DNA of 64,000 nucleotides. Origin: Dyadobacter sp. 676 (GTDB lineage: Bacteria; Bacteroidota; Bacteroidia; Cytophagales; Spirosomataceae). Of this stretch, positions 1 through 64,000 are shown piece by piece; the first letter of the stretch is position 1, and each line of letters starts with the position of its first letter. The notes below the pieces were generated by a model. That model did not search any database and was not told the origin of the DNA. It saw nothing but the letters and a program-made list of their open reading frames with translations. The position numbers were made by a program, and so were the translations under genes. Where the stretch lies: assembly GCF_040448675.1 (NCBI RefSeq), contig NZ_CP159289.1, forward strand, positions 1,364,001-1,428,000. Reading direction: 5' to 3'.

Positions 1-486
1 TCGGTTATCCGCTTTTTCCGCAAACCGATCCTTTGGAGCGACCAGCATTACCAGATGGAAGCCGACTCGATAACCGCATTCCTCGTAAGCAACGAGCTGA
101 ACCGGATGTTGCTCAAAGGCAAGTCGTTCGTAATCACCGAAGACACGCTCGTAAGACAGTTCAACCAGGTAAAGGGACGGACGATCAACGCGTACTTCCA
201 GGCCGGCAACAAGCTAAAACAGGTGCTCGTCGACGGCAACGGGGAAAGTGCCTACTATGCGGTAGACGATAAGCAGAAAAATATCGGTTTGAACCGGGTC
301 GAATGCGGGAAAATGAACCTGCTGTTCGAAGACAACCGGGTCCGGCGGATCGCATTCATCGGAAAGCCCGACGGAAAACTGATTCCTCCGTCGAAAATAA
401 AACCCGCTGAAAGGCAACTGGAGGGCTTCAAATGGCGTATTGCCGAGAAGCCGACAAAGGGAAAGACGACCTGGCAGGAAAAATGA
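1..486 (+). CDS. OstA-like protein, 3' end only
   Basis: The reading frame is open from base 1, so the gene starts before the window. About 161 residues are visible. The repeated short beta-strand pattern (for example LLKGKSFVITEDTLVRQFNQ, then strands around VLVDGNGESAYYAV) resembles the OstA/LptA-type beta-jellyroll proteins of Bacteroidota, which are thought to help move lipopolysaccharide across the periplasm. The tail is basic and lacks a domain of its own. An lptC-like gene lies near 8.5-9.1 kb, so LPS export genes occur twice in this neighbourhood. The family call rests on general resemblance only, and the N-terminal signal region is not visible. Confidence 0.55.
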   Translation, partial: SVIRFFRKPILWSDQHYQMEADSITAFLVSNELNRMLLKGKSFVITEDTLVRQFNQVKGRTINAYFQAGNKLKQVLVDGNGESAYYAVDDKQKNIGLNRVECGKMNLLFEDNRVRRIAFIGKPDGKLIPPSKIKPAERQLEGFKWRIAEKPTKGKTTWQEK

Positions 487-572
487 GTTTTGGTTATAAA
501 TAACCCAGGATAACCGCTTTCGGCACGATTTTTTGATATTGAAAAATAAAATTGCCCGTTCGTACAATATAT

Positions 573-604
573 TTTGAATATACAATTATTTCTGTATATT
601 TTTG
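573..604 (+). promoter_or_regulatory. Bacteroidota-type promoter
   Basis: TTTG at 573-576 is followed after 20 nt by TATTTTTG at 597-604. This matches the TTTG / TAnnTTTG consensus of the Bacteroidota housekeeping sigma factor. Transcription would start near 611, about 50 nt before the sorting-domain gene. The same stretch carries a GCCCGTT...AACGGGC inverted repeat (554-614) ending in T-rich sequence, which could terminate the upstream gene. Confidence 0.55.
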
Positions 605-663
605 TAACGGGCTTTTTCGACTAAAAATACATAACGCATTAGTAAAAAGTACCCGATTGAGCT

Positions 664-1281
664 ATGAAAAGAACTATACGTTTTATATATATGATCTTAG
701 CCCTGGCCCTGAGTTTTCAAGGGTTGCAGGCCCAAAGCGTTTCGGGGGGAAGCCGCCTGAATATCGTCGGCAAGAAGAAGGCCCCCGCTACCCAGAACAT
801 CAAATTTTCAAACTTTTCGAGTGGCCTCAGTTACCAGCCGCTAACTTTACAAAATCCAAAAGCGCTGAATAGATTCTACACATCGTTTCTTTTTGCATCT
901 GCCAACCCGGCCGAAAGTAATGTATCGGCCGTCGAAGTTGCCGAGAAAGGCAGCGAAAAGAAAACACCAGCATTGGAAGCACAGTCGAAGGCGGAGGAGC
1001 TTCTTTTTGTAAATGACAAAATTTCGGTTTCCAATGTATATCCCAACCCGGCCAGCGAATACGCTGAAATCGATTTCACGATTTCAGGAGGCCTTCGCGA
1101 TGCGAAACTGATATTTTACAATGTGCTGGGATCACAAATCCAGGAATTTACGCTCAACAAGAACGATCGCAAACTACGTGTCAATACGAGGGATATGCCT
1201 ACCGGCCTGTACTTTTATCAACTATCGGTCGACGGCAAAAAGGTTGCTACCAAGAAAATGCTCGTTCGCCATCAGCAATAG
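664..1281 (+). CDS. Secreted protein with type IX secretion sorting domain
   Basis: This 205-residue protein starts with a Sec signal peptide (basic start, hydrophobic core, LQAQ near residue 24). The middle is low in complexity and I do not recognise it. From about residue 122 the sequence has the Por-type C-terminal sorting domain: SNVYPNPA, a beta strand ending AEIDFTI, FYNVLG, then TGLYFYQLSVDGKKVATKKM at the end. In this family the domain directs export through the type IX system and is cleaved at the surface. The gene stands alone, with its own promoter and a hairpin after the stop. The function of the mature part is unknown. Confidence 0.85.
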   Translation: MKRTIRFIYMILALALSFQGLQAQSVSGGSRLNIVGKKKAPATQNIKFSNFSSGLSYQPLTLQNPKALNRFYTSFLFASANPAESNVSAVEVAEKGSEKKTPALEAQSKAEELLFVNDKISVSNVYPNPASEYAEIDFTISGGLRDAKLIFYNVLGSQIQEFTLNKNDRKLRVNTRDMPTGLYFYQLSVDGKKVATKKMLVRHQQ

Positions 1282-1301
1282 GCTATCTTTTAACACTATA
1301 T

Positions 1302-1338
1302 CAGCTACGCATTCGTTATGGATGATGTAGCTTTTTTT
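1302..1338 (+). terminator. Probable intrinsic terminator
   Basis: AGCTAC at about 1303 pairs with GTAGCT at about 1326-1331, with partial pairing inside, and is followed by a run of T. It separates the sorting-domain gene from bamD. Confidence 0.5.
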
Positions 1339-1356
1339 ATTACCTTTGCAGTTAAT

Positions 1357-2285
1357 ATGCGAAAAAACAGTCCGGCAAGCTATTTCTTGCTATTTATTGC
1401 AATCCTTGTTGTTACTTCCTGCAGTAAGTTCTCCAAGTTACAGAAGACGGGTACGGACCAGCAGAAATACGATGCTGCCATGGCCTATTATAAGAAGGCG
1501 GACTATTACCGCGCGGGGCTGCTGTTTGAAGAATTGATCCCTTTGCTAAAAGGAAGTACCGAATCCGAACTGGCGCAGTTTTATTACGCTTACACGCAAT
1601 ACCATCAGGGCCAATACAATACGAGCCAGTTTCTGTTCAAGAAATTTTACGACACCTACGCACGCAGCGACTATGCGCAGGAGGCACTGTACATGCACGC
1701 TTTTTCGCTGTATAAGGATTCGTCGCCTTATAACCTCGACCAGACGAGTACATTCACGGCCGTTTCCGCGATGCAGGATTTTATCAATACCTATCCTGAC
1801 AGTCCGTTCCGGGAAGAATGTACCCGTTATATTCTGGAGTTAAGGTCAAAGCTGGAAAAAAAGCTTACGAGCGTGCCCGGTTATACCACAAGATCAGCGA
1901 TTTCAACCCGATGTCGCTTAAATCCGCGGTTATTTCCATCGAAAACTTCCGGAAAGATTTCCCGGATTCGCAATACAATGAAGAACTTGCTTTCCTGAAA
2001 GTTGAATCTCAATATAACCTGGCGGCCGCGAGTTTCAGCGACAAGCAGAAAGAACGGTATCAGGACGTTGTGAAGTTCTATCAGGAGCTGGTCGACAAAT
2101 ACCCGGCCGGCAAATACAACCGCGATGCCGAAAAGATGTACGACGACAGTCAGAAACAGATCGAACTGATCGCGAAAGCAGAAGCGGAACGGCAAAAGCT
2201 CAAGGAATCCCAACCCGACCCGACCACCAAGCCGGCGAAGGTTACCACCCCAACCCCTGCTGTAAACGAGCCGAAAGGCCAATAA
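1357..2285 (+). CDS. bamD: Outer membrane assembly lipoprotein BamD (frameshifted)
   Basis: BamD is the TPR-containing lipoprotein of the BAM complex, which inserts beta-barrel proteins into the outer membrane. The start at 1357 gives a lipoprotein signal with lipobox VTSC (Cys22). TPR-like helices follow, such as YYKKADYYRAGLLFEEL and YAQEALYMHAFSLYK. The frame breaks at an A7 run (1856-1862). Adding one A joins LRSKLEKK to AYERARLYHKISDF and restores the full protein of about 309 residues through FPDSQYNEELAFLKVE to a Pro/Thr-rich tail. Because BamD is essential, a sequencing indel is more likely than a real mutation. A TACCTTTG box at 1341-1348 lies directly before the start codon. Confidence 0.85.
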
Positions 2286-2331
2286 GGGAATTCATTACAT
2301 TGTTTTAAAACTTTAACTATATCAGACCATT

Positions 2332-2643
2332 ATGGCAACGAATCCATCGATCATTACCCGTGATACAGACAAGATAGCGGCGGTAACAGGTAACCTGTAT
2401 GAATCCGTATCTGTCATTTCCAAAAGGGCGCGCCAGATTTCCAGCAAAATGAAGGAAGAGCTGAACAACAAGCTGGCTGAATTTGCTTCCGGCGTCGACA
2501 ACCTCGAAGAAGTGTTCGAAAACAGAGAGCAAATCGAAATCTCGAAATTCTACGAGCGTATGCCAAAGGCTGGAAGCATTGCGATCGACGAGTTCATCGA
2601 AGGCAAAACTTACTTTAGCTATCGCGACGCCAGCGAAGAATAA
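2332..2643 (+). CDS. rpoZ: RNA polymerase omega subunit
   Basis: This 103-residue protein matches the Bacteroidota omega (Rpb6-type) subunit, which helps fold and assemble RNA polymerase. The SITRDTDKI-like opening and the helix YESVSVISKRARQIS correspond to the conserved N-terminal helices. The length is usual for the phylum. It lies 46 nt after bamD and before coaBC, the usual order in Cytophagales, and a strong terminator follows its stop. Confidence 0.85.
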   Translation: MATNPSIITRDTDKIAAVTGNLYESVSVISKRARQISSKMKEELNNKLAEFASGVDNLEEVFENREQIEISKFYERMPKAGSIAIDEFIEGKTYFSYRDASEE

Positions 2644-2663
2644 GAGCCGGATACTTAGATGAC

Positions 2664-2698
2664 GCCCGCCATGAATCCTGATTAATGGCGGGCTTTTT
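2664..2698 (+). terminator. Intrinsic terminator after rpoZ
   Basis: A perfect 9-bp stem (GCCCGCCAT / ATGGCGGGC) with a 12-nt loop is followed by five T. Confidence 0.85.
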
Positions 2699-2764
2699 AT
2701 TTTATCTCCGTAACTTTACGCGCATCGAAGCACGGGCCCGTCCCACTATTCAACTCCCTGTAAA

Positions 2765-3973
2765 TTGAATCTTAAAGGTAAAAAAATACTCCTCGGCGTT
2801 TCGGGAAGCATTGCTGCCTATAAATCCGCACTGCTGGTGCGGCTACTCGTGAAGGCACAAGCGGAAGTCAAAGTGATCATGACGCAATCCGCAACGGAAT
2901 TTATCACTCCGCTGACTTTATCGACACTTTCTAAAAACCCGGTTTTCACGGCGTTTACCAAAAATGAAACAGGCGAATGGAACAACCACGTGGAGCTCGG
3001 GCTGTGGGCCGACCTGATGATAATTGCGCCGGCAACCGCTAAAACGATGTCTAAATGCGCCTCCGGCCATTGCGACGACCTTCTGACGGCCGTTTATCTC
3101 TCGGCGAGGTGCCCTGTATTCTTCGCCCCGGCCATGGATGTGGACATGTTCCAACATCCTTCGACCCGTCAAAATATCGAAAAACTGACCAGCTACGGAA
3201 ACCGTTTCATCTCACCCGAATACGGTGAACTCGCCAGTGGACTGATTGGCGACGGGCGGCTTGCGGAGCCTGAGCACATCGTAAGGGCGTTGAATGCACA
3301 TTTTGCAAGACGCCCCGCAGCTGTTTCGAGGCGCGTCCTGATTACAGCCGGCCCAACGGTTGAATCCATTGATCCGGTCCGCTTTATCAGCAACCGTTCT
3401 TCCGGTAAAATGGGGTATGCGATTGCCGAAGCGTTCGCGGCCGCGGGCTCGCACGTAACGCTCGTAAGCGGTCCCACACAACTGAAAAGCATGCATCCGG
3501 ATATCCACACGGTTCAAGTAGAGACAGCCAGCGAAATGTACAATGCAGTGGAAGAACATTTTGGAAGCAGCGATCTGATCATCTTCGCTGCGGCAGTGGC
3601 TGATTATGCGCCCCGGTTCGTTGCCGCACAGAAGATCAAGAAACAAGGCGATAGTATGACGCTGGACCTTGCCAAAACAACCGATATTGCGGGGACTTTC
3701 GGGAAACTAAAAAAACCGGGGCAGATAGTTATCGGTTTCGCACTTGAAACGGAGAATGAACTGGGCCACGCCCGGGACAAGCTAGACCGTAAAAATTTCG
3801 ATTACATCATTTTAAACTCCCTGAACGATCCCGGCGCAGGTTTTGCACACGATACCAACAAAATAACCGTTATTGACAAGGACAAAAATACGCAGCAATT
3901 TGACCTCAAATCCAAAGACGAGGTCGCGCAGGATATTCTCGATATCGTACTAACCAAATGGAACGAAGCATAA
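2765..3973 (+). CDS. coaBC: Phosphopantothenoylcysteine decarboxylase / phosphopantothenate-cysteine ligase
   Basis: This bifunctional enzyme performs two steps of coenzyme A synthesis: it joins cysteine to 4'-phosphopantothenate and then decarboxylates the product. The FMN-dependent CoaC half covers about residues 1-180 ([39 protein letters not shown]). The CoaB half begins with [18 protein letters not shown] and includes [10 protein letters not shown] and AAAVADYAP. The length of 402 residues is normal. The start is TTG, chosen because the protein aligns with the family from there and no ATG lies nearby. Its last 16 nt overlap the next gene, suggesting coupled translation. Another CoA gene, coaX, is at about 10.4-11.1 kb. 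Confidence 0.93.
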
Positions 3974-4884
3974 AACTACTGATCCTGACCATTCCGCTGC
4001 TCTGGGCGGCGCTGGCTCAACGTGCCTTCGCACAGGAGTTCCAGTTTACGGTGAACCTGAACTACGAGCAACTGGTAGCGCAGCAAAAGACCGACCCGCA
4101 GTCGATGAACCAGTTGCAGACTTATATGAACGATTTTCTCAACAATACCCGCTGGACAAACGACCAGTTTGGCAAGGACGAGAAGATCAAATGCAAGCTC
4201 AATGTAAACCTGACCCGTTCGGCATCGCAGGGAAACTACGAAGGTAATGCCCAACTGATCGTTTCCCGGCCTGTTTATAACTCGACTTACGAAACAGTGC
4301 TTTTTACTTACGTCGACAAAAATTTCAATTTTACCTATCTGCCCAGTACACAGCTGTATTTCAATGAAAACAGCTATACCGAGGAACTCCCGTACATTCT
4401 GGCGTTCTATGCCAATATCGCCTTGATATTCGACTACGATTCTTTCAGCAAAATGGGAGGTTCACCTTATGTGCAGAAAGCATTTAACCTCGTCAATCTT
4501 GCCCGGAACTCTTCCCCCAACAAAAGGGGCTGGGATTCCAACGGAGATTCGAAGAACCGCTACTGGCTGATCGAGAACCTCCAAAGCCAACAATTTACGC
4601 CATTCCGCGAGGGAATGTACAAGTATTATCGCCAGGGCCTGGATGTGGCAACACAAAATCCGGCAGAAACCCGCGCGAAGGTCCTCGAATTTTTGAATAC
4701 CATCAAGGAGGTTAACCAGCTCCGTCCGGCCAGTGTGGTGATCAATTCGTTTTTCGACGCCAAATCAGACGAGTTGTACAAAATACTGATTGAAGGTTTA
4801 CCCGAACAACGTACACAGGCGTACTCTCTGCTGGTTGGTCTCGACCCTTCGAAAACTCAACTGTACCAGAAGCTATCGATGTAG
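3958..4884 (+). CDS. porD: PorD-like DUF4835 protein of type IX secretion
   Basis: The 308-residue protein has a signal peptide (cleavage near AFAQ, residue 26) and matches the DUF4835 family, linked to the type IX secretion system and named PorD in Porphyromonas. Visible family features are QEFQFTVNLNYEQL at the mature N-terminus, YMNDFLNNTRWTNDQF, a central PYILAFYANIALIFDYDSFS and the C-terminal FFDAKSDELYKIL. It overlaps coaBC by 16 nt and is followed by a small gene and recN. This neighbourhood is typical of the phylum. A role in gliding or secretion is inferred from the family. Confidence 0.8.
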   Translation: MERSIKLLILTIPLLWAALAQRAFAQEFQFTVNLNYEQLVAQQKTDPQSMNQLQTYMNDFLNNTRWTNDQFGKDEKIKCKLNVNLTRSASQGNYEGNAQLIVSRPVYNSTYETVLFTYVDKNFNFTYLPSTQLYFNENSYTEELPYILAFYANIALIFDYDSFSKMGGSPYVQKAFNLVNLARNSSPNKRGWDSNGDSKNRYWLIENLQSQQFTPFREGMYKYYRQGLDVATQNPAETRAKVLEFLNTIKEVNQLRPASVVINSFFDAKSDELYKILIEGLPEQRTQAYSLLVGLDPSKTQLYQKLSM

Positions 4885-4897
4885 CAAAATAAACCCT

Positions 4898-5152
4898 ATG
4901 AGTAAACGGTTGATGCGGGTTGAGCCCGGAGAAATTAAAAATGAGCAAGACATGTTGCAAAGACAGCCGATCAACGCAGTTCTTTCAAATGGTAACACCG
5001 TTTTCGGCAGGTTATTATCGGTCGACGCAACGCAGATCACCTTGAAAGATACCCGGAACCATACCCATCGGATCCCGGTTTCGGAACTTTACGAGATCGT
5101 TTACGACGACAACCGGGATATTGTCCCGCCCAGCAGGCATGCCGGCTTCTAA
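4898..5152 (+). CDS. Small Sm-like protein of unknown function
   Basis: This is an 84-residue cytoplasmic protein without signal or membrane segment. The ATG at 4898 was chosen because it follows the porD stop by 13 nt; a longer frame starting at 4790 would overlap porD deeply. Residues 27-75 read as a short five-stranded beta barrel: a turn at SNGNTVFGRLLSVDATQITL, then basic strands with HRIPVSELYEIVYD. This resembles Sm/Hfq-like RNA-binding folds but lacks a recognisable Hfq signature. Function unknown; an RNA or protein adaptor role is only a guess. Confidence 0.6.
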   Translation: MSKRLMRVEPGEIKNEQDMLQRQPINAVLSNGNTVFGRLLSVDATQITLKDTRNHTHRIPVSELYEIVYDDNRDIVPPSRHAGF

Positions 5153-5282
5153 AATCCGGTGAACTTCCCGCGATATTTTCTAATTGGCAAGATCGTAACT
5201 ATATTCGTATCGGAGACAAGTTAGATCCCCTTCATCATTGACAGGTTGCATTATCTCCGGCAACCTGCTGCCTAAATTAGAC

Positions 5283-6938
5283 ATGCTTTCTAATTTACTG
5301 ATTAAAAACTATGCGCTGATAAAGCACCTCGAAATGTCCCCAGATCCCGGCCTGAACATCATCACAGGCGAAACGGGTGCCGGCAAATCGATAATGCTTG
5401 GCGCGATAGGCCTGCTGTTGGGAAACAGGGCGGACGCGAAGTCGTTGTACGACAGCAACGAAAAATGCGTTATTGAAGGCACGTTCAACCTGGCCGGTTA
5501 TGACCTGGCGCCAAATTTCGAAGACGAAAATCTGGACTTCTCGGAGGAATGTATCGTGCGGCGCGAAATTTCCGCTGCCGGCAAATCAAGGGCATTCGTC
5601 AACGACACGCCCGTGAACCTGGAAACGCTGCGAAAAATCGGCATGCAGTTACTCGACGTTCATTCACAGCACGATTCGATATTGCTGGGTAACAACGAGT
5701 TTCAATTACGGGTGGTGGACTCGTATGCGGAAAACGCTGACTTGCTTAAATCTTACCAGGCCGATTTCAATACTTATCGCGAAGCGGTGAGAGCATTGGA
5801 CGAATTGAAAAGACAGGCACACCAGCTTCGCAAGGAATTCGATTACGACCAGTTTCTTTTTCAGGAGTTGAACAATGCCGGGTTGAAGGCCGACGAGCAG
5901 GAAAAACTGGAACAGGAGCTGACAATTCTTGAAAATGCCGTTGAAATCAAAGAAAAACTTCAACTGGCGCACGCTTATCTGGACAACCCTGAAAACTCCG
6001 CGCTCGACTTGCTGAAAAGCGCAGTGAATTCACTCGCCCAAGCCTCGCGGCTCGTTTCGGAATATGATATTTTACGACAGCGGGCACAAAGCGCATTGAT
6101 CGAGCTCCGCGATCTCGCAGATGAAATTGACCAGGTGAATGGCAATGTCGAACTGGATTCGGCGCGGACGGAGGTGGTACAGGAGCGGCTGGATCTTATC
6201 TATACCCTGCTCAAAAAACATCAGGTATCGACTGTGGAGCAATTGCTTGCCATCGAAGCCGGGTTGCAGGACAAACTGAGCGCTGTCATGAACCTCGATG
6301 ACGATTTGGCCGCGGCTGAAAAAAAGGTAACGCAAACGCGCGACAAAATGCTCGCAGGCGCGGAGGTCCTGTCCGACCGCCGCAAAAAGGTAACGAAAGC
6401 CATTGAAAAGCTCATTCTGGACCGGCTGGTTGAACTTGGCATTCCAAATGCGTCGCTCAGCATACAGATCGGTGAAACAGCACCATCACCGACCGGAACG
6501 GACTCGGTGACGTTTCTTTTCAGCGGTAACAAAGGTATTGTTCCGCAAGAATTGAAATTAGTAGCCTCCGGCGGGGAATTTTCCCGGCTTATGATGGTTA
6601 TTAAGTATATATTGGCCGACAAGCGGAAATTGCCGACTATTATTTTTGATGAGATAGATACCGGGGTTTCGGGGGAAATCGCCAAGAAGATGGGCAAAAT
6701 GATGCAGAACATGGCTGTTAACCACCAGATAATCGCCATCACCCATCTGCACCAGATAGCAAGCAGCGGCGATGCGCACTATTTTGTTTACAAAGACCAT
6801 TCTTCGGACAAGACGGTCAGTAGGATTAAAAAACTCACTATCGATGAACGTGTTCAGGAAATAGCCCAGATGATCGGCGGGCATAACCCCTCCGAAGCCG
6901 TGCTGCACAACGCGCGTGAAATGATTCTCAGGGATTAA
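5283..6938 (+). CDS. recN: DNA repair protein RecN
   Basis: RecN is an SMC-like ATPase that acts in repair of double-strand breaks. The ATG at 5283 gives MLSNLLIKNYALI, the normal family start; an upstream in-frame ATG at 5238 adds an unlikely extension. Walker A is GETGAGKS near residue 35. A central coiled coil spans about residues 150-390. The signature region SGGEFSRLMMVIK and the Walker B IIFDEIDTGVSGEIA lie near the C-terminus, followed by AITHLHQIAS. The length of 551 residues is normal. It forms a tight block with porD and the Sm-like gene. Confidence 0.93.
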   Translation: MLSNLLIKNYALIKHLEMSPDPGLNIITGETGAGKSIMLGAIGLLLGNRADAKSLYDSNEKCVIEGTFNLAGYDLAPNFEDENLDFSEECIVRREISAAGKSRAFVNDTPVNLETLRKIGMQLLDVHSQHDSILLGNNEFQLRVVDSYAENADLLKSYQADFNTYREAVRALDELKRQAHQLRKEFDYDQFLFQELNNAGLKADEQEKLEQELTILENAVEIKEKLQLAHAYLDNPENSALDLLKSAVNSLAQASRLVSEYDILRQRAQSALIELRDLADEIDQVNGNVELDSARTEVVQERLDLIYTLLKKHQVSTVEQLLAIEAGLQDKLSAVMNLDDDLAAAEKKVTQTRDKMLAGAEVLSDRRKKVTKAIEKLILDRLVELGIPNASLSIQIGETAPSPTGTDSVTFLFSGNKGIVPQELKLVASGGEFSRLMMVIKYILADKRKLPTIIFDEIDTGVSGEIAKKMGKMMQNMAVNHQIIAITHLHQIASSGDAHYFVYKDHSSDKTVSRIKKLTIDERVQEIAQMIGGHNPSEAVLHNAREMILRD

Positions 6939-6968
6939 CGTATATGTACTCTACTAACTCGCCACTTT

Positions 6969-7418
6969 ATGAAAAACCTCATCCTTCTATCGTTCATAAC
7001 CATACTTTTCCTGGCCTGCGCAAAAGATAAAGACCAGGAAACAATCGCCGGCCTCGAAACCGAGGTGTTAGCCATCCATGACGAGGTAATGCCTCAGCAA
7101 GAGAGCATTGTGAACCTAAAATCCCGGCTTTCGAAGAAAATCCAGGGGATAGACAGTCTTCAGAATGTGGGTGTGAGCAGCAACACGATGGCCGAACAAC
7201 GCATCAAGGCGGTGGACCTGAACCAGAAGCTCGCAGATGCCGATAAGCTTATGATGGACTGGATGCACGAGTACCGCGGCGATTCCGCCAAAAAACTCGA
7301 TGCCAAACAAGCAATCGTTTATTTCGAAAAAGAGAAAGAAAGGATATTGCTCGTGAAACAGGCCACCTTGAAATCCATTCAGGAGGCAAAAACTTTTTTT
7401 AGAATAACTCGTTTATGA
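6969..7418 (+). CDS. Small coiled-coil lipoprotein
   Basis: This 149-residue protein has a lipoprotein signal with lipobox LFLAC (Cys17), followed by helical, charged sequence suited to a coiled coil (ETEVLAIHDEVMPQQESIVN; KKIQGIDSLQ). It resembles a group of Bacteroidota lipoproteins found upstream of SCO1 genes and called viral A-type inclusion protein by automatic tools. Its stop overlaps the SCO1 start by 4 nt (ATGA), so the two are probably translated together. A role near cytochrome oxidase assembly is inferred from position only. Confidence 0.65.
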   Translation: MKNLILLSFITILFLACAKDKDQETIAGLETEVLAIHDEVMPQQESIVNLKSRLSKKIQGIDSLQNVGVSSNTMAEQRIKAVDLNQKLADADKLMMDWMHEYRGDSAKKLDAKQAIVYFEKEKERILLVKQATLKSIQEAKTFFRITRL

Positions 7419-8076
7419 ACTCAAAAGTAAAATCGATTCTTTTTCAATCCCTGTTTGTGTCCGCTTCCCTGGCCACTGTTACCGGTTGCGGTAATTCGGA
7501 CAATAAGCTACCCATCCTCGGCGAACGCGACTGGGTTAAGAAGACGGTGGATGGGAAAGAGGTCGTTGACACCATTTATAATACCATTCCCAAATTTGCC
7601 TTTGTTAACCAGTACGGCGATACGGTCACGGAGAAAATCGTAGAGAATAAAATTTATGTAACCGACTTTTTTTCACCACATGTCCTACCATTTGCCCGGT
7701 AATGAAAAAGCAGATGGTAAAGGTTTACGAAGCATATAAAGGGAATCCTGATGTGATGATACTCTCCCATTCCATCGACCCCGAACATGACACGCCGGCG
7801 GTTCTCAACCAGTTTGCCAAAGACCTTGGGGTGGAAGGCCGGCAATGGCAGTTCCTGACAGGTGACAAGGCCAAAATCTACGAGATAGGACAAAAGAACT
7901 ATATGTCGACGGCCAAGGAAGACACTACCGTGCAGGGCGGCTACATTCATAGTGGCGCGTTCATCCTCGTGGATAAGGACAAGCACGTGCGCGGCATGTA
8001 CGACGGGACTACCGAAGAAGGAACAAAAAAATTGCTCAACGATATGGAACGGTTGCTGGCCGAATACAAGAAATGA
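7415..8076 (+). CDS. SCO1/SenC-type copper chaperone (frameshifted)
   Basis: SCO proteins deliver copper or thiol reduction to the CuA centre of cytochrome oxidase. The restored protein of 220 residues has lipobox VTGC (Cys25) and a thioredoxin-like fold. The copper site CPTICP lies near residues 90-95, and a later conserved His is seen in YIHSGAFILVD. The frame is broken at a T7 run (7667-7673). One more T changes the dead-end reading into DFFFTTCPTICPVMKK, exactly the family motif, so a sequencing error is likely. It overlaps both neighbours by 4 nt, forming a coupled cluster with the lipoprotein and cytochrome c. Confidence 0.85.
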
Positions 8077-8510
8077 GATTCCCGCAAGCAAAAAGTATGG
8101 CAAAAGTCCGCATTCTGGCATTTGCATTGTCGGGCCTGGCATCATGCCGCAATTCGGAAGAGTTGAAAAGCGAACAATATTTTGTAACCGGGCAGCAGTT
8201 ATACATGACGCATTGCGCAAACTGCCACCAAATGGAGGGCAAAGGAATGTCCAATCTCTACCCTCCTATCGCCGGCTCGTCGATTATTGAAAATAAAGCT
8301 CGCATGGCCTGCATTATCCAGTACGGTATGAGCGATACGATTATCGTCAACGGTAAATCGTTCAGTCGGCCGATGCCGCCGAATCCCAAACTGACGGAAA
8401 TAGAAATTGCGGAGATTGTCAGTTTTGTATCGATGAAATGGGGAAAAGACAGTGTTTACACGCCGATCGAATTTGTGCATAAGGCACTAGCCGACTGCAA
8501 GGCCGATTAA
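8073..8510 (+). CDS. Single-haem cytochrome c lipoprotein
   Basis: This is a 145-residue c-type cytochrome. An N-terminal hydrophobic stretch ends in GLASC (Cys25), suggesting a lipid anchor facing the periplasm. The haem-binding motif is CANCH (residues 48-52), with Met101 in RPMPPN as the likely sixth ligand. The rest fits a class I fold. The ATG at 8097 is an alternative start. It overlaps the SCO1 gene by 4 nt, which suggests a shared role in respiration. Its end meets the oppositely transcribed lptC-like gene by 4 nt, with no terminator between them. Confidence 0.85.
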   Translation: MRFPQAKSMAKVRILAFALSGLASCRNSEELKSEQYFVTGQQLYMTHCANCHQMEGKGMSNLYPPIAGSSIIENKARMACIIQYGMSDTIIVNGKSFSRPMPPNPKLTEIEIAEIVSFVSMKWGKDSVYTPIEFVHKALADCKAD

Positions 8511-9103
8511 GGCCCCGTGAACTTGTAAATACCCGTCGCCTTCCGGAACTTGATCCGCGAGAAGTCCTGCTCGGCATCCATCCCGATCGCATTCGTAATC
8601 TCCGAGGTGCGCAGATTTTTAACAGACAATGCCTTGTCGGTGAAAACCTTGTGTGTTCCGGGACTCCAGCTCAGCTCGGAGGTTGTGAGGATTTCCTGCG
8701 TTTCGGATTTTACAACCCGCACATTGCCTTTTACGATATAAGTATCTGCATTGCGGTCGTAACGTCCCGAATCGGAACGCAATGTAGTTACTACCGTCCC
8801 GAGTGAATCAAAGAAGCTGATATTGACGGAGTCGGGGAAAACCCGGGTCTCGTTCTGATAAGTCAGTGATTTGGGCGTTTTGACAAAAACCTTCATCTTG
8901 CCCTGCTCGCTGTATTTAACCACCAGATCGTTGACAATTTCGAGCGGTCCGGTGTATACGGCACCTATTTTGTCTTTTTTTGACTCACAAGCCACAAAGA
9001 GCAGCACGATGAAGAACATAATACAAAAAGGAGATAATTGGTTATCTCCCTTTGATTGATTCTGCCTTTCAGATAAAAACTGATATATGCTCCGTTTCAG
9101 CAT
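8507..9103 (-). CDS. lptC: LPS export periplasmic protein LptC-like
   Basis: LptC links the inner-membrane LptBFG transporter to the periplasmic bridge that carries lipopolysaccharide. The start at 9103 was preferred because it lies 12 nt after the restored stop of the upstream outer-membrane gene; a longer frame would start at 9142 inside that gene. A hydrophobic segment ends in LFVAC (Cys39). The remainder shows the beta-jellyroll pattern of the family, such as YNQ-type strands around FFDSLGTVVTTLRSD and the middle block GRYDRNADTYIVKGNVRVVK. The length of 198 residues is normal for Bacteroidota. It is the last gene of the coaX cluster. Confidence 0.8.
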   Translation of the reverse strand: MLKRSIYQFLSERQNQSKGDNQLSPFCIMFFIVLLFVACESKKDKIGAVYTGPLEIVNDLVVKYSEQGKMKVFVKTPKSLTYQNETRVFPDSVNISFFDSLGTVVTTLRSDSGRYDRNADTYIVKGNVRVVKSETQEILTTSELSWSPGTHKVFTDKALSVKNLRTSEITNAIGMDAEQDFSRIKFRKATGIYKFTGP

Positions 9104-9114
9104 AGTCCGGCGTT

Positions 9115-10405
9115 TTAGTCGATACGCTGTTTCTGGAACCATCTTTCCAGCAATGTGATACCCAATACCACGCGCCCGTACCGTTCGCGGGCAGCTCCGC
9201 CCGAGTTAGTCCCCCGTTGCCCCCCCTACGAGTGCTACCGACAGGAAGTTCGAATAACCGCGTCCCATCGGGAAGGTAAAACCAAGGCTTATGTTGGTGT
9301 CGTTTATTTTCGTTTTTCCCAATACGTAAGGTGTGTTACCTGTGCTGAAACCGATGCGATAACGCACCAGATCAAAATAGTTCAGCGAGGTAAAGCGGGG
9401 AAGATATTCCATACCGAAATGCAACCGGTTGACATCTTTCAGGTTCTCATTCACATTTCCGAAACCACGGTATTTCGACCAGGTCTGATGACTGTAGTCT
9501 AACGAAATAATCATTTTGAATGGCCATTCGAGGCTTGCTCCTACCTGATATTGCTCGGGCACCTGCATCGAGCCGCTCAGATTATTTTCGAGGGTATCCG
9601 GGTCAACGACGGGAAAAGAGCCTTGTGTCAGTTCAAAAGAAGTCGTTTTGGTCGCATTCAACGACGTACTGAAACTATACGTACCCCCGAGGTTCAGGTT
9701 CATTTTATTTTCTTTACGGATCGGAATCTTTACGGTACCGCCTGCGCGGAACGCCACGTCCGAGTAGGTATTACGCTCGTTCAGGCTCACCATGTAGTCG
9801 GCTGGCACACCATCCACGAAAAGCAATACATCCGAAGACCGCCTGATATTGCCAAAAAAGTAGCTGCTTTCCAGTCCCAGGCTCACATAACGGCCGATTT
9901 GAAAGGAATTGACGAGCGATGCTTTGTTCACGCCACCCTTTCCCGAAACAGTATACGCGGCAACAGCCGGGGAACCTGCGACAGACCTGGTAAATGTGTT
10001 CTCGTAATCGACGAAACTATAAGGTTTCAGGCTTCCGCCGATAACCCACTTGGTGGTTATAGGGAACGAGAGCGAAAGATACGCGAGGTTTCCGCCCGCA
10101 TTTCCCTGCCGCAGATTACCGCTGGCAATGCTCTTGTATTGACCGATGAGCCCCACGTCCAGGGTCGTAAATCTGTTCCGCACCCAAAGCGCCGGATTGA
10201 GGTTATTAACCTGAAACCCGCCGCCCGAGCTTACGCCGGAACCGCCCATTGCAGTATTATCGGAATATGCATCCCCGTAAAACTCCCCCATTCCGAGAGA
10301 TGAGTACGGAGAATTGCCCAATCCTTGTGCTTTTGCAAGATTTGTACAACTCCAACCGAGTGTGATGGCAAGCGTGACTATTCCTATTCTACTGTAAAGA
10401 GACAT
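9115..10405 (-). CDS. Outer-membrane beta-barrel protein (frameshifted near 3' end)
   Basis: This protein of about 430 residues has a signal peptide (cleavage near AKAQ, residue 26) followed by GLGNSPYSSLGMGE and alternating beta strands typical of FadL/OmpP1-like barrels of Bacteroidota. As written it stops at 9206. Removing one base from the five-base run at 9211-9215 extends the frame to 9115 and adds GRVVLGITLLERWFQKQRID, the hallmark last strand of this family. The frameshift is therefore almost certainly an error. Its start overlaps coaX by 17 nt, and lptC begins 12 nt after its true stop. Substrate unknown. Confidence 0.75.
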
Positions 10406-11111
10406 TATATGTTAAAATTCTGTTCAATCCTATTAAAACCAGTTCCGGCACCGCAAAGATGGGTGGTTTCAAGTTACTTTCAAAAAAAGCGGCATCCCCA
10501 CCACATAATACTACGCGTAAAGCCGGGTAATTGTGCCGGTACCGCTCAATAATTCCTTCGATTTCAGCAAGTGTGCCGTTCATCACACCGCTTTGCATGG
10601 CCTGACGGGTACTTTTTCCGATCAATTCCGGCTCTTTTTCAGGCTCAAAAAGTGGAAGTCTTTTAGTAAACGTGTGCATCGCGTTGAATCGCATCCGCAC
10701 CCCCGGGGAAATTAATCCCCCCCTGAAATGCCGCATTCCGGTCGATGAGATCGTAGGTAATGCAGGTCCCCATGTCGATCACAACGAGATCTTCGCCCGG
10801 AAAGAGGAAATTCGCACCCGCAGCCGCGGCAATGCGGTCGGCACCAAGGGTTTGCGGGGTGTCGTAATTTTTGACAATCGGAAGCGGGGTTTCCGGCGTC
10901 AGGCCGATCACTTTCACCGGGTCGCCCAGGGCCTCCTGAAATTCTTCCTGCGTCATGCTGACCGAGGAAAAAAAAGATATTCCGGCAACCCCTCCCTGAT
11001 GCTCCGGATCAATTCCGGGAATTCCAGGTGCGTCGTATATCGTATAAGTTTTTCCCCTTCGAACCATCCGATCTTCGAAAAGGTGTTCCCCGAATCCACA
11101 ACAATGTTCAT
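10389..11111 (-). CDS. coaX: Type III pantothenate kinase (two frameshifts)
   Basis: CoaX phosphorylates pantothenate, the first step of coenzyme A synthesis. The start at 11111 gives MNIVVDSGNTFSKIGWFEG, with the phosphate-binding motif. Further blocks lie in other frames: TLGADRIAAAAGA, then VIDMGTCITYDLI, then ISPGVRMRFNAMHTFTKRLP, and finally SGVMNGTLAEIEGIIERY. Two indels explain the breaks: the A8 run at 10968-10975 needs one more base, and the C7 run at 10717-10723 needs one fewer, which restores QGGLISPG. The full protein would be about 240 residues, normal for the family. Both sites are homopolymers, so sequencing error is likely. Confidence 0.85.
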
Positions 11112-11606
11112 AGTACCGCAAAATTCCGATTTTCCTGGCATAAAAACTAAGATTTAAAGGAAGTTACCACACGCTTATTCACTGAAATACCGGTTTTGTC
11201 AGAGATTTTTTGTCATATGAAAGGACTATCAATCCGCTTGGCACGGTTTTTACGTTAAACATTTGGAAATTAAACGATGTATGTCTACCTTCGTCCATCC
11301 AAGTCAGTATCGACTTTTAAATCCAAATTCATCTCGAGGTAACTTCTAATCCCAGCGTTATCGAGATTCAAAAATCTGCCGATTTATTGTCAATACTTCC
11401 TGTTTGTACCAGTTACAATTTTTCAGATTTGATCCATCAAAGTTTTGCAGTTAGTAAAGTTCTTCGCGCGGACTTTCATAACAAATGCTTATTAACCTAT
11501 CAATGACCATCACGTGACCGCAGGGCACGCAGCCCTGGTACATCCAATTATATTCACAACCTTATTGTCCAATTGGTAAAGTGACCCTTTACTTTCCATT
11601 TTCTGT
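11112..11606 (+). promoter_or_regulatory. Long non-coding leader and promoter region of rho
   Basis: These 495 bases contain no convincing gene. Two hairpins stand out close to the rho start: CAGGGC / GCCCTG at 11521-11537 and GTAAAG / CTTTAC just before the start codon. The divergent coaX promoter must also lie here. Rho often regulates its own synthesis through its leader, so a regulatory leader RNA is plausible, but nothing proves it. Confidence 0.4.
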
Positions 11607-13415
11607 ATGCCTACAATTGATGATTTAAACATTAAGCTTTTATCAGAGCTACGAGAAATAGCGGGTGCTCTGGGAATACCCGATCATGCCAAACTTCCCA
11701 AAAAAGAACTGATTAACCGGATTATGTCGCAGCAGGAAGCGCCAGCACCTGTTGCTGAGGCGGTTGTCGCAGAGGCTTCCACAGTGGAAAGCCCCTCCGC
11801 CGATACGGCCGAACCCAAGAAGAAACGCGCCAGAAGGCCCATCGAGCCGACTCCGGTGCCTGTTCCGGTGAACAGCAAGGGCGGAAACGACCGCTCGGCC
11901 CGCAATAAAAAAGACAGCAACCAGCCCGTCGCTTCTTCCGCACCGTTATTTGACCCTCCTGCACGTCAGGAGTTCCTGAAGCGCCAGGAAGAGCGACCAA
12001 AAAACATAGATACTTCGCTGGAAATCGATGATGACATCGATACACTCGGCGACCTGGGCAGGGAGGAGATCATTATTCCTGCCGAACTGGAAGCGGAACC
12101 GGAAGTTACGCCGGTAGCCGAGGCCGTGGAAGAAAAAGCCGCCCCGCTCTCGCAGGAGCCGGTTGTACAAGCCCGCGAGGAACGTCCTTTCCGGCCCCAG
12201 CAGCATGAAGCGCAGGAAAGGCATCAGCAGCCTCAGGCACAACGCGAAGATCCGTCTTCCAAAATCAAACGCAACTACAATAATTATGTAAGGGAGTTCG
12301 ATGGCCTGATCGTCAACGAAGGCGTGCTGGAAATCATGCAGGATGGCGGCTACGGCTTTCTTCGTTCCGCGGATTATAACTACCTGGCAAGCCCCGACGA
12401 TATTTACGTTTCGCCTTCCCAAATCAAACTGTTTGGGCTGAAAACCGGCGATACCGTAAAAGGTCAGATCCGCCCGCCGAAAGAAGGCGAAAAATACTTC
12501 GCGCTCCTGCGCGTCGAAACCGTTAATGGTAAAACCACCGAGGAAATCCGCGACCGTATCCCGTTCGAATACCTCACGCCATTGTTCCCCGACGAATGCC
12601 TGCGGCTGAGTTCGCGCCCTGAACAATATTCAACCCGTATCCTGGATCTTTTTGCACCCATCGGAAAAGGTCAGCGCGGGATGATCGTAGCGCAGCCCAA
12701 GACCGGCAAAACGGTGCTTTTGAAAGAAATCGCGAATGCGATTACCCGCAATCACCCTGAAGTATTTCTCCTGATCCTCCTGATCGACGAACGGCCGGAA
12801 GAGGTTACCGACATGCAGCGCAGCGTTCGGGCGGAGGTTATCGCATCTACATTCGACGAACAGGCCGACCGCCACGTGAAAGTAGCGAGCATTGTTCTGG
12901 AAAAGGCCAAAAGAATGGTGGAATGCGGCCACGACGTGGTGATTTTGCTTGACTCGATCACACGTCTGGCACGGGCTTATAACACGGTCGTCCCATCGTC
13001 CGGTAAAATCCTTTCCGGTGGTGTGGATGCCAATGCCTTGCACAAGCCGAAGCGTTTCTTCGGTGCGGCACGTAATGTGGAAAACGGCGGTTCCCTGACC
13101 ATTATCGCTACCGCTTTGATCGACACCGGCTCTAAAATGGACGAAGTTATCTTCGAGGAATTCAAAGGTACCGGTAATATGGAATTGCAACTCGACCGCA
13201 AGCTGTCCAACAAACGCGTTTTCCCGGCTATCGACGTAATGGCTTCCGGAACCCGCCGGGAGGACCTTTTGCTCGACAAGGAAATCCTCAAAAAAGTGTG
13301 GATACTCCGCAAGCATATGGCCGATATGAATGCCATGGAATCTATGGATTTCCTGTTGGAACACATGAAAGGGACACGGAACAACGAAGAGTTCCTGATC
13401 TCGATGAACCGATAA
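11607..13415 (+). CDS. rho: Transcription termination factor Rho
   Basis: Rho is a hexameric RNA helicase that ends transcription. This 602-residue version is longer than the roughly 420 of E. coli. The N-terminal helical Rho-N domain is at about residues 3-45 ([19 protein letters not shown]). A disordered, Pro/Glu/Gln/Arg-rich insertion fills about 45-215. The cold-shock RNA-binding domain follows ([31 protein letters not shown]). The ATPase part contains Walker A AQPKTGKT, Walker [16 protein letters not shown], and [20 protein letters not shown] with the R-loop region. Such long insertions are known in Bacteroidota Rho. A strong terminator follows. Confidence 0.95.
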
Positions 13416-13419
13416 ATAA

Positions 13420-13449
13420 ACAAAGCCCGGACATTTCCCGGGCTTTGTT
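13420..13449 (+). terminator. Intrinsic terminator after rho
   Basis: An 11-bp stem (ACAAAGCCCGG / CCGGGCTTTGT) encloses a short loop. The trailing T-run is weak, but the symmetrical A/T-rich base of the stem fits a terminator. Confidence 0.7.
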
Positions 13450-13540
13450 GCGTTACGGCCCCTCCTATTGCATCTTGTCTGCCGGAATCTTATTTTTAGG
13501 TAGTTAACACACATTGCCTACCGTTAAACTTCCGTTCCTC

Positions 13541-13894
13541 ATGTTCAATAGCAAGGCGCTCTGGTGGACCTTCCTGGGATTCTGGATAGCAGGTTCGATT
13601 TATTGGCATGTATGCAAAATCGAGCAATACTGCGACATGCTTTTCGATTCGCAGGCCCTCCTGCCCGAAATGCCCGCGCAAAGGGGCCAACTGCACTTCT
13701 CTTTAAAAGACATCGGTTTTCCCGCTTATCATATTGAGCTTACCCATTTCTGGCAGCATGCGATCATGATCGGTGTAGCCCTGGTATTGGGTTTCGTGCT
13801 CGGAACGACCTATGAAATCAAGAAAACGAGGGATTTGCGGTATAAGCTGAACAGGATCAACCGGGAGCTGGCCTATTACCAATCGAAACAATGA
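13541..13894 (+). CDS. Small membrane protein, partner of HHH membrane protein
   Basis: This is a 117-residue protein with two predicted membrane helices, around residues 6-23 (ALWWTFLGFWIAGSIYW) and 75-95 (IMIGVALVLGFVLGT). The loop between them is probably periplasmic and holds the Cys pair CKIEQYC. The ATG at 13541 was chosen over a TTG at 13514. The basic C-terminal helix (RYKLNRINRELAYYQSK) should be cytoplasmic. Its last codons overlap the next gene by 4 nt. I do not recognise a named family; the pairing with the next gene suggests a shared envelope role. Confidence 0.6.
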   Translation: MFNSKALWWTFLGFWIAGSIYWHVCKIEQYCDMLFDSQALLPEMPAQRGQLHFSLKDIGFPAYHIELTHFWQHAIMIGVALVLGFVLGTTYEIKKTRDLRYKLNRINRELAYYQSKQ

Positions 13895-14409
13895 ATTTTC
13901 CCACCGTTTCTATGGACTTTGACAGCCTTCCAATGGCCGTAGCGCAGATTACCCTGCTGCTGCTCACTGCAACCGTGCTCGGATGGATACTCGCGAAGAT
14001 GATTATCAAACGGAGAATACATAACTTGCAGGAATTAATCGAAGAAAAGAAATACGAACTCGCTCAACACCGGACTTTAACGAACACCACAGTGGATTAT
14101 CCAATCGCTACCAACGCTTCCAAAACCGTTTACCCGACCATCAGCCCCGACCACGCGCCAGACGACCTTAAAGTAATTGAGGGAATAGGCCCTAAAATCG
14201 AGGAAATACTCAACAGGGAAGGCATTCATACCTACGAGCAGCTCATGGAAACGTCACTGCTCCGCATTGCCAGCTTCCTAAAAAAAGCCGGCCCGCGTTA
14301 TCAACTCCACGATCCGTCGACCTGGCCTCAGCAAGCGGCCCTGGCCAAACAACAGAAATGGGAAGAGCTGGAAAGGTTAAAACTGAAACTGATTTCGGGA
14401 AGAGAATAA
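13891..14409 (+). CDS. Membrane-anchored helix-hairpin-helix protein
   Basis: A 172-residue protein with one N-terminal membrane helix (about residues 17-36, AQITLLLLTATVLGWILAKM), then a charged coiled segment and a C-terminal domain with a helix-hairpin-helix: LKVIEGIGPKIEEILNREGI, followed by YEQLMETSLLRIASFLKKAG and the block HDPSTWPQQAALA. This domain recurs in Bacteroidota envelope and ribosomal-protein-linked proteins and resembles DNA-binding HHH units, but its target is unknown. It overlaps the previous gene by 4 nt and is followed by a terminator, so the two form an operon. Confidence 0.7.
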   Translation: MNFPTVSMDFDSLPMAVAQITLLLLTATVLGWILAKMIIKRRIHNLQELIEEKKYELAQHRTLTNTTVDYPIATNASKTVYPTISPDHAPDDLKVIEGIGPKIEEILNREGIHTYEQLMETSLLRIASFLKKAGPRYQLHDPSTWPQQAALAKQQKWEELERLKLKLISGRE

Positions 14410-14415
14410 AACAGA

Positions 14416-14440
14416 AAAGCCGCTTTGTGAGCGGCTTTCT
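14416..14440 (+). terminator. Intrinsic terminator
   Basis: Perfect 9-bp stem AAAGCCGCT / AGCGGCTTT with a 5-nt loop, then T-rich sequence. It lies between the HHH gene and the convergent htpG and may serve both. Confidence 0.75.
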
Positions 14441-14463
14441 TTATTACTACACTGCACATTCAG

Positions 14464-16293
14464 TTACAATGTGCCGACAGTTCTCTGAATGAAGCGGGTC
14501 AGGTCGTTTCCTGCGAGCATTCCCTGAGAAAGCAATGCGAGGTCGTAAAGCTGTTTCGCAAGCGTTTTTTGCTCTTCCTCGTTCTCCGAACCGGCAATCT
14601 TGCCAATAAGCGGGTGGTTCGAGTTCAGTGAAACCGTATACATCAACGGCATATCGCCAAACATCGAACGCTGGCCCGAAGAAGCCTGCATGTCGGTCAT
14701 GCGGCGCATGAACTCCGGAAATGTGATCACGACGGGCAGCTCGTCCACCGGCATCGCTTCCACCTGGATATGAGCCGTTTTATTTTCGGAAACACCTTCG
14801 AAAATCTTTTTCACCTTTTCCTGATCTTCGGATGAAAGAATGCTTTCGAGCTTCACCTCTTTTTCAACCAGCTTGTCGAGCGTATCGGCGTCGACGCGCT
14901 TGATATTGATTTTTTCCAGTTTCTGCTCCAATGCGTTGATAAAATGCGAGTCGATAATGCTGTTTAATACCAATACGTCATAGCTGCGTCTCTTAGCCGA
15001 CTGGATGAATGCATCCTGCTTTTTCTCATCGGTCGTGTAAAGCCAAACCAGTGAGCCGTTTTTGTCGGTCTGGTTTTCCTTGATATGTTCGCGGTACTCT
15101 TCGAATGTAAAGAACTTGCCTTCCGTGTTCTTCACCAGGCAGAAATCCTTCGCTTTCTCATAGAATTTATCATCGCTTATTATACCGTATTTTATGAACA
15201 GGCCGATATCATCGAATTTCTTCTCAAACCCTTCGCGGTCGTTTTTAAAGATTTCAAGCAATTTGTCGGCTACTTTCCGGGTAATGTAGCCGTTAATTTT
15301 CTTCACATTGCCATCCGCTTGCAGATAGCTGCGGGAGACGTTCAACGGAATATCCGGGGAGTCGATCACACCGTGCAGCAATTGCAGAAAATCGGGAACG
15401 ATGTCCTTCACCTCGTCGGTAATGAATACCTGGCGGCTGTAAAGCTGGATTTTCTCACGCTGGGCCGAAAAATCGTTTCGCAGTTTCGGGAAGTACAAAA
15501 CGCCCGTCAGGTTGAACGGATAGTCCACATTCAAATGGATCCAGAAAAGCGGGTCTTCACCGAATGGATAAAGTTCTTTATAGAATGCAAGGTAGTCTTC
15601 GTCTTTCAAGTCGGAGGGATTCTTCGTCCAGATCGGGCTCGGGTTATTGATGATCTTGTCCTCGAACTCGATCTCGATTGGCAGGAACTTGCCGTACTTT
15701 TCGAGAATACCGCGCAGGCGGTGCGCGTCGAGGAATTCTTCAGAATCTTCGGCGATATGCAGGATAATGTCGGTACCGCGCTCCGCTTTTTCTGCCGGAG
15801 AAATTTCAAACTCTGTCGAACCGTCGCATTCCCAACGTACCGGCTCGGCGCCTTCCTGGTACGATCTGGTGATGATCTCCACGTTTCCGGCCACCATGTA
15901 CGCGGAGTAGAAGCCCAGGCCGAAGTGACCGATAATGCCTTTGTCGCCTTCGCCCTTATCCTTATACTTCTCTACGAACTCCGTCGCGCCGGAGAACGCG
16001 ATCTGGTTGATGTACTTTTTGATCTCCTCGGCGGTCATACCGATACCATTGTCGCTGATTGTGATCGTTTTGGCATCTTTGTCAAGCTTGACAACTACTT
16101 TGAGATCGCCCAGCTCCCCGTTGTATTCGCCATAGGAAGCCAGTTTTTTAATTTTTTGCGACGCGTCTACCGCGTTGGAAACGAGTTCTCTAAGAAAGAT
16201 TTCGTGGTCCGAATAAAGGAATTTTTTGATAATCGGAAAGATGTTCTCGGTGTGAATGCTCAAATTCCCTTTTTCCTGAATCACTGATTCCAT
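14464..16293 (-). CDS. htpG: Molecular chaperone HtpG (Hsp90)
   Basis: HtpG is the bacterial Hsp90, an ATP-dependent chaperone. The 609-residue protein has the GHKL ATPase domain first: FLRELVSNAVDASQKIK (catalytic Glu and Asn), DNGIGMTAEEIKKYINQIA, and GHFGLGFYSAYMV. The middle domain follows (FYKELYPFGEDPLFWIHLNV; LPLNVSRSYLQ-type block, here IPLNVSRSYLQAD). The C-terminal dimerisation domain includes NHPLIGKI. The length is close to other Bacteroidota HtpG proteins. Antisense frames over this gene are not genes. An upstream palindrome may control it. Confidence 0.95.
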   Translation of the reverse strand: MESVIQEKGNLSIHTENIFPIIKKFLYSDHEIFLRELVSNAVDASQKIKKLASYGEYNGELGDLKVVVKLDKDAKTITISDNGIGMTAEEIKKYINQIAFSGATEFVEKYKDKGEGDKGIIGHFGLGFYSAYMVAGNVEIITRSYQEGAEPVRWECDGSTEFEISPAEKAERGTDIILHIAEDSEEFLDAHRLRGILEKYGKFLPIEIEFEDKIINNPSPIWTKNPSDLKDEDYLAFYKELYPFGEDPLFWIHLNVDYPFNLTGVLYFPKLRNDFSAQREKIQLYSRQVFITDEVKDIVPDFLQLLHGVIDSPDIPLNVSRSYLQADGNVKKINGYITRKVADKLLEIFKNDREGFEKKFDDIGLFIKYGIISDDKFYEKAKDFCLVKNTEGKFFTFEEYREHIKENQTDKNGSLVWLYTTDEKKQDAFIQSAKRRSYDVLVLNSIIDSHFINALEQKLEKINIKRVDADTLDKLVEKEVKLESILSSEDQEKVKKIFEGVSENKTAHIQVEAMPVDELPVVITFPEFMRRMTDMQASSGQRSMFGDMPLMYTVSLNSNHPLIGKIAGSENEEEQKTLAKQLYDLALLSQGMLAGNDLTRFIQRTVGTL

Positions 16294-16390
16294 AGTTATG
16301 CTATCGTTTGTTTATATTTTGAGATTGTAATTCCGCTTCGCAATACGCGCCAGAAATATGCGTTCCAATTACAATCAAAATGCCTGCCAG

Positions 16391-16405
16391 CTGACACATT
16401 GTCAG
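16391..16405. promoter_or_regulatory. Palindrome upstream of htpG
   Basis: CTGACA, 3-nt spacer, TGTCAG: a perfect 6+6 palindrome about 100 bp before the htpG start and 130 bp before the divergent lipoprotein gene. It has the shape of a repressor site and could belong to heat-shock control, but its regulator is unknown. Confidence 0.4.
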
Positions 16406-16534
16406 TACACGCTTGATCCGGTGGTACGCACACTCGGTCAGTTGGTATGTCAAAGGCTTTTTTACTAATATTGCGACCGGTAAACAACTCAACTAAAATC
16501 ACCAAACCAGTTCCGCCGAACACCAATCTCTGAC

Positions 16535-17087
16535 ATGAATCTGATTAAAAAACTTTTTTGCGGGAGTAATCTTTCTCAGCGGGTTTTCTGCCTGCACCAC
16601 CATGAACTCCGTTCCTCTTTCGAATTACACTGTTTTTACCGAAGATCTCCGTCGCGATCTGGAAGCTGCCAATATTTCCCTCTCGAAAGTTCAGTTCTTC
16701 AACGACAAGTCGATCAACATCCGTCGCGAGGTAACCGACCCGAACGATATCAAGGTAAATCCCGAAGGACAAATTACCATGAGCAACGGCAAAAGCATTC
16801 AGACTATCAACGTGCTGCCATTCACTCCTGGAGTCGCATTGAGCACGGGCGATGGTACGATCAACGTTTCGTGGGACGATACGCAGCAGGATACCAAAGG
16901 GATGAAGTTCAACCTCAGCGGCCAGAATTACTTTCTGGACGTGCTTCCCAACAACAAATTCGAATACAAGGAGCGCACTTTCGATTTGCAAAACGGCAAC
17001 GGGGCGCGTCTTTTTGTCAAGAAAGACCTGTTAAAACAGGTGAAAAACCAGAGAGAGACGTTGAAAGGGCGCAAAGTGAACCAGTAA
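16535..17087 (+). CDS. Hypothetical lipoprotein (frameshifted at signal peptide)
   Basis: Two overlapping frames combine into one lipoprotein of about 183 residues. From the ATG at 16535, removing one A from the A6 run (16547-16552) gives MNLIKNFFAGVIFLSGFSAC, a normal lipoprotein signal with Cys20. The mature part starts TTMNSVPLSNYTVFTEDLRR and contains beta-strand-rich sequence, e.g. GVALSTGDGTINVSWDD, plus a basic tail. I do not recognise a family. Without the correction the only open start is 16602, which lacks a signal. A bidirectional terminator follows. Confidence 0.7.
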
Positions 17088-17110
17088 ATTTGCGCAGTCA
17101 TCCAAAATAA

Positions 17111-17134
17111 AAAGGTCGGGAAATCCCGACCTTT
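17111..17134. terminator. Bidirectional intrinsic terminator
   Basis: An 11-bp stem (AAAGGTCGGGA / TCCCGACCTTT) with a tiny loop lies between convergent genes, A-rich on one side and T-rich on the other. Confidence 0.8.
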
Positions 17135-17158
17135 TATTGTTTTGAATGTTCCTTTTTA

Positions 17159-17860
17159 TCAGTTTAGGTTAAAATATTGGCTTTTCTTTCCATCCGAACG
17201 GGGTTTCTGGATGATCTGCGAATTACGGATCAACACGATCACCACCAGTCCGGTAATGATCGCCAGAGCGATTTGCAAAAAGGAGATGATACCAAAACTG
17301 GCCACATTCACTTTCGACGCTTTCATCAAATCCTTTCCGATCGTCGATTGTATGCCCGCAAGTTCGTTCAGGTTTAATATGGTGCTTTCAAAAGTAGCCG
17401 CACCCGGCGCGGAAAATACCTGTTTGGCTTCTGCAAATGCCCCTGCCCGGCATAAGGCGAGCACCTGATTCTCGAGCTGCGTGTATTTCGCCGTCTGGTT
17501 CTTGAAAACATCGAGACTTTTTGCCTCCTGATCTACCAGATACGTTTTTTCGAACGCCTGGATTAGCGAGTCGATATTGCGGTCGTGCATGCTCAGCTGC
17601 TCCTTTACGTGCGCGGGCGGCTCCTGCATTTCGGAGTAAAGATAATTTTCGAGCGACAGCCGCTTCCTGTACAAATTTTCCGTCAGGTACAGAATGGTAG
17701 TTGCCGGAACCAGGCGGTCCCTGTAAATGGACGAAAACGATTCATCGATTCCTTCCACATTGTACCGCGAAATCATCGTACCGCCAACGATCAATGCCAT
17801 GATCCCCCCCAACAAAATTGCAGCTTTAAATTTCTGCTGAATAACAAATGACCATTTCAT
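17159..17860 (-). CDS. Four-helix-bundle MCP-like sensory membrane protein
   Basis: A 233-residue protein with a membrane helix near each end (about residues 12-28, ILLGGIMALIVGGTMIS, and 190-212, IISFLQIALAIITGLVVIV). Between them lies a long helical periplasmic region that matches the four-helix-bundle ligand domain of chemoreceptors (YLTENLYRKRLSLENYLYS; HDRNIDSLIQAFEKTYL). It lacks the cytoplasmic signalling domain of chemoreceptors and ends about 20 residues after the second helix. It may act as a free-standing sensor that needs a partner. No partner gene is adjacent. Confidence 0.75.
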   Translation of the reverse strand: MKWSFVIQQKFKAAILLGGIMALIVGGTMISRYNVEGIDESFSSIYRDRLVPATTILYLTENLYRKRLSLENYLYSEMQEPPAHVKEQLSMHDRNIDSLIQAFEKTYLVDQEAKSLDVFKNQTAKYTQLENQVLALCRAGAFAEAKQVFSAPGAATFESTILNLNELAGIQSTIGKDLMKASKVNVASFGIISFLQIALAIITGLVVIVLIRNSQIIQKPRSDGKKSQYFNLN

Positions 17861-17991
17861 GGTACCACTTCATGGATTGATAATTAACTTTCCCAAGGTA
17901 TCAATGTATTTACAAAATACAAAAATATCTTTTTATATTAACGAAATAAGTACAAGCTGTAATATCTGTTTTGCAATGTACACACAAAAAA

Positions 17992-18018
17992 AGCGCAGAG
18001 GCAACTTGCCCCTGCGCT
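17992..18018 (-). terminator. Intrinsic terminator of TonB-dependent receptor gene
   Basis: A 12-bp stem with one mismatch (AGCGCAGAGGCA / TGCCCCTGCGCT). On the minus strand it is followed by a T-run. Confidence 0.7.
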
Positions 18019-18033
18019 GCTGCGGCCGTCGAA

Positions 18034-20515
18034 TCAGTTCTGCTGACCGCCGCCTCCTACAACATCCGTGTTGTTAACCGATTTGGTCTTCTTCTTAGGT
18101 GCATTAAAACTCATTTTCCCGATGGAGTAGCTGAACGTGACCTTGAAATTACGGTTGTAAAGTTGTGTGGCGCCGGTTTGTACGAATTGCGGAGAAGTCA
18201 GGTCCGATGTAAATCGTACGCCCTTCGTGAGGAAGTTCTCCGCACCGAAGCCGACGCTGCCTTTCTTATTAGCGAAATCCTTTTTGAACCCTAGTGAATA
18301 TAGGTAAAAGCCTGTACGCGTTCCCTGCAACTGTATTTCTTTACCGCGATAAAAGCCGAATGCCTGCACTCCCCAGCCGTTCCGCAGTGAAATCTGCGAC
18401 ATCAGGCGGCCGCCGAAATTGAAACCGGAGTTACTGGCCTCCACCGAAGTGCCATCCAGGCCGGTCGTCTGGCCTTCCAGATAAGAATGCAGGATATCGA
18501 TGCTTCCGTTCAATGTCCATTTCGGCGTGAGATAAACATTCGCGAACACGTTGGCGCCATATGCCCGTTGTTTGCCGATATTCTCGTAAGTCGTTACGAT
18601 CGCTCCCTGCAGAGTATCCACCGCCATTCTCACCTGTGTGATCGAGTTGTTGGTCTGACGGGCGAAAACGGACGCATTAACGTAGGTCTTCCTGATATTG
18701 GTGCTCAGCCCCAATTCAAAATTGTCGGTCAGTTCGGGGCTCAATGCCGGGTTACCGGTGCTGATGCTCTGCGGATTCGAAAGATTGACATTCGGGTTGA
18801 GTTGCTGAATGCCCGGCCGCTGAATACGCCGGTTATAGGCGGCTTTCAGGGTGGTACTGCCCGAAAGCGCTTTCGACACATTGATGCTCGGTACCAGGTT
18901 TCCGTAGTCGGGGATATCGATCACTTTCCGGTCGCCCATATCAGCGGTAATTCCGGTGTATTCGTACCGCGTTCCCAGTTTGAACGTGTACTTGTTTTTG
19001 GTAGAAAGTGTGTAGGAAACATAGCCAGCCGCCACATTCTGTTTATAATTCAAAACACCCGAGGGATTGGTCGTACTCAATGCAAACTCGCCCGACTCTC
19101 CCGCGGTAAAATATTTGTAATCGCTATCCACGGTCCTGAAAATACCCTTCGCGCCGAATTCCAGCATCTGGTTCTTGCCCAGGGGTGTCTGGTAATCGGT
19201 TTGCAGTGTCAGTTCCGAGTTCTCGTTTTTGTTTTCGTTTTTCAATTTGCTGCCCACCGCGCCCGATTCGTTGAGCATGTCGGTGTTAAAGTTGTTCGTC
19301 AGACCGGTGCGGCTGTACAAAGTCGAAATACTCCACTCCTGCTGCGGTTTGAATGTGCGGATATAATCGATATTGAAATCCACCGTTCCCGAAAGGTCCT
19401 TGCGATTGACCTTGCGCAATGAGTTGTTGCTTAGAACGCCGTTTTCGTATTGGTTGATTGTAAGGTCCTGTTTCTGGATAAAATTCCGTGTCCCGTAACG
19501 CAGGCCCGCCGACAGCGCCTGATTTTTCCCCAGGTCGTAATCCCAGCCCAGCGAATAATGCCCGAACAAGCCACGATCTTTTGCCGTTGAACTCTGATTG
19601 GTCAGAAAAGCGCTGCCGCCGGAGTAGGTCGTCTGGTCGAGCACCGAAGTCGCCTTGTTATAAAATGCCCGTCCGAAACCGCCAAGCGTAAAACCCATCT
19701 TGCCTTTGCGGTAACTTCCGTTCAAGCCCAGGTTGGAGCCGCGGTTACCGACGCCGGAATCGATATTGAGTGTCAATCCCTTGCAGGTTATTCTTTTTGG
19801 TAATGATATTGATGATCCCTCCCGAACCTTCGGCATCATATTTGGCCGATGGCGACGTAATTACTTCCACGGATTTGATCATATCCGCCGGAATCTGCTT
19901 CAATGCGTCGGCAACATTACTGGCAATGATCGTCGAAGGCTTGTTGTTGACCAAAACCCGGATATTCGAACTTCCGCGCAGCGAAACGTTTCCGTCCAGG
20001 TCTACCGAAAGCATCGGTACTTTGCGCAAAAGGTCTGACGCATCGCCGCCTTTGGAAGTAATGTCCTTTTCCGCATTAAAAACCATCCGGTCCACTTTCT
20101 CCTCGATCATCGACTTTTCCCCGGTAATGGTTACCTCCTGCAAATTCTGCACGTTCGCCGCCAGCCTGACCGCGCCTACCTCCACATCCTTCCCATTCAC
20201 GACCGTTATATTTACCGCTTTGTCTTTGTAGCCGATAAACGAGAACATCAGGCGGTAAGTCCCCGGCGCGACCTTCGAAATCGCAAACTTCCCATTCTCA
20301 TCCGCCGTGGTGCCGTCGACCGTCTTGTTCTCGGCGACATTGAATAATGCAATACTGGCAAACTCCACGCCTTTCGCAATTGCTGAATCAAGTACAATTC
20401 CTGAAATCCTCGAATTGCCCTGCGCAGGCGCCTGCGCGAAAGATCGATTGACCGAAATGGCCAGAAAGAAGGTTAAAACAAATAATCTGACGGTTGATAA
20501 CAACGGGTTGTTCAT
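18034..20515 (-). CDS. TonB-dependent outer-membrane receptor (frameshifted)
   Basis: An outer-membrane transporter of about 826 residues driven by TonB. The start at 20515 (MNNPLLSTVRLF) gives a signal peptide ending SFAQ. A carboxypeptidase-like regulatory domain follows (SRISGIVLDSAIAKGVEFAS). The plug domain contains VTITGEKSMIEEKVDRMVF and SPSAKYDAEGSGGIINIITK. The barrel fills the rest and ends with NRNFKVTFSYSIGKMSF. The frame shifts near 19778; one base removed at the GGG there joins NNLQG to LTLNIDSGVGNRG. The architecture fits the outer membrane beta-barrel group without SusD partner. No substrate-specific neighbour is visible. Confidence 0.85.
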
Positions 20516-20833
20516 GGTTTTGTTGGTTAAATCAGGAGGGCGCATTCGTCACTTTCCTACTTAAATACAATTCTCGACACAAAGGAAAAATATACTTTAC
20601 AGTTATTATTTGATAATAGATGGCCTCCCCGATTTCATCGGCGAATCGGCATTTTCCGGATATCAATCCGAAAACCGGCTCGGCCCTCGAACCTGCTGTA
20701 TGTGCTGGTACAATTTTGTTGAAGAAGGCAGACAATACCGGAAAAATGCGGATTACTACCCTATTTGTCATTACTTTGGGATATCAAACGCCAACTAACA
20801 CGGCCCGATACGCGCCGACATACTCTTCCGTTC
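20516..20833. other. Divergent intergenic region, no gene seen
   Basis: These 318 bases separate the TonB-dependent receptor from the membrane-protein gene on the plus strand. I see no supported gene, RNA or strong hairpin; both promoters should lie here. Confidence 0.5.
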
Positions 20834-21568
20834 ATGAATGACATCGTCATAGATTTTAGTAAAGTTCACCAGATAAAGCTATTCGGAATCACGGTCATGG
20901 AACCGTCGACGGTGCTCACGAGCCTCGTGATGACGGCCGTGTGCATCTACGCCTTCTTCCACCTGAACAAACTGGGGCGGGCACATCGTATGTACAAGCA
21001 GATCCAGTACTTCTTCCTCTTTATGGCCATTGCAACCGCTATTGGCGGTGTATTGGGGCACGGCTTTCTGTACCTCACGGGCATGCGGGGCAAAATTCCG
21101 GGATGGTTTGCGAGCATGATTGCGGTAGCATTGTTCGAGCGGGCGGCGATCTGGCACATCAAGCCGCTGCTCCATCACAGGAACGGGCTGATCCTCGGCT
21201 GGCTAAACTATGTGGAACTCGTTATTTTCTTTGCCCTGACCTTCATTACGCTCGATTTCCGCATCGTCGAGATACACGCATTTTACGGATTGTTCCTGAT
21301 GCTCTTCATGATCGAGATTTATGTTTACAAAAAGAAAAAAGATCCGGGAAGCAAAAACATTTTTATCGCGACTTTAATGGGCGCCGTCGCGGCGGGCTTC
21401 CATGCCCTGAAATTCAGCTTTGGTCCGTGGTTCAATTATAACGACATTGCTCACATCCCGATGTCGCTATCGATCTGGTTCTACTATCAGGGGGCGCGGC
21501 ATATGACGTACTATGGCAAGGAGATGATCGTGCCGGAAGAAGTTATAGCCGAAGAAGGGGATGCGTAA
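20834..21568 (+). CDS. Multi-pass membrane protein with conserved His residues
   Basis: The ATG at 20834 gives a 244-residue protein with about seven hydrophobic segments, e.g. VLTSLVMTAVCIYAFF, FFLFMAIATAIGGVLGH, LVIFFALTFITLDF and FIATLMGAVAAGFHAL. Histidines and an acidic residue lie at segment ends: GHGFLYLTG, ERAAIWHIKPLLHH, EIHAFYGLF, and WFNYNDIAHIPMSLSIWFYY. This spacing is reminiscent of the CREST superfamily of membrane hydrolases (alkaline ceramidase, PAQR), but the match is weak and could be chance. The C-terminus is acidic and cytoplasmic. No operon partner. A terminator follows. Confidence 0.6.
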   Translation: MNDIVIDFSKVHQIKLFGITVMEPSTVLTSLVMTAVCIYAFFHLNKLGRAHRMYKQIQYFFLFMAIATAIGGVLGHGFLYLTGMRGKIPGWFASMIAVALFERAAIWHIKPLLHHRNGLILGWLNYVELVIFFALTFITLDFRIVEIHAFYGLFLMLFMIEIYVYKKKKDPGSKNIFIATLMGAVAAGFHALKFSFGPWFNYNDIAHIPMSLSIWFYYQGARHMTYYGKEMIVPEEVIAEEGDA

Positions 21569-21632
21569 CCGGTGCATTCAGCTTGCGAAAGGTTGCGGTT
21601 ATCAAGCGAGAACAAACGAAAGCTTCAAATAA

Positions 21633-21667
21633 AAAAGCGGATGCCCGTTACAGGACATCCGCTTTTC
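21633..21667. terminator. Bidirectional terminator
   Basis: AAAAGCGGATG pairs with CATCCGCTTTT, with further near-pairing inside. It lies between the membrane-protein gene and the convergent peroxiredoxin gene. Confidence 0.75.
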
Positions 21668-21720
21668 ATTGATTGCTGGTCCATGGCCGATAGCTGATCG
21701 CGCCCGAACTTCGTGGTGCC

Positions 21721-22356
21721 TTACTTGTTCGGCTGTGGCGTGTAGCGCAGGTATGGCTTCACGATATTCAAACCTTTTGTAAACTTCTTCTGCGCGTCTT
21801 CGGTGCTCACCGCCGGAACCACGATCACGTCCTCGCCGTCTTTCCAGTCGGCAGGGGTTGCTACGGAGTAATTCGCGGTGAGTTGCAGCGAATCCACCAC
21901 GCGGAGGATTTCGTTAAAGTTGCGCCCCGTTGAAGCAGGATAGGTCAGCGTCAGCTTGATCTTCTTGTCGGGACCAATCACAAATACCGAACGAACAGTC
22001 GCTTTTTCGCTGGCATTCGGGTGGATCATATCATACAATTGTGCCACCTTGCGATCTTCGTCGGCGATGATCGGGAAGTTGACTTCGGTGCTGTTCACCT
22101 CGTTAATGTCGGGGATCCAGCGGTTGTGCGAATCCAGATCATCCACACTCACGGCGAGTACTTTCACGTTGCGTTTCTCAAACTCACCTTTCAAAAGGGC
22201 CGTTTTACCCAGCTCGGTTGTACAAACGGGAGTAAAGTCAGCGGGGTGAGAGAATAGCAAGCCCCAGCTGTCACCCAGCCATTCGTGGAATTTAATGGGC
22301 CCCTGCGTGGTATTTGCTTCAAAATCCGGTGCGATATCTCCTAATCGAAGTGACAT
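21721..22356 (-). CDS. 1-Cys peroxiredoxin (Prx6 type)
   Basis: Prx6-type enzymes reduce hydrogen peroxide and organic peroxides in the cytoplasm. The start at 22356 (MSLRLGDIAPDFEANTTQG) matches the family; a longer frame begins nine residues earlier. The peroxidatic site is HPADFTPVCTTELG near residue 45, with the typical Thr and Arg environment. The resolving Cys of 2-Cys enzymes is not seen. The extended C-terminal domain (residues about 165-211, NYSVATPADWKDGEDVIVVP) is the Prx6 hallmark. The length of 211 residues is normal. It is a single gene. Confidence 0.93.
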   Translation of the reverse strand: MSLRLGDIAPDFEANTTQGPIKFHEWLGDSWGLLFSHPADFTPVCTTELGKTALLKGEFEKRNVKVLAVSVDDLDSHNRWIPDINEVNSTEVNFPIIADEDRKVAQLYDMIHPNASEKATVRSVFVIGPDKKIKLTLTYPASTGRNFNEILRVVDSLQLTANYSVATPADWKDGEDVIVVPAVSTEDAQKKFTKGLNIVKPYLRYTPQPNK

Positions 22357-22656
22357 AATGGTGAAGGTTAAAGAATGAAACATTAATCTACTAACATTGT
22401 AGAGTAGAACACAAAATTAAGTAAATAGTTTCATTAACACCGAATTCTTGTATTAATAAATCAGGCAGAAAAATAGCTTACCAGATCCTCCTTATACCCT
22501 GATAATGTTCCGTTTAACCAATTTTAACCGCTTTTTAAGGCTTGTTTAATTGCGTTTTAATCGCTGCTAGGCTCTTTTGAAAACGAAAACCGGGGCCACC
22601 CACGCGGTGTCTGCGGCGATCAGGTCAAATCTTTATCAACATAATCGGCCTCAGCC

Positions 22657-24186
22657 ATGACAGCCCGGATACGCGCTTTCGATGAACAAACGGCATTGCA
22701 AGAAGTGAAGTGTTTCCTACCAACGTGGCCTTCGACCGCTTCACCGGCCGGCGCGAATCCGTTGAAGGCATTTCAGAGCTTTGGTTTTCATGAAGCGCTC
22801 CGCCAGGCGAGGGAAATCCTGGGCTTGCATACCACGCTTTCCCTGGACGAATACCGTTCGTTTTACAATTCCAAAAAAGTAAGACCGGAAATCCTCGAAA
22901 AGGTGGTGCAGGAAAAGAAGGGGGCGGCCAAAACCTTCGAATGGCAGGATAAGGCATTGATGAAGAAGTATCCCATCTCCGGTCCGCCGCGGAGGGGGCA
23001 ATTGAGGGCAAACTGGAAAAAACAATATAAAATCGATCTCGATGAGGCAGTGCATCCGAAGCTGTTCCGCATCCTGGGCCGTTATGTGGACCAGGGCCTG
23101 GCCGACTGGATGTTCCCCGTACGCGGGCAAGGCCTGCTCGACTCCCTGCGCGAAATGGAGTCGAACAGCTACGTGAGCGTATTCAGGACATCCCGTGCGC
23201 GGGACCTGCTGGTTCGCACAAATCCGTCTATTACCGGGTTGCTCGGCATGATCGTGGGAGAAGAAACGCTCTTTCGGCAGTATCTATTCGATCAGCAATT
23301 CGCACACCTGGGATGGTCGGCGCTGATCTGCGAAATAGAAAAGGGCAATGCCCTTCCCGGAAGGCGGACAGCCTCTCTGCACGACGTGGCGGTTTTTGAA
23401 CTGTTGCTCGAAATAGACGAGCTCGACTACCGGACCGACGGGCGGTGGCTACCTCTGTCGGTCATGCTGGCCGAGCGCCCGCCCGCATTGTTTGACGATG
23501 TGCCCGCCACCGAAAAGGACGAGATCCTTGAAATCTGGCAGGAGGCAGTTGAGTGGAGCTGTTATGACGCCGTCCTTACCGCGTTGAACGACGAGAATGG
23601 ACGTGAACGCGCACCGGCTTACTTACCAGGTCATGAGAAAAGTAATGCAGGTCCAGATACGGTTTGTATTATAGGCGGAAGTTGGCTGGCGGAACGCGTT
23701 TCCACCGCCTGCCGCGCATCGCTGAAAACGTATGACTTCGCGACCGACCCGCATGGCAACACATTGGAAAAACTTCTTGGAAGGGTGCTATCCGCCGATG
23801 CCCCGGCAAGCCTCGGGCGCTTTTTCTCCCGGACGGGACTGACGGGAACCGATGGATTCGACATCCCAACGGACGATGTAATCGGGCTCGTGGCCACCGC
23901 CGGGAATGCTCCGGGCGATCTCCGGATCGGTTTACATTCGCCGGCAAAAGCGGATGTTCTTCCCGTTCGTCTATTGTGCGTGGTGGAGCAATGCCCCGAA
24001 ATAGTGCTGAATGTGATCGTGCGTTCCCGGGCAATGCACGAATGGTTCGCCAACGAATGGATTCACCTGGTGGTCGTCGATCCGGGCTCGGGTGAGCTGC
24101 GTATTTTGAAAAACGGGAAGATGACTGCGTACAAACAGGATCGCCGGGCGACAGGCCGACGGTTAGTCGAAAATGCCGTCCATTAA
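22657..24186 (+). CDS. Short DabA-like (DUF2309) protein lacking zinc site
   Basis: DabA is the carbonic-anhydrase-like subunit of the DAB inorganic-carbon transporter and is usually about 800-1000 residues. This intact frame has 509. Residues 1-320 follow the family: ANPLKAFQSFGFHEALRQA, RYVDQGLADWMFP, then QQFAHLGWSALICEIE. The C-terminal domain is also present (DLRIGLHSPAKAD; LPVRLLCVVEQCPE; NEWIHLVVVDPGSG). Between them the catalytic block is missing. Where the family has FCIDVRSE, this protein reads VCIIGGSW (Cys337 kept, Asp replaced by Ile339), and the later His/Cys ligand region is absent. The next gene is a short DabB-like protein. Loss of the zinc site argues against normal carbonic-anhydrase chemistry. 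Confidence 0.75.
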   Translation: MTARIRAFDEQTALQEVKCFLPTWPSTASPAGANPLKAFQSFGFHEALRQAREILGLHTTLSLDEYRSFYNSKKVRPEILEKVVQEKKGAAKTFEWQDKALMKKYPISGPPRRGQLRANWKKQYKIDLDEAVHPKLFRILGRYVDQGLADWMFPVRGQGLLDSLREMESNSYVSVFRTSRARDLLVRTNPSITGLLGMIVGEETLFRQYLFDQQFAHLGWSALICEIEKGNALPGRRTASLHDVAVFELLLEIDELDYRTDGRWLPLSVMLAERPPALFDDVPATEKDEILEIWQEAVEWSCYDAVLTALNDENGRERAPAYLPGHEKSNAGPDTVCIIGGSWLAERVSTACRASLKTYDFATDPHGNTLEKLLGRVLSADAPASLGRFFSRTGLTGTDGFDIPTDDVIGLVATAGNAPGDLRIGLHSPAKADVLPVRLLCVVEQCPEIVLNVIVRSRAMHEWFANEWIHLVVVDPGSGELRILKNGKMTAYKQDRRATGRRLVENAVH

Positions 24187-24266
24187 ATATTCGCTATCGG
24201 TGGCCGGTGGTTGGTGAAGCCGCATTGCCGATTGATATCGGTTGCCGATAGCTTTTTTGCATTGAT

Positions 24267-25200
24267 ATGTTTTGGAATGATTTCCATTTTGACAGTTTAA
24301 CCGCTGCCTATCTGACGGTCGGGCTCCTGATAATGCTCCTCGCCGCATGGTATGGCCGCAAAACAATGGATGGCAGGCAATGGCCAAAATTCGGTTACGC
24401 TGTAATGCTTTTTTGTATTGGTTACTGCCTTACCATCCTGTCGGGCAGCACGAAAGCGCTGGTGATTGGTTGGGAACTGATGGGCATAGCTTCGTTTCTA
24501 TGTATGATCCCGCACAGAAACCTGGCAACAGGCAATTCGGCGAAAGCCTTCTTTATATATCGCCTGGGTGATGTGGGCTTGCTCCTTGCCATGTGGGCAA
24601 GCCACCACCTGTGGCGGGAAAATACCGCACTGATCTCGTTCCTGCTGCTGGCGACGGCCTCGGCGCAGTCGTCGCAGTTGCCATTGTCGTCATGGCTGCC
24701 ACAGGCCATGGACGCGTCTTCCGCGGCGGGTGCCATGCTACTCGCTGCGCTGGTTGTTCAAATGGGCGTATTTCTCCTTTTACGCAGTATGCCGCTTTGG
24801 GAGCATCAGTTATCTGTACGCATCCTGATCGCATCGCTCGGAACAGCGACGGCGGCTTTGGCAACCGGCTTCGCACGGGTCGAACCGTCCATGAAACGGC
24901 GTATCGCTTTTGCTTCGATGGCACAGGTAGGACTCATTTTTATCGAAGTAGCGGCTGGTTTTAAAGAGATAGCGATGGCCCATGTCGGGGGGAAACGCAC
25001 TGCTGAGAGCCTACCAGCTGATAATATCGCGCGGCCTGACCAGTATCGGCATCCGGAAACACAATGCTATAAGCTGGACCGAAACCTGGGAAGACCGCCT
25101 TCCTAAAAGGCTGCAATACACACTCTACGTACTGTATATAAAGGAATGGGGGGGTCTACACGCGCTTGTCCCGATACCTAAAATCCTGATATTGATATGA
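24267..25200 (+). CDS. Short DabB/NuoL-like proton-channel protein (frameshifted)
   Basis: DabB and NuoL are proton-conducting membrane subunits. This protein has about 310 residues, against about 500-600 in the family. It starts at the conserved region FHFDSLTAAYLTVGLLIMLL, with LVIGWELMGIASFLCM, AFFIYRLGDVGLLLA and the core AQSSQLPLSSWLPQAMDASS followed by GAMLLAALVVQMGVFLLLR. MKRRIAFASMAQVGLIF follows. The frame shifts at G6 (24987-24992). One G fewer gives HVGGNALLRAYQLI, matching the channel's later helix, and the gene ends at 25200. The first two helices and the C-terminal third are absent. It follows the DabA-like gene by 80 nt. Confidence 0.7.
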
Positions 25201-25276
25201 CTAACCCGCTATTCCGCTGCGGTAATCCGATAATCGAGTTTCATAATTATAGTTAACCTGTTCGTTTAAGTTTCGG

Positions 25277-25308
25277 AAACCATCTCATGTTTAAAATGAG
25301 ATGGTTTT
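25277..25308 (+). terminator. Intrinsic terminator
   Basis: A 12-bp stem (AAACCATCTCAT / ATGAGATGGTTT) with an 8-nt loop and a T-run. It closes the Dab-like pair before the desulfurase operon. Confidence 0.85.
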
Positions 25309-25371
25309 TTGTTTAATTTGAACTAACCCTGCACATTTTGCTTTTTTGAAATAAAAAACCGGCCTGTACCC

Positions 25372-26549
25372 TTGAAGCTGCCCGTCTATTTGGATAATAA
25401 TGCAACCACCCCTGTCGATCCGCGGGTTTTACAGGAAATGCTCCCGTATTTCACAGAGCGGTTCGGGAATGCGGCCAGCCGTACGCACGCTTATGGCTGG
25501 GAGGCGGAAGAGTCGGTCGACATTGCCCGCGAGCAGATCGCCAGTCTCATAGGCGCGCACCCGCAGGAGATCGTGTTTACCTCCGGCGCAACCGAGGCTG
25601 TGAACCTGGCAATCAAAGGTGTTTTTGAAAATTCGGAGCGGGAGAAAAAACACATTGTCACCGTTTGTACGGAACACAAAGCGGTGCTCGATACCTGTAA
25701 GCATATCGAACGCCTTGGCGGCTCGGTAACCTACCTGCCGGTGAATGCGAATGGCCTTATTGACCTTACCGACCTTGAAAATGCCGTTACACCCGATACG
25801 ATTCTTATTTCGGTCATGTATGCCAACAATGAAACGGGGGTGATACAACCGATGCGGGAAATTGCCTCGATTGCCCGGAAACATCACATTCCATGTATGT
25901 CGGACGGCACGCAGGCGGTGGGCAAGATCCCGGTGGATGTCCAGAATGACGGCATCGACCTTCTTGCTTTAAGCGCGCATAAAATTTATGGTCCCAAAGG
26001 TGTGGGAGCCTTGTATGTGCGCAAAAAAATCCCGCTGTCGCGCTTACCGCGCAGATCGACGGCGGGGGGCACGAACGCAATATGCGAAGCGGCACGCTGA
26101 ATGTCCCCGGTATCGTGGGCCTGGGACGGGCCTGTGAAATCGCCGGGGCCGAAATGGCCCGTGAAAGCAAACGGCTCACCGCGCTCCGTAATGCATTCGA
26201 AGTGGAACTGCTCGTATTGCAAGACATTGAAATCAATGCGGAGGACGCCCGCCGGTTACCGCATTGCACGAATATCTCGTTCGGGCAGGTGGATGGCGAG
26301 AAGCTGATATTCGAAGCGGGTTCCGATCTGGCGTTTTCCCGCAGTTCGGCGTGCACCTCGGCAACGCTGGAACCCAGTTACGTATTAAAAGCCATGGGTT
26401 TTTCAGACGAACGCATCCATAACTCATTCCGGTTCAGCTTTGGGAGGTTCTCTACCGAAGAACACGTAAACCACGCGGTTTCCGTTATTTCCAGGATCGT
26501 AAAACAACATCGCCATGAAAGAAATCACGGACATCATCCGGTCGTATGA
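25372..26549 (+). CDS. Cysteine desulfurase, NifS/IscS type (frameshifted)
   Basis: This PLP enzyme takes sulfur from cysteine and passes it on as a persulfide. The restored protein has about 392 residues. It starts (TTG) with VYLDNNATTPVDP; the PLP lysine lies in SAHKIYGPKG; the active Cys is in SRSSACTSATLEPS. The frame shifts at the A7 run (26023-26029). One more A yields RKKNPAVALTAQIDGGGHER, the normal family sequence. It overlaps the XdhC gene by 35 nt. In Rhodobacter a NifS4 desulfurase supplies XdhC-bound molybdenum cofactor with its sulfur, so this operon position suggests cofactor sulfuration rather than general Fe-S assembly. Confidence 0.85.
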
Positions 26550-27705
26550 GCAGGCACTGACCTCGGGCAAACGCATGGCGCTCGCGACGGTCGTGCATGT
26601 GGACGGCTCCTCTTACAGGCGCCCCGGCGCTCGTATGCTCGTCACGGACGACGGCCAGCTCACAGGCGCCATCAGCGGCGGCTGCCTCGAAGGGGACGCA
26701 CTGCGCAAAGCATTACTGGCGATTTCCCAACAAAAAAACAAGCTCGTAACTTACGATACCACCGACGAAAACGATACCACGCTGGGTGTCCAGCTGGGTT
26801 GCAACGGAGTCGTACATATTCTTTTTGAACCCATTAAAACAGACGACCCCGAAAACCCGGTGGAATTGCTGAAAAAAGTTGCGGCCAAACGACAGAATGC
26901 GGTACTGGTAACCTTATTCTCCCTGCAATCACGCACGGGAGCGCAGCCTGGCACATGTTTCCTGCATTTACAGGCCGACGACCGGGCCATCTGCAATTGT
27001 ACCCCGGAAATGTACGATCAACTGCTTTCGGAAACCCGGGCCGCCTACCAGCGTGGCGACTCGTTTTTCAAAGCATTCGGCCGGTCGCTTACCGGTTTCG
27101 TGGAGTATTTCAATACACCACCATCGCTGGTCATCGCGGGAGCCGGCAACGACACCATTCCCCTAACTGAAATGGCCAGCGTGCTGGGCTGGGAAATAAC
27201 CGTTGTCGACGGCCGTACGGGACATGCCACACGGCAGCGATTTCCAAAAGCGGGCAAAGTGCTGGTAGCGCGGGCGGAAGACGTATTAAAACACATTCCT
27301 ATCGACGAGCGGACATTTGTGCTGCTGATGACCCATAATTACAACTACGACCTGGCATTACTCAAACAGCTGCTTACGGTCGACGCCTGCCGGTATGTGG
27401 GTGCATTGGGCCCGAAGAAAAAGCTCGAACGTATGTATTCCGAACTGGAAAGCGGAGGAATGTTGATTACAGACAAGCAAAAAACAAAAGTTTACGGCCC
27501 GGTAGGATTGGATATCGGTGCGGAAACCTCCGAAGAAATCGCATTATCGGTACTTGCCGAGATCAAGGCTGTGTTAGGCAGGCGGGCCGGGCTTTCGCTT
27601 CGGGAAAAGCTGGAACCGATCCATAGCCGGTCGGACCAGCGCGTGGATTACACCCGTGACGAGAAAGAGGAGTTCCTCTGCGCCATACAAACAACCACAC
27701 CCTGA
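26515..27705 (+). CDS. XdhC/CoxI family protein
   Basis: XdhC proteins bind molybdenum cofactor, protect it during sulfuration, and insert it into xanthine dehydrogenase-type enzymes. This 396-residue protein has the N-terminal XdhC_CoxI domain (VVHVDGSSYRRPGARMLV; GAISGGCLEGDALRKAL; YDTTDENDTTLGVQLGCNG) and a C-terminal Rossmann-like domain (LVIAGAGNDTIPLTEMASVL; FVLLMTHNYNYD; YVGALGPKKK). The start overlaps the desulfurase end, and the MocA-like gene follows 6 nt after the stop. Together the three look like a maturation operon for a molybdenum hydroxylase whose structural genes are not in the window. Confidence 0.9.
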   Translation: MKEITDIIRSYEQALTSGKRMALATVVHVDGSSYRRPGARMLVTDDGQLTGAISGGCLEGDALRKALLAISQQKNKLVTYDTTDENDTTLGVQLGCNGVVHILFEPIKTDDPENPVELLKKVAAKRQNAVLVTLFSLQSRTGAQPGTCFLHLQADDRAICNCTPEMYDQLLSETRAAYQRGDSFFKAFGRSLTGFVEYFNTPPSLVIAGAGNDTIPLTEMASVLGWEITVVDGRTGHATRQRFPKAGKVLVARAEDVLKHIPIDERTFVLLMTHNYNYDLALLKQLLTVDACRYVGALGPKKKLERMYSELESGGMLITDKQKTKVYGPVGLDIGAETSEEIALSVLAEIKAVLGRRAGLSLREKLEPIHSRSDQRVDYTRDEKEEFLCAIQTTTP

Positions 27706-27711
27706 CCGCCC

Positions 27712-28311
27712 ATGGTGCACGACGAATATGGCATCGTAATCCTGGCTGCGGGCAATTCGTCCCGGCTCGGAGAACCCAAGCAATTGTTGCAATTTAATGG
27801 CAAAAGCCTGATCCGGCACATCGCGGAGGCCGCGCTGGACGTTGTCGGGGGAAATACGATCGTCGTTACGGGTGCTAATACCACGTTAATCGAAACGGAG
27901 CTGGAAGACCTGCGGTGCCAATGTGCATACAATCCCGACTGGCAGGAGGGAATGTCGGCTTCCATTAAAACCGGCATTCATGCATTGGAATCGCGTGATC
28001 TGCAAATAAAAGGCTGCATCCTGGCGGTGAGCGACCAGCCATTTGTATCCGCCGAAGTTTTCAATGCATTAATTCACGCGTTTGAAACAACCGGAAAACC
28101 CATCGTCCCCTCGAAATACAGCGACTCGTTAGGCACTCCCGCCTTTTTTGCCGCCTCCTACTTCCCTGCCCTGCGCCAACTTACCGGTGCCGAAGGTGCC
28201 AAAAAGCTGTTCAATCGCTACACTGACGACGTTTCTGCCTATGCGTTTCCAAAAGGTAGCATCGACATCGACACCCAGGAAGATTATAAGCGGCTGATAT
28301 CCGGCATTTAA
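27712..28311 (+). CDS. MocA-like molybdenum cofactor nucleotidyltransferase
   Basis: A 199-residue protein of the MobA-like NTP transferase family; members such as MocA add CMP to molybdopterin to make the dinucleotide cofactor used by xanthine dehydrogenases. The nucleotide-binding start is VILAAGNSSRLGEPKQLLQF. The acidic metal site is in LAVSDQPFVS. The end GSIDIDTQEDYKRL matches the family. It lies 6 nt after XdhC, so MCD formation and sulfuration are encoded together. The choice of CTP over GTP cannot be read with certainty here. Confidence 0.85.
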   Translation: MVHDEYGIVILAAGNSSRLGEPKQLLQFNGKSLIRHIAEAALDVVGGNTIVVTGANTTLIETELEDLRCQCAYNPDWQEGMSASIKTGIHALESRDLQIKGCILAVSDQPFVSAEVFNALIHAFETTGKPIVPSKYSDSLGTPAFFAASYFPALRQLTGAEGAKKLFNRYTDDVSAYAFPKGSIDIDTQEDYKRLISGI

Positions 28312-28360
28312 ACCACTATTTCCTCCGGGCTCCATTGGAAATTAAATTTTCGCTTCCCTA

Positions 28361-28390
28361 TTGTGAATGTCAGATCATCAGTTACATTTG
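28361..28390 (+). promoter_or_regulatory. Bacteroidota-type promoter of ABC operon
   Basis: TTGTG at 28361-28365 lies about 18 nt before TACATTTG (28383-28390), which matches TAnnTTTG. The ABC ATPase starts at 28430. Confidence 0.5.
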
Positions 28391-28429
28391 CAGTGTACTA
28401 TTTAACTAGAACACTAAAACAACTAAGCC

Positions 28430-29266
28430 ATGATTCACCTTGAAAAGGTTTCTTTTGGGTACGGCAAACGTAAAAAGTTATTTGAAAATCTCGACCTTCA
28501 CCTCGACACCGGGCATATTTACGGACTGCTTGGGAGAAACGGCGCGGGCAAGTCGAGCCTATTGCGAAATATAGCCGGCTTACTTTACCCTACCAGCGGA
28601 CGCATCGATGTGGCCGGTTACGAGCCCCGTAAACGACTGCCCGCATTTTTGCAGGACATTTTCTTCCTGCCGGAGGAGATTTACCTTCCGTCGGTGACGG
28701 TCGACAAGTACCTGAGTCTCATGGCGCCGTTTTACCCAAAGTTTGACGAGCGGCTTTTTCGGGCATACATCGCCGAACTCGACATTCCGGAAGGCAACAA
28801 GTTGACAGGCATGTCGTACGGGCAGAAGAAAAAGGTGCTGATCGCGTTCGCGCTGGCGACCAACACCCGCGTGCTGATCATGGACGAGCCTACCAATGGG
28901 CTGGATATTCCTTCGAAAAGCCAGTTTCGCAGATTGGTATCGTCGGCGCTCGACAAAGACCGCCTCATCCTGATCTCCACCCACCAGGTTCGCGACCTCG
29001 ACAATCTGATCGACGCCATTATTATATTGGAAGACAGCCAAATACTCATCCGGCACAGTCTTGAAACTATTTCAGAACGCCTGTGCTTCGGCACATTGCC
29101 CAGCATTGAATATGACAACCGCGTGCTCTATTCGGAACCTTCGTTACGCGGGTACAAAGCTGTTTTCGAAAATTCCGCGCAGGAAGAAAGCCGCGTCGAT
29201 CTGGAGTATTTATTCAACGCGGTAATTGAGAACCCCCAGCGGATCAGCCAGATATTTGCCTATTAG
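28430..29266 (+). CDS. ABC transporter ATP-binding protein
   Basis: A 278-residue ATPase of the short export type. Walker A is GLLGRNGAGKSSLL, the signature is LTGMSYGQKKKV (a variant of LSGGQ), Walker B is RVLIMDEPTNGLD, and the switch His is in LISTHQ. The last 60 residues are divergent and may contact the partner. The gene leads a cluster with a 34-residue peptide, a permease, a GntR regulator and a GIN-domain protein, resembling the Ytr-type regulators' own ABC operons. The substrate is unknown. Confidence 0.9.
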   Translation: MIHLEKVSFGYGKRKKLFENLDLHLDTGHIYGLLGRNGAGKSSLLRNIAGLLYPTSGRIDVAGYEPRKRLPAFLQDIFFLPEEIYLPSVTVDKYLSLMAPFYPKFDERLFRAYIAELDIPEGNKLTGMSYGQKKKVLIAFALATNTRVLIMDEPTNGLDIPSKSQFRRLVSSALDKDRLILISTHQVRDLDNLIDAIIILEDSQILIRHSLETISERLCFGTLPSIEYDNRVLYSEPSLRGYKAVFENSAQEESRVDLEYLFNAVIENPQRISQIFAY

Positions 29267-29268
29267 CC

Positions 29269-29373
29269 ATGAAAATTATATTCGTTCTCCTGCTGGCAGC
29301 ATTGGTGCTGATGCTACGGCACATTTTACCATCCCTGGTCCCCGTTCACTCATCCCCACTTATATTACTATGA
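29269..29373 (+). CDS. 34-residue membrane peptide between ATPase and permease
   Basis: The frame begins with ATG two bases after the ATPase stop and ends in TGA overlapping the permease ATG (ATGA at 29370-29373). It encodes MKIIFVLLLAALVLMLRHI and 15 more residues, a single hydrophobic helix with a short polar tail. The exact coupling at both ends suggests a true gene that keeps translation of the permease linked. It may be a subunit of the transporter or only a coupling leader. Too short for domain analysis. Confidence 0.5.
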   Translation: MKIIFVLLLAALVLMLRHILPSLVPVHSSPLILL

Positions 29374-30200
29374 ACCAGACATTTAACATTCACCGCCTGA
29401 CATTGATGCTCCGGTTTGATGCAGCTGAGAAAGGTAGGAATTACCTGATGATGGCTTCCCTATTGCTTTTTGGCACGGGAGCTATGATGTTTCCAGTCAC
29501 ATTGAGTACTGAATTTAGTCCCTTTCTTGAATTGTTGCATCATTTTGCATTAATGATGATCCTCCTTTTTGGTGGCAGCTTGTATACCAGTAATGCATTT
29601 TCGCAATTCTCCGACCCTTCAACTGGTATTGCCTCGCTGATGCTGCCGGCATCGAAGATTGAAAAGTTTTTAAGCTCACTCGTTCTGAACTGGCTTTTTG
29701 TAGTCCCTTTCATAGCCATTTTTTTCCAGCTGCATTATCTGACGTTCGATATAGCCAATGCGAAACTCACGCAGCCTGGTGCCAGGTATGAATACATTAA
29801 CCGGGACGTCGTTACCTATGTTTCGTTTTGCTATTTTTTGATCCAAAGCTCCGTCTTTCTTGGTTCAATATGGTTTAAAAAAGCGTCCTATGTGAAAACG
29901 GCGATCATATTCGTTGGTATATCGTTTCTTCTCTGCTGTGCCAACTTTGTATTGGCATCCAGGCTCGTGATAGCTGCCAGCCCCGGTGTAATGCCTGCAA
30001 AAGTCAATGCATTTCCACTTAGCGGCTGGAAAATATGGTTTTACAATCCGGATAAGTCGCAGAATTTCCTATACAATTCGACATTTTATCATGTCCCATT
30101 TCCGGATAACCTACTATTAGCCGTCCAAATAGCGACTGCTTTCGTGGCAGCCATATTCTGGGTTTGCGCTTATTTTCAATTGCGTGAACGGGAAATATAA
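29370..30200 (+). CDS. ABC transporter permease
   Basis: The ATG at 29370 gives a 276-residue integral membrane protein with about six hydrophobic segments (for example YLMMASLLLFGTGAMMF, LLHHFALMMILLFGGSLY, FLIQSSVFLGSIWF, and LLAVQIATAFVAAIFWVCAY at the end). The pattern SDPSTGIASLMLPASKIEKF is common to ABC-2-like permeases of Bacteroidota that are neighbours of GntR regulators. A longer frame opening at 29226 would overlap the ATPase and is rejected. Its partner is the ATPase upstream. The substrate is unknown. Confidence 0.75.
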   Translation: MNQTFNIHRLTLMLRFDAAEKGRNYLMMASLLLFGTGAMMFPVTLSTEFSPFLELLHHFALMMILLFGGSLYTSNAFSQFSDPSTGIASLMLPASKIEKFLSSLVLNWLFVVPFIAIFFQLHYLTFDIANAKLTQPGARYEYINRDVVTYVSFCYFLIQSSVFLGSIWFKKASYVKTAIIFVGISFLLCCANFVLASRLVIAASPGVMPAKVNAFPLSGWKIWFYNPDKSQNFLYNSTFYHVPFPDNLLLAVQIATAFVAAIFWVCAYFQLREREI

Positions 30201-30209
30201 TTTTCGACT

Positions 30210-30590
30210 ATGGATTTTAAAGATAAACAAGCCATCTATCTGCAAATCGCCGACTATATCTGCGAACAAATCCTGCTAGCCAAATGGCCTCCCGGGGAAC
30301 GTATCCCTTCCGTTCGTGACTTGGCTGCCTTGATGGAGGTCAACCCAAATACGGTGATGCGTACTTATGATTTTCTGCAAAGTCAGGAGATTATTTTTAA
30401 CAAGCGGGGCATCGGTTATTCCGCTGATGATAAGGCTGTCGAAAAAATATTGGCATACAAGCGCGAACGTTTTCTCGCCATCGAATTACCGGACCTTTTC
30501 AAGAGTCTATATCTGCTGAACATCGGCATGGACGAGGTCAGCGAAAGATATCAGAAGTTTGTCGAAGAAATGTACCCTTTAACCTCGTAA
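30210..30590 (+). CDS. GntR-family regulator, YtrA type
   Basis: This 126-residue protein is a short GntR regulator of the YtrA subgroup: an N-terminal winged helix (QAIYLQIADYICEQILLAKW; PSVRDLAALMEVNPNTVMRT) and a short helical C-terminus of about 50 residues instead of a ligand domain. YtrA members usually repress their own ABC operon. Here it follows the permease by 9 nt. It probably binds upstream of the ATPase gene, but I could not identify the operator with confidence. Confidence 0.9.
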   Translation: MDFKDKQAIYLQIADYICEQILLAKWPPGERIPSVRDLAALMEVNPNTVMRTYDFLQSQEIIFNKRGIGYSADDKAVEKILAYKRERFLAIELPDLFKSLYLLNIGMDEVSERYQKFVEEMYPLTS

Positions 30591-30596
30591 GTTATT

Positions 30597-31274
30597 ATGA
30601 AAATAAGCACGATATTGCTCACCTTCACGGTCACCAGTTTTATACTATTTACATTGGGCTCCAATATTTTCCTCAAGACCGAATTTAGCAAAATTGACAA
30701 GACGGATCCTTTTTATGGATTTGTGAGCCATGGTGTGAAGCCTTTCAAATACGTCCGGCTTAAAGGCGCAGGTTTAGGGCTGACCCAGATAAGTAACGGT
30801 TCAATCCCTGAAATCAAACTGAACATAGAACGGAAGTATCTGGAATGGAGTGTCAGCCACGATACGCTTACCGTGACTTACCTAGGAGACAAGATCGTTA
30901 CTCGTCCACCGGTGGGTAAGTCATTCGATAGTCGCCCCGCGATTCACATCTCTGCTCCTGGTATTTACGGCGTGAGCTCAAACAACATTAAATGCAAGAT
31001 CAAGGATTTAAAAACCGACCACCTTACGATCGACCAGACCGGCGATGGCATTGCATTGACAGACAATTCGATCGGAAGCCTGTCGGCGATGCTAAAAAGC
31101 GGGGCTCTGGTACTCGTCGATTCGCACAATCAAATCGGCGACTCAAACATACAGGTGCGCGATAGCAGTTCATTTACGAGCTCGCGCGATGTTTTTGGAA
31201 GCTTCCATGCAGAAGTAGATAGCACCGCGCACCTGAGCGTACCAGGAAGTCTGCTGAAAAAAATGAATAAGTAG
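30597..31274 (+). CDS. GIN/DUF2807-like secreted protein
   Basis: A 225-residue protein with an N-terminal hydrophobic signal or anchor (ISTILLTFTVTSFILFTLGS) and then a repeated beta-helical pattern of Ser/Asp/Asn-rich turns, such as VSSNNIKCKIKDLKTDHLTI, SIGSLSAMLKSGALVLVDSH and SSFTSSRDVFGSFHAEVDST. This fits the GIN (head of autotransporter adhesin-like) family common after YtrA-type regulators in Bacteroidota. It lies 6 nt after the regulator. The role is unknown; an envelope stress or surface function is an inference. Confidence 0.65.
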   Translation: MKISTILLTFTVTSFILFTLGSNIFLKTEFSKIDKTDPFYGFVSHGVKPFKYVRLKGAGLGLTQISNGSIPEIKLNIERKYLEWSVSHDTLTVTYLGDKIVTRPPVGKSFDSRPAIHISAPGIYGVSSNNIKCKIKDLKTDHLTIDQTGDGIALTDNSIGSLSAMLKSGALVLVDSHNQIGDSNIQVRDSSSFTSSRDVFGSFHAEVDSTAHLSVPGSLLKKMNK

Positions 31275-31291
31275 AAAGCCCCGGGCCCTTC

Positions 31292-32125
31292 TTATTTCAC
31301 CCCCAGCATCAAACTCGTACTGCCGCCTGCGTTCGTGGTCGGCAGTACGCCATTCCACTTCGCGACCCATTCCTGTTGAATGAGCAACGGCGTCAGTGTT
31401 TTTTGCCGCAATTGGTTGGCTTCCGCTTCCGCTTTGGCTTTGATCAATGTCGCCTTCGCCTGCCCTTCTGCGCGTGCGATGAGGACTTTCGCTTCGGCTT
31501 CCGCTTGTTTTGCCTGGTTTTCGGCCTTCAAACGGGCCTGGATGGAGGCATTCTTCTCGTCGATCATTTGTCTCAAAGACGGCGGCGGGGTAATGGCGGA
31601 GGTAAGCTGGTCGTAAATGAAACCGTCTTTACCCAAGGTTTTGGTTAAAACATTCTGGACGCGGTCCTCGAACACCTCGCGGTTGGACATTACGCTGTCG
31701 GATGTAAACGAGTTAGCTACGATGCGATAGGCGTCGTAAATGGTGTTTTTCATAAAACCTTGCTGGATTTCTACTAACGGTCGTCTGTATTGGCGGTAAA
31801 TCTGCGGCACCTTGTCGGGATTTATATGGTAGTTGAGTTTGGGATCGACCTTGAATTCGGCGGCGTCTTTGGTGGTAATCACAAAAGATTCGTAATCGAC
31901 ACTTTGGGTGTAAGTTGGAAATTCCACAATCTTGGTCGTCCATGAGTTGTACCACACACGGCCGGTTACCATCGTGATATTGTCGACACCCTTGTCGCTG
32001 CCATACAGGTTAATGCGGATACCCACATTACCCGCATCGATGTTTTCGAAGGAAAACGGCTGGATCGCGAGCGTCATGATCAACACGATGAATGTCAGGA
32101 TTCCGATAATAATGTTTCGCTTCAT
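31292..32125 (-). CDS. Prohibitin/SPFH-domain protein
   Basis: The protein of about 277 residues has an N-terminal membrane helix (IIIGILTFIVLIMTLAI), a band-7/SPFH domain (IDAGNVGIRINLYGSDKGVD through YHINPDKVPQIYRQYRRP), and an Ala/Glu-rich coiled-coil (ENQAKQAEAEAKVLIARAEG). SPFH proteins form large membrane-bound rings and scaffolds, often tied to proteases. The start at 32125 (MKRN) was preferred to 32131. A 58-residue two-helix membrane protein lies directly upstream, so the two may work as a pair. Confidence 0.85.
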   Translation of the reverse strand: MKRNIIIGILTFIVLIMTLAIQPFSFENIDAGNVGIRINLYGSDKGVDNITMVTGRVWYNSWTTKIVEFPTYTQSVDYESFVITTKDAAEFKVDPKLNYHINPDKVPQIYRQYRRPLVEIQQGFMKNTIYDAYRIVANSFTSDSVMSNREVFEDRVQNVLTKTLGKDGFIYDQLTSAITPPPSLRQMIDEKNASIQARLKAENQAKQAEAEAKVLIARAEGQAKATLIKAKAEAEANQLRQKTLTPLLIQQEWVAKWNGVLPTTNAGGSTSLMLGVK

Positions 32126-32131
32126 GTTCAA

Positions 32132-32308
32132 TTACAGTTTGGATTTCAATTGGTTTACGATTTGTCCGACGACAGTATAAAGGAAGTAAAAAGCCAGCCC
32201 GATAATCGCCAACCCGGCAAAAACGAGCCAATCGGACTGCGCATTGACAAGCCGGAGCGCGTAGGTCACCACGATGACAACCGCCGCGATTTTCAGAATG
32301 TGTACCAT
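32132..32308 (-). CDS. 58-residue two-helix membrane protein
   Basis: The start at 32308 (MVHILKIAAVVIVVTYALRL) gives a small protein with two hydrophobic segments (residues 4-19 and about 28-48, DWLVFAGLAIIGLAFYFLYTVVG) joined by a polar turn. The C-terminus (NQLKSKL) is basic. A longer frame from 32467 has a charged extension without family likeness and is rejected. It ends just before the prohibitin start and may be its partner. Function unknown. Confidence 0.55.
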   Translation of the reverse strand: MVHILKIAAVVIVVTYALRLVNAQSDWLVFAGLAIIGLAFYFLYTVVGQIVNQLKSKL

Positions 32309-32475
32309 GTGATCGAGGTTTGTTTGGCGTAAAATTAACACGTCGCTGAGCGAACGACCGTTAGATTTTATCCAATGGCGCTGCGGGTTGTCAAGCGCTT
32401 CAAAAACCCCATAAACAGCACGAAGCGCGCCGACGGATCGACGCGCTTCGCAGATTTGGAATAACAATATAAATC

Positions 32476-33195
32476 TTAAAGCAAGGCAGCTGCAGCCTCG
32501 TCCACAAACCAGTGTAATTGCCCTTTTACAGGCTGAATGATTTGTGAAGGATAAAGGTCCACATTCCTTTCCCCTGTCAAAACCTGCTTTAAAACCTCTG
32601 CTTTACCCGCGCCCGCCGCCAGGAAAGCCACGCAAGCCGCATTATTCACGACCGGGGCCGTGAGGGTAATACGGTACATATCCTGCGCTGGCAGGAAAAA
32701 GGAAGTTGCGAGCGCATTTTTCTCGTGAATCACTTCGGTCCCCGGAAAAAGCGACAATGTGTGACCATCGTCTCCCATTCCAAGCAATACAAAATCGAAA
32801 GTCGTTTCGGAGCCTTCGAAATAGGTCTTGACGATCTTTTCGTATTCAGCGGCGGATTCCTGCGGCGCAATGTCGGTGCGCATGATGTGGATATTTTCAG
32901 CCTTTACAGGCACCTTATCCAGCAGTTCTTCATAGCACATTTTTGCATTATTCCGCGAATCATCAAACGGCACCGCACGCTCGTCGCCCCAGAAAAAATG
33001 TAATTTCTCCCAGGGAATCGATTCTTTGTAAGGTGATTCCGCCAGCAATGCGTACAATGCCTTCGGCGTGCTTCCACCCGACAATACGAACGTGAAACGC
33101 TCCTGTCTCGCAAGCACTTGCTGAATGTAATTGTTAATCCACTCAGCAAGGCTGGCGCTCAATGCTTTGGTATCCTTCTCGATATGCAACTCCAT
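32476..33195 (-). CDS. pgl: 6-Phosphogluconolactonase
   Basis: This enzyme hydrolyses 6-phosphogluconolactone, step two of the oxidative pentose-phosphate pathway. The 239-residue protein shows FVLSGGSTPKALYALLAE, FFWGDERAVPFDDSRNN and GMGDDGHTLSLFPG, the conserved blocks of the family. It lies only 3 nt after zwf and is the last gene of the gnd-zwf-pgl operon, so expression follows the whole pathway. Confidence 0.94.
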   Translation of the reverse strand: MELHIEKDTKALSASLAEWINNYIQQVLARQERFTFVLSGGSTPKALYALLAESPYKESIPWEKLHFFWGDERAVPFDDSRNNAKMCYEELLDKVPVKAENIHIMRTDIAPQESAAEYEKIVKTYFEGSETTFDFVLLGMGDDGHTLSLFPGTEVIHEKNALATSFFLPAQDMYRITLTAPVVNNAACVAFLAAGAGKAEVLKQVLTGERNVDLYPSQIIQPVKGQLHWFVDEAAAALL

Positions 33196-33198
33196 AGC

Positions 33199-34707
33199 TT
33201 ACGGGGTTGGAGGCAGGTTGAGCCATGTATGACCGTCGCGGGCGATGAGTGCATCGGCAGCGTCGGGACCCCATGAGTCGGGTGCGTAATTCGGGAAATC
33301 TTGCGGCGGGCGGTTCTCCCATGCTTCCAGGATAGGCATGATCACGCGCCACGCGGCGTCCACCTGGTCGTTACGCATGAACAGCGTGGCGTCACCTTCC
33401 ATTACATCCAGCAGCAGCGTTTCATACGCTTCTGGCGCATGTTCGCCGGCTACCGCGTCGTAATCGAAAGTCATATCCACCGGATCGAGCATCATCGTTT
33501 GTCCCGGGCGCTTGGCCTGGAAGCGGATGCTGATGTCCATATTAGGCTGAATGCTGATCGTCAGACGGTTCGAGCGCCACGTTTCGGCAGATTCAGGCGG
33601 GAATGCATAGTGCGGCGCCTGTTTGAAATGCAATGTGATATGGGTTGCCTTTTGGTTCAGGTATTTACCGGTCCTTACGTAAAACGGTACCCCTTGCCAG
33701 CGCCAGTTGTCGATATAAAACTTCACAGCCGCGAACGTATCGATATTCGACTGCGGGTTCACGCCCTCTTCCTGACGGTAACCGACCACTTTTTCGCCTT
33801 TTTTCCAGCCACCCGAATACTGTCCGCGAACGGCGAAGTCGTGTACCTGCTCTTTGGTAATACGGCGGATCGCGTTCAATACGTCCACCTTTTTATTACG
33901 GATCTCATTGGCATCGAACGACACCGGCGGCTCCATCGCGATCATACAGAGGATTTGCAGGATGTGGTTCTGCACCATGTCGCGCAATGCGCCTGCGTGC
34001 TCGAAATAGCCTCCACGACCTTCCAGACCCACCGCCTCGGCAGCCGTGATCTGAATATGGTCAATATAGTTGCGGTTCCAGAGCGGCTCGAACAATGCAT
34101 TCGCGAAACGTAGTGCGAGAATGTTCTGAACCGTCTCTTTACCCAGGTAGTGGTCGATACGGAAGATCTGTTCCTCGGCAAACATGCTCGAAAGCAGCAG
34201 GTTCAGTTCGTGCGCGCTTTCCAGGTCATGTCCAAATGGCTTCTCAACTACAATGCGGGTAGTTCCTTTGTCCCCGCATATCTTCAATGCACCCAGTTTC
34301 TGGGCGATCGAAGGAACAAGCTGAGGCGCTACCGCGAGATAAAAGATTACGTTGGGATGAACACCCCATTCTTCCTCTTTTTCCTTCACCAGATCGGTGA
34401 TCTTGTGGTAAGCCGCCGCATCGTCGCCGTCCATTTGCAGGTACGAAACATGCTTGGTAAACTCGGTCCAGTGCCCGTTCTGTTTGCCTTTGCGGCGAGA
34501 GAATTTGGTCACGCCGTCGAGCAAATGCTCGTGGTATTTTTCGTTGGAATAGGCGCTCCGGCCGATGCCCGCGATCGCGAACTGATCGGGCATCCAGTTG
34601 TCCAGAAACAAGTTATAAAGCGCGGGTGTAAGCTTCCGGTAGTTGAGGTCACCGCTTCCTCCGAAAATGAAGAGTACCGAGGCAGGGGGACGTTTATTGG
34701 TTTGCAT
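33199..34707 (-). CDS. zwf: Glucose-6-phosphate 1-dehydrogenase
   Basis: This 502-residue enzyme oxidises glucose 6-phosphate to the lactone and makes NADPH. The N-terminal dinucleotide-binding region begins VLFIFGGSGDLNYRKLTPAL (GASGDLA-like). The substrate-binding motif is RIDHYLGKETVQN. The C-terminal part shows YYIDNWRW-like sequence (here FYIDNWRWQGVPFYVRTGKY). The length is normal. It lies 12 nt after gnd and just before pgl. Confidence 0.95.
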   Translation of the reverse strand: MQTNKRPPASVLFIFGGSGDLNYRKLTPALYNLFLDNWMPDQFAIAGIGRSAYSNEKYHEHLLDGVTKFSRRKGKQNGHWTEFTKHVSYLQMDGDDAAAYHKITDLVKEKEEEWGVHPNVIFYLAVAPQLVPSIAQKLGALKICGDKGTTRIVVEKPFGHDLESAHELNLLLSSMFAEEQIFRIDHYLGKETVQNILALRFANALFEPLWNRNYIDHIQITAAEAVGLEGRGGYFEHAGALRDMVQNHILQILCMIAMEPPVSFDANEIRNKKVDVLNAIRRITKEQVHDFAVRGQYSGGWKKGEKVVGYRQEEGVNPQSNIDTFAAVKFYIDNWRWQGVPFYVRTGKYLNQKATHITLHFKQAPHYAFPPESAETWRSNRLTISIQPNMDISIRFQAKRPGQTMMLDPVDMTFDYDAVAGEHAPEAYETLLLDVMEGDATLFMRNDQVDAAWRVIMPILEAWENRPPQDFPNYAPDSWGPDAADALIARDGHTWLNLPPTP

Positions 34708-34719
34708 AAAATTTCTGAT

Positions 34720-36132
34720 TTATTGTTGACCCCATTCTGTATGGAAAGTACCTGGGATGTCGGTACGTTGGTAGGTATGCGCGCCGAAATAATCGCGTTG
34801 CGCCTGGATCAGGTTTGTCGGCATATACGCAGTTTTGTAGGCGTCGAAGTAAGCCAGCGACGACATCAGCGCAGCAGCCGGGATGCCCGACTGAGCGGCG
34901 TAAGCGACCAATGACCGCGTATTGCCTTCCACAGACTTAACCAATGCGGCTACCTCTTGGTTCAACAGAATATTGGACAATTCCGGGGTTTGCTTGTAGG
35001 CGTTCGTAAACACGCCGAGCAGCGACGAACGGATAATGCAACCGCCTCTCCAGACGCTCACCACGTCGGTCAGCGGGATCTCCATTTGCAGGTCTTTAGA
35101 AGCCTGGAACAGCATGGCAAGGCCCTGTGCATAAGCAAGTATGGTGGCAAAATACAATGCGTCATGCACCTGCTGAATCAGCACCTGGGTTTCTTCGGAA
35201 ATAGCGCTGCTTGCACCATAAAGTTCAGCAGCTGCCACCCTTTCATCCTTATAACCTGAAAGCGTACGCATAGCTACCGCCGTGTCAATGACCGGAACAG
35301 CCACAGGCAGCTCCATCGAGTCTTGTGATGTCCACTTGCCCGTTCCTTTCGAACCTGCTTTATCGGAGATTACATCTACCAGGTCGGCATCGGTTTTGTC
35401 GTCTTTTTGCAGGAATATATCGGCGGTAATTTCCACCAGGAACGATTGCAGGTCGCCTTCGTTCCAGCTTTTGAATACTTCGTGAAGTTGCTGGTTGCTC
35501 AAACCGGCTTTTTTCAGGATCGCGTACGATTCGCTGATGAGCTGCATAATCGCATATTCGATACCGTTATGCACCATTTTCACATAATGCCCGGCACCTT
35601 CCTTACCGAGGTAAGCCACACAAGGCTCGCCATTCACTTTTGCCGCGATGGCTTCGAGCATGGGTTGCACGTGTGCATAAGCTTCCTTATCGCCACCAGG
35701 CATAATGCTCGGGCCTGTACGGGCGCCTTTTTCGCCACCGGAAACACCGATTCCCATGAAATGAATGTCCTTTTCACGCAGGTATTTCACACGGCGGAGC
35801 GTATCTGTATAATGGGAGTTTCCCCCGTCGATGATAACGTCGCCTTTTTCAAGAAGGGGTAAGAGGGATGCGATGACATCGTCCACCGGCTGACCCGCCG
35901 GCACGAGCATCATTACCTTGCGAGGGCGTTGCAACAGCTGGATCATCTGGGCAAGTTCCGAAACGCCCTTAACAGTGGTGCCCGGGGTGGCACTGGATTC
36001 CAACGCAGAATTTTTGGTTTCATCCTTATCGAAACCGATGACGGAGAAACCATGATCGGCCATGTTCAGTAACAGGTTCCGCCCCATTACGCCCAGTCCG
36101 ATCATTCCAAAATCGAATAAGTTCTGTGACAT
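34720..36132 (-). CDS. gnd: 6-Phosphogluconate dehydrogenase (decarboxylating)
   Basis: The third pathway enzyme oxidises and decarboxylates 6-phosphogluconate to ribulose 5-phosphate, making NADPH. The protein has 470 residues. It opens with FGMIGLGVMGRNLLLNMADH (Rossmann fold). Substrate-binding blocks include VSGGEKGARTGPSIMPGG and the catalytic GHYVKMVHNGIEYAIMQLI. The C-terminal end (AQRDYFGAHTYQRTD; PGTFHTEWG) is intact. It is first in the operon, so the promoter should lie in the AT-rich 175 bp upstream, shared with the divergent galactosidase gene. Confidence 0.95.
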   Translation of the reverse strand: MSQNLFDFGMIGLGVMGRNLLLNMADHGFSVIGFDKDETKNSALESSATPGTTVKGVSELAQMIQLLQRPRKVMMLVPAGQPVDDVIASLLPLLEKGDVIIDGGNSHYTDTLRRVKYLREKDIHFMGIGVSGGEKGARTGPSIMPGGDKEAYAHVQPMLEAIAAKVNGEPCVAYLGKEGAGHYVKMVHNGIEYAIMQLISESYAILKKAGLSNQQLHEVFKSWNEGDLQSFLVEITADIFLQKDDKTDADLVDVISDKAGSKGTGKWTSQDSMELPVAVPVIDTAVAMRTLSGYKDERVAAAELYGASSAISEETQVLIQQVHDALYFATILAYAQGLAMLFQASKDLQMEIPLTDVVSVWRGGCIIRSSLLGVFTNAYKQTPELSNILLNQEVAALVKSVEGNTRSLVAYAAQSGIPAAALMSSLAYFDAYKTAYMPTNLIQAQRDYFGAHTYQRTDIPGTFHTEWGQQ

Positions 36133-36307
36133 AGATTAAACGTCTTGAATTAAGAAGCTGCAATATCAGGGTTTTTCAAAGACCAGCTTACATCTTTGTT
36201 GACATTCTATTTAAAATTTAAAATGTTCTCGATATTTTATTAAATTCACCTCCGCTATGGTTATTTCATAGTTAGTTAAATAGTTAATATTTACTATACA
36301 CATTACT

Positions 36308-38411
36308 ATGTACTACAAATTTCTCCGGGTCGCCCTGCTGGCGGTCCTCGCCTCGTGCAATGCGTTTTCGCAAGACTCGCTTGTCATTAAAAACCGCTTC
36401 CTGGAAAGAAAATTCACCATCGGTGATAATTCTTTCTACACATCGCGCTTTCAGCATCTTCTGACGAACAAAGATTATAGCCGCCCTGGCTCAGAAGAGT
36501 TTTATTTTACGATTAACGGTGCGCCTGCCAGCTCCAACGGCGGCAATGGATTATTTAAACACATAAAACATGTATTAAGCCGGCAGGATAACGGCGTCCA
36601 GCGAGCGACGGTGCAGCTCGCCGGGAAACCAGGTACAAGTGCCGAAAACGTCGTAGTGGATTTAACCTACGAAGTGTACGACGAATTGCCCGTTGTGCGG
36701 AAACAGATCAGCATTACCAACAACACTTCCAAACCCATCGCTATCGCCGACCTGGAAGTAGAGCGGCTAAACCTGGTACCTATTTCCTCGCAACAAACGG
36801 AATTATATACCAATTACGGCTCCCGGTTCGCCTGGCGTCCGTACCACGGGGATCACCACGATGCCGCTGTATTTGTGTATCATAATTATGCTAAAGAAGG
36901 CTTCATCCTTGGCAACGAAGCGCCCAGTATTCTCAAAAAGACCGAAGTATATGCCGACCACAACCGCATTTCCATCGGTATGACGAGTCTCACCGATCAC
37001 TATCCGTTTAAAAAGTGGATTGAACCGGGAGAAAAGTTTAACAGTCCCAAAACTTTCATCTGCCTCGTGAAATCCCAGAAGTGGGAAGACGCATTCGAAG
37101 GCCATTTCGCCGACTTCATACGTACACGCCTGGGTGTGAAACTTTTTGAGCGGAAGGAAATCCCCTTTACATTCTTTAATACATGGCGGCCTTTTTATAC
37201 CAATATCAATGACACACTCGTAACCCAGCTCGCCGACGGTCTGGAAGGCACCGGCACAGATCTATTCATTATGGATGCCGGTTGGGAAAACAATTACGGC
37301 GATTGGGAACCTCATCCAAAGCGCTTTCCGAACGGCCTGAAGCCTATTACCGATCACATAAGAAAACGGGGAATGAAAGCCGGTCTCTGGATGAGCCTCG
37401 GGTCCGTCGACAAAAGCAGTAAACTGTACCAAGAGCATCCCGAATGGTCGGTATACGATAAAAACGGCGAGCCCGCTTATCTGCATGAGGAAATGAAAAA
37501 CCGGGTCACGATGTCACTGGCTTCGGGTTATTACGACTATATTCTGGAAAAGATTAAACGCCACGTCCGCGAAAACGACCTGGCTTACATTAAACTCGAC
37601 CTGGCCATCGCCAACTCGGCCTACGTGCTCGATTATTCTAAAAAAGGCGACTACAAATCCGAAGGTAAAGGCTACAAAGACCGCGAAAGCTCCTATTACG
37701 CCATCTACGAAAAGGCGTTACAACTCTTCGACGACCTGCACAAAACATTTCCCGACCTGCTTGTAGACTGCACTTATGAAGTCTGGGGAGAATATTATAT
37801 TAATGACTACGCGTTGATCGAACACGCCGATTACGACTGGCTCACCAATTATGACGACGACGCGCCCGTGGGCCCTATCAACATCCGCCAAATGGCCTTC
37901 GACCGCAGCCGGGCAATTCCGACAGCGACCAATCTGATCGGCAACCAGTTCATGGATTCGCCCTACTCCAAATATACATTTCTGTCGCTGGCGTCCGTCA
38001 AGCCGATCCTCGTTGGCGATAGCCGTAAACTTCCCGCGGAACTGAAACCATGGTATCTGAAATGGAATACTTGGTTTAAGATGATGGATCAAAAATATCA
38101 GTTCACCCGTTTCTCTTACGTTTCCGACATTTTCCAGCGGCCGACCATGAGCAACTGGGATGGTGTTTATAAATTCAACAAAGAGAAACAGGGGGGGCGT
38201 GTTGTTCTTTTTCAGGAACGGGTCGGTGGAAACGACGCGGACATTTGCATTTCCGCTTGCGGAGCCGGGCAGCCGGTACCGGCTTTTTTCGCCGGAAGAT
38301 GGGAAGGATTGGGGTATTTACAGTGGGAAAGAGTTGCTTGAAAAAGGTATCCCAATCCGGATCGACAAGCAATTCGAGGCGTTGGTCCTGGGCATCGAGA
38401 AAATCAATTGA
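36308..38411 (+). CDS. GH36-like alpha-galactosidase (frameshifted near 3' end)
   Basis: A secreted or lipid-anchored glycosidase of about 700 residues. The N-terminus has a signal with LASC (Cys17). A beta-sandwich domain precedes the TIM barrel (TFFNTWRPFYTNIND; DAGWENNYGDWEPHPKRFPN; GMKAGLWMSLG). The likely nucleophile is the Asp in AYIKLDLAIAN, and the acid/base Asp lies in HADYDWL. As written it ends at 38341 after a shift in the G7 run (38191-38197). One G fewer joins NKEKQGG to VLFFFRNGSVETTRTFAFPL and continues to 38411 with a beta-sheet C-terminal domain. Substrate range is not determinable. Confidence 0.85.
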
Positions 38412-38628
38412 TAGGTATCAGAATTGGTATTCCTGCCTGAGATAACGCCACCAGTTGTGCAATCAGGCATGCCAAAACTTTAATACGTTTGTTGCGAATT
38501 GGAACACGCCGGTAATTGACCCATACATGCTGGAAAACTTGCGGGAAAAGATGGCTGTAGGACGTCTTCCACAACCATAACGCAACCAGCAAATAACGGA
38601 TTCCCTGCCTTCTATTATACTGTAAATC
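38412..38628. other. Region between galactosidase and prophage remnant
   Basis: No convincing gene. A minus-strand frame (38404-38712) is open but has no recognisable family and overlaps both flanks. The left boundary of the prophage remnant should lie here or shortly after, because the tape-measure frame is cut off at its 5' end near 38.66 kb. No copy of the tRNA-Ala end is visible. Confidence 0.4.
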
Positions 38629-41600
38629 ATGGTGCCAATGATGATGATTTGGGGAAATCAATTGTCCAGAAAGCCGATGCCGACTAACGAGGTCATTCTG
38701 CGGCTTGCACAAAGTTTCAAAGGACTACCGACCGACGTGGTGGTGAAGCAAATGGACGCGCTGGGAATCAAATCACAGGAGGCGACCAAAGTAATGATGC
38801 TGTTGTCGGATAAGACCGATATGGTGAAGGAAAAGCAGGCGCTCGCAAACAAGGCGATGAAGGAGGGCACCAGCTTAACCAACGAGTTCAACGTCAAAAA
38901 CGAGACGCGCATGGCGCAGCTCGAAAAGACCGGCAAAATGATTACATGGCTCGCCGAGCAGCTGGGTAATATGTCGATTCCCGCAGTCCTTCTGGTTACT
39001 ACCGGGTTTATCGCTCTGGTGAAAGCGCTCGCCGCCGTTCCCGAATTTATCGTCGAGAACAAGGAAACATTTGCCGCGCTGGGCGTTGCGATCGTCTCGC
39101 TCAATGCTGCCAATATTGCCGCAGCTGCTTCGGCGCTCGCACACGCTGCCGTCGAGAAAGGCCGCGTGATCGCTACCCAATCCGTCACCGCTGCACAATG
39201 GCGTTTGAACGCTGCTATGACCGCCAACCCGATCAGGCTGGTCGTCGCTGCTATTTCTGCGCTCGTGGGCGGTTTTATGGTCTGGCACAACCATTCCGAG
39301 AAGGTTCGCGCTGGGGTATCGGGCTTAATGGCTGGTTTAAAAGAAGCTGCCGGGGTCGTCGCGTAGTTCGTGAAGGCATTTTTAACCCTCGATATTGCGG
39401 GCATGGCCGACGTAATGATGAACGGCGGCAAGAGGGTCGGCGACGCTTTCACGAGGGGCTATAACGACAAATTAAAGGAGGAGTCCGGCAAAGTTGTCGC
39501 CCAGCACAAAACCACAGTCGATAAAAAGGTCGATCTCACCCAAAAAGGGGCAAAGGCCGCAGCCGATGCCGAAATAGCAGCCGCCACCGGTGCCGCCGAC
39601 GCGATCACCGCGAAGGAGCAGGCCGCGCTCGACAAACGCAAAAAAGCGAAGGAGAAGCAGCCGCAAGACTTCCGGGACGCCGAAGACAAGTACGACGAAA
39701 TGGTGCGCAAAGACCGCGAAAAAGCGCTCGAATTGCTTTCCCAAATGGAGGCCGAAAACGAGCGCAGTAACGCGACCACCTCGCTGGAAATCGAGGAAAG
39801 CAAGATCCGCGAGAAAGCCCGTAAACGCATTAAAGACATCGAGGATTCGAAAGCCGGCGAAGCCCTGAAATTGAAAGTCGTCGAATCGATCAACCGAAAT
39901 GCCGAAGAGTCGCTCGACAAAGTGCGCCGGAATTACCGCGACAAGCGGATCAAGGAGGAAGAAGAAGCTGCCAAAAAGCGACTGGAAGCCGAAAACTTCG
40001 TGCGCGAGCAGGAAGAAGGGGCAGAAATGACCCTGCTCGAATGGCGCGAAATGCAGGCCAAAGGAAACGCTTAAAAGCTCGCAGCAGTGCACAAAGACCG
40101 TGTCGACGTCGAGCTGCGCCTTACGCAGCAAAAGCTCGAAGCCGAAATCATGGCAGAAAACCAGAAGGCCGTTCGGACAATCACCGACACCGAGCAGCTG
40201 GCCACCGCATTGAACGCGATCGAAGAGCGGTACAACATTGCCAGCGTCATGGCGAACAAGAAGGCGACAGACGAAAAGCTCGCGATCGATCGGGATCTGC
40301 ACGAGCAAAAAGCAGCCACGCTGAAAAACTATTCGGATATGTTCAGCTCGCTATTGCAGGGTGACGTTTCCGAATTTATGAACGCTGCAAGCACGATGGT
40401 CAAAGGTCACCAGACCGCGTGGCAGCAAAAGCTCGCAGCAAACCAAGCGAGCTACGAGCAGGCCGGTCAAATGGCGCAGACCGCCGTCGACTTTTTGAAC
40501 GATCTCGCCCAACGTAAAGCCGAGAAAGCGATCGCCGAAGCCAACCGCGAGCGGGACGAAAAGGTCGCCATTCTCAATGCAGAGCTGGCCACCACCGAGG
40601 CAATGATCAAACAGTCGTCGGAAAACATCAAAGCCACCAAAGAAGCCGAACAAAACCGCCTTGCCGAGCTGCAAAGGATCTTAACGTCCGAGGCTACAAC
40701 CGAGGAACAAAAGCGCGACGCCCTGCACAAATTCTACTCGCAGCAGCTGCAAGACATGAAAGCCGCCGAAGAGCAGAAAATTATGGACATGCAGAAAATG
40801 GCGAACGAGGCAAAAACCGCCGACGAACGTGCCGCGATGGAAGAAAAGATCCGCATGGCCACAAAGGAGAGCGAGGAAAAGATCCGGCTCGCGGAAGAAG
40901 AAGCCGAAGCGAAAGCCACCATGATCGACGAGCTGGCCGAATTTACCGCCGACGTGAATGCCGAAGTTTTGAAGGACGCGGAGAAATCGAGCGACAAACA
41001 GGTCAAAATGGCCGAAGACGAAGCCGAAAAGAAAGCCGAGATTAAGGAGCAGCTGGAAGACCTGATCGCGACCGAGAACCAAAAGCCCGCACGAAGGAAG
41101 CCGCCGAAAAGAAGAAAGCATGGCAGGCGCAAAAGAAAGCCGACATCGCGGCGGCGCTGATTACCGGGGCGCTCGCCGTTCTGAAAGCCCTCGCTAACTT
41201 TTTCCCGCTTAACATCGTTCTGGCAGCGGTCGCAGCCGTGGCGACGGGGGTACAGATCGCCAAGATAAAAAGCCAGCCGGAGCCATCTTTCGCGCATGGT
41301 GGGACGCTCGGTTTCGTGGCGCAGGGAGGCAAACACGGAAGCACATGCGGAACGGGCGGAATCGCCCTCGTGGATCGCAGGACACAGCGCGAAGTCGGCG
41401 AAATGGAGGGCGACGAAGCTATCATTTCAGCCAAGCAAACGGCGGCGAATTGGCCGGTAATCCAGCAGATGTTCAAAAACGCCCGGACGGCGGGAAAAAC
41501 CGAATCTCCGGTGCTGCCGATGGCCTCCGAAGCGACCCCGATGGCGTTCAGGGATGGCGGCAAATTCGAGTCGCCATATTGGGAAAAGGGAATGTACCTT

Positions 41601-42019
41601 TTTGGCTCCAAAAAGAAGAAAGAGGCCGAGAAAGCAGCAGCCGAAGCCGAAGCAGCAAAAGCGCAGGCCGAAGCCGATGCCGCAATGGCCGACGCTATGG
41701 GCGGGGTCGATGCCGACACCAGCGCATACAACGGGATCGACGCCACAGACCCGGCAACGATGGGCGACACGGCAGGCGCTTCGGCAGCGCACGCGAAAAA
41801 GCAGGGCGAGGCGCAGCTAAAAGCGATTCAGGACATTCTTGCGGCCACGCTCGACAACGGCGACACGCTCGCGCGAGCTGTTTCCGCACTTGGTGAAGTA
41901 AAACAGGCCGCAAAGGGGTCGAAGGAGCGGTGCGAAACGTGGAAGGCGCGGTGCATTCAACCAACACCCAGGGCAAATTTGACCAATTGATCGGGGCGAT
42001 TTCTAACCTCGCAGCTTAA
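38629..42019 (+). pseudogene. Phage tail tape-measure protein, truncated and broken
   Basis: The same frame runs through 38629-39363, 39367-40071 and 40075 to about 41085, interrupted by TAG (39364-39366) and TAA (40072-40074), then shifts by one base near 41085 and again near 41913, to end at a TAA at 42017. The parts join into one long protein: hydrophobic helices (IPAVLLVTTGFIALVKALAA; MTANPIRLVVAAISALVGG), then very long Glu/Lys/Ala coiled coils, then a second hydrophobic helix (NFFPLNIVLAAVAAVATGVQ) and the end GKFDQLIGAISNLAA. This is typical of tape-measure proteins of Bacteroidota phages. The 5' half is missing. Single-base nonsense codons argue for true decay. Confidence 0.8.
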
Positions 42020-42068
42020 AGCAATTACATAATTTAAACGAAACCAGTCACCATCTACTCCTGGAACA

Positions 42069-42099
42069 TTTGTAACTCCAGGGGTATTTTCTATATTTA
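42069..42099 (+). promoter_or_regulatory. Promoter of the cargo lipoprotein gene
   Basis: TTTG (42069-42072), 19 nt, then TATATTTA (42092-42099), one base off TAnnTTTG. The gene begins at 42124. A CCTGGA / TCCAGG hairpin (42059-42082) overlaps it and may end the tail operon transcript. Confidence 0.55.
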
Positions 42100-42123
42100 G
42101 ACTTTCAACAAAAAATATTAATA

Positions 42124-42894
42124 ATGTTTAAATCTCTCCTTCGTTTTACAGCTATTTTGCTGTTTTCAGCACAAATGACTTCCTGCGTCAAAGATCACTT
42201 CATCCCGATTGATCCAGAACCTAATGGAAAAGAAAATTTACGATCAGCAATCCAAGGTAAATGGCTAATTGACACTTCCGTCGTAACAAATTTACCTGAA
42301 GGTCCATTTTTAGAATTTTTTTGGGCAGATACTACTTACATACAAGGCGCACAACATTGGGCTACCAACGATAAGTACACTATCACAAGTCCAACCAGCA
42401 TTAACCTAGCCCATGTCGGTAGGATAGAGAACATTGCATTCTCCAGCGATAGAAGAAAGATGAGTTTTACTCGTATTCACCAGGGAAAGCTAACTGGGGA
42501 ACAGCTAACGGCAACATTTGCACCTTTCGTAGATAGCACCTCATGGACAGGTGGGTTCTTAGGAAAATGGGAAGTCTTGCCAATTGAAAATGGTAGCGAT
42601 ACGCTCAGCAAAAGTGAGGGTGGGATACTTAAAACTTTATTTTTCTCAAGCCAAGGTACTTTTATAACTTGATATAGCCTTACTGCTCCCCTTTACCTAG
42701 GCAATGGACAGTTATCGCAAAATTGGCGGTGGGATAAAACTTCGTCAAATAAGATTGAATTTTGGGACAATTATGAAGGGATTCAATCCGCCAACAATAT
42801 CACCATCAGATCTCTTAAGGCAGATACACTTAAAATCACACATTCATCTGCCAAGTGGGGAATAAGAAACCTGACTTTAGCTCGGCCAAAGTAA
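42124..42894 (+). pseudogene. Cargo lipoprotein of the prophage (in-frame TGA)
   Basis: The frame from 42124 encodes a lipoprotein signal (LLFSAQMTSC, Cys21) and a beta-rich protein: AIQGKWLIDTSVVTN, FLEFFWADTTYI, HWATNDKYTITSPTS, and after a TGA at 42670-42672 the frame stays open for 73 more codons (YSLTAPLYLGNGQL; WRWDKTSSNKIEFW; NNITIRSLKADTLKITHSS) to TAA at 42892. It reads like the lipocalin-like lipoproteins of Bacteroidota. The region is clearly more AT-rich than the tail genes around it and has its own promoter and terminator. These features fit a moron. The TGA may be a true nonsense mutation. Confidence 0.65.
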
Positions 42895-42916
42895 ACTATT
42901 GCATCATTCTTCATTC

Positions 42917-42953
42917 AAAACTGCCATGTCATAAAAAGCATGGCAGTTTTTTT
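42917..42953 (+). terminator. Strong intrinsic terminator after cargo gene
   Basis: A perfect 12-bp stem (AAAACTGCCATG / CATGGCAGTTTT) with a 10-nt loop and a T-run. Confidence 0.9.
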
Positions 42954-43041
42954 ATGCATTTTATTGAAAACAACATCATCCTTTTTGCAAAATATAATCA
43001 AAGTTTTTATTTCAGGTTAATCGAAAAATATTTTTAGTTTA

Positions 43042-43529
43042 ATGACAAAATAAAGAAAACGATCTTAGTAGAGCTTCCCATCCACGTTAAAAAATTCTTC
43101 ATGGTCGAGTACAGCGGCGACACGGCCAAGAACGGAACCGACCAGATCGATGTCAAGAAATTCAGTGAGCTAGGAAACATTGTAACCGCAATTAGCCGCC
43201 CGATCCCGTGGACGCAGAAAATCGAGCGCCCACAAGGCGAGGGCGTGATCGCCATCAACTACTATTCACACACGTTAAGCCATGAGGTTTCAAACGACCG
43301 GCTGGCGATGATCGCCAAAGGCATGGATCACATTTTCCACAGGAGCCTTATTCCCTACGTTTCGGCGTTGCATGACCTGCTCAGTGGCGATTACAGTCCG
43401 CACGTAAATTCATTCTTGGAGATCTACGGAATACAGCGCGATGTCGACGTCGAGTTCGAAACCCTACGCAAGGTTTACCGCGACCGGATCGACCGTTTAA
43501 ACCGTCAAAGAAGAAAAAGTTACGCGTAA
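43042..43529 (+). CDS. Phage-encoded hypothetical protein (start frameshifted)
   Basis: The open frame from 43101 encodes 142 residues, but in-frame sequence before it (KKTILVELPIHVKKFF) reads as the true N-terminus. A start ATG at 43042 joins it if one A is added to the A4 run near 43047, giving MTKIKKTILVELP. The rest contains VAISRPIPW-like sequence (here IVTAISRPIPWTQKIERPQG), a helical middle and a basic end (RDRIDRLNRQRRKSY). I know no family function. It is encoded with tail genes after the cargo insertion and could be part of the prophage's late region or its regulation. Confidence 0.5.
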
Positions 43530-43611
43530 AAAGTCCGGCTATATGGTGCCTTGTCCAGCAAACGCGTTTTATGCCCGGCTACCGCGTGAAAAGTCCGGGC
43601 GCTAAATCTAC

Positions 43612-43647
43612 AAAAAGCCTTAATGCTGCACGCATTGAGGCTTTTTT
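43612..43647 (+). terminator. Intrinsic terminator
   Basis: AAAAAGCCT-AATGC pairs with GCATT-AGGCTTTTT around a 4-5 nt loop, followed by T-rich sequence. It separates the 43 kb gene from the tail/fibre genes. Confidence 0.75.
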
Positions 43648-43709
43648 ATTTCCGGATTGCCCGGTTTCGCGTCCTTTCTCGCAGGCGTTTAAAGCCCTAA
43701 TTTCGCCCC

Positions 43710-44267
43710 ATGTTTGGAAATTTGGAAAGTATCGGCGTCAAATGTGGGCCAGTCGCAACCGGCTGGCTCACTCACTTATATCTGGTCGGCTGCGACAGCG
43801 CCGCCTACGACATTTACCCGGATCAGTTACTCACTACGGCAAATCCTTTATGGCTCTCCGGGTCGAAGCCGGGCGGCAATCCGCTCGTCACTGAGATAAA
43901 GCTGCGGGCGAAGACGGCCACGTTTTCGGAAGGATTACAAACCAGCCCGGCTGGCGCTTCGTACAACCCGCAGATTTCGGTGCCTATACCGAGCATCGCT
44001 TCCGAAATCGTCGGATGGGTTTACCGCAATCAGAACCGCAGGTTTATCGCCATTTTCCGCGACACGGCGGGCTTTTGCTACATGGCTGGCACGAAGAGTA
44101 ACGGACTACGGCTTTCGTGGGCGAGATCCATCTCACAGACAAGCGCACAGCAGCTTTCCGTTTCCGGCTCCAATTGGCACCCTGCCCTGTGGATCAGAAG
44201 CATCGATCCGGAAGTGCTTTTCCCATCAAAAGAGTTCGATTACAGTTTCGACATAAGTTTCTCTTAA
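43710..44267 (+). CDS. Putative phage tail protein
   Basis: An intact 185-residue protein without signal or membrane segment, rich in beta strands and aromatic residues (WLTHLYLVGCDSAAYDIYP; GGNPLVTEIKLRAKTATFSE; NWHPALWIRSIDPEVLFP). It follows the tape-measure region and precedes the fibre-like gene by 13 nt, a position typical of distal tail or baseplate components. I cannot assign a named family. A frame at 43571-43894 in another phase is a shadow. Confidence 0.55.
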   Translation: MFGNLESIGVKCGPVATGWLTHLYLVGCDSAAYDIYPDQLLTTANPLWLSGSKPGGNPLVTEIKLRAKTATFSEGLQTSPAGASYNPQISVPIPSIASEIVGWVYRNQNRRFIAIFRDTAGFCYMAGTKSNGLRLSWARSISQTSAQQLSVSGSNWHPALWIRSIDPEVLFPSKEFDYSFDISFS

Positions 44268-44280
44268 ACAATCTCACACC

Positions 44281-45278
44281 ATGCCTTGGAATCCCTCCAT
44301 CGCCGAAATCGAGGGTATTATCGACGGAAATCTCAAAAGCTCCCCTCCCGCCCCACCTCAAAGCAATTCTGCCGCTGTCGTTCGCTCCCTGCTTAAAAGT
44401 ATTTGGGGAGCAATGGCGCGACGGGCGTATCTGCTGCTGTTGCAAGCGTTGACGCCGCCACAGCCGGAATGATCGCCCGCAGCCTTAGCGTAAGCATGGA
44501 AATCAATGTACGCGGCGACGTCGGAAACGACACCCGTTCCGGTATTGACAACGGCACTACCGCGACCGGAGCAGTTAAAACGCTCACCCGCGTGGCCGAA
44601 CTGGCTTCCGGCAAATGCCAATCACTGAACGTTCTGATTAATAGCGGAAATGTTATTGTGGACGCGGACGTCTCTTTTACCGTGCCTGAAATCTTTGTGC
44701 ACGTAAAAGCCGGGGCGACTCTCACCGTGAAAAAACGGACAATCATTGACAGCAATAACATTGTAGTCGGCGAAGGCAACTACCGTATCATTTTTGCGTG
44801 TAACAATGCAAACATTCGAGTAAACGGAACTGTGATCGTCGAAGGTGGAACAGGTTCCACCGGTGCCAGAAACCAGTTTGACTATTTATGGAGGCAGGGA
44901 GCGTTTACAATCACCACACCCGCATTCATGAAAGCCGGGCTACGCTTTCAATCGCTGAACTTCTTTATTGAAAATGCGACCGTGACGGTAGGCGATAATG
45001 CGTATTTCGCAAATTATGGCGGTGCAGGGCTTAATACAAATGAGGGCGCACCGTCAAGATTGGCGACTTATAGCCGTTCAACCGTAAACTCGACATTCAC
45101 GCTCGGTACTGCCGCAACCGAATCCACGCTCGTCGGCGATCGGACACAGATCAGAACCTTCACCCCTACCAGCAGCACCGACGCAAGGGTTTCCGAAGGG
45201 GAGCTGGTCGCCGACTCTAACTTTCTCTACCAAAAGCGTAGCGGAGTAATCAAAAAAATTGCCTGGGCAACTTTCTAA
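44281..45278 (+). CDS. Putative phage tail fibre/spike protein (frameshifted)
   Basis: The start (MPWNPSIAEIEGIIDGNLKS) and a second frame join at a G4 run near 44405-44408: one more G gives KSIWGSNGATGVSAAVASVD. The restored protein of about 332 residues has a short helical N-terminus and then parallel beta-helix-like sequence (LNVLINSGNVIVDADVSFTV; NIRVNGTVIVEGGTGSTGAR; NFFIENATVTVGDNAYF), typical of spike or fibre shafts. The C-terminus ends FLYQKRSGVIKKIAWATF. It is part of the tail module and would bind the host surface. Confidence 0.6.
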
Positions 45279-45289
45279 TTTTTCATACC

Positions 45290-45649
45290 ATGCCAAACCT
45301 CCGACGTATCACGATCAGCTCGTCATCGGGCTATCCCGACGTAGTTCGTCAAATCGTCGTCATAGGACGGAACGAAGACTACCAGAACGAATCCGTGACA
45401 CTGATCTGCATGATCGAGCACTTCGACGGGACGGGCTACCGCCTTAATTCATTCCGTGCGATCGAGCGCGAGCCGTTCCTGCTAATGGCAGACAACAGCA
45501 GCAAAGTAAACCCTGAAACCGGTGCGCTTGTGTTCCCTGATCAATCCGGCAACTACCCGGAAGGATCTGTCGGCCAGTACGACTGGTTGAAAGCCGCCGT
45601 CGAGAACGGGGCAAATCCGTTTACCATCGCGACCGGTGCCGTCATGTAA
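45290..45649 (+). CDS. Phage tail-module hypothetical protein
   Basis: This 119-residue protein starts 11 nt after the fibre gene. It is beta-rich (LRRITISSSSGYPDVVRQIV; YQNESVTLICMIEHFDGTGY) with a C-terminal KAAVENGANPFTIATGAVM. No known domain. It appears intact and probably belongs to the same operon as the fibre gene, perhaps as an accessory to the fibre. Confidence 0.5.
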   Translation: MPNLRRITISSSSGYPDVVRQIVVIGRNEDYQNESVTLICMIEHFDGTGYRLNSFRAIEREPFLLMADNSSKVNPETGALVFPDQSGNYPEGSVGQYDWLKAAVENGANPFTIATGAVM

Positions 45650-45676
45650 GCCGACTCGTTAAAGCGCTTTAACTAA

Positions 45677-46054
45677 ATGACGCAGTACCCCGACATTCAC
45701 CTGCGCAAAAGTCCCGATCGGTTTAACTGGTGGGAAGTTGTAGAAGACTGCACGGTCGAATCCAAACTACCCGGCATGGTAATCCCTGCCGGGTACCGTA
45801 CCGACTTCGCTACCATCCCGCGCCTGCTCTGGCCACTGATGCCCCCACATGGCAGGATGGCAAACGCTGCGATCGCCCACGACTACGCATACGACAACCG
45901 GCTCGGAGAAGCTGAATTCGGCGAAACGCAGGCGCGGCTCCGCGCCTGCGTCGAGTTTGCCCTGCGTGCCTCGAAGACGGCGTGGCCCGACTGGCAAATG
46001 TCGATCGCGTACATTTTTATAAGGCTTTTCGGGCGAAAATGGTGGCGTAATTAA
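45677..46054 (+). CDS. DUF1353 phage protein
   Basis: A 125-residue protein matching DUF1353: a strand region IPAGYRTDFATIPRLLWPLM, followed by HGRMANAAIAHDYAYDNRLG and a C-terminal helix (WQMSIAYIFIRLFGRKWW). DUF1353 proteins are common near tail and lysis genes of phages; their role is not established. The His-Asp pair in AHDYAYD is conserved in the family, and an enzymatic role has been guessed. The gene is intact. Confidence 0.8.
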   Translation: MTQYPDIHLRKSPDRFNWWEVVEDCTVESKLPGMVIPAGYRTDFATIPRLLWPLMPPHGRMANAAIAHDYAYDNRLGEAEFGETQARLRACVEFALRASKTAWPDWQMSIAYIFIRLFGRKWWRN

Positions 46055-46078
46055 ATGATTGATTGAATACATGATTAC

Positions 46079-46121
46079 AGCCCGGAAGCCCTGCGACGGG
46101 GAGTCGCTACTTCGGGCTGTT
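46079..46121 (+). terminator. Hairpin after DUF1353 gene
   Basis: CAGCCCGGAAG pairs with CTTCGGGCTG, with a second small hairpin (GCGAC / GTCGC) in the loop. No long T-run, so termination is uncertain. Confidence 0.45.
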
Positions 46122-46149
46122 CATTAAACTACTTTAACGACCTCACACT

Positions 46150-46658
46150 ATGTGCAATATGCTTATAGGACTACAACACAAATGCCAGGGTGCAAACCTG
46201 GGCGGCGCTCGCAGGCTCTACATGATCTACGCCCGCGATCTCGATCGCGAATTCCTGACTTATGAGCTGGCCATGCATTACGGCAGCTTTTCGGGAGGTA
46301 TCCCATTAAAACCCGGTAAGGGGATCGTAGAAATCGAAGCATGGTTCGATTCTACCAAATTTGACAGCGAGATCAAGATCGGCGCAGGCTTTACCCACGC
46401 GCTCGAATTTAAGCATTTGGGCTACGAAGACGATGTGGTGCGCCTGATGGCAATTTTGAAAGACTACCCGGTAAATGTGATCGTCGAAGGCAACGACGGG
46501 CTAAATACTGGCTCGGACAAAAGCACGTGCCGCTGCTTTTCGACATACAGGCAGTGCTTCCCGAAAAAGGCACCGGTCGCAAGGAAGTCACTTTTACGGC
46601 TAAACAGGACGGGCTAAGTATCCCCCCGATCCCGCTCGGAGATGAAGCCTTACCCTAA
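46150..46658 (+). CDS. Phage structural-like hypothetical protein (frameshifted)
   Basis: The frame from 46150 (MCNMLIGLQHKCQGANLGGA) changes phase near 46500-46510. Joined, it continues YWLGQKHVPLLFDIQAVLPE and KEVTFTAKQDGLSIPPIPLG to TAA at 46656-46658, about 169 residues. Beta-rich with no signal. It ends the tail module. I do not recognise the family. Confidence 0.5.
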
Positions 46659-46674
46659 AGAGGACAGTGACAGT

Positions 46675-46875
46675 TTAGACTTTATCCATTTTTAATTTCT
46701 TGGCAAATGTCGCTGGTGCCAACCCAGCAAGCGATTGATGCGGATGAAAGCGATTGTAATCGTCCATCCATTCGTCTGATAAAATGCGAACCTGTTCGAG
46801 AGATTCAAATAAATGAGCGTCCAAGGCATCTTCACGATAGGTGCGGTTTAATCTTTTCACGTAGCGGTCCGATTT
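46675..46875 (-). pseudogene. IS3-family transposase C-terminal stub
   Basis: About 67 codons of the integrase-core end remain: RYVKRLNRTYREDALDAHLF, then LSDEWMDDYNRFHPHQSLAG and LAPATFAKKLK. This is the typical last part of IS3-type transposases (OrfB). An in-frame TAG upstream (46876-46878) and the lack of any DDE motif before it show that it is a remnant. It lies at the right edge of the prophage remnant and may have taken part in its decay. Confidence 0.8.
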
Positions 46876-46879
46876 CTAT

Positions 46880-47107
46880 GGTTTAAACAAGTATAGCTAT
46901 TTGGTTGATAGCAGATTGTAGTCGCTGACGTAGCTGTGTTGTACTCATGTGGGTATTAAAATAGCATTAAAAAACCCACGAAGCTATGTAAGCGCTTAAT
47001 AGATAGTTGGTATTTCAGGTACAAATACGTATCTGAACAGGTAAAACTACCTATTTTTAAAATTCACTTCTGTCATCGAATAATTTCATAATAGCATCGA
47101 AAATGTT
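46880..47107. other. Non-coding stretch between IS stub and tRNA-Ala
   Basis: No supported gene. It contains a GTGGGT / ACCCAC inverted repeat around 46951-46983 and otherwise AT-rich sequence. Probably remnant DNA at the edge of the integrated element. Confidence 0.4.
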
Positions 47108-47149
47108 CGTGCCACCGCGAGCTTTTTCGTGCCACCGAATGTGCCACCG
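47108..47149. repeat. Three direct repeats GTGCCACCG
   Basis: CGTGCCACCG at 47108-47117 and 47128-47137, and TGTGCCACCG at 47140-47149, spaced 20 and 12 nt apart (start to start), about 100 bp from the tRNA-Ala 3' end. They could be integrase arm sites of the lost element or the end of a decayed integrase gene. Confidence 0.5.
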
Positions 47150-47201
47150 GAAGGGTGTTGTAGAGCTAATAAACTGGAGTAGAAAAAGATAAGGTACAAA
47201 A

Positions 47202-47224
47202 AAACCTCCCTGGATGGGAGGTTT
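47202..47224 (-). terminator. Terminator of tRNA-Ala transcript
   Basis: A 9-bp stem (AAACCTCCC / GGGAGGTTT) with a 5-nt loop, followed by a T-run on the minus strand, 24 nt beyond the tRNA. Confidence 0.85.
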
Positions 47225-47247
47225 CACGATCTAAATAGCTGTAAAGT

Positions 47248-47320
<73 letters not shown>

Positions 47321-47455
47321 GATTTCAATACTTCGCCGGCTTTCCCGATGGATTTCCGGACCCTCGATTGAGGTGTGCAAAGATGAAACGGAGAATCTTC
47401 AGATGCAAGCACCGGCGCATATTTTATGTATCTATTTTATACACTTTTCCGGACG

Positions 47456-47632
47456 TCACCGCGACCCGCCCCCGAATGCCTTAGCTAACAGCCAGATTAC
47501 GATGGCAATAATGCCTACGACGAGGATCACACCCGTCCAGACGCCGGTCTTGAAAATATCGCCGATCAATTCGCAGCTCGTAAGCGTAAACGACAGAAGG
47601 AGGATTATCAGAAGGTTGATATGGGCTTTCAT
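47456..47632 (-). CDS. 58-residue lipoprotein with membrane helix
   Basis: The frame starts with ATG at 47632 and encodes MKAHINLLIILLLSFTLTSC, a lipoprotein signal with Cys20, then ELIGDIFKTGVWTGVILVVG and a second hydrophobic segment (IIAIVIWLLAKAFGGG). This very short family is common in Bacteroidota genomes and has no known function; tools sometimes mislabel it phosphatidate cytidylyltransferase. The plus-strand frame over the same bases is a shadow. Confidence 0.65.
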   Translation of the reverse strand: MKAHINLLIILLLSFTLTSCELIGDIFKTGVWTGVILVVGIIAIVIWLLAKAFGGGSR

Positions 47633-47722
47633 GGGAAGGAATATTTAGGTTAGTGATGTTACATAACCCTCAAAAACCATTCCATGAAAGACAGGAATCG
47701 CTCTGCGATTGATACAGATGAA

Positions 47723-48250
47723 TTATTGGTACAGATCGATCGGTATCAGGTTGTGACGGTCGTGCAGGAGCAGCTTTTCGAAAAGACGCACGGTAGCTTC
47801 GGCATCCCCGTGGGCCCGGTGCCGGTTCTCGATCAGGATTTCCAGACTTTGACAAAGATTTCCGAGACTATACGACTTCAGGCCGGGGAAAATCTTTCTG
47901 CTGAGTTGAACGGTGCAAAGCAGGTCCCGCTGGAAAAATTCGTCGAGCGCCCCGAACTCTCTCTTGATAAATCCATAATCAAACCTCGCATTGTGCGCGA
48001 CAAACCAGGCGTCGCGTGTCATAGCGCGTACCGCATCTTGTACTTCGTAAAAAGTAGGGGCATCTTTCACCATCTCATTATCGATACCTGTGAGACGGGT
48101 AATGAAAGGTGGGATATACGTTTCCGGATTAATCAGCGAGTGAAAGAAATCGACTATTTTAGTACCATCGTGCCTGAAAACAGCAATTTCCGTAATGCGC
48201 GCAGCCCCGCCCCCGCCCGTGGTCTCAATATCAACTATCGCATACATCAA
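47723..48250 (-). CDS. DnaQ-family 3'-5' exonuclease
   Basis: This 175-residue protein has the three exonuclease motifs of the DEDDh group: YAIVDIETTGG (Asp/Glu pair), the ExoII region FVAHNARFDYGFIK, and ExoIII HRAHGDAEATVRLFEK with the His/Asp of the active site. It resembles the epsilon-like exonuclease domain (PolC type) without polymerase or GIY-YIG partner in the same frame. It may proofread or trim DNA or RNA ends. A longer plus-strand frame over it is an antisense shadow. Confidence 0.88.
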   Translation of the reverse strand: MMYAIVDIETTGGGGAARITEIAVFRHDGTKIVDFFHSLINPETYIPPFITRLTGIDNEMVKDAPTFYEVQDAVRAMTRDAWFVAHNARFDYGFIKREFGALDEFFQRDLLCTVQLSRKIFPGLKSYSLGNLCQSLEILIENRHRAHGDAEATVRLFEKLLLHDRHNLIPIDLYQ

Positions 48251-48332
48251 TTATTCACTCCGAAATGGTTACTCATAAGTCCCGGCGACCGCCACCGTGT
48301 CGGACGGAGGTTTAAACAATACAAAAAAACAA

Positions 48333-48360
48333 AAAAATCCCCGCCGAAGCGAGGATTTTC
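48333..48360 (-). terminator. Terminator after TonB gene
   Basis: A stem of AAAATCC...GC against GC-GAGGATTTT around CGAA; on the minus strand it is followed by a T-run. Confidence 0.7.
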
Positions 48361-48399
48361 TTCAATAACAGGGAGGCGTTTACGCAAGTCGGGTAACGG

Positions 48400-49422
48400 T
48401 CAGTCCAGTTGAAATGCGATCGGCAAGGTAAATCTGACCCGGACAGGAACACCGGCCTGTTTGCCCGGCATCCAATCCTTCATCATTTTCACAACCCGTA
48501 CCGCTTCTTCGTCGCAACCAAACCCGATTCCCTTAACTGCGGTCGCATTCTCTATTTTTCCATCAGAACCTACGGTAAATTGTACAAAGACTTTCCCTTG
48601 AATACCCGCACGCGAGGCTTGAGAAGGATATTTAAGGTTCTTCCGCAGAAATGCAGCCATCGCTTCGTTACCACCGGCGTATTGTGGCGCCTGTTCTACA
48701 AATATGAAAGTCTCCTCTTTTCTTGCTTCAGCACCCACGGTTTCTGCTTTCGCAGCAGGCGTATTGGCAACCGGCGGAGCTATCGTCTCAATGTTTTCTA
48801 AACCATCTACGGTTTCTGTCGACGGCTGTGCATTTTGCAGGTCTTCGACCACGGGAGGCAACTCTTCGATTTCTACCTTATTATCCGGAAGCACTTCCGG
48901 CGTCACGGATTTTACAGCTTTCGGGGCCGGTACAACCTCTTTTTTCGCAGGTGGAGCGGGCGGCTCCTCCATCTTGATATCCACCGGCTTCACTTCAACG
49001 ATATACGCAATGTCGTCAGGCTTGGGATCGGGCGTGAGCTTCGCGTAAAGTTTCGGAAACATCACCAGCAACAAAAAGAACGCTACGCCCATTACCACCG
49101 ACCGCTGAATGGTCTGTCCATAACCTTTTCTCAGATCGTACGCGCCGTAAGACTTGTTACGGTTCTCGAAGACGATGTCATTCAAAGATTTTTCCATGGC
49201 TAATAGATTTTGATGATCAACACTCAGATTCAGGAGAGTTTGCATATCGGCCGTCTTTACCATTTCCTGATAAATCTGCTCGAATGGCTTGCCATCCCAA
49301 AGACTTTCCTCCGCTTCGCAAGCCAGGTGATCGAGGATCTCCGGAAACAACTCCGGATCCAGCTTGCTTGCCTGCAAATATTTGCTTATTTGGTCAATGC
49401 GATTTTCCTGAAGGCGTTTCAT
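48400..49422 (-). CDS. Energy transducer TonB with PadR-linked N-terminal domain
   Basis: TonB couples the proton-motive force to outer-membrane receptors. This 340-residue protein differs from classical TonB in its first about 60 residues (ISKYLQASKLDPELFPEILD; HLACEAEESLWDGKPFEQIY), a short helical domain seen in proteins encoded beside PadR regulators. After a cytoplasmic linker (NDIVFENRNKSYGAYDLRKG) comes the membrane helix (VVMGVAFFLLLVMFP), a Pro/Glu/Lys-rich periplasmic span, and the C-terminal TonB domain (YPSQASRAGIQGKVFVQFTV; GCDEEAVRVVKMMKDWMPGK). It follows the PadR gene by 38 nt and is probably co-transcribed. Confidence 0.88.
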   Translation of the reverse strand: MKRLQENRIDQISKYLQASKLDPELFPEILDHLACEAEESLWDGKPFEQIYQEMVKTADMQTLLNLSVDHQNLLAMEKSLNDIVFENRNKSYGAYDLRKGYGQTIQRSVVMGVAFFLLLVMFPKLYAKLTPDPKPDDIAYIVEVKPVDIKMEEPPAPPAKKEVVPAPKAVKSVTPEVLPDNKVEIEELPPVVEDLQNAQPSTETVDGLENIETIAPPVANTPAAKAETVGAEARKEETFIFVEQAPQYAGGNEAMAAFLRKNLKYPSQASRAGIQGKVFVQFTVGSDGKIENATAVKGIGFGCDEEAVRVVKMMKDWMPGKQAGVPVRVRFTLPIAFQLD

Positions 49423-49460
49423 AGATCGATCTGTTTAGAGATTAGCCATGTAACTACAAT

Positions 49461-49814
49461 TTATTCGGTTGCCAGGTTTTTAGGGGCAAGCAGCAGTCTC
49501 ACTGCCTCTATAAAACGCTCTAAGTCACTAGTTTTAGTACGGGCGGTTTCATTTCCGCGGTGTGTTAGGGAGTAATATTTTCTGAGGCGCCCGTCTACCT
49601 CCACCGACTCGGTGATCAGCAGCCCTTCCTGTTCCAGTTTGTGGAGCACGGGATAGAGCGCACCGAACGTAAGGGCGATGGCTCCGCCGGTCCTGTCTTT
49701 TACTTCCTGGGTAATCTCATAACCATACATCCGGTCGCGCTCAGCCAGCAAATTCAATACGATGGTTTTTAAGGTACCCCTTACATACTCGTTACTCGTT
49801 GTGTTATTCTCCAT
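49461..49814 (-). CDS. PadR-family transcriptional regulator
   Basis: A 117-residue winged-helix regulator of the PadR family: GTLKTIVLNLLAERDRMYGY, EITQEVKDRTGGAIALTFGA, and LYPVLHKLEQEGLLITESVE with the wing. The C-terminus is short. It precedes the TonB gene and its own promoter holds a perfect palindrome, so it probably represses this operon. The signal it senses is unknown. Confidence 0.92.
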   Translation of the reverse strand: MENNTTSNEYVRGTLKTIVLNLLAERDRMYGYEITQEVKDRTGGAIALTFGALYPVLHKLEQEGLLITESVEVDGRLRKYYSLTHRGNETARTKTSDLERFIEAVRLLLAPKNLATE

Positions 49815-49822
49815 GAGTGAAA

Positions 49823-49864
49823 GTTTTATATAGGCAAATATATATAAGTTTTTTATATATAAAA
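49823..49864. promoter_or_regulatory. Probable PadR operator
   Basis: TTTTATATATAAAA at 49851-49864 is a perfect 14-bp palindrome. A second half-site TTTTATATA lies at 49823-49831, 9 bp upstream of the PadR start codon, with TATATATAA between. PadR proteins often bind such AT-rich palindromes in their own promoter. Confidence 0.55.
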
Positions 49865-49910
49865 CACAAATCTACAAATTTCTTTCAAACGGTTCAAGGA
49901 AAATTTCCAA

Positions 49911-50381
49911 CTAACTCTCAGTCAATGGAATAGAGCGATTAATGCGTTCTTCAAGCGAAATAAAGGTTTCTGTACGCTGAATGCCATTCACTTTCTGAAT
50001 TTTATCATGAAGAATTTCGCGCAGGTGGCCGGTGTCGCGACAAACGATTTTAAGGAAGATGCTGTAAATTCCGGTAGTATAATGAATATTCACAACTTCC
50101 GGAATACCTTCCAGTTCCGTGGCAACCTGCTCGTACAACGAACTTTTATCGAGGTAGATTCCCAGGAAAGCGCTGATGTCCCACCCGAGTTTCGTCGGGT
50201 CGATCACCAGTTGGGACCCTTTTACGATGCCCATTTGCTCTAACTTTTTCATGCGCACATGTACGGTGCCACCGGATACAAATACCCGCTTACCAATTTC
50301 CGTGTACGGTAACGCAGCATTCTCGATCAACAGTGAAAGGATGCGCAAGTCGGTATTATCAATATCTGAATATTTATGCAT
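49911..50381 (-). CDS. Lrp/AsnC-family transcriptional regulator
   Basis: A 156-residue regulator: N-terminal helix-turn-helix (LRILSLLIENAALPYTEIGK; GGTVHVRMKKLEQMGIV) and C-terminal ligand-binding RAM domain (AFLGIYLDKSSLYEQVATEL; VNIHYTTGIYSIFLKIVC). Such proteins form octamers and respond to amino acids. It is separate from the PadR-TonB operon and divergent from the tRNA-like RNA. Target genes are unknown. Confidence 0.92.
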   Translation of the reverse strand: MHKYSDIDNTDLRILSLLIENAALPYTEIGKRVFVSGGTVHVRMKKLEQMGIVKGSQLVIDPTKLGWDISAFLGIYLDKSSLYEQVATELEGIPEVVNIHYTTGIYSIFLKIVCRDTGHLREILHDKIQKVNGIQRTETFISLEERINRSIPLTES

Positions 50382-50555
50382 TTTGTGTCAAAAGTTTGAA
50401 TTCTTTGCAATAATCAAGCTCAAATTATGAAAGAATTGTAAATTTTAACAATTTTAAATGAAAATATTTTATATTTCAGATCATAAGTTTTAGTTTTGCA
50501 AAACCAAATCAAGAAAAGCCGTTGATAACGACGCTTTACTCGATTTGAGTCACAT

Positions 50556-50716
50556 TGTAGGGTGATGAAATTGGCAGCCATGCCCTCCTGTCTCGGGGGT
50601 GGTGAATAAGGGATAAACGCGGCATAATGCCGACGAAAGTCGACTGGGGTGGACCACCAACAGTATTTGTACCGTAGCTAACCGCACCGTGGGTGGTTCG
50701 AATCCCCCTCCTACAG
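50556..50716 (+). ncRNA. tRNA-like RNA with very long variable region
   Basis: The ends fold as a tRNA: acceptor TGTAGGG (50556-50562) pairs with TCCTACA (50709-50715), D-stem ATG / CAT around AAATTGGCAGC, anticodon stem CCCTC / GGGGG with loop CTGTCTC (anticodon GTC), and T-loop TTCGAAT with stem GGTGG / CCCCC (one mismatch). The D-arm resembles Bacteroidota tRNA-Leu. Between the anticodon and T arms lie 92 nt instead of 4-20. They contain possible helices (CGGCA / TGCCG, CGAC-GAAA-GTCG, ACTGG...CAGT, GGTG / CACC). A TAGTTTTG box at 50491-50498 and a terminator at 50792-50827 suggest its own transcript. It could be a class II tRNA with inserted sequence, a tRNA-like regulator, or a decayed tRNA. 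Confidence 0.5.
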
Positions 50717-50791
50717 CAAAAAAAACTTGACAAGCGATTTTTTTCGTATTAGTTTTATTTGGTTTTTAGTTTGTTGATGAAGTGTAATTTG

Positions 50792-50827
50792 ACACGCGGG
50801 TTCATTTTGAAACCTGCGTGTTTTTTT
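50792..50827 (+). terminator. Terminator after tRNA-like RNA
   Basis: An 11-bp stem with one G-T pair (ACACGCGGGTT / AACCTGCGTGT), 8-nt loop and T8. The T-run is on the plus side, so it fits the tRNA-like transcript and not the minus-strand gene beyond it. Confidence 0.85.
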
Positions 50828-50848
50828 ATACCTGAACATCAGCGGTTA

Positions 50849-51148
50849 TCAACGCCACTTCCCACCGGCCCATATCGCGGTAATGATTACCATCAGCAGC
50901 ACCACGACCAGCATCACCAATGGCAAAAGCGCAATAAATGTCGCCGAACCGCTTGACCGGAAACAATATTTGGCAGTCAGGCTCACGATAATAAGCAGGG
51001 AGAGCACCATTATTGGGTAAAGCACCTGGCGGTATTGCTCGGGATACACATAAGCAGGGTTTTCTCTGGTCAGCAACCAGAATTTTCGAAGGTAATAGAC
51101 CAACCCGGCGAATTCGCTCAGGATGGCCAGCCAGAAGATAACGTTCAT
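50849..51148 (-). CDS. Small membrane protein
   Basis: A 99-residue protein with three hydrophobic segments (VIFWLAILSEFAGLVYYL; VLYPIMVLSLLIIVSLTA; FIALLPLVMLVVVLLMVIIT) and a short polar C-terminus (WAGGKWR). No signal peptide cleavage or known domain. A frame in another phase over the same bases is a shadow. It lies between the tRNA-like RNA and the tRNA-Asp array. Function unknown. Confidence 0.6.
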   Translation of the reverse strand: MNVIFWLAILSEFAGLVYYLRKFWLLTRENPAYVYPEQYRQVLYPIMVLSLLIIVSLTAKYCFRSSGSATFIALLPLVMLVVVLLMVIITAIWAGGKWR

Positions 51149-51303
51149 TTTTAAACAGGATTAAATGCCAAATGTAGAAAGAGCGGCATTCCTGTAAAAT
51201 TCTAATTATCAATCGGTTCGATGAACCAAGGATAGGCATCTTGGAATGAGTAAGCGAGGTATCACAGGAACTGTCCGACAACTTAGCCGTAACCCTCCCG
51301 GTA

Positions 51304-51375
51304 GTCCCGTGGAACCCGAACACCTATACCACTTCTCAATGCCGGAAATGCATGCTAACCAGGTGAACTACCCAC
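51304..51375 (-). pseudogene. Decayed tRNA-like fragment
   Basis: TGCATGCTAACCAGGTGAACTACC (51348 onward, given here in part) closely matches the 5' half of the tRNA-Asp genes nearby, and GAACCCGAAC-type sequence before it recalls a T-arm, but no acceptor stem forms. Probably another remnant of the array. Confidence 0.4.
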
Positions 51376-51390
51376 GAAAAACTTAAAACG

Positions 51391-51413
51391 AAAAAAGCCC
51401 GGATTTCTCCGGG
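51391..51413 (-). terminator. Terminator of tRNA-Asp transcript
   Basis: AGCCCGGA / TCCGGGCT with a 4-nt loop, followed on the minus strand by TTTTTTCGTTTT. Confidence 0.85.
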
Positions 51414-51420
51414 CTCCTTG

Positions 51421-51494
51421 CGGTCTGGACGGGACTCGAACCCGCGACCCCATGCGTGACAGGCATGTATTCTAACCAGCTGAACTACCAAACC
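51421..51494 (-). tRNA. tRNA-Asp (anticodon GTC), copy 1
   Basis: Minus strand: acceptor GGTTTGG pairs with CCAGACC (one G-T), D-arm TAGTTCAGCTGG, anticodon stem CATGC / GCATG with loop CTGTCAC (anticodon GTC), and T-arm CGGGTTCGAGTCCCG. It is identical in sequence to copy 2 at 51713-51786. Confidence 0.93.
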
Positions 51495-51529
51495 ATTAAA
51501 TAAAGAACGCAATGCTGTTTGCAATTAGC

Positions 51530-51596
51530 CGCGACCCCATGCGTGACACCCTGCGCGGGGCCGGGCATGTATTCTAATCAGCTGAACTAACAAACC
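51530..51596 (-). pseudogene. Decayed tRNA-Asp copy lacking T-arm
   Basis: The 5' acceptor strand (GTTTGTTAG), D-arm and anticodon region are recognisable, with a 16-nt insertion (ACCCTGCGCGGGGCCG) near the anticodon stem. The T-arm and 3' acceptor strand are replaced by a spacer that also precedes the next copy. Confidence 0.65.
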
Positions 51597-51631
51597 ATTA
51601 AATAAAGAACGCAATGCTGTTTGCAATTAGC

Positions 51632-51685
51632 GGCGACCCCATGCGTGGGCCGGGCATGTATTCTAACCAGCTAAACTAACAAACC
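51632..51685 (-). pseudogene. Second decayed tRNA-Asp copy lacking T-arm
   Basis: It shares the D-arm and the GCGACCCCATGCGTG block with the intact copies, but the anticodon itself is disrupted (GTGGGCCGGGCATG) and the T-arm is absent. The spacer ATTAAATAAAGAACGCAATG and GCTGTTTGCAATTAGC occurs before both decayed copies. Confidence 0.65.
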
Positions 51686-51712
51686 ATTAAATAAAGAACT
51701 TCAAAAAATCGG

Positions 51713-51786
51713 CGGTCTGGACGGGACTCGAACCCGCGACCCCATGCGTGACAGGCATGTATTCTAACCAGCTGAACTACCAAACC
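51713..51786 (-). tRNA. tRNA-Asp (anticodon GTC), copy 2
   Basis: Identical to copy 1 over the whole cloverleaf. As the most upstream unit on the minus strand it is first in the array, and the promoter should lie in the AT-rich sequence to its right. Confidence 0.93.
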
Positions 51787-51947
51787 GATTCGTTTCACAA
51801 GGCGTTTTGTAAAACGTGGTGCAAAAATACCACTAATATTTACGATTGCAACACCCTACACTGCAATTTAGTTATTTTATTTGTAAAAAGATATTTCTCT
51901 TCCCAAGAATATTCTGAAAATGAAATAGTTGAATCAGGAGAAAATTT

Positions 51948-53049
51948 ATGACTTTCATCAAAGAAATTTTAACCGAACTCGAAAGACTCGCCCCGCTGCC
52001 TTACCAGGAAGACTATGATAACGCCGGACTGCTCGTTGGTTCCCCCGACACCGCAGTCACCGGGATTCTCTTCTCGCTCGACATTACCGAAGACATCGTC
52101 GCCGAAGCCGTTCGCAGACAATGTAACCTGATCGTCGCGCACCATCCTATAATTTTTAAGGGCCTGAAAAAGCTCAATGGCAGGAATTACGTAGAGCGAA
52201 CGATCATAAAGGCCATCAAAAACGATGTCGCACTTTACGCCACGCATACCAATCTCGACCATGTCACGGGAGGTGTAAACTGGCAAATCGCGAAGCGCCT
52301 GGGCCTCCGAAATATTAAAATATTAGCTCCTAAAAAAGCAGGTTCTGACCAAATTGGCCTTCTTCTGCCCGGTCGATAATACGCTGGAAGTGCTGAATGC
52401 ATTGTTCGAAGCTGGGGCCGGTGAAATAGGGGAATACCGCAATTGCAGCTTTCGGGGCGAAGGATTGGGAACGTTTCTTCCCGGCGAAAATGCACATCCG
52501 GCCATTGGCGACCGCGGCGAACTGGAAACGGTGAAAGAGCATCGCGTGGAAGTAATGCTGCCTTCGCACTTGCAAGGCCAGGTCCTGCGCGCGCTCCGGC
52601 ATGCCCACCCGTACGAAGAAGTAGCCTATTATATGTCGGCACTCGAAAATGAAAACCAGGAAGTAGGCGCCGGGGCAATCGGCGAGCTGCCGGAGCCCAT
52701 GGAGGCGGCTGCATTTCTTTCCCATTTGAAATACAATATGCACGCACCGGTAGTTAAACATACCGAACCAACTGAAAAGTCGATACGCACGGTGGCAGTG
52801 TGTGGCGGTGCGGGTAGCTTTTTGTTACGCAACGCGGTTTCAGCCGGTGCAGATGCCTACGTGACAGCGGATTACAAGTATCACGAATTTTTCGATGCGG
52901 AGGGCCGCATTATGATCTGTGATATAGGCCATTACGAAAGCGAAGTGTTTACGAAAAATTTATTACATGACTATTTATCAGGAAAATTTAGTAATTTCGC
53001 ACTCTGTTTGTCAGAAATCAGTACCAATCCGGTCCGGTACTTTTACTGA
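51948..53049 (+). CDS. NIF3-like dinuclear metal-centre protein (frameshifted)
   Basis: NIF3-family proteins (DUF34) form hexameric rings with two metal ions; some act as GTP cyclohydrolase I-like or are of unknown role. The restored protein has about 367 residues. Metal-binding blocks are YDNAGLLVG, IVAHHPIIFKGLKKLNG, YATHTNLDHVTGGVNWQIA, and at the end ADYKYHEFFDAEGRIMICDI with GHYESE. The middle domain is the usual insertion (GAGEIGEYRNCSF; RVEVMLPSHLQGQVLRALR). The frame shifts in the A6 run 52332-52337; one A fewer gives LAPKKQVLTKLAFFCPVDNT, the family sequence. Confidence 0.85.
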
Positions 53050-53146
53050 ACGCCGGTTGCGACAACTAATTCCGCTGATAATCTGTTTAAATTAGGGCTG
53101 ACTACCTTCACATTCAAGCATTGAAACAAGTCCATTAAAGACATAC

Positions 53147-53894
53147 ATGGAAAACACAATCGCACAAAAACTAGATGCTCTCCTGAAACTTCAGGAAATC
53201 GATTCAAGCCTTGACGAAATACTAAAAACCCGCGGGGACCTTCCGGAAGAAGTAAGGGACCTGGAAGACGAAATCGCAGGAATCGAGACGCGTTTAGGAA
53301 AATTCAAATCTGAAATTGCCAATCTGAACGCCGAGATCGACAATTACAAAAATGCACAGAAAGAAGGGGAAAAACTGATCAAAAAATACAAAGATCAGCA
53401 GATGAACGTCCGCAACAACCGCGAATACGACGCCATCACCAAAGAAATAGAACTGCAAGAGCTCGATATGCAACTGGCCGACAAGAAGATCAACGAAGCC
53501 AGAGCCCGCATCCGCCTCATCGAAGAAGATGCCAATCGCGCGGAATCTATCCTGAACGAAAGAAACGAAGACCTGAAAGTGAAGAAAAACGAACTTTCGG
53601 TCATTACCTCCGAAAGCGAAGCCGAAGAAAAGGCGCTGATCGCCGAAAGAGAAAAGCATATTAAGAAGATCGAAGAACGCCTGCTGAAATCATACCAGAA
53701 AATCCGCGACAACTCGCTCAACGGCTTGGCTGTGGTACACGTGCAACGGGGCGCCTGCGGCGGATGTTTCAGCATCGTTCCCCCCTCAGCGCCAAGCTGA
53801 TATCCGCGAACGCAAGAAGCTGATCGTGTGCGAGCACTGCGGACGTATCCTTGCCGACGTGGAAAGCGTTCAACCGGTTCACCAGCGTCGCTAA
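53147..53894 (+). CDS. C4-type zinc-ribbon coiled-coil protein (frameshifted)
   Basis: A protein of about 249 residues: a long antiparallel coiled coil (LDALLKLQEIDSSLDEILKT; LNAEIDNYKNAQKEGEKLIK; LAVVHVQRGACGG) followed by a C-terminal zinc ribbon. The frame breaks at C6 (53780-53785). One C fewer turns the early stop into VPPQRQADIRERKKLIVCEH and CGRILADVESVQPVHQR, giving the four cysteines CGGC and CEHC. The family (DUF164/zf-RING_7) is broadly conserved and usually lies beside the NIF3 gene, as here. The role is unknown; a nucleic-acid-linked chaperone function is suspected. Confidence 0.85.
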
Positions 53895-53914
53895 GATTTT
53901 TAATAGTAAATTGA

Positions 53915-53945
53915 AAGGTTGTCTTACCAGGGCAACCTTTTTTTA
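53915..53945 (+). terminator. Intrinsic terminator after zinc-ribbon gene
   Basis: AAAGGTTGTC / GGCAACCTTT with a 6-7 nt loop and T7. Confidence 0.85.
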
Positions 53946-53956
53946 TGTGCACGATT

Positions 53957-55495
53957 ATGAGCAGGCGTTACCCGGCGTTTAACCATACGGCAAAGTGGCT
54001 CCCGCTATGCTTCCTCCTGTTTTTGTTTCCTGGGCAACCGGTAGATGCCCTGGACGAACTGAGCGATGTGGTTTTCTCACCAAAACTCCAGAAAGCCTAC
54101 TTTGAAATCCAGAAACTCAGACTGCCCGTCGCACGTGAGCTCATTGACGACGAACGCGCTGCCATGCCTGCCAACCCGTTTATCGCATATCTCGATAGCT
54201 ACGCCGACCTGCATTACCTCCTGATTTCGGAAGACCGCACCGGTTACAAAATCTTTCTCCAGCAGCAGGACAAGCGTATGGACAATGTCGGAAAGTTGCC
54301 TGACAAATCGCCCTACAAACGGTTCTTTCAGGCCGATATCCGACTGCACTCCGCATTTGCCAAGCTTAAATTCGGCAATGAGGTAAGCGGTTCCTGGGAA
54401 ATCATCAAGGCTTACAGGCTGTTGGAGGATAACCGGAAACGATTCCCGGCATTCACTCCTACCCTCAAATCACTCGGATTGCTGCATGTGCTGATCGGGT
54501 CCATTCCGGAGAATTATACATGGATCGCCAAAATGCTGGGATTAAGAGGAAATATCGCTCAGGGTATCGGCGAATTGCGCAAAGTTGTGAAAGAAGAGCC
54601 GTTCTTCCGGCAGGAAGCGGAGTTAATCGATCTGCTGCTCCATGCCTATACCCTCCAACCGGGCCCCGAACAGCAGGCGCGCATTCGCCAATGGCCGAAA
54701 GAACAGCCCGATAACCTCCTGCTGCATTTCTTCGCCACGACAGTCCTGATGAAAGAAAACCGGAGCGAAGAAGCTTCCCGTTTTTTAGCCGAAGCACCTG
54801 CCGGCAGGGACTATATGCCGTTCCCGTTCCTGAATTACCTGAAAGGTGAAATTGCATTACAAAGTGGCGATTATGAAGGGGCGTTCGCGTTTTATTCCCG
54901 CTTTCTGAAACAATACGCCGGGTTCAACTATATCAAGGACAGCCATTTCAAAATGTTCATGTGCCGATGGCTCGCTGGGCAGGATCAGGAAGCGATGCAA
55001 AACATCCGGAAGGTAACCGAAACCGGCAGCACTATTGTGGAAGCCGACCGGTTTGCGGAGAGAATTGCAAGGGAATTCATGGAAAACAAGATCAGTCCGC
55101 GCCAAAAGGTGCTGTACAAAGCCCGGTATGCTACGGATGGAGGTTATTTTCAGAAGGCTTCCGACATCATGAAATCCGTTTCCGAAAAAAGTTTTGGCAC
55201 AACTTCTGAAAAAGCGGAATATAATTATCGTACGGCGCGGATTCTGCAAAAAACGGGTCATACGAATGAATGCGTACCATATTACGACCGTTCGATCGAG
55301 CTGGGGCAGGCCGGGACAGGTGCCGCAGGCTTCGCGGCGGCGTCGGCCTTGCAACTGGGCTATATTTATCAGAAAAAAACTGACAATCAGAAGGCTGTGG
55401 CGTATTTCAAAAAAGCGATGAGCTTTAAAAAACATGAGTACAAAAACAGCATCGACAACAAAGCCCGTGCGGCGCTGACGGAATTGGGGCAGTGA
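53957..55495 (+). CDS. Secreted TPR-repeat protein
   Basis: This protein of about 512 residues has a signal peptide (LPLCFLLFLFPGQPVDALD) and many helical repeats of TPR type, such as IALQSGDYEGAFAFYSRFLK, YFQKASDIMKSVSEKSFGTT and LQLGYIYQKKTDNQKAVAYF. The start at 53957 (MSRRYP) was chosen because the upstream ATG at 53945 lies in the terminator's T-run. It resembles the TPR39/DUF3808-like group but I am not sure. Such proteins usually scaffold envelope complexes. No domain beyond repeats is seen. Confidence 0.7.
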   Translation: MSRRYPAFNHTAKWLPLCFLLFLFPGQPVDALDELSDVVFSPKLQKAYFEIQKLRLPVARELIDDERAAMPANPFIAYLDSYADLHYLLISEDRTGYKIFLQQQDKRMDNVGKLPDKSPYKRFFQADIRLHSAFAKLKFGNEVSGSWEIIKAYRLLEDNRKRFPAFTPTLKSLGLLHVLIGSIPENYTWIAKMLGLRGNIAQGIGELRKVVKEEPFFRQEAELIDLLLHAYTLQPGPEQQARIRQWPKEQPDNLLLHFFATTVLMKENRSEEASRFLAEAPAGRDYMPFPFLNYLKGEIALQSGDYEGAFAFYSRFLKQYAGFNYIKDSHFKMFMCRWLAGQDQEAMQNIRKVTETGSTIVEADRFAERIAREFMENKISPRQKVLYKARYATDGGYFQKASDIMKSVSEKSFGTTSEKAEYNYRTARILQKTGHTNECVPYYDRSIELGQAGTGAAGFAAASALQLGYIYQKKTDNQKAVAYFKKAMSFKKHEYKNSIDNKARAALTELGQ

Positions 55496-55556
55496 ATTTT
55501 GTTACCAAATACGCTTTCCGACGTATCAAGTATGCAAGCATCAAAGCATTCCCGTT

Positions 55557-56261
55557 ATGTCTAAAAAGAAAAGCGACAATCCGAAAGTGATCATCAACTG
55601 GCACGATGACGACAAACCCCGCGAAAAATTCAAGAACAAGGGCCGTGCCGCCTGCTCCGATTCCGAGTTAATGGCCATCCTCATCCGCTCGGGCACGACC
55701 GAAATGACCGCCGTGGATCTTGCAAAAGCCCTGATGGCCGCTGTCGGCAACAATATCAACGAACTCGCGAAGCTGAACGTCAAGGATTTGACAAAAATTA
55801 AAGGAATGGGCGAAGCAAAGGCGCTTACTATCCTGGCCGCATTGGAACTGGGACGGCGGCGCAGCGATATTATTCCCGACAAAAAGCGGAAAATAAATGG
55901 ATCAAAGCTCGTGTACGAGGCCATGAGGCCGTATCTGATGGACAAAACGCATGAAGAATTCTGGATTTTGCTCCTTAACCGCGGAAATTACGTTATGCGG
56001 GCTATACAGGTAAGCGTGGGTGGTATTTCCGGAACCGCCGCCGATATCAAAATGATATTCAAGATCGCACTGGACCATATGGCGAGCTCTCTCATCCTTG
56101 TCCATAACCATCCGTCGGGACAGCTGATCCCCAGCCTGGCCGACAAGGTGTTGACCTCGCAAATTAAAGAGGCAGGCCGATTGCTCGACCTGCCCGTTCT
56201 GGATCATATGATCTTTACCGATGACGGCTATTACAGTTTCCTGGATTCCGGTGAAATGTGA
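55557..56261 (+). CDS. radC: RadC family (JAB/MPN) protein
   Basis: The 234-residue protein has an N-terminal helix-hairpin-helix (LAKLNVKDLTKIKGMGEAKA) and a C-terminal JAB/MPN domain with the metal motif LVHNHPSGQLIPSLAD and the preceding EEFWILLLNRGNYVMR. RadC was named for DNA repair, but its function remains uncertain; some relatives are linked to recombination or mobile elements. The length is normal. It is a single gene with no operon partner, ending next to the convergent DUF3298 gene. Confidence 0.93.
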   Translation: MSKKKSDNPKVIINWHDDDKPREKFKNKGRAACSDSELMAILIRSGTTEMTAVDLAKALMAAVGNNINELAKLNVKDLTKIKGMGEAKALTILAALELGRRRSDIIPDKKRKINGSKLVYEAMRPYLMDKTHEEFWILLLNRGNYVMRAIQVSVGGISGTAADIKMIFKIALDHMASSLILVHNHPSGQLIPSLADKVLTSQIKEAGRLLDLPVLDHMIFTDDGYYSFLDSGEM

Positions 56262-57075
56262 TCAGAACACCGCGTCTTCCCGGATAATGCCTTTCAGCTC
56301 CTGGTAGGGGATCGTAAACTCGATCGGCCCCCGGGCATAGGCCGCAATTTCATAAGGATTATAAAAGAACAACACGCCTTCCGGTGTAAAAACATAATTG
56401 GCCGGAATGAAAAATTTGTGGTTCGCCAGGAAATAGCCCGCATCTTCCAGGTCAACTTCCGGAGTCAGTTTTTCCAGTTCACGGAATTTCGTCTCGACCA
56501 GGTGCAACAATGCAACCGAGTCGGCCACGAAGCGTTTCATTTCAACTTCTTCGCCGGTTTTCGCATCGAATGCATGGTACGAAGTGAAGCTGTTCGGGTG
56601 CGCCCCGCCTGTAAACGCATAGTGGTCAAACTGATAGAAAAGCATTTTGGGCGTCGTCATAACCGTGTCGCCATGCAACTCCACCTCCCAGCATCCCGGC
56701 GCGTCGGGAAACTGCTTTTTGAAATCGTTGTAATTCTTTTCAAAAACTTCGAAGGCGGCCCTCGGACTTTTATTCGCTTCCAGGCGCTCCGCAACACTAG
56801 CCGGATCTCCGTAGGAATTTAACCGTTTAATCGTCTTTTCATTGAGAATTTTGCGGATGTTCGCCGCGACCGAACCCGAATCCGTTGGTGTCCACAGGCT
56901 GACGAGCACCGAAACCCCCTTGCTATTAGTCGTATCGCAGCCACCAAATTCCTCTTTCTTTATTTCACCCCTGTAAATATCGCTTTGGGGGGGTATTTTC
57001 GTGCCTGGCAGACCGGTTACATGCCCAGAACAACAGCGCGCCCACCGACAGGGCTGCTATTTGCTTTACTCCCAT
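56262..57075 (-). CDS. DUF3298/DUF4163 lipoprotein (frameshifted)
   Basis: The frame written as open is 56262-56909, but the true start lies upstream: ATG at 57075 encodes a lipoprotein signal (LSVGALLFWAC, Cys19). One base fewer in the G7 run (56987-56993) joins NTPQSDIYRGEIKKEEFGGC to the open frame. The full protein of about 270 residues has the two-domain layout of DUF4163 (VEVELHGDTVMTTPKM; YAFTGGAHPNSFTSYHAF) and DUF3298 (FFLANHKFFIPANYVF-type, here YFLANHKFFIPANYVFTPEG; ILFFYNPYEIAAYARGP-type). These proteins are peptidoglycan or envelope linked in some relatives. Role unknown. Confidence 0.7.
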
Positions 57076-57104
57076 AAAAAAATGTCTTAGGTATTGGTAA
57101 AATA

Positions 57105-57839
57105 TTAAAGGCTCATCAGTTCTTTGAAACGGATCGCCTGGCGGCGTGAAATCTCGATTTTATCCCCGCCCTGCAACGTTACCAGCAAACCGCCACTGAA
57201 CCACGGCTCGATCTTTTCGATCCAATGCAGATTGATAATGTGCTTGCGGTTTGCACGAAAGTAGGTGTTGGGGTCCAGTCGTTCTTCCAGGTTATTGAGC
57301 GATTTCAATACCAAAGGCTTCTGGTCGTCGAAATGCAGGCGGACGTAATTACCCATCGATTCGAACAAACGGATCTTGCCGAGTTTGACAAACCAGCATT
57401 TCTCCCCGTCTTTTACAAAAACCTGGTCGTTTTCGCCCAACACTTTCTCCGCGCGCTCATTCGTGTGCGCGGGGGCTTCCGGCTGCGCCTGGTTTTCCTC
57501 GATGCGATGAATGGTTTCTTTGAGGCGTTCCGTATCGATCGGTTTCAGCAGGTAGTCCAACGCGTTGAACTCGAATGCCTTGATCGCGTATTCGTCGAAT
57601 GCGGTCGTAAAAATCACTTCGGGGCTTTTGCCTTCGATGGATGAAAGCAGTTCGAAACCGTTTTTACCGGGCATCTGGATGTCCAGGAAAAGCAACTCGG
57701 GCTGCTGTTCTTCAATGAGTTTGAGCGCTTCTTCGGCATTGGCCGCTTCCCCTACTATTTCAATTTTAGTGTATGGTTCAAGTAATCTTTTCAATTCGTT
57801 GCGTGCGAGCCGCTCGTCATCTACAATTAAAGTCCTCAT
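57105..57839 (-). CDS. LytTR-family response regulator
   Basis: A 244-residue regulator. The receiver domain (residues 1-115) has the phospho-acceptor Asp in LLFLDIQMPGKNGFELLSSI and the conserved Lys in YLLKPIDTERL. The LytTR DNA-binding domain (about residues 140-244) contains IRLFESMGNYVRLHF, YFRANRKHIINLHWIEKIEP and ISRRQAIRFKELM. It lies downstream of its partner kinase by 50 nt, in the same operon. Target promoters are not obvious here. Confidence 0.95.
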   Translation of the reverse strand: MRTLIVDDERLARNELKRLLEPYTKIEIVGEAANAEEALKLIEEQQPELLFLDIQMPGKNGFELLSSIEGKSPEVIFTTAFDEYAIKAFEFNALDYLLKPIDTERLKETIHRIEENQAQPEAPAHTNERAEKVLGENDQVFVKDGEKCWFVKLGKIRLFESMGNYVRLHFDDQKPLVLKSLNNLEERLDPNTYFRANRKHIINLHWIEKIEPWFSGGLLVTLQGGDKIEISRRQAIRFKELMSL

Positions 57840-57889
57840 GGCGGATGGATCAGTTAGGGATAATAATTAGCTATATTTCGATTCGGTCA

Positions 57890-58987
57890 TTAGTTCTCTT
57901 TTTCGGATCCCTCTCCCACCATCATCACTCCCTCCGACAGCATAGGGATTTTAATTTCCGAGCAAACCACATTCTCATTTTCCTGAAAAATCCGGAATGT
58001 CGCGGCCTTCCCATACAATATAGATAGCCGCTCGGCGGTATTCTTCAAACCTACCCCACCGGATTCGGTATTGCCCAGATTACCCGCATTGACCTCCGTA
58101 CTACCCAGGTTGCCCGAGTTATGGATCGTGATTACGAGCAATTCATTCACAATTTCCGATTTTACCCCGATAAATCCACCTCCCATTTGCTTGGCCACGC
58201 CATGCTTGATACCGTTTTCGACCAAAGTCTGCAACATCATCGGCGGCACCTGCCAGTAAATGGCCTGCGGATTGGTAGTGATACTGTAACAGAGACGGTC
58301 TTCGTAACGCACTTTCTCGAGTTCGAGATAATCTTCCACCGTGCGCAGCTCTTCCTGCAAATCGACGGTCTTGCGCCGGTCGGCCAGGAGCGAGTTCCTT
58401 AATATGTTCGAGAGCTGGGTGATGCTCAACTGCGCACGCTTGGGATCCTCATACACCAGCGCACGGATGCTATTTAACGCGTTGAACGTAAAATGCGGGT
58501 TCAGCTGCGAACGAAGCACTTTCGCCTCCGCCTCTCGCATGGACATTTTCAGCATGATCTTCTCGTAACTGGCCAGCCGCGTCTGCTCCACATAATGATA
58601 AACCGTGTAGGACAAAATCCACGCCAGCAGGTTTTTGCACCAGTTGGCATAATAACTCCAGAAAACCAGCGGCTGGTCGAAAATATTACTTTCAAGAATT
58701 TCCCTGTCCATCGGCAGGTTGATCATCGTCATGATCAACCCTAGCCACAGCACCGACCCGATCACACGCAATGCGAGCCTGGGCAACGGCAGCGACGACC
58801 AGTTCCAGCGCCTGATTACCAGCCGGTAAACATGGGTGAGACAGATACCCAGCAGAATGTTCGCGAGGGCGGAGTAGAATTCGCCCAGTTTGAAACCGTA
58901 TTCGAGTGCATACGGAATATATTCGAACATGATTAACAATGTCCAGCCCAAAATTTGCAGAGTCCAATAAATACGTTTTTTGGACAT
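57890..58987 (-). CDS. Sensor histidine kinase of LytS/YesM type
   Basis: The start at 58987 (MSKKRIYWTLQILGW) gives a membrane part with about four helices (IMFEYIPYALEYGFKLGEFY; LANILLGICLTHVYR; VLWLGLIMTMINL; LLAWILSYTVYHYV) and no large sensor domain. The cytoplasmic kinase follows: LRSQLNPHFTFNALNSIRAL with the phospho-His, then the ATPase N-box TLVENGIKHGVAKQ and the G-box region SGGVGLKNTAERLSILYG. An imperfect duplication NLGSTEVNAGNLGNTES lies in the ATP lid. It pairs with the LytTR regulator. The signal is unknown. Confidence 0.93.
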   Translation of the reverse strand: MSKKRIYWTLQILGWTLLIMFEYIPYALEYGFKLGEFYSALANILLGICLTHVYRLVIRRWNWSSLPLPRLALRVIGSVLWLGLIMTMINLPMDREILESNIFDQPLVFWSYYANWCKNLLAWILSYTVYHYVEQTRLASYEKIMLKMSMREAEAKVLRSQLNPHFTFNALNSIRALVYEDPKRAQLSITQLSNILRNSLLADRRKTVDLQEELRTVEDYLELEKVRYEDRLCYSITTNPQAIYWQVPPMMLQTLVENGIKHGVAKQMGGGFIGVKSEIVNELLVITIHNSGNLGSTEVNAGNLGNTESGGVGLKNTAERLSILYGKAATFRIFQENENVVCSEIKIPMLSEGVMMVGEGSEKEN

Positions 58988-59093
58988 GAACATAGAAACG
59001 CTGATAATGTATTGAAAAGCCACAAATGTATTAATGCACCATCAGGAGAGGTACATTAATACACCAATGGAAACGAATCTACACAAACGGCTG

Positions 59094-59738
59094 CTATATC
59101 GTTTGCGGGATTTCGATGGAAAGAAGGTGTGTGATGTCGTTGGAGACTTCGAGCTCGAACCGCCCGGTATCGTAGGAATAATTGATTTTGTAAAGGCAAA
59201 GATTGCTGTGCTCGTAGTCGTCCATCCGGACCAGCGGCTGATTGAAAAGCGTCGTCAGCAAGACGCGCATCGCACGGCCGTGCATGGCGATCAGAATATT
59301 TCTCTCATGCGGGCGCGAGAGGATCGTTTCGATCACGGGAATCTGACGTTCCCGGACTTGCACCGGACTTTCGCCGCCTTCCGCGGCAAGGTCCACCTGG
59401 CCTGTTTTCCAAGCATTTACCAGCTCGCGATAGTAGTTGTTATCGCCCGTGTTGGGTTCCCGCCCCTCGCGATCGCCCCAGGATATTTCATTGAGCCCCG
59501 AGTAGCTTTCATGCGGTATACCGAGCCTGATGAACCCGGCGACCGTCTGATGTGTTCGTTTTAAATCGGAGGTATAAATTTTGTCAAACGGAACATGTTG
59601 ATAAGCACTAAAAAAAGCTGCGGCCTGAGCTTCTCCCCATTCATTCAGCAAGGAATCAACACCACTTCCCTGAACAACTCCCCTGCGATTAAAATCAGTT
59701 TCACCGTGGCGAATGAGGTAAATCGATTTTCTTTTCAA
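59094..59738 (-). CDS. Histidine phosphatase family protein
   Basis: A 214-residue protein of the phosphoglycerate mutase-like superfamily. The catalytic His is in YLIRHGETDFNRRGVVQGSG; the second conserved residues lie in DKIYTSDLKRTHQTVAGFI, ISWGDREGREPN and LIAMHGRAMRVLL. The length fits cofactor-dependent mutase or broad phosphatase (CobC/GpmB-like) members. The exact substrate cannot be determined. It stands alone between the two-component system and the menaquinone genes. Confidence 0.92.
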   Translation of the reverse strand: MKRKSIYLIRHGETDFNRRGVVQGSGVDSLLNEWGEAQAAAFFSAYQHVPFDKIYTSDLKRTHQTVAGFIRLGIPHESYSGLNEISWGDREGREPNTGDNNYYRELVNAWKTGQVDLAAEGGESPVQVRERQIPVIETILSRPHERNILIAMHGRAMRVLLTTLFNQPLVRMDDYEHSNLCLYKINYSYDTGRFELEVSNDITHLLSIEIPQTI

Positions 59739-59823
59739 AATAATAGGATAATTTAAATATTAAATTTACAAAAACCTTGTTTTTTCTCCGCAAAGCCAAT
59801 ACAAATTTATACATTTTTTAGAT

Positions 59824-60249
59824 ATGTTTGCTAAAAGCGTCACCGTCGATTCACTACAATCTTTTGGGAACAAAAGCATTGCCCACCACATTGGCATAGA
59901 GTTTACGGAAATCGGAAAAGATTATGTGTCGGCCCGTATGCCGGTGGACCACCGCACGCATCAGCCATTCGGTATTTTGCATGGAGGGGCATCGGTAGTG
60001 CTGGCGGAAACGCTGGGAAGTATCGCTTCGTTTTTGTGTATTCCCGAAGGCGAAAACAAACACGCGGTGGGGCTGGAAATCAATGCCAACCACCTGCGGC
60101 CCGTGAAAGAAGGATGGGTTTACGGCACCGTGCGCCCGATCCATATCGGCCGGACCACACACATTTGGGACATTCGGATTACCAATGAAGAAAACAAACT
60201 CGTTTGCATCAGCAGACTGACGGTCGCTATTGTGAATGCAGACCGCTGA
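59824..60249 (+). CDS. Hotdog thioesterase, probably DHNA-CoA thioesterase
   Basis: A 141-residue hotdog-fold protein of the PaaI type: FGNKSIAHHIGIEFTEIGKD, HQPFGILHGGASVVLAETLG (the HGG active region with Glu), and GLEINANHLRPVKEGWVYGT. The next gene is isochorismate synthase, so it most likely hydrolyses 1,4-dihydroxy-2-naphthoyl-CoA (MenI) in menaquinone synthesis. Other thioesters are possible. The gap to menF is about 50 nt, so the two may be co-transcribed. Confidence 0.85.
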   Translation: MFAKSVTVDSLQSFGNKSIAHHIGIEFTEIGKDYVSARMPVDHRTHQPFGILHGGASVVLAETLGSIASFLCIPEGENKHAVGLEINANHLRPVKEGWVYGTVRPIHIGRTTHIWDIRITNEENKLVCISRLTVAIVNADR

Positions 60250-60298
60250 CATTATTTTGCAGAAAATTGACCTAACGGGCATTACCCATTCGTTATAA

Positions 60299-61546
60299 AT
60301 GCTATCAGTACAGACCGACACGGGGATTTCGATATTTGAAGGATTACAGATCGACGAACTTTGGCGCGCATCCAGAATGATGGGTTTCCCCTCGGCATTA
60401 TGGCGCCTGCCGCATACCAACGAAATCAAACTGCTCATTTCCATACGGGACGGCATTCGTAAATGCCTCCCGGAGCTCGAAAAAATGAGCCCCGGCTTCG
60501 TAATGAGCACATTTTACTGGGAAAGCGACCAGGAAGTACTGTTCCTGGAAGGCGACATTATCCTTACATTTTCGGACGACAACCGGATCACCCATATCGA
60601 CAACAAGCTCGGGGAAGAGCATACCGAAGTAAAGAAGCTGGTACAGCTCGCCGGGGAGGCTTCCCGCGAAGAAATACAAAACGGGTCGCCGGCGGGCCAG
60701 CTACTTCCGTCAGGCGGCCACCTCGACGCCAAATCCCGTTTCGAACGGACGGTGGAACTTGCCGTAGCGGCCATCCGCCAGAACCAGTTTAAAAAAGTGG
60801 TTCTTTCCCGCACCAAAGACTTTCAATACACGGATGCATTCCAGCCGGCACAGGCATTTCAAAAACTGGTAAAAACTTATCCTCATGCATTTGTTTCGCT
60901 GGTCAACCTGGCGGACGAAAACGAAATGTGGCTAGGTGCAAGTCCCGAACTGCTGGTGGAACAAATATCGGACGGCACTTTTAAAACCATGTCCCTCGCA
61001 GGCACGCAGGGCGCACGCGACGCATCGGGCGCGCTCATACCCAGGTACGACATCCGCTGGCGCGAAAAAGAGATCGAGGAGCAAGCGCTTGTAAGTCGCT
61101 ACATCATTGAATGCTTCAAAAAGATACGCTTGCGGGAATACCTGGAAACAGGCCCGAAGACCGTGCTGGCGGGCAATCTGTATCACCTTCGAACCGTTTT
61201 CGAAGTCGATACCGTGGCGCTGAACTTCCCCGAACTGGCCTCGGTAATGTTGAAACTGCTTCACCCGACATCCGCCATTTGCGGCGTTCCCAAGGCCCCC
61301 AGCCTTCAATTTATCAATGATGTGGAAGGTTACAACCGCTCCTTTTACAGCGGTTTTCTCGGCCCTGCGCAAGTAAGCGGCGACACCAACCTGTTTGTGA
61401 ACCTGCGCACCGTGCGTTTCCGCGACGGCATTGCCACATTCTTCGCCGGAGCGGGCATTACGGAGGACTCCGTACCGGAGCTGGAATGGTTTGAAACCGA
61501 GCTGAAATGCGACACGCTGCTCAAAGTAATCGGAAGCTCCTTATAA
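60299..61546 (+). CDS. menF: Isochorismate synthase
   Basis: This enzyme converts chorismate to isochorismate, the first step of menaquinone synthesis. The protein has 415 residues. The chorismate-binding domain fills the C-terminal two-thirds (KSRFERTVELAVAAIRQNQF; KVVLSRTKDFQYTDAFQPAQ; EMWLGASPELLVEQ; MSLAGTQGARDASGALIPRY; REKEIEEQALVSRYII; LHPTSAICGVPK; SFYSGFLGPA; FFAGAGITEDSVPELEW). The order and motifs match MenF rather than anthranilate or PabB. The start gives a normal N-terminal region. Menaquinone is the main respiratory quinone in this group. Confidence 0.88.
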   Translation: MLSVQTDTGISIFEGLQIDELWRASRMMGFPSALWRLPHTNEIKLLISIRDGIRKCLPELEKMSPGFVMSTFYWESDQEVLFLEGDIILTFSDDNRITHIDNKLGEEHTEVKKLVQLAGEASREEIQNGSPAGQLLPSGGHLDAKSRFERTVELAVAAIRQNQFKKVVLSRTKDFQYTDAFQPAQAFQKLVKTYPHAFVSLVNLADENEMWLGASPELLVEQISDGTFKTMSLAGTQGARDASGALIPRYDIRWREKEIEEQALVSRYIIECFKKIRLREYLETGPKTVLAGNLYHLRTVFEVDTVALNFPELASVMLKLLHPTSAICGVPKAPSLQFINDVEGYNRSFYSGFLGPAQVSGDTNLFVNLRTVRFRDGIATFFAGAGITEDSVPELEWFETELKCDTLLKVIGSSL

Positions 61547-61609
61547 AAAAATGAGCTGGCATTAAACTTTTATAGGGGTAAAAAGTCTAAACCGTTCGAG
61601 ATTAATATC

Positions 61610-61617
61610 TAATTTTG
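61610..61617 (+). promoter_or_regulatory. Possible promoter of RND efflux operon
   Basis: TAATTTTG fits the TAnnTTTG -7 box, 70 nt before the adaptor start. No clear TTTG -33 box is seen at the usual distance. Confidence 0.35.
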
Positions 61618-61687
61618 GACAAACCTCTGAATTAAACGCAATTAGTTCGCAGGCTCCTAAACCACTAAGCCCAGGTTAATAAACCCT

Positions 61688-62792
61688 ATGAATGTTATCG
61701 CCAGATCTGCCCGTGCAGAAGGATTACCAAATTTAATCAAACCTCTGTCTTCACTTTTCATTGCCGGTTCGCTCTTCATTACGTTTTCGTGCGGAGAAAA
61801 AAAGATACTTTTCAACAAAAAAGGAGGCGGAGGCCCTACTATCGTTGATGTAATTATCGCGAAATCCGAAAAGGTCAGTGACAAAGTCGAAGTGAACGGC
61901 ACCGTTGTGGCCAACGAATTCGCCGAATTGCGGCCCGAAGTAAGCGGGTTACTTACCTTCCTCGATGTTCCCGAAGGCAGAACAGTACAGAAAGGAACGG
62001 TCATCGCCCGCATCAACAACGCCGACCTCGTTGCCCAGCTCAACAGATCGAAAACACAGCTCGAACTCGCCGAAACCACCGAAAAAAGACTGAAACAACT
62101 TATCGCGGTGAACGGCATCAACCAGGCCGACTACGATTTGGCAGTGAATAATGTCAACACGCTGAAAGCGGATATGGCCTATACGCAGGCGCTGATCGAT
62201 AAAACGATTATCAAAGCCCCGTTTACGGGTGTTGTAGGCTTGCGCAAAGTGAGCGCGGGCGCATATGTAACCCCTCAAACAGTGATCGCGTCGATGCAGC
62301 AACTCTCCAATCTCAGGATCGATTTTACAGTTCCCGAAACCTATCAGCAATATGTGGCCAAAGGCGGTACTGTCGAAGTAATGCTCGACCAGGCGTCGGG
62401 CAAATACGAAACCGCCCGCATCCTGGCGATAGAACCGCAGGTGAACCAGACCACGCGTAACCTGACCGTCCGGGCCGTATTGAACTCCGGCACAACAAGC
62501 CCCGGGTCCTTTGCGAAGGTTTATCTTACGGCCAGCAATAACAAAAACAGCATCATGATTCCCTCCAACAGCATTATACCCGAAGCACGCAGCAAAAAAA
62601 GTCGTGACCGTAAAGGGCGGCAAAGCTGTTTTTGCCCAGGTAGAGACCGGCGACCGGAGAGAAGATGTGGTAGAGGTTACCAAAGGCCTGAACGAAGGCG
62701 ATACGGTGGTTGTTTCGGGCGTACTTTTTGCCCGGCCCGATGCTCCTGTGAAAGTGAGAAGTGTACGAAACCTGAATGTCGCAAGTAAGTAA
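61688..62792 (+). CDS. RND efflux periplasmic adaptor (frameshifted)
   Basis: A membrane-fusion protein that links the RND pump to an outer-membrane channel. The restored protein of about 368 residues starts with a lipoprotein signal (LFITFSC, Cys35). It has the lipoyl/barrel-sandwich halves (GTVVANEFAELRPEVSGLLT; IIKAPFTGVVGLRKVSAGAY) around a coiled-coil hairpin (LNRSKTQLELAETTEKRLKQ), then the beta-barrel domain (RIDFTVPETYQQYVAKGGTV). The frame shifts at A7 (62594-62600); one A fewer joins IIPEARSKK to VVTVKGGKAVFAQVETGDRR and ends at 62792. It is followed by the pump gene after about 50 nt. Confidence 0.88.
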
Positions 62793-62842
62793 CAATGCCT
62801 TCGCGGCCTTGTTGCAATGACCATTCCTTTGAAACCCATACT

Positions 62843-64000
62843 ATGAATATTTCGGAATTATCGCTGAAACGGCCCGTTCTGGCCGTCGTGATGAACCTGC
62901 TCATCATCCTTTTCGGTGTGGTAGGCTATAACTTCCTTTCGTTGAGGGATTACCCGGCCATCGACCCGCCGATTGTGAACGTACGGACCAGCTACACAGG
63001 CGCCAACGCCGACATTATCGAGAGCCAGATCACCGAACCGCTCGAAAAAAGCATTAACGGCATCCCGGGCATTAAAAGCATCAGCTCGTCCAGCCAGATA
63101 GGCGCGAGTAACATTACCGTCGAGTTCAATCTGGAAGCCGATCTGGAAGGTGCGGCGAACGACGTGCGCGACAAAGTGAGCCAGGCGCTCCGTAACCTTC
63201 CGCAGGACATCGACGCCCCCCCCCGGTGGTGAGCAAGGCCGACGCCAACTCCGATTTCATCCTCCTGCTCGCGGTGCAAAGCCCGTCGAAAGGCTTGCTC
63301 GAACTGAGCGAATACGCCGAAAACGTACTTCAACAAAGCTTGCAAACGATCGACGGCGTAAGCGCCATCAACATTTTCGGGCAAAAGCGGTATGCGATGC
63401 GCATCTGGCTCAACCCCGACCGGATGAGCTCCTATAACGTTTCCTTCAACGATATTACTACCACTCTCGCCTCGGAAAACGTGGAATTGCCCGCCGGCAA
63501 AATCTACGGCGACAATACCGAGCTGACTATCCGGACAATGGGCCGTTTGAAAAGCGAGAAAGAGTTCAACGACCTGGTGATCCGCAACGATAGTGCCGGC
63601 ATCGTAAGGTTGGGCAATGTCGCCAAAGTGGAGTTAGGCCCTGAAAACGAAGAACAAAGCTGGAAATACAACGGGATGTACGCAGTGGGTCTGGCGGTGA
63701 TTCCGCAGCCCGGCGCCAACTATGTGCAGATATCCGACGAGTTCAACAAGCGCCTGGCAGAGATCCAGAAATCGAATAAATCGGATATAACTTTCAACGT
63801 ACTGATCGACAATACGCGGCTGGTGCGCCAGTCTATCAAAGAGGTGGAGGAAACGCTGATCATCGCATTCGCCCTCGTAGTAATCGTAATCCTGTTTTTC
63901 TTCCGGAACCTGCTCGTCGCCGTGCGTCCATTGATAGATATTCCGATATCGCTCGTGGCGACGTTCTTTATCATGTACATGTGCGGGTTTTCGATCAATA
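62843..64000 (+). CDS. RND efflux pump, 5' part (frameshifted, runs off window)
   Basis: The inner-membrane transporter of the operon. The ATG at 62843 gives the typical start MNISELSLKRPVLAVVMNLL, followed by FLSLRDYPAIDPPIVNVRTS, the periplasmic PN1 region (NADIIESQITEPLEKSINGI; ASNITVEFNLEADLEGAAND), then LLELSEYAENVLQQSLQTID and GVSAINIFGQKRYAMRIWLN. The frame shifts at C9 (63216-63224); one C fewer gives DAPPVVSKADANSDFILLLA instead of an early stop. The gene continues past 64000 with TLIIAFALVVIVILFFFRN, the second membrane helix. Substrates unknown. Confidence 0.88.

Follow-up and report, generated by a model that had tools for sequence, protein, structure and literature searches.

A short DabA/DabB pair without the carbonic anhydrase-like domain is conserved in Dyadobacter

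In DAB/MpsAB systems, protons are believed to drive the hydration of CO2 by means of a DabA finger which is inserted in DabB. The genome of the soil bacterium Dyadobacter sp. 676 comprises 7.28 Mb in a single contig, and a stretch of 64,000 nucleotides from it, the window analyzed here, contains a DabA-like gene lacking its central part, followed by a likewise shortened DabB-like gene. Hence, the question arises whether such a pair is merely a DAB system in decay or whether the remainder has been kept for a purpose of its own.

For DAB2 of Halothiobacillus neapolitanus (PDB 9rd0), PMC13144422 divides DabA2 into an N-terminal domain (NTD; 280 residues), a beta-carbonic anhydrase (beta-CA)-like domain I (341-655), which harbors both the zinc site and a membrane finger with Glu444, and a domain II formed by two segments (281-336 and 656-827). 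According to the same paper, the finger packs on DabB TM11-14 and, together with TM12-13, makes a probable periplasmic half-channel, while for the NTD only a folding role is suggested there. The window gene dabA' (22657..24186, + strand, as are all features given below) encodes 509 amino acids and matches the Pfam DabA family PF10070 (747-position model) with 154.7 bits (cut-off 25) in two stretches only, at model positions 18-281 and 608-747. This agrees with the earlier note on this DNA, which had described an intact DabA-like ORF of 509 residues with N- and C-terminal regions and no central block. The window DabB' scores 85.3 bits against Proton_antipo_M (PF00361; cut-off 21.5), so that the family searches proposed in that note place both proteins above the family cut-offs. 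Among short relatives, PF10070 is matched by 41/41 members of the DabA' alignment A1 (E <= 0.001), a set from which P0001, P0028 and P0117 (fragments or the window's own entry) were left out.

Alignment to full-length DabA assigns approximately residues 1-312 of DabA' (22657..23592) to the N-terminal helical domain and the first half of domain II, with a mean occupancy of 1.00 in the 41 shorts. They are followed by a variable linker of low model confidence (approximately residues 313-333; 23593..23655), which alignment, occupancy and model identify as the junction at the missing domain I, and by the second half of domain II (approximately residues 334-509; 23656..24183), displaying a four-strand alpha/beta core in the model. 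The profile of short DabA' matches this last part to DabA2 659-809 of PDB 9rd0 with a whole-sequence E of 3.2e-12. Measured along the full-length DabA of genome G034, mean occupancy in the 41 shorts is 1.00 at positions 41-340 and 0.95-1.00 at ~661-820, while the region of ~361-660 is empty except for isolated linker residues, which reach 0.30 at most (521-560). Domain I, one of two paired domains, is thus missing as a clean unit together with zinc site and membrane finger.

This bears directly on the catalytic residues. All five columns holding the zinc ligands Cys, His and Cys and the Asp-Arg dyad are gaps in 41/41 shorts (residue counts leave out the broken copy of G041), whereas full-length DabA shows C, D, H and C in 39/39 and R in 38/39 sequences; the finger around Glu444 is absent along with the whole domain. 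The earlier note had assumed that VCIIGGSW replaces the zinc motif FCIDVRSE. In the alignment, however, VCIIGGSW (23662..23685) is the first strand of the second half of domain II and lies on LCIIGRR of full-length DabA, while the zinc motif sits in the deleted part, which rules out a zinc motif mutated in place. A middle part hidden in another frame can likewise be dismissed: in the search suggested by that note, domain I of G034 gave no tblastn match (E <= 0.01, six frames) at the window locus or at 10 other short-pair loci. Beyond domain I, the stretch of domain II expected to hold the cytoplasmic DabA-DabB hairpin, as mapped from the text of PMC13144422, has changed as well: its conserved LGAG motif is found in 0/41 shorts as compared to 38/39 full-length proteins. 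Moreover, this stretch has a pLDDT < 50 in the DabA' model, and P0040 and P0044 have lost most of it. Because of these three features, docking of DabA' to its partner in the known manner appears doubtful. A Foldseek search with the DabA' model gave no match at E <= 0.001, and the absence of DabA2 from the 50 VIA rows listed for the DabA' structure search carries no weight. A defense system was considered as well and rejected, as neither DabA' nor a relative's DabB' matched any PADLOC defense family at E <= 0.01.

The second gene, dabB' (24267..25186), was delimited by tblastn of 304-aa relatives and by PF00361 and corresponds to the TM3-TM11 part of DabB, with helix numbers taken from homology. 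It is present in overlapping pieces (24267-~25000, 24988-25152 and 25142-25186), as the frame is lost twice in the assembly. Of these, the last one is a weak match of just 15 residues (E 0.02-0.06 in tblastn), and the longest ORF amounts to 279 aa (24267-25106), its tail being already out of frame. Since DNA matching a 304-aa relative is spread over three frames up to 25186, apparently two frame breaks have occurred; the earlier note had recognized the broken frame, yet had counted a single indel. Its description of a DabB of about 310 residues holds for the lack of the first helices and the last third, but not for the length of the window ORF. Compared to the 633-residue DabB of G034, DabB' spans ~88-415, with ~20 residues missing near 211-230, and by homology TM1-2 and TM12-15 are gone. 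Neither the N-terminal 85 nor the C-terminal 218 residues of G034 DabB gave a tblastn match (E <= 0.01, six frames) at the 11 short-pair loci. With a mean pLDDT of 54.6, the structure model of DabB' is too poor to be used, so that the number of helices relies mainly on homology. Downstream of dabB', a consensus scan detected a terminator-like hairpin of 14 pairs with a T run (25275..25309).

The membrane part that is left has been altered at positions of the proton path. The comparison covers 40 short DabB' (P0139, P0156, P0162 and the frame-broken window copy being left out) and 42 long homologues, of which 6 originate from genus loci and 36 are database matches of >= 475 aa, some of them named partial. 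In TM7, the lysine of 42/42 long homologues is Gln in 40/40 shorts and in the window (codon at 24666..24668). This position equals NuoL K229 by alignment, while its match to DabB2 K235 is taken from PMC13144422 and from spacing rather than from a direct DabB2 alignment. The TM8 Tyr, present in 42/42 long homologues, is Leu in 40/40 shorts, and the TM11 Arg of 42/42 long homologues is retained in only 2/40 (others G 20, S 8, N 5, A 2, Q 2, T 1). Three proton-path positions of DabB are hence replaced clade-wide; additionally, GP of the GPTP motif, found in 42/42 long homologues, is lost in 40/40 shorts. At the same time, the equivalents of NuoL E144, R175, D178 and H334 are kept in 40/40 and that of K305 in 39/40 short proteins. 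The DabB' profile can be aligned to residues 79-362 of E. coli NuoL, but DabB' differs from NuoL and other Proton_antipo_M proteins in having neither a K229 equivalent nor the GPTP motif nor anything beyond ~TM11. Judged from these residues, a working proton path of the NuoL/DAB kind would not be expected in DabB'.

Short DabA' occurs in 11/48 genomes of the genus, the window's included, and is absent from 37/48. In the ten other genomes, it occupies the same site, flanked on one side by a divergent peroxiredoxin gene and on the other by a cysteine desulfurase gene, which is followed by xdhC. In 9/10 of them, DabB' (304-326 aa) follows DabA', while in G041 DabB' is gone and DabA' broken; overall, both genes are intact in 9/11 short-pair genomes, and DabA' of the window is intact, too. 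A search of 5.8 billion proteins revealed ~40 short DabA' (470-568 aa) among the best 120 matches listed, the rest of these 120 being full-length or fragments, with full-length P0041 ranking amid the last shorts. The corresponding search for DabB' gave at least ~40 short forms of 304-329 aa among the matches listed. Every short-pair carrier with an organism name is a Dyadobacter. A search of genome contigs with DabB' returned nine Dyadobacter records (fermentans JDP9, jiangsuensis, endophyticus, soli, beijingensis, SG02, CY261, 50-39 and BIN28) and 22 other loci with long forms. Short homologues of both genes therefore co-occur in other genomes with the same regions missing, which the earlier note had named as a check and which speaks against decay. 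The shortened pair is genuine, and decay alone does not account for it.

At the 22 non-Dyadobacter loci, DabB is long (419-688 aa) except for the split L126, and 21 of them hold a DabA without the internal domain I gap (L123 partial, L126 split). No domain-I-less DabA was seen outside the genus, neither in the order (106 of 390 genomes with PF10070) nor in the phylum (30 of 395 genomes with PF10070), in scans that scored at most two candidates per genome and in which split or partial matches, e.g. in G082, G201, G213, G109, G260, G142 and G558, were read as fragments. Likewise, no title on a domain-I-less DabA turned up in the open-licence PMC literature. The gene order, in which the earlier note had seen a reversal, is the normal one: A precedes B at every one of the 8 further DAB loci analyzed from the genus, of which 6 are full and 2 have an eroded DabB, and at 21/22 loci outside it, the remaining one showing no DabA, so that an unusual gene order can be ruled out.

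How the frame breaks in dabB' are to be read depends on the quality of the window assembly, which seems rich in indel errors. Comparison with ORFs of G002 having a window counterpart flagged 11 of 32, a set that may include shadow ORFs. In seven of the 32 window genes, pieces of 77-98% identity are distributed over two or three frames; the four other flagged ORFs each consist of one piece containing in-frame stops and might be shadow ORFs. The split genes lie at 1357-2282, 7424-8073, 18037-20521, 25372-26546, 36875-38408, 38686-42016 and 44146-45056, the last one (77% identity, with stops) being the least clear. As frame splits are common and also affect the cysteine desulfurase adjoining the pair, the breaks in DabB' are most likely assembly errors and hence no evidence of decay. 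The completeness of the assembly is 95.3, compared with ~99-100 in most genus relatives, and a second beta-CA gene of G000 is split as well (C1:2042013-2042469).

Both short genes are under purifying selection and stay together. For the eight least-diverged pairs shown, pairwise dN/dS is 0.13-0.22 in both genes. A codon model for 9 genomes yielded an omega of 0.215 for DabA' and 0.192 for DabB', with omega = 1 being rejected (2dlnL 867 and 599), and a trio including the window copy gave 0.189. In these runs, gapped codons were dropped and a tree of four neighbor genes with weak inner nodes (49-63) was used. The four neighbors themselves display an omega of 0.022-0.065, which makes the values of the pair 3-10 times higher, and six full-length DAB pairs one of ~0.10. 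Within DabA, constraint has moved: domain II is the most constrained part of the full-length protein (0.061, as compared to 0.085 for domain I and 0.113 for the NTD), whereas in short DabA' it is the least constrained one (0.235) and the NTD the best-kept one (0.178). As the remainder is preserved by selection, it probably has a new, non-catalytic job. Nevertheless, the elevated omega relative to the neighbors, the broken pair in G041 and the absence from 37/48 genomes indicate that the pair is dispensable.

The locus itself preserves what looks like stages of its history. Full-length DabA-DabB occupy the same place in G034 (L061; 843 + 633 aa) and G022 (L060; 831 + 635 aa), with the same gene order as the short pair, but with considerably longer proteins than the ~510 and ~310 residues found there. 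G009 (L059) combines a full-length DabA having all five zinc-site residues with a DabB of 255 aa, and G037 (L063) an 803-aa DabA, which kept its zinc ligands and lost the active-site Arg, with a DabB of 132 aa. In full-length numbering, these DabB remnants stop at 403 and 407, not far from where short DabB' terminates (~415). In the DabA tree, read as unrooted splits, 42 shorts form one group (UFboot 98), which is joined by G037 (93) and by G037 and G009 (99); adding G034 is unsupported (31), while adding G022 as well reaches 92, so that the full-length DabA of this locus, G009, G037 and the shorts share one group. The DabB tree supports the short group with 1.0 and its link to the remnants of G009 and G037 weakly (0.77). 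Since the C-terminal third of DabB is also missing beside a full-length DabA in these two genomes, the DabB end was probably lost first, an order that depends on long-branch trees in which the joining of G034 is unsupported and the DabB link weak. A further stage is the empty site: 47 genomes show a cysteine desulfurase match, and among the 30 loci examined from them, 17 have nothing but 155-641 bp between the neighbors. One empty site, L089 (G007), contains a relic of a DabB C-terminus (47 residues at 2808-2948, E 1.5e-4 to 8e-4). Finally, the beta-CA family PF00484 is present in 48/48 genomes of the genus, so that a CO2-hydrating pump would be dispensable.

On balance, we lean towards a conserved Dyadobacter pseudo-DAB, i.e. 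a non-catalytic and non-pumping adaptor or sensor docked to the membrane instead of a CO2 or ion pump. A DAB/MpsAB CO2-hydration pump would have been reduced at one ancestral locus, where DabB may have lost its C-terminal third (TM12-15) first, in the common ancestor of G009, G037 and the shorts. This would have left the DabA finger partnerless, which might explain why it was later lost with the whole domain I in the short lineage. As DabA' lacks the finger domain and DabB' TM12-15, the losses in both proteins meet at one interface. What remains of DabB', presumably nine helices, could serve as membrane anchor for DabA', and it is this presumed anchoring, together with the NTD being the best-kept part, that suggests an adaptor or sensor. 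A more specific proposal, namely a new two-protein membrane complex in which the NTD of DabA carries the function (sensing or docking) of a pseudo-transporter, is tentative at present. The short pair retains NTD, domain II and ~TM3-TM11 as subunits homologous to those of DAB2, but differs from DAB2 by the lack of domain I, zinc site, finger, TM1-2 and TM12-15 and by the exchange of the TM7 Lys for Gln. MpsAB of Staphylococcus aureus belongs to the same family of two-gene inorganic-carbon systems and, as reported in PMC6689103, complements a carbonic anhydrase mutant; unlike MpsAB, the short pair has no catalytic domain.

Slow decay, in which a dispensable DAB is lost stepwise, with the short pair persisting for long as an intermediate that has no specific function, is an unlikely explanation that nevertheless deserves some weight. 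Beta-CA in every genus genome, the 17 empty sites among 30, the eroded DabB of G009 and G037, the missing active-site Arg in the latter, the broken pair of G041 and a constraint weaker than in full-length DAB would all fit, but an omega of ~0.2 with clear rejection of neutrality, intact genes in 9/11 genomes plus an intact DabA' in the window, and residue swaps fixed clade-wide do not. As the same replacements are fixed throughout the clade, random decay is hardly their cause, and the indel from which the earlier note had considered decay is a weak argument given 7/32 frame-split window genes and the omega of intact relatives. That note had also thought of a transporter for another small ion or molecule. 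Such repurposing would profit from the NuoL-type residues still kept in DabB', yet we regard it as rather improbable, because the TM7 Lys, TM8 Tyr and TM11 Arg are replaced in 40, 40 and 38 of 40 shorts (without any Lys among the TM11 substitutes) and neither the outer half-channel helices nor the finger of DabA is left. A regulatory form, the note's further suggestion, is possible. In the particular version in which the short pair would act as regulatory partner for a full-length DAB complex present alongside it, however, it has only a slim chance, as 9/11 short-pair genomes lack a full-length DabA match and just G003 and G040 carry both forms. An unsequenced or misassembled middle, for which the many frame breaks of the window assembly could be put forward, is refuted by the fact that ten further genomes of the genus and ~40 protein clusters among the matches listed share this architecture, as well as by the lack of domain I DNA at all 11 loci.

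If the pseudo-DAB reading is true, a proton-driven CO2 pump has been remade by removing one paired domain and the matching helix block; evolution removed the active site and both sides of the finger contact and kept the remainder. The locus offers a natural deletion series, leading from the complete pair through a full DabA beside a truncated DabB to the short pair and the empty site, which is suited for testing what the NTD of DabA and TM3-11 of DabB do alone. Several short DabA' are annotated as 'putative inorganic carbon transporter subunit DabA' in databases despite having neither the zinc ligands nor any other part of domain I, so that caution is advisable with such annotations. Another DabA variant, encoded in one frame of ~750-830 aa with model positions ~46-104 of the N-terminal domain unmatched, was observed in L008 (G049), G117, G259, G274, G284, G339, G373, G381, G413 and G671. 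A second full-length DabA-DabB lineage is located elsewhere in the genomes G034, G003, G040 and G042 (L062, L058, L064 and L065), and its DabA proteins form a group of their own with a support of 100.
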